A stretch of DNA of 64,000 nt from the NCBI RefSeq assembly GCF_026151205.1, contig NC_087080.1, forward strand, positions 7,481,096-7,545,095. Reading direction: 5' to 3'. The stretch comes from Bolinopsis microptera (Eukaryota > Ctenophora > Tentaculata > Lobata > Bolinopsidae). Shown here piece by piece: positions 1-64,000 of the stretch (within the stretch, counting starts at the first letter, position 1; each line of letters opens with the position of its first letter). The notes under the pieces were generated by a model that had not been told where the DNA came from, ran no database searches, and saw only the letters and a list, made by a program, of their open reading frames with translations. The position numbers were made by a program, and so were the translations under genes.

Positions 1-887
1 CGGCTCTTTCTTGTACAGAATCGCATGTCTTGATCTTTGAAACTAATTGCTGTTTGAAGATAAACGTTTTGACGACCTTTGTCATCATCCGACCGTAAAA
101 TCAGAGAAAATACCGACCAGGGATATGTTAAATAAGATATTGAGTTCCTCACTATACTCACCTGGCAGCTTCTCTACTACTCTGTACTGCCATCGGGCAT
201 CGTCAGTTACTGGCCTGCGTTTGCCGCTTTCAAATTTCTCCTTCACGAGCAATCCCACCCCCTTAATTACTCATCCAGACATTATACATCATCAATATAA
301 ATACTTGATATTTATATAAATTTATATATAAATGCCGTTAAAAAGTTTCTTTCAAGTTCTACAACGGCTGTTTCAATCCGTTGGTTGCCAGGTGGTTTTA
401 GGAATCGAATTAGGTCTTTTTAACTTTTCTCTGATATATGTTTTATTGAAAGCTTAAAATTCCGTTTGATGGCCACATCATTGTTTGAATTAATGAATGG
501 TCAAAGTAATATTTTGTGAGTAATTTATTCTTTGAATTGTCGATAAATTTTATCTTTTAATGTCTTCTTTAAGATTAATCCATAAATTCGATTAAATCAT
601 TGATTGATTGGGGACTGCTCCGTAGAATCAAACATTATTTATTCGACATGATATTGCATAATTGTATTGGCTATTAAAAATCCACACAGTATTAAAGATA
701 ATATAATTATAATAGCAATTTATTATGACGTATAATGGTAAGTTAGCGATATTCTCTGTATAATAAAAACTATATATATATATAATATGTCTAAATCTTA
801 ATAACTAACAAATATTTTAATATTTACCACTTACTTAAAATATAATATTAAGTTCCATGTCTTACAAACACACCAGTTCCTCAGACC
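1..887. other. Intergenic AT-rich DNA, no gene seen
   Basis: No ORF here resembles a protein. The last 200 bases are very AT-rich with runs of TATA. A CAG preceded by pyrimidines ends three bases before the GPCR start codon at 888, so a 5'-UTR intron may end there. Confidence 0.5.
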
Positions 888-1985
888 ATGTTTGACGTTA
901 ACACCTCTACAATGGACGAAATAACAGATGTCACAGAAGCATTTGCTAACTCGACAGGAGAATACTACTTCTGGATCTGGTCAGACTCAATGAGGATCAT
1001 TCTGATAGTCTACCTCATAGTGCTCCTAATTGTGGGCCTCATAGGGAACCTAATGGCACTGATGGGATCCATCTTCCACCACGCTATCAAAACTGATAAG
1101 ATCTCGGTGGTGATGTTGAGAGATCTAGCTATCACTGACATCCTCATCACCATCTTCCTCTACATCCCTCTTCTCTCTACCCTCCTCGCTAAAAGATGGG
1201 TCCTTGGTAAAACCTTCTGCGGGCTCTCCCACTACGCTTACGAGGTCCTCCTCCTCAACAAGATTGTTGTGATTGCCCTTATCTCCATCTACAGACTCTG
1301 GCTGATCAGAAAACCTCCATCTGTTAAAAGGATGCTGTCTCAGAACAAGTGCATTGTGCTGTGCCTGGTGATTCCTGTCATCTGTTTTGTCCCTCAGGTA
1401 CTTCTGGAGAAGTTCCTTAATGAAGCCAGCACTTTCTTCGACCCGATCAAGCTGACTTGCTACGGAAAGAATTACTATGGCGAGAAAGCAATCTGGTCCT
1501 TGTTAATCCTTTTCCCTGTCCTAATCGTGCCCATATTCATCATTATCGTGACTAACATTAAACTCATCGTCGTCCTTGTCACCCAGGCTCGAAAGACTAA
1601 ACGTGGGTTCCAGAAGCGACGGCTGTTCATTGCAATTAAGTTAATAAGACTTGTAATTGTTATAACGTACATGCCTGCCATCCTGTTCATGATAATGCAA
1701 TGGGTCTACAGATCTGACGAAGACCAGGAGACCCACAAGAAGACCCTTCATACTCTGAACTTTATGAACATTGTAGCCCCGCTCAACTGCGCTGCTAGCC
1801 CCATTCTCTACGTCCTTGCTAACAATGAGTTTAGAACGTATCTTGTCACGTGTGGCGGGCTCCTGCAGAAGGATCAGTGGAAGATTAACTTCCATTTCTC
1901 CAGTACACAGAGGCAGACCGGGCCGAGTGAGTTGGAGATGGAGGCTGTGGAATGCAATGATGATAATAGGGACAGTGAAAAATAG
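888..1985 (+). CDS. Class A (rhodopsin-like) G-protein-coupled receptor, single exon
   Basis: A 365-residue protein with seven hydrophobic segments, expected at the plasma membrane and coupled to a G protein. The N-terminus (about 30 residues) is acidic with N-x-S/T sites and has no signal peptide. TM1 carries GN (IGNLMAL) and TM2 carries LAxxD (LRDLAITD). A Cys precedes TM3 (GKTFCGLS), suitable for the usual disulfide to ECL2 (KLTCYGK). The DRY box at the end of TM3 is changed to YRL (ISIYRLWLIRKP), and NPxxY in TM7 is SPILY. The loop before TM6 is basic (KTKRGFQKRR). Length is normal for the family. These motifs indicate a peptide- or amine-type receptor, but the ligand cannot be told. A second Met lies at codon 9; the first is used because it follows a possible splice acceptor. 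Class assignment is firm, subfamily unknown. Confidence 0.85.
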   Translation: MFDVNTSTMDEITDVTEAFANSTGEYYFWIWSDSMRIILIVYLIVLLIVGLIGNLMALMGSIFHHAIKTDKISVVMLRDLAITDILITIFLYIPLLSTLLAKRWVLGKTFCGLSHYAYEVLLLNKIVVIALISIYRLWLIRKPPSVKRMLSQNKCIVLCLVIPVICFVPQVLLEKFLNEASTFFDPIKLTCYGKNYYGEKAIWSLLILFPVLIVPIFIIIVTNIKLIVVLVTQARKTKRGFQKRRLFIAIKLIRLVIVITYMPAILFMIMQWVYRSDEDQETHKKTLHTLNFMNIVAPLNCAASPILYVLANNEFRTYLVTCGGLLQKDQWKINFHFSSTQRQTGPSELEMEAVECNDDNRDSEK

Positions 1986-2684
1986 TAAAGATGATAAGAA
2001 CAGTAAAAAGTAGTAAAGATACCAGACTAAGGACAGTGAGAGACAGCAGTAACTGCACGAAATGCTGGCTAAGGTGCTAGATGAAGTGAATAGACATGTG
2101 GGCAGGTTTTTGGTTTGTAAACAACCAACAGTTCACATGAACCTGCACCCCGAGAAATTGTCACATAATTTGAGATTATTTTGAGCATTATGAATATTAT
2201 GTTTTAGACAGTCAGGAAGAGCAAATCCATGGAAGGATTTTAAACTTTCCAGATACGGTACATTTGTGATACATTATGGTTATTCAGACCATTGATCCTG
2301 TATGAAATTACACTGCTTAATGTTCTACTTCAGTATGTTACACTAGCAAATGATCCTGGGGGGGGGGGGGGGGGGGTACTTATTGTATTTGTACCTTAGA
2401 TTGCAACCCATTTGACATTATTAGCTACAATTTACAATTATTTCTATTTTTAAATTATTATATATTATTACACCAGATTATTCATTTTTCCATTTTGTTG
2501 CATTTTGCTTCGTTATTGAATAGACATTTTAGATACTCCAAAATTCTAGATTAGTTAGTTTCACCTAATTTCAATGATTTAAAGTAGATTATTATTAACC
2601 TATTACAAGCGACCTGTTTAACCAATCCTAGAGGTTTGCTCGCTAATATTAAATTTAAGCTTATAAATACACTTATACACTTAC

Positions 2685-2769
2685 GAGTTATCATGTATGC
2701 TTATAATATGACAAATGTCATATTATAAGCATACATGATAACTCATTACATTGTCATTGACAATGTAAT
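2685..2769. repeat. Two adjacent perfect hairpins
   Basis: The first has 29-bp perfectly complementary arms (2685-2713 and 2716-2744) around an AA spacer. The second follows directly with 12-bp arms (2745-2756 and 2758-2769) around one T. Such palindromes can be foldback or MITE remnants or cruciform-forming sites. No target-site duplication was identified. Confidence 0.85.
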
Positions 2770-3245
2770 GCAGTGATGTGTACATTATTAATAATAATAT
2801 TAGAAACTTTGCTAGCAATAGTAAATGGCAAATTACTATTAGATTATAACAATTATTAATGAAAGGATATCATAGTTTTGATAATCAGTCGATTTTTTGT
2901 GATAATTCTAAGTTTTTGTGATTATTGTATTTTCTGAAGTTTGGGAAATTTAGAAAATGGCGTTTTTCTATCTTTACAAAACTTTTTAATTTAGTTTCAT
3001 CGACCACAGCTGCCCTGCTGTCACGCCGTCATGCCAGACTGCTTACTAAGTCCAGAGTACTAAAAGCGGAATAATTTAATGAATACAGGATTTAGTTCAC
3101 GTATATTTAGTTGTTTTACTATTGCCAGTAGATCTGATTATATCGGAGTACTTCTTAATTTTAAAAGGTATCTATTAGATAGCATAGCCTTCTTGTGACT
3201 GTGTAAGCTGCATATTACTATATTATATGGCTTATATTCTATTCT

Positions 3246-3293
3246 CATGTAACTGACTGAGGTTACATGAGAATAACCTCAGTCAGTTACATG
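3246..3293. repeat. Inverted repeat with two alternative stems
   Basis: Arms of 19 bp (3246-3264 and 3275-3293) are perfectly complementary. Part of the left arm and spacer can pair instead with the adjoining GTTACATGAGAA, so two hairpins are mutually exclusive. It is probably a small foldback element. Confidence 0.75.
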
Positions 3294-4022
3294 ACAACCT
3301 ACCCTTTTATCAAACCCGTGTTTTGCTTTTTAACATTATGCTCCGATGAGGAGAGAACGTTTTTTGAAGAGAGCTGCGCGGACATGGGCACCGTATTGTG
3401 TAACTCTCATTTTTCCTGAATCCTTATTCAATACTCATATTTCAAATAGGTTCCCCCAGCAAGTCTTCTTGTGGATCATGCTATTGTGTTCTCAAGTAAC
3501 TAAGACTTGTACAAGTGTTCTTTACGCTTTATGCAGGTAGTCAATAACGACGCCACAGTGATCCGCTTAAACCTCCATTATTCATAACTTTCTTACCCTA
3601 CGAACAATAGCTCTTACAAATCCTGAAGTATAATTCATAACCTTGAATCGCAAAGGGGTTCTCTAGAATTGTCTACGAGTCTCCTGGGCAGTGGGCACTA
3701 GGGTGAAAAGTCTGAACTTTTGACCACCTTTTGCTTAGTTCAATAATGATTCAGAGCCCTGAAAATAAATATCTAAGGATTTAGTAGCAGTACTATCATG
3801 GGCAGGTAGATCCTACGATAAAATTATAAAGGAATTTGAAATAAATATTACATCCTATTAATTAATTTAATATTCTTGTGCGTCGAAGGATGTAAATTGT
3901 GAATGGATCCCAAATCTTAATTCCCTATCAACCTTCTTCTTCTTTAATTACATTATACCTACTACAGTAACATTCGCCTTGGGATTTGTAAAAGCAAATT
4001 TTTTCAAATCTTTGAGCATAGC

Positions 4023-5850
4023 TCACACAGTCACAAGAAGACCCCACACAGTCACAAGATTCCAAGAAGACCCAATACCGTCACAAGAAGACACCACACA
4101 GCCACAAGAAGACCCCACACAGCCACAAGAAGACCTCACACAGTCACAAGAAGACCCCACACAGTCACAAGAAGACCCCACACAGTCAAAAGAAGACCCC
4201 ACACCGTCACAAGAAGACCCAACACAGTCAAAAGAAGACGCCGCACAGTCACAAGAAGACCCCACACCGTCAAAAAAAGAACTCACACCGTCACAAGAAG
4301 ACCCCACACAGTCAAAAGAAGACCCCACACAGCCACAAGAAGACCCCACACAGCCACATGAAGACCCCACACAGTCGCAAGAAGACCCCACACAGCCACA
4401 AGAAGACCCCACACAGTCACAAGAAGACCCCATACAGCCACAAGAAGACCCCACACAGCCACAAGAAGACCCCACACAGCCACAAGAAGACCCCACACAG
4501 CCACAAGAAGACCCCACACAGTCGCAAGAAGACCCCACACAGCCACAAGAAGACCCCACACAGCCACAAGAAGACCCCACACAGTCACAAGAAGACCCCA
4601 CACAGCCACAAGAAGACCCCACACAGTCACAAGAATACCCCACACAGTCACAAGAAGACCCCACACAGTCACAAGAAGACCCCACACAGCCACAAGAAGA
4701 CCCCACACAGCCACAAGAAGACCCCACACAGTCACAAAAAGACCCCACACAGCCACAAGATCAAGAAGACCCCACACAGTCACAAGAAGACCCCACACAG
4801 CCACAAGAAGACCCCACACAGTCACAAGAATACCCCACACAGTCACAAGAAGACCCCACACAGTCACAAGAAGACCCCACACAGCCACAAGAAGACCCCA
4901 CACAGCCACAAGAAGACCTCACACAGCCACAAGAAGACCTCACACAGCCACAAGAAAACCCCACACAGCCACAAGAAGACCCCACACAGCCACAAGAAGA
5001 CCCCACACAGCCACAAGAAGACCCCACACAGTCGCAAGAAGACCCCACACAGCCACAAGAAGACCCCACACAGCCACAAGAAGACCCCACACAGCCACAA
5101 GAAGACCCCACACAGTCACAAGAAGACCCCGTGAGCCACAAGAATACCCCACACAGTCACAAGAAGACCCCACACAGTCACAAGAAGACCCAACACAGTC
5201 ACAAGAAGACCCCACACAGCCACAAGAAGACCCCACACAGTCACAAGAAGACCCCACACAGCCACAAGAAGACCCCACACAGTCACAAGAATACCCCACA
5301 CAGTCACAAGAAGACCCCACACAGTCACAAGAAGACCCCACACAGCCACAAGAAGACCCCACACAGCCACAAGAAGACCTCACACAGCCACAAGAAGACC
5401 TCACACAGCCACAAGAAAACCCCACACAGTCACAAGAAGACCCCACGCAGCCACAAGAAGACCCCACACAGCCACAAGAAGACCCCACACAGCCACAAGA
5501 AGACCCCACACAGTCACAAGAAGACCCCACACAGCCACAAGAAGACCCCACACAGTCACAAGAAGACCCCACACAGCCACAAGAAGACCCCACACAGTCA
5601 CAAGAATACCCCACACAGTCACAAGAAGACCCCACACAGCCACAAGAAGACCCCACACAGCCACAAGAAGACCTCACACAGCCACAAGAAGACCTCACAC
5701 AGCCACAAGAAAACCCCACACAGTCACAAGGAGACCCCACGCAGCCACAAGAAGACCCCACACAGCCACAAGAAGACCACACACAGCCACAAGAAGACCC
5801 CATACAGTCACAAGAAGACCCCACACAGCCACAAGAAGACCCCATTAGTT
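4023..5850. repeat. 21-bp minisatellite, roughly 85 copies
   Basis: The unit is close to CACACAGYCACAAGAAGACCC. The unit length is a multiple of three and holds no stop in several frames, so long ORFs read through it on both strands (Gln-Glu-Asp-Pro-Thr or His-Lys-Lys-Thr-Pro on +, Cys-Gly-Ser-Ser or Trp-Gly-Leu-Leu on -). Variant units (AAGAATACC, AAGACCTC, AAGAAAACC) recur in the same order near 4627, 4824, 5286 and 5604, which shows a higher-order repeat. A length change near 5134 moves the reading frame. The openness is an effect of the unit, so I do not call it a gene. Confidence 0.9.
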
Positions 5851-5868
5851 GGGCGCAGTTCATCATAG

Positions 5869-7110
5869 CTCTCTCCCAAGTCCCAACCCCTGAATGTATG
5901 GTCGATTATTCATAACCACGTACGAGTACTCAGTACATGAACATTGAACAGCCCTCATTATAAAGTTGTGAGTGTGATAGTTATTGAAGTTTGCCCCTGT
6001 GTGTATTCAGACATGTGGCCAACAATTAGACCTCTAATCTGGTGATCCCCTACCACCGTGCAGTTGTTACATTATAAACTCTCTCCAGTAATAAAACTCT
6101 CATTTTGCAGAACAATATAAAATACATAAGCTGCACTCTCATCTCAAGATTGGAAACTGCTTTCTTGCCCACTGAGGAGCTAGAAATTATACAACTTATA
6201 GACAAAGGGGGCTTTGTAACATGCAATTATAGGTGGTTTTATGGCAGCAAGAGTTTTTATCATTAGTGAGACCCACTGAATATTGATTATTAGCTTAGGT
6301 AGAGTTACCTTTTTGTCGCTACCTACTGTTCCCGAACGACTAGAATATTCTATTATCTGACAAATGATCAATATGTCTTTACAGTATATCTATAAATTAA
6401 ACAGAATGCTCTGATCATTCGACGAAAAGACGTAAAGTAAGATAAAGTTGTACCCACAGCTCCATGATATCTACGCACATTCCCACTACACAAAGATTAC
6501 ACGATCACTGAATCACACACATTCAAACAATAGAACGTGTCCTCAGCTAAGTTTATAATAGAGATGCAGTACCTACAGCAGCTGTACAACAATCTCAAAC
6601 AGTCTCAACTACGTTTTCTAGGTACTCAGTGCAGTGTACGGTTTCCAGTTTTCCACTATTGTTTTCCACACAATTGTGTCCTTCAATTAATATCTTTTTA
6701 CCTAATAGTATACAGCAGGCACTGTATCCAGGAAGGTGATATACAGTAGGCTAGACAATAAACGCTACACCTCATACACATGAAAAGTTGGCCCCATAGA
6801 CTTCTTTCGTCAGTCTTATTTCTAAATTATAGTTAAAATATTCAAAATTTTAGCCCTTTATTCGGCCTAAACTGAGTTACGAACACAATACTGAATACAA
6901 TGACAATGTGTTAAACACACCTGCACTGTTAAAATGAACATTACGCTAAATAATGTACATTACACCAAACATGGACATTACACTAAAACATAATGAATAT
7001 TACACTAAAATATAATGAACATTACACTAAAATATAATGAATATTACACTATTATATAATGAACATTACTCTAAAATATAATGAACATTACACTAACTAA
7101 CTGTTTTCAG
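5869..7110. other. Gap before the first visible copine exon
   Basis: No exon recognised. From about 6934 to 7097 there is a tandem array of about seven copies of a 22-24-bp unit near ATGAACATTACACTAAAATA. Its last copy runs into the pyrimidine tract and CAG of the copine splice acceptor at 7108-7110. Confidence 0.5.
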
Positions 7111-13491
<6,381 letters not shown>

Positions 13492-13498
13492 CGTGGGT

Positions 13499-13690
13499 TT
13501 ACCTGTGTTATGTGTTATGTGTTATGTGATATGTGTTATGTGTAATGTGATATGTGTTATGTGTTATGTGATATGTGTTATGTGTTATGTGTTATGTGTA
13601 ATGTGATATGTGTTATGTTAATGTGTAATGTGATATGTGTTATGTGTTATGTGTTAATGTTATGTGGAATGTGGAATGTGGAATGTATTA
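13499..13690 (+). repeat. TGTGTTATG tandem repeat in the copine 3' region
   Basis: About twenty degenerate 9-bp units (TGTGTTATG, TGTGATATG, TGTGTAATG) begin eight bases after the copine stop at 13489-13491, so they would lie in the 3' UTR of that isoform. The ORF reading through them is a shadow. Confidence 0.85.
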
Positions 13691-13696
13691 TGTGTA

Positions 13697-13781
13697 CAGT
13701 AAAACCCCGATTTACCGCAGAGTTTGGGGAAAGGAAACATCCGCGGTATATCGGGGTTTGCGGTATATCGGGGTTTTACTG
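13697..13781. mobile_element. Small palindromic MITE, pogo/Tigger-like ends
   Basis: It begins CAGTAAAACCCCGATTTACC and ends with the complement CGGGGTTTTACTG, flanked by TA on both sides as expected for Tc1/mariner-pogo insertion. The 85-bp element is nearly all inverted repeat. A shorter relative sits at 45180-45230. Confidence 0.7.
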
Positions 13782-14306
13782 TAATGTGTAATGCATAATG
13801 TTTAATGTGTAATGTGTAATGTGTAATGGATTGTTCACATATTATGGGAGTAGCCTAAGGAGGAGAACTAGTACTTATTCCAGTGTTATTTTCTACACAA
13901 TAGGTATGTTATATGTGTAAAAGGGATTACTGAGGAGAATGTGGGAACTTAAATGATAATGTGAACTATCTCTTTGTAATGTGTGCGTTAGTTAATGCTT
14001 CATGTCACATGTGTATTCTGGTATGTATAGTATTTAAATGTATTGAGGACTATAACTGTCAAAGTGATAATTAATTCTCCGTGTTGTATAATGTATATAA
14101 TGCATTTTATATATTATGAACATTGCTTAAACTCCTTCTTATATTCGCTCTTTATTGTTGTCTTAGTCACTCGTCTCGCGTTCTTTCGGTGTAATTTCAT
14201 GAATTGTGTTACAACTTTAAAAGTTGTCAAATATTTGCTAGCTATACTGCTATTTATAGTGCATCTCGGTTTAACCTGAATATTATAACATCTCCATTAA
14301 TTTCAG

Positions 14307-14546
14307 AAAAAACTACAAAAAGGTATGGAGGAAATGTCTGAAGCAATGTTGGCAAACATCCCATGCCAAGTCATCAACTATTTCATCTGTAAGGAGATGA
14401 AAAATGTTATCTTCGAACCGTCGACCAATAGTCAGACAAACTGTAAAAAGGACTTGGGAGTAAAGCGTGAGGTCAGACGGGTTTCTGTGCAACAGAAGGT
14501 TAATCAGATGGAGGCATCCATGATGGCATTTTCTGAGGACTTCTGA
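14307..14546 (+). CDS. Alternative last exon of the copine gene
   Basis: A pyrimidine-rich acceptor (ATTAATTTCAG) is followed by an open phase-0 segment of 79 codons plus stop. Its first part, EAMLANIPCQVINYFICKEM, matches the copine C-terminal pattern VLAEIPxQVxxYFxxxxI, as does the first last exon (ELLAELPGQVEKYYTSRKI). Both accept phase 0 from the exon ending at 12363 (or 9289), so they can replace each other. This version has a longer basic tail rich in Lys, Gln and Ser, giving 287 residues from 7111 if the microexon is included. It could instead be the remnant of a tandem copine duplicate, but no second vWA core is present. Functional use needs transcript evidence. Confidence 0.65.
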   Translation, partial: KKLQKGMEEMSEAMLANIPCQVINYFICKEMKNVIFEPSTNSQTNCKKDLGVKREVRRVSVQQKVNQMEASMMAFSEDF

Positions 14547-16096
14547 TAGATAACCAGTTGGGACTTCAACAGTTCATCATTTGCTGTAGGGATCGTTCAC
14601 ATATCACTTTAGGTGAATATTATACCCTCTGTTACGTGAACGATCACTTAAATGACATTTCCTTCGGACCGTTGATTGATTTAGAATATAAAATGTCAGG
14701 ATATATGTCATAGATATGTGTATTAGTGGAGAAACTGGTTAATTCTTAATGTTATGTTAAGTTTTCAATTTATAAAGATTAATAATCAAATGTCTACCGT
14801 TATTTTTGATTCATTGAATTATATCAGTTTTAAGAATATTAAATGCAAGTTTTGACTGCTACTGTGTTTAGACCAGTTATAGTAATGTCATTTTATCCCA
14901 TTTCACAAAATGTGTAGAGACAATCATTTTACAGTATTAATTTCCGTTTAATAAGTGGTTTGATTAATTGATCAATTTTTTCTTTAATTAGTAGCTTCTA
15001 TATCATTGTATATGCGATACAAAATTTAATTTCCCTTTCTCTAATATATGGATTATGTGATGATGACGCGAATAGAACTATTTTTTCTTATAAATCTTAC
15101 TATTAGAACAATATACTGCTATCATTTATTGTTGGAATAACCATGGTGGACCTGCGAAAAACTGTGTTTTTAGATTTTGTTTTAAGTTAGTTTAGTTTGT
15201 TAATTGCTACAAACTAAATTATTTCAATTAGAAACTATTTTTTTCATATCTCAAATGGGTGATGGTTTGTCTTCCACTAGAGTTTAGACTTAATACGACC
15301 GGCACTCTTTCACTCTTGCAAGATTTAGGGCGAATTCCAAAGTTGCGGGACAAATTTTCGGCCACAGTTATAATTGTTGAAAGTTGCCACAGGAGCACGC
15401 GATAATGTAAATACTGATTGCAGAGCGCTACCTTACCCGCGCGCTGACCGGACCACAGGTCCGTATAATATAGCCGATTTTGCAGATTTAAGTTATGCAA
15501 AAACCAGCGGACCTAGCGGCAATATCGGATGGCTAGTGGAAACTAACGGATGTCTTACGGGAGCTAGCGGATGCCTAGCGGACATCTAACGCGCGCAATT
15601 TTGCCGCGCAGCATTTTTACCTAGCGGAAGACAGCGGATAGCTAGCGGGATTTAGCGGGATCTAGCGGTGTATCATTTTAGTTAATAATCGGTCTGCAAT
15701 CCATTTAGCTCAGCTGCAACCATTAGACCTCAAATTTATTCATTTTATGCATAGAATGATTAAGCCGTACATGATGTACATTTATACAAAAATATGTTAC
15801 ATAATGTTGTTATGTCGATTAATCAAGTTATCACATAAACCGTGTCATGCGGAGAAGCTGAACTAGACTGGTTTTAATTGTCACCACCAGTTTTGCAGTA
15901 TTGTACAGGTTACGAAACGACCTCAATGCATGTTATAATTCCATGATGTTGTATATTAATATATGGTATTATAATGTAGCGTATTGGTACGTCATCAATT
16001 GTATTATTATTACAGCTTAACTGATACATGATATGTGCGTACGTGCGCGTTTCTGTTATACTGCAAACTGAACTTTATTTTTTTGTGATATTGTAG
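14547..16096. other. Intergenic or intronic DNA with a degenerate TAGCGG repeat
   Basis: A small inverted repeat (GATCGTTCAC at 14591-14600 and GTGAACGATC at 14636-14645) looks like a mini-MITE. From about 15505 to 15670 a degenerate GC-rich repeat of CTAGCGGA is repeated around ten times with irregular spacing, unlike the AT-rich flanks. No gene is recognised. Confidence 0.45.
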
Positions 16097-16186
16097 GTTT
16101 ATCGCGGCAGACAACTATTCAATGAGTGAAGTTTTAATTCTTTGCCTATCTGCGTCAGTGGTCTTCAAGGTCCTGGAAGATGTATG
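16097..16186 (+). CDS. Possible internal exon of an unidentified gene
   Basis: A 90-base segment sits between a good acceptor (tttgtgatattgtag) and a strong donor (GTGAGT). Only one frame is open: it reads FIAADNYSMSEVLILC and then a hydrophobic run ending VFKVLEDVW, with one base before and two bases after whole codons. The donor phase joins in frame to the possible exon at 24365. I do not recognise the protein; the hydrophobic stretch could be a signal or membrane segment. Confidence 0.25.
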
Positions 16187-16525
16187 GTGAGTGATACACT
16201 GCAAATTAAACCCAACAATATTTTTTAAACTTGTAGGAGCTAGAGAGAGAAATAAATTTAAAAGAGATGAAGATATTACTATAATTATTCATTTGTTAGA
16301 TAATGTTTTAGGAAAAATTGATTGTGGTGGATAAAAAGTATATTTTTCATGTTTATTAAAGGAGTAATTACAAAATCTAACAAATGGCCCAACACTTGGG
16401 ACGTTGGGTGTTTGTTTAACCTGGGATATAATCAATAATGTGAATAAAATTATAAAGTTATGTAAAGTTTAAAATTCAGTATTCATTATTGCATTAAATT
16501 AAAATGAATCAAAAATAAGTAAGTT

Positions 16526-16672
16526 GTCAGTTGTACGAATCACACAGCGTACTTGTCAGTTGTACGAACCACTCAGCGTACTTGTTAGATGTACGAACCA
16601 CTCGGCGTACTTGTCAGTTGTACGAACCACACAGCGTACTTGTCAGTTGTATAATCCACACAGCTGTCCGAT
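16526..16672. repeat. 29-bp tandem repeat, five copies
   Basis: Units start at 16526, 16555, 16584, 16613 and 16642 and read near GTCAGTTGTACGAACCACAC followed by AGCGTACTT. The last unit is degenerate. They lie just downstream of the transposon-like gene on the minus strand. Confidence 0.9.
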
Positions 16673-16703
16673 AGCTTATAACTAAACTTTACTTGAGCTT
16701 GGG

Positions 16704-17755
16704 TTAGTACTGGTGGTGGTTTTTTAAAACTTTTTTTGCTTTTGCACTTGGCCTCAGTCTTATGATGCTATCGGATGTGACCTTGGTCACAGCTCTTAAA
16801 ATACTGTCTTTATCTGAGGACTTATTGAAAAATCGCTGCCTCACTGCTTTTACCAGTTTGTGTGAGGCCTCGCCACCTTGCTCTGATCCAACTCCCATCG
16901 ACCAACCCAACTTTCGTAATTGGGGAATCACGTGGTCTTCAAGAATGTGTACCTTAGGGCTTAGGTGGAACTGTCTTGAAGTATCTTCGATATTCTATGA
17001 GAAAACCGGCAATTCCCATGTCCAGTTTATCGATTGCCTCCTTGGTCAACCTGAATGATTATGGTGAGACTGGATAAGTGGGTATATTCGATAACTTATA
17101 CCTTTGATATACTTTAACTTTGAATAAGGATGATTAGATATCGTAGATATAGTAAATACCTATTCGTGTTTCCTAAGTTAGTCATTAGTGGACCGTAGAT
17201 GTTCATCAGAGACATGACATCTGCTATCTCTTTCTTGAGAAGCTTCTGTTCTTCATGCTCAAAGCTGAAGTTGTAATTTTAATGAAACTGAGTATTGGAT
17301 ACTTTGTTGTAGCGCGATGCACTACTGGGTCGCGCGCGCATCAAATAATGCTTCTCGCAACCACTTCGGTAGATCGGCGAGATGCACCACTGTGCCTCAC
17401 CGAGCTGCGAAGGATTGACATCGTGAATCAAGATACTTTGATATTAATAATGTGAATGGTAATGTGAACAAATTGTGTATGATTGAAATTCATGTACTCA
17501 CATTCCTAAAGCCAAAATTTCAGTCCACAGCGGAATAAGCTTGTGGTATCGTGTAACGAGGTTGTGAGCGTCGTTACCGTTCAATGTGGTTTTTGCATAA
17601 CTTAAATCAGGCAATACGGACCTGTGTGACATGACATGACATGAGCTGCATGCGCTGCATGGCCCGCCGGCCGCGCGCGCATGACGTGACATGACAGGGT
17701 TAAAATAAAAATGCTCCCCTGACGTGAGAAACTGTGACCTTGTAGCGCGATGCAC
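16704..17755 (-). pseudogene. Transposon-derived gene with introns, probably decayed
   Basis: On the minus strand three coding-like blocks follow each other. About 17580-17500 reads LNGNDAHNLVTRYHKLIPLW and ends at a GTGAGT donor. About 17270-17150 begins FEHEEQKLLKKEIADVMSLM after a CAG acceptor. About 17050-16704 reads LTKEAIDKLDMGIAGFLIEY, then KVHILEDHVIPQLRKLGW, then SEQGGEASH, and ends at a stop. The pattern of an HGND motif, then PKVH, a His-containing H-V segment and SEQ-G-EA-H is, from my recollection, shared by multicopy transposon-like proteins of cnidarians and echinoderms. A frame change near PPKP before KVHILED points to decay, or a short intron. The reading frame into the first block is contaminated by a dispersed repeat. 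Confidence 0.45.
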
Positions 17756-18180
17756 TACTGGGTCGCGCCTTGATTCACGATGTCAACCCTTCGCATCTCG
17801 TCGATCTGCATACGGTGCATTTGTGGTTGCGAGAAGATGCGCGGCCCAGCTCAGTAAAGTAGTACATCGCGCTACAAGTGCGCAGCGCGGCCCAGTAACG
17901 CATCTCGCTACAAGGTTGGGATCAGATTAGAGGGTTAGGGTTTCAAATTTTCTTTCTGGACCGGCTAAAGAACGGGTTGAAAAAGTCACGTGACAGTCGA
18001 GCATGTAGAGTGATTAATTTCACATAGCCCATGTGTATACGCGTACTGCGTGACGTTGTAGCGCGATGCACTACTGGGTCGCGCGCGCGCATCCAATAAT
18101 GCTTCTCGCAACCACTTGTAGCGCGATGCACTACTGGGTCGCGCGCGCATCAAATAATGCTTCTCGCAACCACAGTAGTG
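17305..18180. repeat. GC-rich dispersed repeats (GTAGCGCGATGCACTACTGG family)
   Basis: Copies at about 17309-17360, 17742-17770, 18057-18112 and 18116-18172 share GTAGCGCGATGCACTACTGG, then GTCGCGCGCGCATC and AATAATGCTTCTCGCAACCAC. A second module (TAGATCGGCGAGATGCACCA, then CCGAGCTGCGAAGGATTGAC) at about 17370-17430 recurs at 26057-26120. Modules occur in both orientations and in mixed order. They are much richer in CpG than the flanks, which suggests a SINE-like or tandem-dispersed family, but no tRNA promoter boxes were identified. Confidence 0.6.
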
Positions 18181-19480
18181 TGCAAACCAACATTCGAACC
18201 ACCAGCAGCTGGTGGTCAATTTCCTACGAACGCGACTTAATTTTGGTTCAGACTGGAGTCGAGCGCTACGTTATAGCTGTATATATAGCTCGTTTCACGA
18301 CGAAATCTTCATTTATTGAGTTTGTCTGTCGATTATGTTGGAGTTTGTACTTTTAATTTTGTACTCGAATACTGTTAATTTATTTTTATTAAATAGTTGT
18401 TTTTCGTAACAGCACACTAGTACGTGATTCCTTTTGTTATTCTTACATAATTAGGAAGATTTTAAACTTCAATACTATAAATAATCAAATATTTACGAAC
18501 ACCGATCATCGGTATGTACCCATTATGCATTATTGGTATCGAAGTCTTATGTTGAGCTGGATATCGAAAAATTTCAAAATGTAAGGCTGTAATTTTGTAC
18601 TTGTTTAGGTGTAGAACTAGGATTAACAACTTGATTGCTAGGAGCTAGGAAGAGATTTTAGTAATGATGACCCTTTAAACTTAAACTATATCTCTAGTGC
18701 ACTTCGATCGGTTTTCTTTTCAATTTTGATAAAACCTAGTCGTGATCTTTGTTTCAGAACTTCACTAATTTATTAAGTTTTGTAGTTTATATAGACGGAA
18801 CATGAGCAGATACCATTTGATTAATTATAATATATCCGATTTGAAATATTATTCTGTCGGAGTTTGAGTTCTACATGGACACATTTATTAACATCCCGCA
18901 TGAATTTGTGTCGTCTTTACAATTTTTTGCGCTGAATTTGTATGCTTATTAATACTGCCGCATGATATCAGTAGCTGCTATAAAACTAGAGTGTATAGCA
19001 TGTGTATTATACGATGTTTCCCACGTAAAAATCGCAGGTTGTTTTGGTGCGGCTGGGCACTCTACTGGTGATTGACACCAGAGACTGAGAAAAACTTTGA
19101 CATAATTTTCAAGTTTGATATGACCTAATAACTACCACATTTACAGGAAGTATGGTAATACATTCTTGTCAGCTGTCTGGGCAAATCTTCTCTCGCAGAA
19201 TTGGATTAAAATTTAATGTATTTTATTTCTCACTTCCAACGATGTCGCAATTATTAGGTAAAATTTGAAGTTATTTTGAGATTCAATTAATAAATTTTAG
19301 ATTGCAGCTTGATATCACTTAGTATGTACATTGTACTCGGTTGCAAGGGTAGAACTTATGAGAATACTATCATAGTATTATTGCACTATACTATTATGGG
19401 TTCATCAAAGTTCGTATCATGATTTGTCACAATTAAACCATCGAGTCACTTGAGGAAACCCGTTAAAGCTCGCAATTGGC
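18181..19480. other. AT-rich DNA without a recognisable gene
   Basis: Nothing coding is seen. A near-palindrome ACCACCAGCAGCTGGTGGT lies at about 18198-18216. Confidence 0.4.
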
Positions 19481-20240
19481 GACGAGATAAAGTTTGTGGT
19501 ACCTCTAGATGTTAAGTTAACTCTTAGGCTCCAATCTTCCTTACTATACCTACCACTCCTTCTTCCTTGATAAGAAGTAGATCCATCTGGAACAGTGAGC
19601 TGCTTCTTCCCTTCTATCCCGTACTAGCCTACTCAGCTCTCTCCAAACCGTGAACAACTACTCCCGGTGCTAGAACTTTAACCGCATAATTATAACAGCA
19701 CAATTCTTTCGCTTGAATCTCAGTCTGCTGTAAGACTGCTGTACCGGTAGAGTTTTTACTTGTATGATTCAGCAATCTGCTCTTTAGATGGTACCGTTAC
19801 CTCCCGCCATAAGACTGTGCCGTCTTGGTGACCTTGAGAATATCATAAGGTCCGATATATAAAAGCACTATCCAATATCGAGACCCACTCAGGATCCCAA
19901 ACCACGACTCCTTTCGGTCGTCTGTACTTGCTTTTTTCCTCCCAGCATGGACTAAGTCAATGATACTGTCTTACATCGCTGGCCTTGTTCTTATAAGTGT
20001 TCACTCGGCGCTCACAAGATAACATGTTCAGAGATCTGTTGCAGAACCTTGTCGTGCCGTCATTTATATACTCCTTGACTAAGAGCTACTTTACACCTAC
20101 AGCAAAAATGTGCTAAATGATACCCATCCTCTCCTCACATTACTGTACTTGCACTTACCATCCTCATCTTCGCCATAGAGGTGGTTAAGAGGGTGACGTA
20201 CACAGCATCTAGCACGAATCCAATAAGTGAGTCTACAGTG
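19480..20240 (-). pseudogene. Degenerate Ty3/gypsy-like pol fragment (integrase end)
   Basis: Read on the minus strand, scattered frames resemble the C-terminal end of a gypsy integrase: IGPYDILKVTKTAQSYGG (compare the typical W-x-GPYxIxKV of the family), upstream a basic GRKKASTDDRKESWFG and LQQISEHVILRAPSEHL, and downstream KVLAPGVVVHGLER. Stops and frame changes break every long frame. No LTRs were identified. The assignment rests on short remnants and is uncertain. Confidence 0.35.
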
Positions 20241-20700
20241 CGTGTCGAAATACATTGCATGTACCCTTATATATTAATTGAGACAGAATTTTAATAGATC
20301 AACAAATTCTTAAAATTTAAAAAGGTAGAATTTAATTCTATGGCATTTATTGAAACCTGCTTTTTTAAAGTTGAGAATTGGTTTCAATTTCTAGAATATC
20401 ACGATAATGTTGACTCAAAACTGTTTCAGGCAGCTATCAAGTCTCAAGATATGACATAATTTGATAGAATGTTAGTACCAACGCTATCAGTGCATTGAAG
20501 TCGAGTTCTCGATACAGGTATTATAATTAGGTTCTATCGACCGTTTTTGTAGTCTTAACTCATTTTTATTTGTTATTATACGACCAATTAAAACCTAGCA
20601 AACCAGACTTCTTTATGTGCTAAATGTTACTTTAACCTTAATAATAGCAGCATTGTGGCAGATATCCAGTTACATTTTTTCCAGCCGTATATTATAAATA

Positions 20701-20725
20701 TACAGGGTGGGCCAAAAGTCAGTGT
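20701..20725. repeat. Mariner-like terminal motif
   Basis: TACAGGGTGGGCCAAAAGTC resembles the terminal repeat of many Tc1/mariner elements and MITEs. The matching far end was not found nearby, so this may be a truncated copy. Confidence 0.3.
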
Positions 20726-20962
20726 GCAAACGTTGGCATTAATAGCTCAGTCACTGAGTGCCCAATTGAAATAATTGGTTCTGGTATGACTTACTACCAC
20801 CACTGGTTCGAGAAATTTGTCAAATCGAAACATATTTGTGTTCATTGTTTTCAAAAGAAGGTTCATTTTCGCATTTATTTGATAGTTTGGATAATCGGAT
20901 CGAGCCAAATTTTATTGAATTGTGTTTAGCCATTTAAATTACGTTTGCTCTAAAAAAATGAG

Positions 20963-23457
20963 AGTATATATATATTACTCATGCAACTAAGATAAATTGA
21001 GTATAAATACTCAATTTATCTTAGTTTAAGTTCCAAGTTATATAACTCATTTTCTAAAGGTCTCGTAAACTTTAATCAATTACAGAGGGTGTGGCCTCTT
21101 TTTCACTGAAAAGACGCCATCAGATTTCATTGCATTCTGGGACCAATTTTGGTGTGATTTAAAGTATCCTACAAATTGGTGTTTACTGTTTCGACTTTTG
21201 TAAAATCACTGTAACAATATAATCTGTATTCTTATAGTTTCAACCATAATAGTGAAATAGAGGGGCTGGCCAATAGCCACACCCTCTGTAATTGATTTAA
21301 GTCTACGAAACTTTCAGAAATTTGTGTGTAATTCGGAGATAAATTAAACAAGTTGTTATCGGCCACCATGTGTAAACGGAATGTTCTAGCAGACTGTATA
21401 ATACTATAACATACATTTTCTTACACACACATAATCTAATCTCTGGAATGTTGCTATGATATCAATGGCAATGTTTTGATACTGTGTATTATCATGATTA
21501 TGCCTTACAGGCCGATCTTCCGATGGAGTTTCGGTTGCCATGGCAACACATCAATATGATAAAGAATTTGTAAACGCAGTCACAACTCTGTCGTGTACAC
21601 TGTACGGTGCGAGCGGTTATTTTATGATAGGTAACATCTACTTTTTCAGCATTTGCGGGATGACCAGTTCACACGTATATTTTCGCAGACACAACTTCGC
21701 ATAAAATTATATCCAATTATTCTATAACCAATTATCTACACGGACTTCTGTCTAAATATGAATGAAATCGAGAAAACCAAATATTATATGTTTCATCCTG
21801 AAGTGCTGAGTTCTCAGGCAGTAAAATCATGATCCTGATAGATATCGAAGTCTCCTTAAATGATTGTCTCTGCTGCTTAATATATCTGGATTGTCGTTGG
21901 GAGGCGATGCAGATTTGTTTACTTTTAAGGGGGAGGTTCTGCTCAGCAGGAGAAAGAGGTGAATGGTGATGCACATTTTGTATTTGTCTGACATGTAGGA
22001 CTTGAGCCACGTTTCCGTAAGTGCAATAAACGGTAACGAGTGGTTTTTGGATTTCTCCTGAATAAGAGCTGAGATTTTTGGCACTTCCCATATACTCGCA
22101 CTTGATGCACTAGGATTCATGGACTGGACATTTAAGACGAGGCATGAGGAATAACGGGCACGTGCAGTGTATCCTCTGAGGCGGTAGGAACTGCTGGTAG
22201 TGGTATAGTGGGTAGTATATATATATTACTCATGCAACTAAGATAAATTGAGTATAAATACTCAATTTATCTTAGTTTAAGTTGCAAGTTATATAACTCA
22301 TTTTCTAAAGGTCTCGTAAACTTTAATCAATTACAGAGAGTGTGGCCTCTTTTTCACTGAAAAGACGCCATCAGATTTCATTGCATTCTGGGACCAATTT
22401 TGGTGTGATTTAAAGTATCCTACAAATTGGTGTTTACTGTTTCGACTTTTGTAAAATCACTGTAACAATATAATCTGTATTCTTATAGTTTCAACCATAA
22501 TAGTGAAATAGAGGGGCTGGCCAATAGCCACACCCTCTGTAATTGATTTAAGTCTACGAAACTTTCAGAAATTTGTGTGTAATTCGGAGATAAATTAAAC
22601 AAGTTGTTATCGGCCACCATGTGTAAACGGAATGTTCTAGCAGACTGTATAATACTATAAACATACATTTTCTTACACACACATAATCTAATCTCTGGAA
22701 TGTTGCTATGATATCAATGGCAATGTTTTGATACTGTGTATTATCATGATTATGCCTTACAGGCCGATCTTCCGATGGAGTTTCGGTTGCCATGGCAACA
22801 CATCAATATGATAAAGAATTTGTAAACGCAGTCACAACTCTGTCGTGTACACTGTACGGTGCGAGCGGTTATTTTATGATAGGTAACATCTACTTTTTCA
22901 GCATTTGCGGGATGACCAGTTCACACGTATATTTTCGCAGACACAACTTCGCATAAAATTATATCCAATTATTCTATAACCAATTATCTACACGGACTTC
23001 TGTCTAAATATGAATGAAATCGAGAAAACCAAATATTATATGTTTCATCCTGAAGTGCTGAGTTCTCAGGCAGTATAATCATGATCCTGATAGATATCGA
23101 AGTCTCCTTAAATGATTGTCTCTGCTGCTTAATATATCTGGATTGTCGTTGGGAGGCGATGCAGATTTGTTTACTTTTAAGGGGGAGGTTCTGCTCAGCA
23201 GGAGAAAGAGGTGATGCACATTTTGTATTTGTCTGACATGTAGGACTTGAGTCACGTTTCCGTAAGTGCAATAAACGGTAACGAGTGGTTTTTGGATTTC
23301 TCCTGAATAAGAGCTGAGATTTTTGGCACTTCCCATATACTCGCACTTGATGCACTAGGATTCATGGACTGGACATTTAAGACGAGGCATGAGGAATAAC
23401 GGGCACGTGCAGTGTATCCTCTGAGGCGGTAGGAACTGCTGGTAGTGGTATAGTGGG
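20963..23457. repeat. 1.25-kb tandem direct duplication
   Basis: The block at about 20963-22212 is repeated at about 22213-23457 with an offset of 1245-1251 bases and very few differences (for example a 7-base difference near 21958 against 23212, and one extra TA in the opening TA run). Each copy opens with a perfect 19-bp hairpin (left arm AACTAAGATAAATTGAGTA, at 20985 and 22236). It then holds a MITE with terminal repeats CAATTACAGAGGGTGTGGC (about 21061-21311 and its copy) and ends in a LINE endonuclease fragment. The high identity means a recent duplication or an assembly artefact. Confidence 0.9.
21732..22140 (-). pseudogene. LINE endonuclease fragment, copy A
   Basis: The minus strand reads LVLNVQSMNPSASSASIWEV, then SLPFIALTETWLKSYMSD, which is the start of the apurinic endonuclease domain of a CR1/RTE-like non-LTR retrotransposon (LNVQS... 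IALTETWL). The frame breaks soon afterwards and no reverse transcriptase follows. It differs from the endonuclease of the intact LINE at 28.7-34.4 kb, so it belongs to another family. Confidence 0.6.
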
Positions 23458-23590
23458 AGCGCTGTTCCTGGCTGAAGAGGTGGATGTGGTCTGGGGTAGT
23501 GGTAGGGCATTTGAGTTTGAGGGAGGCTGGACCGGTGGTCGACTATTTCTGATAGGAGTCCGATCCTGGTTTGCATCGTTTCCAACAGTC
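22984..23590 (-). pseudogene. LINE endonuclease fragment, copy B, with extra 5' sequence
   Basis: The same endonuclease fragment as copy A, extending further upstream on the minus strand to about 23585 into a Pro-rich, Gln-rich segment (PHPPLQPGTALPLYHYQQF) typical of the linker before a LINE endonuclease. So this copy holds the original left boundary and copy A was made by the duplication. Frames are broken. Confidence 0.55.
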
Positions 23591-23993
23591 TCCGTAACTA
23601 TAACAATCCTGTGATCTGGTATTGGTTACTTAAACTTATTTAATTGAACATGGTGTTTGACGTTGGAGCTTATCACTTTACAGTTTACATCACCTTACCT
23701 GAATAATTGAATAGGATGAATACTGAATAGCATTTATTAATGCTTTCTTTACCCGGAGAACTCTGTTTTACTTGTCCCTCGGTAACACAAGACCGTGAGC
23801 CGTGACACTTAGTCACAATAATTAAGTCATAAGTCAGAAAGAAGTCCATAATTCGTACACCCATGATTATGTTAAATATAGATTGACTCCAGTCTCCATT
23901 GTTCAATGACTTCGTCAAAATGTTTTAGGAAAATGTTCACAGATTTGTTAATTTTGGACTCAAATTAACGTTGAGAAAAACTGAATTTATTTT

Positions 23994-24095
23994 GGAAAAA
24001 TCCCGGCTAAAACCAAAATCCCGGCCGGTACCGGTACAAAATCGCCAAATACCAGCCGGTATTCCGGCTGCGCCGGTTATATCCCGGTCGAGTTC
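23994..24095. repeat. CCGG-rich palindromic repeat
   Basis: Clustered CCGGCCGGTACCGGTAC, CCAGCCGGTATTCCGG and TGCGCCGGTTATATCCCGG motifs are partly self-complementary, unlike the AT-rich flanks. Probably the end of a DNA transposon; not classified. Confidence 0.4.
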
Positions 24096-24364
24096 TGTCT
24101 GAGACCTAATTTTCTCTATTTCTCGTGCAATTTTAGATCAGACACAGTCATCTAAATTATTTAATAAGAAGGTTTAAATTATAAGCAATTAAAAACAGTT
24201 GGGACTATCATTGTTTGTGAGTACATATTATACGAATATAAGGTGGTTAATATAATTATAACACATTTAATATAAAACATTTAAGACACATTTTTTTATT
24301 CCTGCATTGTACTCATTAATTTAACTAGTAATATTATATAAAAACCACATTTCTATTTGTACAG

Positions 24365-24489
24365 GGAGCTGCTGGTAAACTACCGTCGCTATACATCGAC
24401 TATGACTACAATCCTACTTTTAAAAACAAACTACATACATATCTCACATTTGCGAGGACTACTTCATCACAAGCAAAAAATCGACATTG
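24365..24489 (+). CDS. Possible exon of an unidentified gene
   Basis: A 125-base segment follows the acceptor TTTGTACAG and precedes GTAAAT. Two frames are open. One joins in phase to the exon at 16097-16186 (W, then ELLVNYRRYTSTM). The other (GAAGKLPSLYIDYDYNPTFK, later TTSSQAKNRHW) ends at a TAA that overlaps AATAAA, as a last exon might. I do not recognise either protein. Confidence 0.2.
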
Positions 24490-27400
24490 GTAAATAAAGG
24501 TAGGTTCTTTTCACTGACTTCGTTAAATGAGTTACATATTTTCACACAAATTACGTGCGTGATCATTAAAGGGTTGCTTGTGTGCAGTTACTTCTGGGCC
24601 AGCGCCACCCTGTTGGGAGTTTTCACATAAGTAAATTTGCCGATAATACAATTTTACTCATTCTGGACATGTTACCTATATTATCATTATACTAGTATTT
24701 CTTCAGGTCTGTCTTCTATAACCACGATGAAAAGAAAAGCTGGGCGAAAACATTTGAGACTGCAGATTGCAGAACTGGAACACTCTATTTGAAGACAGTG
24801 GCTGCTGAGTGCTGAGCTGCATCAAATCTATCAGCATCATGTAACTTCGATCAGGAACAGACTCCATTTCATTTCCGACAACTAGCACCTGTTTTCCCTA
24901 GACTTACCAAGTATTAAGTAACTGCATTAGTATTAGGTTAAATTAAAGGCCCTACATCGAACAAGTCTAACAATTAAAACTTAAATGCAAGAGTGCACAA
25001 TTTATCACTAAATATCTTCCTCTTTTAATTCTAATCAACACACGGTTTCGTCTTTGTTTCACCCAATCGTGCTGATAATCAGTAATCATGCACTCTGCAC
25101 TCTAACTTCGAGATGTTTCAAAAGGGCTCCCGACGAGTTGAATTAGATCAATATTTTCTTTTGATACATAGATACTGATTGGGAGGTTCATCATACTATT
25201 CTTGTCACATGGTAACGATTAACGATTAGCTGATCAGCTTCCAGCATCGACAGGCCGAAATCCATAAATATAATCAGTTGTAATTTAATATTTATCATCG
25301 TCCGGATCATCATAATATTTTAATTTAAAGTTACAATTGAACGGTGTTAAGAAAGATAATTTAAGAGAAATGTTTTGAAAGTGCCTGATTTCGAGTATAA
25401 GATCTGTACTGATACATTAATTTTCAGATTGTTATTATAGTTTATTTGTATTTTTTATATTATCTTATCCGCACAAGTTCGGAAGCCATCTGAACGCTAT
25501 TGCCAGACACAGGCATATATTTATTTTGGGGTATCATGCTCTCAGAAATTTCAACTCAGTCCGATATTATAGTTATACTAACCTGCATTGCACAAGGTTA
25601 ATTGTCTCGCAGTCTAGTGCATAAACCTTTTATTTTGTATAAACCCTTTATTTTGATTGGGAAAACTTTAGTTTAATGTGGTTACCGTCTCTAAAGTTGG
25701 CATGATAGTTAATAAACTCTTATCTATTATGTCACTGAAGATGACGCCTTGCAACATGTTTGACGATAGCCTGTAGATTGATAGTTTGATCTAAGTATTT
25801 ACAACAATTCATCTAGTTTGATTGATTCAAAGGGAAACAAATTCCTCTCTTATCTATTATGACTATATTTAAATTCAATCCTGTAAAGTGATACTCCTTT
25901 TTTAGTAATTTAAACATGTGTTTTCTCCTTCTGATTTTTAAACTATTACCGGTCACGCTGAATAATAATGACATCAGTGAATTTAAAGCTATCGTTAACA
26001 TCACTCAGAAAATGCGCGTCTTTAGCGCGTGTCTTGTTGTTATGCATCAATCCTTCGGTAGATCGGCGAGATGCACCACTGTGCCTCACCGAGCTGCGAA
26101 GGATTGACATCGTGAATCAAGCAACCACATGTATGTGGATCTGCATACGGTGGCCACCACCGTATGCAGATCGGCGAGATGCGAAGGATTGACGTCGTGA
26201 ATCAATGCGTGACGCGCTTGTTTCACAAGTAGAGTATATTTTTGCCGCCTTCGACGGTCGCGCGCTATTGCAAGCGAGAGGGCTCTGGTTAGAACAAGTG
26301 ATTAATCATCATCCTTGGAGGACTTCGCCGCTTCGACGCGCCGCGCGAACTAGCATTCTTGCTTCGCATCGTCAATCGTTGCTTTTCTTCGCAAAGCAAC
26401 GATCTCGATGGGTTGACATCGTCAATCAATCATCATTCGATTAAAGGACTTCGCTGCTTCAACGCGCCGCACAAATTATCATTTTTACTTCGTATCGACG
26501 ACGAGATAGTTGCTTTCTCAATTCGCAGAGCAACAACATGAAGGAATTAAGAAAACATTTAATTACATAAAAATATGGTTAAATCAATCTAAAATATGGA
26601 TGCATATTTTTCGATCTTCCAAATATAACGAATTGTATCAATGTGTAGTTGGTAGTGTGTACCCCTTTTTGTGGTACGACCACGGTCCTTTCGATACAGA
26701 TTTCCATGCAGCATAGACGGAACACAATCCCAGGAATGGCACATGCAATGTACTAGTGTTATTTTCGTAGCTTTAATGAGAGCCACTACTATTCACAACA
26801 TGGTTTGGTAAGTGACAGATGCCTTCAGTTTTGACACCTTGGCCCAACTTTACTGGGCTGCACTCAGGCCTCAGCCTGTCACTCCACCGCAGCTTCTATC
26901 GGCTTCGATCAGCTTCTATCAGCTTCATATAATGTGATAAACTTATTACAATTCGTAAGCCGTGAGCGACCGATTTCATTCTCGGTATCATTTTGAAGAT
27001 ACCTTACTAGCTTCCATCAATATATAACTTATAGTATCGTAGTTGAACTATGCTACAATTCAATCTGTTTATACTGGTCAGTTATAAACAAAATTTTGTC
27101 TCCAGAGCACTAGACAATCTTTATATCATCTATATATCAATTTATATCTATCAATTGATCAGACAATCTATATATCAGATATATCAGATATATATGTATC
27201 AGACAATCTATATATAAATTGTTGGGGATCTAACATTGCTAAAGAAAGTAGTGAAACAAATTTTTTTTTAGTGAAACAAATTTAAAATTTTATCCTTTAT
27301 TTTACAATCATAATATAATAATATTTATAAGCCTCCGTTTTGAAAGTTTTAAATTTTAATACATTCACATTTCTATTTGAAATTCAATTTTATGTACAAG

Positions 27401-28700
27401 TCAATAACTGGCCGCCAAAGCCGCGCATTCTTGAAAACAGGATTAACTTGATTATAGTTATGCGACTATGTAAATTTAAAACTATCCGTGGTTTTTTCTT
27501 TTAAATAAATAAATTATAATTTTACCTAAGTCCAAAGCCAGCTTTGAAAAATTTACTATTAAATCATAATATATCGTCAACTTTAAATATTTACAATGCA
27601 ACAATTCATTAATCTGTAAACACGCGTACTCCAGCCCCTAAACGCATAAATTGTTATGCGGCGCGGCTCAAGCCGCGCACGCACGTATTATTTTATACTG
27701 TTTGCTTTCTAATAAATATCGTGCCAATATGTACGTCTAAATTGTAAACGTTCATGTTTTGTGTAAAGTGAATCCAATTGGGACTAGTGACAAGGATAAG
27801 GACCCAAGTGCCTGTACGGCTTTTTCGGACCCCTGTGGACCACTACTCTTGAAATCACTCTACAACATTGAACATCTATATCTACTACGTCATTTGGCAA
27901 TTATTGTCATTAATCTAACTTTCTAATTAATTGCCGAGGGGGAAGAGTAAACGCTTCACATTAAAATTCAATATACAAAATTCAAAACCATCAATACGGT
28001 ATTAAATATTATGGACAAGTCTATAGATCTATTTCGTAGTCATATATTCACATGATTTGCTTTATATTATCTTAATACTGTAATGAAGTACAGTAGGATT
28101 TGTGTTTCGAGAAAGAAAGGTTGCGGTCAAATTATTAACAAAAGTAAACAAAAGTCCATCAGGGACTCCGTGGAGTCGAAAAAGGTACACGGCTGCTGTC
28201 TGGTGCTGCTAGGCATTTATTGATCAAGATGTTTTATTGTATTGATTTATAATGATTCTATTGTTCGTGACTAATCAAGTTCTAAGTGGAGGTATAAAGT
28301 GCTGCTCAAGATACTTCGTCATCTCATGTCCAGTATAATGATTAAGATAGTATACAATGCAGTTTTAGTAGTTGACCCATACAGTTAAGTCCGTCATAAC
28401 TCACAATCGTTAAGTCGTCGGTCAATTGTCAAAGTCGTTGTGTGTTTATTCGTTGAGATAGCAGTAAGATAAGATGTTACGCGCGCGCGCGTTTAATCCC
28501 GTCGACGTGAGATGTGACAATGAAAACTTCATAGAATTATTATTTTCGCGCGTTACGTAGAGTTTACCAGTGTGTAATACTAGTTAACACTGGGTGTACA
28601 CTGAGTGTAAGTGTAAGTTTCATATACAAGCCGTTGAATATTTCCAATTTTGAGTGTATCGTGAGCATGTTTTACAGTGCGATTGCTCGGTACTAGTGTG
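24490..28700. other. Repeat-rich intergenic DNA, no gene seen
   Basis: Contains copies of the GC-rich dispersed repeats at 26045-26200 and related ATCGTCAATC-rich segments to 26540. An AT-rich region of TATATATCAGA repeats lies at 27115-27220, a short GC hairpin GGCGCGGCTCAAGCCGCGC at about 27660, and a CG run at 28480-28492. No coding region is supported. Confidence 0.4.
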
Positions 28701-28817
28701 TTTGTGTATATATATATATATCATTTGTGGAGTATGGTGTAAGTAATGTTTTTGGTTGGAGTGCAGTGGTTATATGTATGAGAAAAGATATATGGTCATT
28801 TTAGTAACTCACATAAA

Positions 28818-31800
28818 TCAGAACTTGAGCTCATTTGTGGCTAAATTAAGCTCACACCAATCAAGTGTATCATGCTTGAATTGCAATTCTCGTAAGGCAA
28901 TTTTCAATATATTCTTAAACCCGTTTGTCGGAGTATTAAAACTTATCTTACTTGATGTTTGTCGACAGCTGTTCCACATGTAGGATGATTGGTAGATGAA
29001 TTGTGAGGATGGTTGTGATGTAATGAAATAATCCTCTCGTCGTGGTGACCTGTTAAATGATGAGTACAGTGATAATGGTTCCTCTAACTTATTAATTTTG
29101 AATAGTTCTAAGAGACAAGTGTACTTGTACAGATTGTGGACCGTCAACAACCTGTGGGTTTTAAACAAGGGCTTGGAGTGTTCTTTTTGGTAAAAGTCCA
29201 CCCCCAGTCTTTGCTTATCAACAGGTCGTGTTCGGGCACACGTTTTAAACTTCTCTAGGTAAGCTTCTCTATCCCCAAACAGAATTCTTATACACTTTTT
29301 CTGTGTTTTAAAGATAGGTTCAAGTCGGTTATTGCTAATACCACCCCACACAGATATTCCAAATCCTAAATGTGATTCAAATAGAGTATGATATAAATCC
29401 TTATAATACTGCTTTGGGACAATGTGTCGTATTCTGCACAGCTTTCCTACTTCGCATTTAAGTTTTGAGTTAAGTGACTGCGTATGTGATTTCCAGTTAA
29501 GTTGGTCGTCAATAATAACGCCTAGAAATTTAGCTTCTTGAACTCTTTTAATAACTACATTATTTAAGGTTAGTATGTTCTCGTCATTTTCTACTTCCTC
29601 TTTGGCCCGTGAGGGTTTAAAATGAATAAAACAACATTTCTTAATGTTAATATGTAATAAGTTTAGTTTCATATACTTGTACACAAATGATAGAACTTCA
29701 TTTCCTTTTTCGTATAGTCTTTTGACATATGTGTCTTCTATAAATATGTTAGTGTCGTCGGCAAATAGTATAAACTTTCCTATAATTGATGAGTTACGGA
29801 TGTCATTAATATAAATAATAAAAAGTAAGGGACCAAGACAGCTCCCCTGCGGCACTCCATAGACTACTGGAAGTTTCTCGGATTCTTCACCTAATACCGA
29901 GACATACTGGTATCTGTTCGACAGGTAACTTGCTATAAGGTTATTTGCATTTCCACGGATTCCATAATTTTCTAACTTATGCAGTAACTTTTCATGTGAT
30001 ATTGTATCAAAGGCTTTACTAAGATCAATAAATATTCCAAGAACGTGTTGTTTTTTCTTGAGGCAAGATTCTACGTGGTTCACTGAGTAATTTAGGGCAT
30101 AACTGGTCGAGTGATTTTTACGGAATCCGTACTGGTTTTCATATAAGGAGTTCTGTGAATGAAAGAAGCTGTATAATCTATTGAATATAATCTTTTCAAA
30201 TATTTTACCAAACACAGCTAGCGTTGATACAGGTCTATAGTTTTCAAGGAGTTCCTGGTTATCTTTCTTGTAAATGGGACTAATCCTTCCAACTTTAAGG
30301 TCATCTGGAAATATGCCATCTTTCATACATTCGTTATACAGTACAGTGAGTAAAGGAGTAACTATTTTAGAGGACTGCTTAATTACATGAATTGGTATGT
30401 CACTTGCCTTGCCATTTTTAAGTTCAGATATGATTTTGCTAACCTCGTCTGTTGTGCAGTCATGCATGTAAATGCTGGAAGTGTTTGAAAGCGGTAGATA
30501 ATCATAGAAACTAGGTATACTGTTTATGTTAATTTGTCCAAGATCATTGTAAGCGGTATTTAGGTCAGAGGCTAATGATACAAAATATTTATTGAATTCG
30601 TTTGCTATGATCCTTCTATTTGTTATCTTAACGTTGTCTATGGTGAACAGCGGCTTTATTTCACGCCGCCGTTTACCTCTTATACGATTTATTAGTTCCC
30701 AGGTCTTTTTACTATCACCGCTATTTTCAGCAAATTTACCAGAGAAGTATTCTGTTTTCACAGTTTGACGTGTTTTCTTTAGGACTTTTCTGTATTCTTT
30801 GTAGATAAGGTAGCGACTACGTTTTAGTGAGCATTCAGGGCACTGGCAAATGCCGCCCTTGTTATCAGTTTCCCCGAGTTTACATTTTCTATTTCTTATC
30901 TCGACCCAATTTTCGTACAGTTTATGCTGATTATTAATTGAGCAAATGAGACCGGGAGTTATCCAAGGGTTAACCTGAACAGTTCTCTTAGAGGTTTTCG
31001 GGGTCTCTAGTTTAAACGATTTTTCGACGCAGTTTTTGTAAGTGTCATGGAATTCAGTAAAGTTATGGATTGTTTTAGTTTTAAGCTCATCTTCAAGATC
31101 CACTAGGAAGCCGTTAACATTTGATTGACAGAAGTCGTAATATTGTTTAAAAGAAGTTTTTTCAGAGTTGACTTCAACATTCCAGTTAAATGTGTTAAAA
31201 ATAGGTGAGTGATGAGTTATTCGTTCTTTTAGGGTGCCTGAAGTAATCACATTCTCAATATCGTTAGTAATAATGTTATCTATGCAGGATGCTTTACAGC
31301 CTGGTTTTTCGTGGGTAACAATAGATATTAACGGACAAAATCCTTTACTGAATAATATTTCTTCATATTTTTGAACATTTTTGTTATCTTTATCATGAAG
31401 ATCGATATTAAAGTCTCCAGCTAGATAACTAAACTTCGGCATGTGATCAAGAAGGTTAGAAAGTTCAACTAGAGCTTGGGAAATACAGCCACTTGGTGGA
31501 CGATACAAAACACCTACATTAACAGGTTGATCTTCGTTACTTAATGATAAGACAAGTATTTCTAGATGTTCTGTGACTTGTGATATATTCTCAATTACAG
31601 TAGCATTTAATTTATCGTCAACATAAAGGGCTACTCCAGTGCCCTTTTGTTTGTTAGGTGCTGTGTCCTGATAGTAACTATTATAACCGTCGAGCTGAAA
31701 TAGATTGCTTGATTCTTTTCCAGTGTTGGTTTCAGCTAGGGCTATTACGGAGAATTTTGTTTTGTACCTACAGGTTTCAATGGCAAGGTTGTCAAAATTT

Positions 31801-32171
31801 GATTTATTTCCATCAATATTTTGAAAGAGAATAGATGATTGTTTCTTTACTTGGTTGCAGAGAATATTTGTAAGGTCAGATGCAGTGTATGAGTTACAAT
31901 CATTTAAAGTATTTGAGATTTTGGTTGTGTATTCGTCTAGGTTGTTGTCGTCGTCGTCATTGTCAGTGAGTAGTTTAAATGGGTTGTATTTAACCTTGTC
32001 TAAATGGATACAACGAGTACAGTAAAACTCATTAGATTGGCTATTTGGATTTGATTTGCGATAGCATTTATGGTGCATTATGCAGTCACAGTGAAAACAT
32101 TCAACTATTGTTTGGCCGATGACTATGTTCTTAGAACAGACAGGACATACCTCCTTAATGAGGGGAGTCAT
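28818..32171 (-). CDS. LINE ORF2: zinc finger, endonuclease, reverse transcriptase
   Basis: An 1117-residue polyprotein that nicks target DNA and copies the LINE RNA at the nick. Residues 9-56 hold a Cys/His zinc finger (CPVC, CFHC, HHKC, CTRC), PHD- or RING-like. The apurinic-type endonuclease follows (about 110-320) with IALAETNTG, GVLYRPPSG, the metal-binding AGDFNIDL, and THHSPIF at its end. The reverse transcriptase (about 580-850) has RPVSTLAVFGKIFEKI, YGFRKNHST, FIDLSKAFDTI, GVPQGSCLGPLLF and catalytic FADD. The C-terminal part has the conserved LGV-DDQLNWKSH and a Cys-containing tail, as in jockey/CR1 proteins. The start ATG (32171-32169) overlaps the ORF1 stop. All catalytic motifs are present. 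Confidence 0.93.
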   Translation of the reverse strand: MTPLIKEVCPVCSKNIVIGQTIVECFHCDCIMHHKCYRKSNPNSQSNEFYCTRCIHLDKVKYNPFKLLTDNDDDDNNLDEYTTKISNTLNDCNSYTASDLTNILCNQVKKQSSILFQNIDGNKSNFDNLAIETCRYKTKFSVIALAETNTGKESSNLFQLDGYNSYYQDTAPNKQKGTGVALYVDDKLNATVIENISQVTEHLEILVLSLSNEDQPVNVGVLYRPPSGCISQALVELSNLLDHMPKFSYLAGDFNIDLHDKDNKNVQKYEEILFSKGFCPLISIVTHEKPGCKASCIDNIITNDIENVITSGTLKERITHHSPIFNTFNWNVEVNSEKTSFKQYYDFCQSNVNGFLVDLEDELKTKTIHNFTEFHDTYKNCVEKSFKLETPKTSKRTVQVNPWITPGLICSINNQHKLYENWVEIRNRKCKLGETDNKGGICQCPECSLKRSRYLIYKEYRKVLKKTRQTVKTEYFSGKFAENSGDSKKTWELINRIRGKRRREIKPLFTIDNVKITNRRIIANEFNKYFVSLASDLNTAYNDLGQININSIPSFYDYLPLSNTSSIYMHDCTTDEVSKIISELKNGKASDIPIHVIKQSSKIVTPLLTVLYNECMKDGIFPDDLKVGRISPIYKKDNQELLENYRPVSTLAVFGKIFEKIIFNRLYSFFHSQNSLYENQYGFRKNHSTSYALNYSVNHVESCLKKKQHVLGIFIDLSKAFDTISHEKLLHKLENYGIRGNANNLIASYLSNRYQYVSVLGEESEKLPVVYGVPQGSCLGPLLFIIYINDIRNSSIIGKFILFADDTNIFIEDTYVKRLYEKGNEVLSFVYKYMKLNLLHINIKKCCFIHFKPSRAKEEVENDENILTLNNVVIKRVQEAKFLGVIIDDQLNWKSHTQSLNSKLKCEVGKLCRIRHIVPKQYYKDLYHTLFESHLGFGISVWGGISNNRLEPIFKTQKKCIRILFGDREAYLEKFKTCARTRPVDKQRLGVDFYQKEHSKPLFKTHRLLTVHNLYKYTCLLELFKINKLEEPLSLYSSFNRSPRREDYFITSQPSSQFIYQSSYMWNSCRQTSSKISFNTPTNGFKNILKIALRELQFKHDTLDWCELNLATNELKF

Positions 32172-34312
32172 GGTTGGTAACCATCCACGTGACCCTGACT
32201 AGCAGCAGCAGGAACAACAGGACCAGTTTCTCTTCCAGCAGTCGCATCCCTGTATGATCTATCGTCTACCCTTGTGGACCTCCTCTTCCTTTTGTCGATA
32301 CCACCGTTAATCCTGAGAAGAACAGTGTTACGAATAAATTGACCTAACTTTGCTAGTCCCCTCCAGTTGAGGTGAAGGAAGTCCGGTTTTTGGTATTTGT
32401 TGAGGTCGCGAGAGAGAGAGCGGTCAAGGAGACCATCCCTATCACAGAACTCATCAAATCCATCCACATAACTGACACCAAAATTGGACGGGAGCAGCCT
32501 ACATCGAATCAAACTGTTAAAGTATATAAGCTTTCTATTTAAATCAGCACGTTTAGAAGGAATTGTTGGACAAACATATACATGCACACCCGGATTAATA
32601 GATTGAATCTGGGCAATTTTTGAAACTAGATGGTTGTAGATTATATCAATATCGTTTTGGCTTTTTACATCTGTTTGTTTCAGGTCATTAACCCCACACA
32701 ATATAACACAGTTTCTATAGCCACAGGACACATAAGGATCAATGCTATCGACAGTTGGGGCAAAGAATCGTTTTCCAGGAAGCCATTTGCCGAATGACTT
32801 GGCAGGATCAGAACCGAATTTCAGTCCGCCGGTGTTCGAGTCCCCAATGATACATGTAGCGTTTCTATTCAGGGAACTGACTGATCTCAATGTTATGCTG
32901 TAGCGCAGCCCAGTTATCTCGCCTGCATCGATACGATGGTGGAACAGTGCTTGGCTACGACGAGTCATTACATATAATGATCCTGGGCCACATAGTTGCT
33001 TGTGCTCATCAATACCTGTACTAGCATCAGAGAAAGAAACATGACATGCAGTACCAAGAGAGACTGTAAAGATACTTGATTCCGGGTGGATAGAAGGCTC
33101 GTTATCAGAGTGTCTAGGCAAGGTGCTGCTTGTGCCGTCAAACCGATTCACCAAACAGCTGTTAACCTGAGGTTGGTCACCTGAACAAAACTCACTGTTG
33201 ATTCTGTCGATGAGTTTTCTCAAGGGTGGTGGTATTGCCTTTGGTGTCTTGGACGACTTAGATCCAGGATAATCGTACCGTTCCCCATATGATAGGCAGG
33301 AGCGTTCGTTTTCAATTTTGAAGTCTGTGCTGCTCAAATCAAATAGGTCAACTAGTTCTTCCGCAGTCTTCTGATCTATAAAATCGTTTTTGAACAGTTC
33401 CACAGGTTTCTGCTCATGATGAGGTGGCTGCAAAAGGACAGGTGGTGCTGGAGGACGAGGATGCTGTGCAGGAGGTAGGTTGGGAGGAATGCAAGGACCA
33501 GGGTTATGCAATGGCTGTATAGAACTTATAGACTGTTTTAGTTCAGCAATGCCTGCAGCTACAGTGGGCTCATTTGCAGAAAGTGCGGTGAGTTGTTCTG
33601 AGATGCTCTTCAGAAACTGCTCAGATGAGTCTGTAGATGGGGATGATTCAGGGGAAGGTCTAGATGCTAAAAGTTTAAGGTCCCTCTGTAGTTCAGCAAT
33701 GTTGGTATTTATTGATTCTAATGATTTGTCATGGAGCTTTATTTCATTATTTAGGCCATTAAGGGAGTTCTCTTTAAGAAGCAGGTGTTGAAGGTGAACG
33801 TCGAACTGGGAGAGAGTGTCAAGGTTCCTAGAGAACTGTTCGAAGTCAAATTTTTCAAGAGCTGAGCCTGCTGAGCTTGCTGATGCCACAAGTGCACTGA
33901 CAGTTTCAAGATTCTTAACAGCTGTAGATGCTTCAAAATCTGAGTTGGCCTGTTGCAAAGCCCTTGTGTTCCTGCAGCTGTAACAAAATTCGTCTCTCTG
34001 TTTCTTCAGTGTTGATACTGGTGCCACGAAGCAGTATGGGCACAGCCATTCTACCATGGAGTTGATAGCTGACCTCGTTATACCCTTCATAGACAAGCAG
34101 TCCACATGCCACTCTTGATGACACTTAGAACAGTCAATGAGGTAAACTTTACCGTTAAAAGAGCGTTGACATGGACATTTCTTCTTGTCCCTATGTTTCC
34201 TGTTTACCTGATCTTCATTGTCCACTGTAGATTCGGCTAAAATGTTGCGAGACAAGCTATTAGATGTTTTAGGAGTACCTGAATTCTTCCTAGTATTTGA
34301 CGCCATTTTCAA
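32168..34312 (-). CDS. LINE ORF1: PHD finger, coiled coil, AlkB-like dioxygenase, SGNH esterase
   Basis: A 714-residue protein, expected to bind the LINE RNA. Residues 46-94 form a PHD finger (KCPCQRSF, DCSKCHQEWHVDC, WLCPYC). About 150-270 is a leucine-rich likely coiled coil, followed by a Pro-rich linker. About 305-477 looks like an AlkB-family 2-oxoglutarate/Fe(II) dioxygenase: NRFDGTSS, then PRHSDNEPSI with the HxD iron ligands (H401, D403), IFTVSLGTACHVSF, GPGSLYVMTRRSQALFHHRI with the distal His, and RYSITLR giving the RxxxxxR signature for 2-oxoglutarate. About 485-665 is an SGNH hydrolase: GDSNTGG (S492), GVND, and DFLHLN (D644, H647). The esterase and PHD are known in CR1-group ORF1; the AlkB domain is the unusual part. 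Ends in TGA overlapping the ORF2 ATG. Confidence 0.85.
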   Translation of the reverse strand: MKMASNTRKNSGTPKTSNSLSRNILAESTVDNEDQVNRKHRDKKKCPCQRSFNGKVYLIDCSKCHQEWHVDCLSMKGITRSAINSMVEWLCPYCFVAPVSTLKKQRDEFCYSCRNTRALQQANSDFEASTAVKNLETVSALVASASSAGSALEKFDFEQFSRNLDTLSQFDVHLQHLLLKENSLNGLNNEIKLHDKSLESINTNIAELQRDLKLLASRPSPESSPSTDSSEQFLKSISEQLTALSANEPTVAAGIAELKQSISSIQPLHNPGPCIPPNLPPAQHPRPPAPPVLLQPPHHEQKPVELFKNDFIDQKTAEELVDLFDLSSTDFKIENERSCLSYGERYDYPGSKSSKTPKAIPPPLRKLIDRINSEFCSGDQPQVNSCLVNRFDGTSSTLPRHSDNEPSIHPESSIFTVSLGTACHVSFSDASTGIDEHKQLCGPGSLYVMTRRSQALFHHRIDAGEITGLRYSITLRSVSSLNRNATCIIGDSNTGGLKFGSDPAKSFGKWLPGKRFFAPTVDSIDPYVSCGYRNCVILCGVNDLKQTDVKSQNDIDIIYNHLVSKIAQIQSINPGVHVYVCPTIPSKRADLNRKLIYFNSLIRCRLLPSNFGVSYVDGFDEFCDRDGLLDRSLSRDLNKYQKPDFLHLNWRGLAKLGQFIRNTVLLRINGGIDKRKRRSTRVDDRSYRDATAGRETGPVVPAAASQGHVDGYQP

Positions 34313-34376
34313 ATCAAATGTAAGTAATACTGACCAAATAGATCCGACTTGGGGTCGGCTCCCGTTAAGTGTTTTG

Positions 34377-35495
34377 TTTTGGAGGAGATTAGGACTTCAG
34401 AGTTGATGACCCTAGTAAAGTGTAGATGACCCTAATAGAGTGTAGAATGTAGATGACCCTTAGCTTAGTACGCCCCTTCGGGGGAGTTGTAACATACCAT
34501 TCCTCAATAAATGTATTTAATTGTAGTTGTGAAAATAGTTTAAAAGTAATGACTGTTTCTTGTTGTTGTTAGTTCAGTCATTTAGCATATATAATGGGAC
34601 TTACACAGTAAACTAGTAGAAAAAGTATAACATGATACATTCAATCAAATCATGTGAGGCAATTGGTAGAGCACAGCTGTACACAGGTAAAGGAAATGGT
34701 CCATTGCCACCAAAATTAGTCGATATCTCTCAATTTTCATTATATCAAAACAAGTAATATCCAAACAATATAGGACCAATATAGGACTTATATTACAATA
34801 TAAGGCCTATATTGCACATGTGTTTTGAGGCTGGATAACAGTGCTGGACAGTATCTCCATTTCTAAGGTAACATGCCAAGCTCCTGGGTACCTCAAGCCC
34901 AATCTGTGTTAGGGCAGGATTTAGTTTATAGAATATGCACTATACAGGGGTGCTAAAAGTAACGTTACTTATGTTGGGTCTTATACCACCACTGTGTTTC
35001 ATGTTCGAGACCTGTAACTTTGCAGATGGCATGCTGTAACTACTCATTCGAGGATTCCGTCATCAAAATAAATAGCCTATATTGTTCTTTCCGAACATGC
35101 TAGACGCCTAATGTTTTTAGATTACTGAGCTGCAGATGATGAATTGTTGCATTTGATATGAAAAAATGAGGCAAAATGGGTTTTAAATGACAAAGTTATC
35201 AAACATTTTGTGTCACCTGATCAGGTAATCAAATCACCTGATCACATGAATAAACTCGTTGTGCTTCGTATCTTGTTTATCTGAGAAGCTACAACTCTAA
35301 TTTTTACTTGACTATATAATACTTTACTTTAACTGTAGTGAGGTGTGCTCCACAATTTGAAGTATCTCCTCTCTCTGATATTGTCAATCGATTTATAAAA
35401 TGTTTAATCAACCAGTGGCCCCCAAATTTATCACACTAAATTTGTTCTTCTCTTGCCAGCTTAATTAATATACATACATAATAATGATATTTCAG
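34377..35495. other. Intergenic DNA between the LINE and SUPT7L
   Basis: Just outside the LINE, GTAGATGACCCT is repeated three times (34400-34460), perhaps part of its 5' end or target. AATATAGGAC-type short repeats lie near 34770-34815. No gene is seen. A pyrimidine tract and CAG at about 35486-35495, ten bases before the SUPT7L start, may end a 5'-UTR intron. Confidence 0.4.
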
Positions 35496-35505
35496 CAAAA
35501 AAGCC

Positions 35506-36405
35506 ATGACAAAGAAATTGTGGGGAGAAATCGATGATGAACCTGAAATTGACACAAGTGTAGCTAGTATGAAGCCAGCTGATATGCTTATTCCCAAACC
35601 TTATAAACTTAATAGCACACATGATGATACTCCAGATCACCCATTCTTGAGACCACCAACCTCACGGAAGGGCTCCAACTCTATTCTTCATGCTATAGAT
35701 TTATTGAGACACAATCAAGAGATTCAGTCCCAGAAGACAAAGCTTCAGAAGAGAATCATGAAAACGAAAGGTGATTGTGAAATACCAGAACTTCCTCCAG
35801 CACCTAATGAATTTTGTCAAAATCTACCAGATGCTTCAAATTTGACCAAGTCAACAGTTATAAAATTAACTGAGGTACCCTCAATATCGGAGGAAACAGC
35901 AAATGTATTACTCAAAAAATCAGCTGCATCTATTTTGTGTCATGTTGGTTTCACGTCTGCGGATTCAGACGCTCTCGATACACTCTCTGAGAATCTTGGT
36001 GGTTATCTTCAGAAATTTTCTCGTGAGCTCCGTAATCAACAAGACAACTACATAATGGGTCACAAGACTTCTCGCACAGATGTGTTTGAGGCTACTTTAT
36101 ATGAGCATAAAATCAGGGGCTACGAAGAATTCATTAGTTTTGCAAAGACTTGTGTCATAGATTACACCTTGAAGTTAGACGATAGGAGAAAAACTATTGA
36201 AGCTGAGTATGCCATACTTTCTAAAACTCCTTATCATTCAGCAAGATCAATACCGGTTCATTTTCCTAATGTTAATACGGTTGATCTTCTAAAAGGTGAC
36301 TTTGAGCCAGAACCTTCATCTCCTAATATTGTTACAGATCATGAGACTGAAGGGATTTCCAGAGATGTTTTCATGCACGAGCCTAACGGAATATTTTACC
36401 ACTAG
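35506..36405 (+). CDS. SUPT7L: SUPT7L (STAF65-gamma), SAGA-complex subunit, intronless coding region
   Basis: SUPT7L is a histone-fold subunit of the SAGA/STAGA transcriptional coactivator in the nucleus. The 299-residue protein matches the vertebrate family in order: LWGEI near the N-terminus (human YWGEI), a helix SILHAIDLLRHNQEI (human IHTIQLIQHNRRL), an acidic PELPPAPNEF stretch, then a histone-fold region beginning LLKKSAASILCHVGFTSADS and continuing TLSENLGGYLQKFSRELR (human AILAHAGFDCANES ... LKFTKLLR), and a following helical segment with EHKIRGYEEFISFAK (human QHRIKDYHSYML). The acidic C-terminal tail is shorter than in vertebrates (about 414 residues in human). An AATAAA at 36559-36564 gives a 3' UTR of about 170 bases. 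It lies upstream of the visible RECK exons on the same strand, possibly inside a RECK 5' intron. Confidence 0.82.
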   Translation: MTKKLWGEIDDEPEIDTSVASMKPADMLIPKPYKLNSTHDDTPDHPFLRPPTSRKGSNSILHAIDLLRHNQEIQSQKTKLQKRIMKTKGDCEIPELPPAPNEFCQNLPDASNLTKSTVIKLTEVPSISEETANVLLKKSAASILCHVGFTSADSDALDTLSENLGGYLQKFSRELRNQQDNYIMGHKTSRTDVFEATLYEHKIRGYEEFISFAKTCVIDYTLKLDDRRKTIEAEYAILSKTPYHSARSIPVHFPNVNTVDLLKGDFEPEPSSPNIVTDHETEGISRDVFMHEPNGIFYH

Positions 36406-36564
36406 TTTTGTTAAGTTTATTAACAAAATAATTTTTCCTTGCACAGTCACTACACTATCGTTATTACTAATTTTGTTCTATGGAATGGCTGGTAACGATT
36501 TGAAGTTATTTATTGATATTATTATCAATTTTAAATCTGATTAATTTTGCAAATTATTAATAAA

Positions 36565-37788
36565 GTTTTATCGATTAATTGGAGGTTCTATGATGATTTT
36601 TCATTATATTTGAGATATTATGCATCTATCATAAAATTTTCGTTGTTCTATAATGTTATATTGCACAGTTGTCCACCAGGCTATAATTGACCCAAAATCG
36701 AGTGTCATGAAATTCTGCTTATTTATTTGTTATTTATCGTAAATTATCAGCGGGTACATATGCTAGAGATGATAATTAAAAATCTTTCAAAATGTGGAAA
36801 TGATGTACAATAATATTAACAATTTTTTACACTGTCCGAAATTCAAGCAATTGGCAGTGAAAATTGGCCTACATCTGACTGGATATTCATGGAGCAGTGT
36901 ATATTTGCATTTACTTACTCTTTTTGTTGCTGTTTGACGTGTCGAATACCAGTCTCATGAAAAAAATTCATTTTTATCTATTTTGTTTGATTTTTCATGT
37001 ACCCTCAAATTTTAGACCCACTTTTTAACAAAAATTTTGGTTTTAAAATTAGAAAAATGTTAATGTCGCGGACCTCTGTCTATTGTTTAAATTGATGTTT
37101 TCAGTTTTATTGAATGCAATCACAGATTTAGCTATTTAAAGCAGATTCAGCTTAAAGCATGCAAGTAAACCGATCATTATATTAAGCTGATCTATTTCAT
37201 CACATTGTGTACCAATCTATCTTTGTGGAAAGATAATATAACTTTTGACGTGCAAATTTATAGCGCTAAAATACTGCAAATTAATAGTGATCAAATATAT
37301 GAATTCGCTGTTTTCAAGCTTCAAATTTGTTTGCATTTCAAATTTTACAATTGTAAAGATTAACAATAATTCAAGATAATAATATATTTATTAACCAGGT
37401 ATTTTCTCCCCACTAGATTAGATGTGACACTGACTTAGGTATGTGAGAAGGTGGAGATCCATATATGTTACACGTGTGCCTGGTTATCATTACCTTCTTT
37501 GCCTTCAACTCCGCGAGTCAGTATTATATTTAATTAATAGCCAGTATTATTATAATTAGTATTAAATTTAGATGATTATATTCTATAAATTATTAAATTA
37601 TGCATTGACTTTGAAGGTTCAATAGGAACATGTGTCTGCCAGTCGTCATCTTTGCAATGAATAACAAATTTGTTTTCTTTCATGGCAAACAGAAGGATTA
37701 ATCACTACAACTGCATAAGTATTTGTTAATACTCTTGTACACTAATGGCACATGTAAATTGTTTGTTTGTTTACACGCCCCCTTTCAG
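36565..37788. other. DNA before the first visible RECK exon
   Basis: AT-rich. I looked for an exon with a signal peptide and a CC-x-C-x-C module, as expected for the RECK N-terminus, and found none. The missing 5' exons may be further upstream. Confidence 0.35.
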
Positions 37789-58648
<20,860 letters not shown>

Positions 58649-58957
58649 AACCTCCTATTTTTTTTTCATTTAGCTTGATAATGCTACTAAATGCATAATA
58701 AGTGAGTGAGCTCTTGTATTATGATGATGATGCCCGCTGATGTGTAACTGTCTACGTGTTTTGATATTATATATATTTGAATTTATCTTTAGTTTTTTAA
58801 TCTTACAGGGAAGCTTTTATTTTTCTAATGTTGAGACCCGCCGTGATTTATGATCCTGTATACAGTTATTACTATGTACCCTGTATACTATACACTTTTC
58901 ATGTACCTATCAGTTTTCGTGCTAAAAGTAAATAGCGTGAGATGATGAGAGATGTTT

Positions 58958-59510
58958 GATAAATAGAGAGGTTTGGTAAATAGAGAGAGGTTTGGTAAAT
59001 AGAGAGAGATTTGGTAAATAGAGAGAGGTTTGGTAAATAGAGAGAGATTTGGTAAATAGAGATAGATTTGGTAAATAGAGAGAGGTTTGGTAAATAGAGA
59101 GAGGTTTGGTAAATAGAGAGAGATTTGGTAAATTGAGAGAGGTTTAATAAATAGAGAGAGATTTGGTAAATAGAGAGAGGTTTGGTAAATAGAGAGATTT
59201 GGTAAATAGAGAGAGGTTTGGTAAATAGAGAGAGATTTGGTAAATAGAGAGAGGTTTAATAAATAGAGAGAGGTTTAATAAATAGAGAGAGATTTGGTAA
59301 ATAGAGAGAGGTTTGGTAAATAGAGAGAGATTTGGTAAATAGAGAGAGATTTGGTAAATAGAGAGAGGTTTAATAAATAGAGAGAGATTTGGTAAATAGA
59401 GAGAGGTTTGGTAAATAGAGAGAGGTTTGGTAAATAGAGAGAGGTTTGGTAAATAGAGAGAGGTTTGGTAAATGGAGAGAGGTTTGATAAATATAGAGAG
59501 GGTTGATTTG
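58958..59510. repeat. 18-20-bp minisatellite, about 29 copies
   Basis: Units near GAGAGAGGTTTGGTAAATA, with GATTTGG and GGTTTAATAAATA variants, begin about 310 bases after the RECK stop. The Ser-Leu-Tyr-Leu-Pro-Asn ORF on the minus strand is a product of the repeat. Confidence 0.95.
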
Positions 59511-59589
59511 CTAAACGATAAATAACAAGAGTTACTATGTGGTGTGCCTGTTCTCAAAGCAATAGAACACGTTTGTTCCGCACGTGGCA

Positions 59590-59665
59590 GTTCTCAGCCA
59601 ATCAAATACAAGGATTGCTGTCATGAAGCAGCTTTCTGCCAATCAAATACAAGGATTGCTGTCAC
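59590..59665. repeat. Duplicated CCAAT-containing segment
   Basis: GCCAATCAAATACAAGGATT, followed by GCTGTCA, occurs at about 59597-59623 and 59638-59664. Each copy holds a CCAAT pentamer, the NF-Y site. Whether it belongs to a promoter is unknown; no gene starts close by. Confidence 0.6.
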
Positions 59666-61488
59666 GTGTTCAAATTAACGTGTTCCTCCATTCTATTTCT
59701 CCAAACTGGGTTAACAATATTTACTGGTATTTTCATTGACTGTTTTAAAAATTGAAAATTAGGCACTGCAGTTTATTTTGGTGGAACTAGAAACTTGTCA
59801 ACTGATTTTAGGTGTATGTTCCAGTCTGAGAAAAAAATAGTACAAGAGTATTTATAATTATAAAAATGGGTAAATAATTATGCAATATATTGTGCAGAGT
59901 CCGAATATTATTATTATTTTATTAAAAGAACCATAAAATGTAAAATAATTTTATTTCTGAAGATCTTCTGACGTCACTGCCCCTTAATTCGATGGTATTG
60001 GTTATCCTCACGTGCGTTTATTAGTTCATTCAATTATTAGTATACGTATGATTTGGAAATATTTGTCGACCATGATTAAACGCTTTAATATGAATCTTAG
60101 AGAAGGGAACCAATTTGAAAAGTAACAGGAATATGAAATTGAGAGACCAAACGCTCACGATTTGAAGTGATTTTCGGTTTCATGTGTGTTTCACGTTTAG
60201 TAAATTATTTCTGGCTTTATGTTTCAGTTTTGCATTAGATTCGAACTGATCGATGAATAAAACTTGGTATTAGATACCCTGTACAGCCTATAAAGATGTA
60301 CCTTACAGTTCATATTGTGTACAATTGCGAAGCTGACGACTATAAGTATAATAAATGATGTTATACTCAGGGAGGCGGGGCACCCTTACTGTAGTAATGT
60401 AATACTGTCACGTGTCAAAACTACATATGCAGTAAAACTAGAATTCTGTGAATGTGATTAAACGATTTGTTAATATTTCGGGCCCTCCGATTTCACGATT
60501 ACATGACTTCTATTTTATCAATGTACCGATATAATGTAAACTTACCGTGGGTCCTCAACATCAAAATTGGCGCGGCTCTAAATTAACACATAAGTTCAAT
60601 GTCGTTCAGAGCCGCACCAATCTAGAGACCCGCCAATTTTGATGTGAACGACTTACGGTTACCGTGTCCTGCCTTATCGAATATATATACATTGTTTGAA
60701 TAACTAAACTGTATCCTTCTCATGAAGATATCTACATTGTTTGAATAACTAAGCTGTATCCTTCTCATGTGTTTGATGTGCTTTGTCCCAACTTTTAAAT
60801 CTCATTTTAGTACAAACAAATTTATCGTTATTAATTGTCATTAATTACAGATGTAATGATTATTATACACAAAAAAATTGGGTAAAGAGAACCGTCTGTG
60901 CACTATTTTGTTGCTCTAATAGTAATTTCAAACCAGAAGTAAACCAGGGCAGGAAGTGATAAACATGATCATAATATGCCCATATTAATTTAACTGAAAA
61001 GGTATTACAGTGCTGACAAGCAACGATATTTGTTTATTTTGCGATTCCGTACAGCTGCCCAAAACTTCATATTAATGTGCGGCAAAATTAAGATGAACAA
61101 AACACCAAATTTGTAGCTTTTAATTTTAAGTACTCCCAGGTTGGATTATTCAACAGCGTAGTATATAATTATATAAGCTATTAATTAAACAATTTGATAA
61201 ATTGAAGAATCTAAATAAGTATGAAAAATTAAACACAATTCAGAAAACATTTCCATTATAAAAGCCTCCACAATCAAATAAATTTGTATTTAGAAGAAAT
61301 GGTAAACTTTCCAAGGATGAAAAGCGAAGTAATTCAAAATGAAATCTCTCTACCCGGAGGGTCAACCGAAAGATGAATTGCCAGAGCCGTGTCCTGAGGC
61401 TGAACAGTAATATAAACAGTTCATTTCTTACATTGTTTTTTCAAAGTATACTCATTTTACTTACTCTTCCAACGTCCTATCATCCTCT
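59666..61488. other. Intergenic DNA with a foldback element and a short duplication
   Basis: ATCAAAATTGGCG at 60560-60572 and CGCCAATTTTGAT at 60632-60644 form the ends of a small foldback element of about 100 bp. A 45-bp segment (ACATTGTTTGAATAACTAAR, then CTGTATCCTTCTCATG) is repeated in tandem at about 60688-60775. No gene is recognised. Confidence 0.5.
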
Positions 61489-62496
61489 TCAACACCTTCC
61501 AAACGCAATCTCCCTGATGCCCCTTTCACTGATGAGCATGTAGCAAGCCACGACCATGCTACCAGTCTGTGGAACAAATGTGCCAGAGAAGAACCAAATG
61601 TAAACACTCCGACTAATGTTGGTTTTGTCCAACATTGCTAGGTTTACTGAAAATACAGCAAAAGATGCTGCGGCTATAATATCTGAGAACACAAGGATAG
61701 TTACCAGCTTAAATTCCCTCTTAACCATTCCAGCGACTCTTATTTCACCAGTTTGGTACCAAAACCTAATCCAGGTGGCCAAATAAATGCCGGCCACAAT
61801 ACAACACACTATGATGAATGGAACCGTGGTTACAGCATCACCGATAACTGTTTTTTTCGATAATGGAATAGAGAATCCATCCGGGCTTCTGTTCATTTGT
61901 CCGTATATGATTGCAGCAGCAAAACAACAAGTGAAAAGAACGCTTATTGCGATTACTATACCCTTTATCAGTTTAAATGATTCGTTAAGGATTGTCCATA
62001 ATGGACAGTGGATATTACTGTACTGCATAGCAACTATCACAGTGTCGAAGGATATCAGTGCTACTGAACTCAGGATGCCTACAATATTCAAGGCTATTTC
62101 CCACCATCGGAAACTCATTATTTGGGAGAAATCTCGATCATTGAGAAGAATGTAAGAAGCAAGGATACAGCTGGAAGTTAAAAAGACCGGTCGAGCGAGG
62201 GAGATGTAAAAGAGATGTCTGTTAATCCAGGAAGGTCGGTTATCCTTGTAGTAGTGAATCAGGAGCAAGTTCACTATAAGTCCGACCACTATGTAGGCTA
62301 TCAGGACTCCTGCACAAACATAGTTCATGATCTCGTCAGTCTTGGTTCCTGTGTAGATGATCTTTCCAACTACTGTGATATTTCCGAAGGCAACCATTCT
62401 ACTATTGGGTGTTAATAATAATATTAAGATAACTAAGCTTTTCACATGACAAATATTGGAACATGTGTTTGATATTTGATAATTTATCCTTCGCAA
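61489..62496 (-). CDS. Divergent seven-transmembrane receptor, single exon
   Basis: A 335-residue protein with an N-terminal hydrophobic run (SLVILILLLTP) that may be a signal peptide, followed by seven hydrophobic segments: starting about MNYVCAGVLIAYIVV (TM1), HLFYISLARPVFLTSS (TM2), WWEIALNIVGILSSVAL (TM3), KGIVIAISVLFTCCFAAA (TM4), TTVPFIIVCCIVAGIYLA (TM5), FKLVTILVFSDIIAAAS (TM6) and SVYIWFFSGTFVPQTG (TM7). TM1 keeps GxxxN (GLIVN) of class A. TM2 has LAR where LAxxD is usual, TM3 ends FDTVIVAMQY with no DRY, and TM7 has SMVVACYML where NPxxY is expected. It is probably a fast-evolving class A-like GPCR. A shorter start (MVAFGNIT at 62397) would remove the hydrophobic leader. Ligand and coupling unknown. 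Confidence 0.65.
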   Translation of the reverse strand: MRRINYQISNTCSNICHVKSLVILILLLTPNSRMVAFGNITVVGKIIYTGTKTDEIMNYVCAGVLIAYIVVGLIVNLLLIHYYKDNRPSWINRHLFYISLARPVFLTSSCILASYILLNDRDFSQIMSFRWWEIALNIVGILSSVALISFDTVIVAMQYSNIHCPLWTILNESFKLIKGIVIAISVLFTCCFAAAIIYGQMNRSPDGFSIPLSKKTVIGDAVTTVPFIIVCCIVAGIYLATWIRFWYQTGEIRVAGMVKREFKLVTILVFSDIIAAASFAVFSVNLAMLDKTNISRSVYIWFFSGTFVPQTGSMVVACYMLISERGIREIAFGRC

Positions 62497-63196
62497 ACTT
62501 TCTTAAACAAACTGTACCACTATAAAATATTTATAAGGAATAAAGATAATTACGTTTTCTGTTCATCAGCAAGCAAATTTAAAATCAGAAAATCAAAATT
62601 TTAACATTTATTTAAAGTAAGCAACACCGAAATAACTTCGTCATTCTGAGAAAGTGAGACCACAGGATAAGACATCAAGCAAGTTTTTAATCAACTTATA
62701 TTCGTTGTTGAGGGATAATATTTCACCGCCTCGGATAAGTCGTGATAAAATGTTTCACGAGATTCAAAAGCAAAACCAACATTTTCAACGTCTACAGAGT
62801 ACAGTGAAGAGAATGTGCAGAATATCTTAGATGGGAGCTTTCGCTCGTTAGATAACGTGACTCGTCGGATCAGTATCACGCCCATGTGATCACGCTTAGA
62901 TAACCGGGGTAGGAGGTGGTATGTGCTGTGATGAGCGGTGTAATGTGACCTACTAGCAGAGTGTTGTTCATGCAATGTCTACAATTTGTGACCACACGTA
63001 CAGGGGGAACATTCTTGTATTGGGCAAATGTTTTCATTAATTCGATACTTTTTCCTCAATTAACTCGATAGTTCATTAAGCTCAAAAAGTTAATGAAGCT
63101 TGTTATTATTAAGCTCTGAATAATATTTTTTGTTAGATAACCGTTTCTAATGATTAATTAATCAAATTAATTAATTTTAATTAAATATATCACCAG
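62497..63196. other. Intergenic DNA, no gene seen
   Basis: The 94-codon minus-strand ORF at 62691-62975 resembles nothing known. From 63050 the DNA is rich in TTAATTAA. Confidence 0.35.
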
Positions 63197-63473
63197 ACCC
63201 TACGACCACGCCTTACACCGGTATAACCACATGCCTCACGTGATCTCTCCAGCTCTTCCCTTCGACGATATCATAGAGGCTTACTCCCAGCAGCAGTGGC
63301 ATATGAAGAGAGGAGGGTACGATAATAACAATAACAATAACAACAACAGTAACAACAACAGTAACTACAACAGCTATAATCGTGATAGCGGGTATAGTCA
63401 GCGTCCTGTGTTCTCTGGAGGAGGCGGAGGTGGGACTGGAACTGGGGGTGTTCATGATGAGTTTAGTTATTAA
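63197..63473 (+). CDS. Exon of an Asn/Gly-rich protein, unidentified
   Basis: After an acceptor (ATATATCACCAG) the frame reads PYDHALHRYNHMPHVISPAL, PFDDIIEAYSQQQWHMKRGG, then an Asn-rich run (N8, N3 interrupted by S and Y), a Tyr/Ser segment and a Gly-rich end, stopping at TAA (63471-63473). The first 40 residues look folded; the rest is low complexity. It may be a last exon, or it may splice further to the exon at 63701. I do not recognise it. Confidence 0.4.
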
Positions 63474-63700
63474 TTAATTAATTTAGTTAATTAGCCACAC
63501 TTCAACACTGTCTAGCATGATTGTTCAAAGAGTTTTCAATTATTTTGATTATACATAACAACTGTTTTAATTGCAATGCACACAAAAAGTAGGTAAGAAA
63601 CAACTTTTAAAGTAACACTGACCCTAGTAAAGGCAGACTACTAATATATCAATACCAATACCAATAGTTATAGTTCCCGTTCATAAAACCATAAATCAAG

Positions 63701-63835
63701 GTGTACCCCGGGGGTATGTCAGGTGGAATGTTCGGTGGAATGTCCGGAGGAATGGACTCTCTCCCTGGTAACACTGGGTACTCTAATCCTGGATATCCCG
63801 CTGCTAATATTGAGGAACAGTATTATTCTCACCAG
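63701..63835 (+). CDS. Exon with Gly-Gly-Met repeats, unidentified, continues off the window
   Basis: A 135-base segment between AAATCAAG and the donor GTTAGA is open in phase 0: VYPGGMSGGMFGGMSGGMDS, then LPGNTGYSNPGYPAANIEEQ and YYSHQ. Four GGM units suggest a flexible, aggregation-prone region. Its phase does not join simply to the 63197 exon, so common membership is unproven. The intron after it runs to the window end. Confidence 0.35.
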
Positions 63836-64000
63836 GTTAGAACAACACTTTTAGAACAATATTAAAAGTACACTCTCAGTTTTATCAGTCAATAATAACT
63901 GGGTATCTTATCGAAACCATTTGTATTTTTCATTGATCCTTATCTTCATCAGTGACAACTTGCCAGCATTTTAGCCATATAACTGAGGGGTTGAGTTTCG

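Follow-up and report, generated by a model that had tools for sequence, protein, structure and literature searches.

A LINE (non-LTR retrotransposon) in the genome of the ctenophore Bolinopsis microptera carries, within its ORF1 protein, a complete AlkB-type Fe(II)/2-oxoglutarate dioxygenase domain, as shown by profile matches and a structure model. Sequence comparisons further show that, in this genome, purifying selection acts on the AlkB domains of several LINE lineages and a Helitron group. A possible implication is that mobile elements bring their own defence against damage to, or methyl marks on, their single-stranded genomes.

The LINE is about 7.3 kb long and resides at positions 27250..34553 of the window (the whole stretch of 64,000 nucleotides that was analysed), where it and all of its features occupy the minus strand. 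Its 3' end is at 27250, and its 5' end is near 34553, uncertain by some bases. Six copies elsewhere in the genome match it at 99.1-99.7% DNA identity, with alignments that begin at window position 34507 (four copies) or at 34433 and 34409 (two copies) and end at 27248-27270, beyond which the flanks diverge. The 5' stretch just above 34507 looks by eye like that of copy L016. No clear target-site duplications were seen when the LINE ends and flanks were inspected by eye.

Translation yields an ORF1 of 712 codons from ATG to stop (32168..34306), which is part of an open frame of 742 codons from stop to stop (34396-32168) whose first in-frame ATG is at 34306. Residue numbers given below (1-742) refer to the 742-codon frame. 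A previous reading of this DNA from its sequence only had reported an intact frame of 714 codons at 32168..34312. Its coordinates hold, but it is the minus strand that carries the frame, which comprises 712 codons from the ATG; on the plus strand of the same interval, stops abound in the frame that was translated, and 34312 lies two codons ahead of the ATG. Besides the window, nine ORF1 matches in the genome are free of stops and extend over residues 1-742 or 19-742 with 99-100% identity, and a tenth covers residues 53-742 with one stop. The ATG of ORF2 (28818..32171, with an open frame from 32198) overlaps the ORF1 stop as ATGA. Its N-terminal region is zinc-finger-like and is followed by an endonuclease (about 31260-31754; Pfam Exo_endo_phos, 1.1e-4, just under the cut-off) and a reverse transcriptase (about 29511-30269; RVT_1, 2e-36). 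An ORF2 with these two enzymes downstream of ORF1, together with dispersed copies, places the element among the LINEs. It is multi-copy and apparently recently active, and its ORF1 architecture suggests that it is CR1-like.

The AlkB-type domain spans residues 331-508 (32873..33406) and matches Pfam family PF13532 (2OG-FeII_Oxy_2) with an E-value of 5.1e-16 and 59.9 bits against a cut-off of 31.2. It also matches PHROG 21963 (6.7e-15) and is far from the NCBIfam equivalog model for bacterial AlkB (19.8 bits, cut-off 231). A structure model of the domain has the double-stranded beta-helix fold of solved AlkB enzymes. The iron ligands are H429, D431 and H487, and the RxxxxxR motif is formed by R498 and R504; the sequence-only reading had numbered these residues H401, D403, H459, R470 and R476, and of the two candidates that it gave for the distal histidine (H458/459), conservation picks out the second. 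All five occupy invariant alignment columns (H113, D115, H171, R182 and R188). Together with the glutamate of an HxDxE motif, which aligns with that of ALKBH2, they are invariant in all 27 aligned AlkB domains, four of which are less than 20% identical to the window domain. The HxD...H...RxxxxxR pattern occurs in 35 of the 35 loci L009-L043, a count that skipped L001-L008 (of these, L004 has no equal among L009-L043) and that uses loci chosen because they resemble the window protein or score highly in Pfam, a choice biased towards intact domains. Both the AlkB fold and the constancy of these residues in relatives had been proposed as checks, and both were found, the latter in the rows examined. 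A catalytic motif that varies freely in relatives is rejected by the same rows, and a chance match to AlkB is rejected by the Pfam score (5e-16), the fold, the residue invariance and the dN/dS values.

These values were computed on the AlkB core of 11 pairs. Five pairs of PHD-bearing LINEs gave dN/dS ratios of 0.09-0.19, two pairs of AlkB-first LINEs gave 0.07 and 0.07, a LINE pair without PHD gave 0.16, and the Helitron pair gave 0.17. The remaining two pairs gave 0.28 and 0.99, the latter between L036 and a short-frame copy in L013 and based on 17 changes.

Pfam confirms the ORF1 domain order as PHD, 2OG-FeII_Oxy_2 and Lipase_GDSL_2. The PHD-like zinc finger (residues 74-122; 34031..34177) has an E-value of 9.5e-4 and a score of 19.6 bits, under the curated cut-off of 24, and its cysteine and histidine columns are invariant across 19 aligned ORF1s. 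A probable coiled coil with linker lies ahead of the esterase at residues ~190-290 (33527..33829), on the basis of weak matches to coiled-coil families (residues ~189-291; E 0.04 and up) and of precedent among esterase-type ORF1s in the available part of PMC3905857. The SGNH/GDSL esterase (residues 513-705; 32282..32860) matches Lipase_GDSL_2 with an E-value of 6e-6 and 27.3 bits, under the cut-off of 32.9, and contains GDS, GVND and DFLH motifs; the D and H of its DxxH block are invariant in 11 aligned rows. Its AF2 model (pLDDT 81.6) has sialate O-acetylesterase as the best PDB match, followed lower down by PAF acetylhydrolase. Fold and motif residues therefore agree with the SGNH esterase that defines a type IV ORF1, albeit at a Pfam score below cut-off. 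Profile, fold, conserved residues and purifying selection thus uphold the earlier description of a LINE ORF1 that has a PHD finger and places AlkB between a coiled coil and an esterase, with the coiled coil weakly shown.

The genome (264.65 Mb) holds 150 listed AlkB matches, all above the Pfam cut-off. Among 16 of these that were inspected, three are host-gene-like, 11 are in LINEs and span at least four ORF2 lineages, and two are in a Helitron group. All 13 transposon AlkBs inspected are in kinds of element that have a single-stranded intermediate. At six loci (L029 and five others), AlkB and a Helitron Rep domain share frames of equal length, each exceeding 2,200 amino acids. The single frame of L029 encodes Rep (PF14214, 3.4e-22), AlkB (4.9e-21) and GDSL (8.8e-6); its Rep domain places it among Helitrons, a class that is assigned here by domain content. 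ORF1 parts have been shuffled between LINE subfamilies. At an E-value of 0.05, no PHD is detected in LINEs L030-L034 or in L029 and L043, and therefore PHD is not tied to AlkB. Viral contigs yielded no close relative; three stretches fit a pattern, and none was confirmed.

A tree of 27 AlkB domains, which bears on a possible origin from the host's own ALKBH genes, groups all 19 rows of three LINE kinds (window-like, L035-L037 and L030-L033) together with support of 76/78, and splits these 19 plus the Helitron rows from the host-like and L034/L038/L039 rows with support of 96/93; the tree has many long branches, and according to the program's warning, joins of this kind can be spurious. Loci L034, L038 and L039 may belong to the RTEX clade, a label given by eye, and L034 is far from the other rows in the ORF2 tree. 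For the 13 rows of that ORF2 tree, the corresponding AlkB tree is too poorly resolved for detailed comparison.

Among solved homologues, a profile built from 14 LINE AlkB domains is nearest to ALKBH2 (2.9e-22) and ALKBH3 (9e-22), the subgroup that is also closest by fold, followed by ALKBH8 (6.4e-14), E. coli AlkB (1.4e-8), ALKBH6 (8.5e-5) and ALKBH5 (9e-4). Because the profile is far nearer to ALKBH2/3 than to the m6A eraser ALKBH5, removal of m1A and m3C is favoured over m6A erasure. The available text of PMC11431407 states that ALKBH3 prefers single-stranded DNA and mRNA, that ALKBH2 prefers double-stranded DNA, and that single strands are the chief site of formation of m1A and m3C, both of which block polymerases. 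In OTTR, m1A slows the R2 reverse transcriptase, and AlkB removes m1A and m3C (PMC12140624, in the part available).

The explanation that we favour, at about an even chance, is that the LINE AlkB strips m1A and m3C off element RNA and that the Helitron AlkB mends single-stranded DNA. ORF1 protein would coat the LINE RNA, where the AlkB domain would bind the single strand and oxidatively remove methyls from Watson-Crick faces, chiefly m1A and m3C. Such modifications form in single-stranded nucleic acid and are obstacles to reverse transcriptases, and thus their removal would keep the template readable until target-primed reverse transcription. AlkB may additionally supply RNA binding to ORF1, because esterase-type ORF1 proteins have no defined RNA-binding domain (PMC3905857, available part). 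In Helitrons, this enzyme would repair the intermediate of single-stranded DNA. A role with membranes or lipids, like that proposed for ZfL2-1, would fall to the esterase, and the PHD finger would bind chromatin. The function suggested by the sequence-only reading, in which the LINE demethylates its own RNA or cDNA or removes a host silencing mark, is plausible.

It is possible, if rather unlikely, that the enzyme instead erases m6A from element RNA or 6mA from element DNA and so escapes host marking and silencing. The distance to ALKBH5 is compatible with m6A activity, but it speaks against this reading when set beside the match to ALKBH2, and a literature search on 6mA and DNA methylation in ctenophores turned up no m6A or 6mA data for this animal. 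Less probable is a module whose main task is to bind nucleic acid in place of a missing RNA-binding domain, and whose catalysis is minor or has been lost. Esterase-type ORF1s have no defined domain of that kind, and ALKBH3 has been solved with single-stranded DNA; however, the catalytic set and the HxDxE glutamate are invariant even in the most divergent domains, whereas some lineages should have lost them if the domain merely bound nucleic acid. We consider it more doubtful still that the target is a protein or host insertion-site DNA (through chromatin protein hydroxylation or target mending) rather than element nucleic acid. The PHD-like finger in the same protein, the action of some AlkB homologues on proteins (ABH4 on actin, per the part of PMC11431407 available) and the double-strand preference of ALKBH2 would fit such a role, but the enzymes nearest to the domain repair nucleic acids, and no PHD was detected in the AlkB-bearing L030-L034, L029 and L043. 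Transposons do pick up host sequences and one of 11 pairs has a dN/dS of 0.99, but a passenger captured by chance and without a role is highly improbable given ratios of 0.07-0.19 in nine of 11 pairs, the invariant catalytic residues and the occurrence of AlkB across several LINE lineages as well as Helitrons.

Returning to repair of element nucleic acid, a broader view, which we hold tentatively and think somewhat likelier to be wrong than right, is that those elements of this animal which pass through a stage as naked single strands (RNA in LINEs, single-stranded DNA in Helitrons) share and trade an alkylation-repair module, which is accompanied by an SGNH esterase in reshuffled order. In that case, AlkB would be a general upkeep enzyme of single-stranded selfish genomes, reached separately by transposons and RNA viruses, and would also give ORF1 the RNA-binding domain that it lacks. 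LINEs and Helitrons would then bring their own nucleic-acid repair, and template damage (m1A, m3C) would be a selective force on transposons. AlkB would likewise be a candidate RNA-binding domain for esterase-type ORF1 proteins. One genome has the same enzyme in both RNA-based and DNA-based elements, which shows that accessory modules are not confined to a single element class. A simple enzyme assay could test the hypothesis.

The literature searched contained no case of AlkB in a LINE or Helitron. The closest published case found is that of Ty3/Gypsy elements of Phalaenopsis orchids, likewise retrotransposons with an acquired AlkB-type dioxygenase, for which m6A RNA demethylase activity was shown in vitro (PMC9289625, as far as its available text goes). 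In those plant LTR elements, an additional ORF encodes the AlkB, which is closely related to m6A demethylases, whereas here an animal LINE has the fusion inside ORF1, with an AlkB nearest to ALKBH2/3, and is joined by more cases in other LINEs and Helitrons. Type IV ORF1s of CR1/L2 elements, such as zebrafish ZfL2-1, likewise have an SGNH esterase upstream of an endonuclease/RT ORF2, preceded by a coiled coil of the kind that is probable here, and CR1/L2 ORF1s are known to bear PHD fingers (PMC3905857 and PMC4120745, available portions); unlike the protein described here, they lack AlkB, and the main texts name neither AlkB nor an oxygenase. A survey of 448 Jockey-superfamily elements recorded the esterase type in two vertebrate groups only (PMC4120745, in the text available). 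RNA viruses and giant viruses are likewise selfish genomes with an AlkB fold, and BFVD matches include such proteins, but these are viruses rather than transposons, and their AlkB is part of a replicase polyprotein (RNA viruses) or a separate protein. Fish Helitrons with texim also tie an SGNH hydrolase to a Helitron; the available part of PMC4021074 does not name AlkB, whereas L029 combines SGNH, AlkB and Rep in one frame. Finally, bdelloid rotifers likewise have one accessory domain (GDSL, DEDDy) in different element classes of one animal; those retroelements have no oxygenase in the portion of PMC5408684 available, whereas AlkB here is present in both LINEs and a DNA element.

The LINE in the window extends from about 34553 to 27250 on the minus strand and carries an AlkB domain (Pfam 2OG-FeII_Oxy_2, PF13532) in its ORF1. 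The sequence-only reading had proposed an intact frame of 714 codons in this interval, and a single long frame is indeed present, but it lies on the minus strand (34396-32168) and comprises 742 codons, or 712 from the first ATG at 34306; the frame translated from the plus strand over the same interval is closed. The proposed combination of PHD, AlkB and esterase domains in one ORF1 is borne out by Pfam, which places PHD (9.5e-4), 2OG-FeII_Oxy_2 (5.1e-16) and Lipase_GDSL_2 (6e-6) in this order on the minus strand; of the three, 2OG-FeII_Oxy_2 exceeds its cut-off and the other two fall below theirs. Identification of the element as a LINE also holds, with endonuclease and reverse transcriptase (RVT_1, 2e-36) domains in a downstream ORF2. 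The start of ORF2 overlaps the stop of ORF1 in the tetranucleotide ATGA (32168-32171), which suggests coupled translation.

Elsewhere in the window, a tandem array of a 21-base unit (4063-5844; 84.6 copies, 92% matches, consensus CAAGAAGACCCCACACAGCCA) is free of stops in several frames of each strand. By eye, we also recognized a 917-aa single open frame without introns resembling an ionotropic glutamate receptor (51027-53780, plus), two frames resembling seven-helix receptors (852-1985, plus; 61489-62502, minus) and a 282-aa frame resembling a neuropeptide precursor, with many spaced IFYAKR-like units (55662-56510, minus).

At least 68 matches to the whole window frame occur in the genome (264,652,675 bases, 232 contigs; best 60 of 1,513 candidates scored), with identities of about 97-100, 84-86, 72-81 and 42-50%, plus one short piece at 92%. 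The AlkB core is conserved under selection. Among 11 pairs of loci for which dN/dS was computed, nine yield 0.07-0.19: the window copy with L015 (0.16) and L018 (0.19), L023/L026 (0.18), L024/L026 (0.16), L027/L028 (0.09), L030/L033 (0.16), the AlkB-first LINEs L034/L038 and L034/L039 (0.07 each), and L029/L043 of a Helitron group (0.17). The other two are window/L021 (0.28, at dS 2.1) and L036 paired with a short-frame copy in L013 (0.99, 17 changes). A separate run on close pairs gave AlkB values of 0.33 for L015/L018 (13 changes) and 0.61 for window/L014 (3 changes). Some copies adjoin others. L013 has an additional AlkB domain (1456-2004, minus strand), which belongs to the L036 family and adjoins a full window-family copy; the two flanks of that copy, by eye, are parts of one and the same L036-type ORF1, and therefore one AlkB LINE seems nested in another. 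The 85%-subfamily copy in L018 (1-1859) is flanked upstream by window ORF2 sequence at 99.4% DNA identity and likewise downstream, and thus seems inserted in another copy.

The domain is spread well beyond this family. At least 151 PF13532 matches were found in the genome (best 150 of 587 candidates scored), and all 150 listed exceed the curated cut-off, 149 of them without stops; the list is a lower bound because the window copy (59.9 bits) scores less and is absent. The 16 of these 150 loci that were read comprise three host-gene-like frames, 11 LINEs and two members of a Helitron group. The host-like ALKBH frames (L040-L042) contain no transposon domain by Pfam; among the matches listed, they outscore every other match. 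Three LINEs (L035-L037) combine PHD, AlkB and SGNH, with PHD below cut-off in all three and GDSL at 5e-7 in L036, at 0.03 in L037 and undetected by Pfam in L035, where SGNH could yet be aligned. Four others (L030-L033) carry AlkB and SGNH (GDSL 8e-6 to 1e-3, below cut-off), with no PHD by Pfam at E 0.05. AlkB comes first in L034, L038 and L039; what follows looks, by eye, like a coiled coil plus an SGNH-like end. In the one frame searched with Pfam, a cut frame of L034, no GDSL is detected. L049 has, by eye, AlkB and then SGNH. An ORF2 with reverse transcriptase was confirmed by Pfam in L030, L031, L032 and L034 and by reading in L033; the stretches read include only the start of ORF2 in L035-L037 and L049, and no ORF2 in L038 and L039. 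A 13-row tree of ORF2 separates, on long branches, the window group (8 rows), an L030/L031/L033 group, L032 and L034. The L034 group may be RTEX.

AlkB is also present in Helitrons. In L029, one frame encodes GDSL (8.8e-6), AlkB (4.9e-21), DUF6570 (1.1e-13) and the Helitron Rep domain (Helitron_like_N, PF14214; 3.4e-22), and L043 shares its SGNH, Pro/Ala-rich and AlkB part on a stretch too short for Rep. Of 41 Rep matches in the genome (51 of 51 candidates scored), six have AlkB on the same strand, 3.6-4.5 kb away, in open frames of equal length (2225, 2459, 3226, 3321, 3366 and 3388 aa; two on contig C9, one each on C10 and C3, two on C12), as matched by eye between lists; one of these loci, L029, was read. 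At two further loci, on C12 and C10, AlkB and Rep occupy different frames of one strand, no more than 5 kb apart. The remaining Rep matches have no AlkB nearby among the matches listed, the AlkB list being incomplete, and thus AlkB seems to characterize some Helitrons rather than all of them. Among the matches listed, AlkB is likewise absent from the vicinity of another group of Helitron-like Rep frames (e.g. 4687865-4704958 on contig C2 of assembly G000), of which the long ones measure 2,092-2,939 aa.

Synonymous divergence along the LINEs changes in jumps. Between the window copy and L015, it is 0.03-0.07 over ORF1 residues 1-180, rises to 0.30 over 181-240 and to 0.8-1.2 or saturation between 241 and 600, and is 0.05 at the end; in ORF2 the first 300 codons show 0.03-0.16 and about codons 600-1020 show 0.35-0.72, with 0.16 and 0.08 thereafter. 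L024 and L026 diverge by 0.03-0.41 across PHD, coil and AlkB, by 0.63 to saturation in the esterase and by 0.74 to saturation in ORF2, which places a breakpoint close to where AlkB meets the esterase. For L030 and L033, DNA identity is 98.3% in ORF2 (2.6 kb compared) but only 70.5% in ORF1 (1.2 kb compared). We read these jumps as probable exchange between subfamilies.

A profile of 14 LINE AlkB domains, built with no Helitron or L034-type rows, matches ALKBH2 (2.9e-22) and ALKBH3 (9e-22) best, and far more weakly ALKBH8 (6.4e-14), E. coli AlkB (1.4e-8), ALKBH6 (8.5e-5) and ALKBH5 (9e-4). ALKBH2 prefers dsDNA and ALKBH3 prefers ssDNA and mRNA; both target m1A and m3C, lesions that arise predominantly in single-stranded nucleic acid (PMC11431407). 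In the OTTR method, m1A impedes the R2-derived reverse transcriptase, and both m1A and m3C can be removed by AlkB, whose effect on intact tRNAs is modest (PMC12140624). Esterase-type ORF1 proteins are described as having no defined RNA-binding domain (PMC3905857). Together, the likeness to ALKBH2 and ALKBH3, the hindrance of reverse transcription by m1A and the missing RNA-binding domain point to a putative role in RNA upkeep, in which an enzymatically active ORF1 would strip element RNA of methyl groups obstructing its reverse transcription and might also bind that RNA via its AlkB domain. In Helitrons, the enzyme might act on the element's own single-stranded DNA. The analysis establishes the domain itself along with its fold, its conservation, the selection on it and its spread, whereas enzymatic activity, substrate and role are inferences.

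Among the papers listed by searches on AlkB or dioxygenases and transposons, judged by title and start of abstract in a library that lacks Repbase reports and most subscription papers, AlkB was not seen in a LINE ORF1 or a Helitron, and the words AlkB and oxygenase are absent from the main text of an ORF1 survey (PMC4120745). That survey does describe reticulate ORF1 evolution in CR1/L2 elements. The one paper among those listed that shows AlkB in a transposon concerns Ty3/Gypsy elements of an orchid (PMC9289625), so there is at least one known case of a transposon with this domain.
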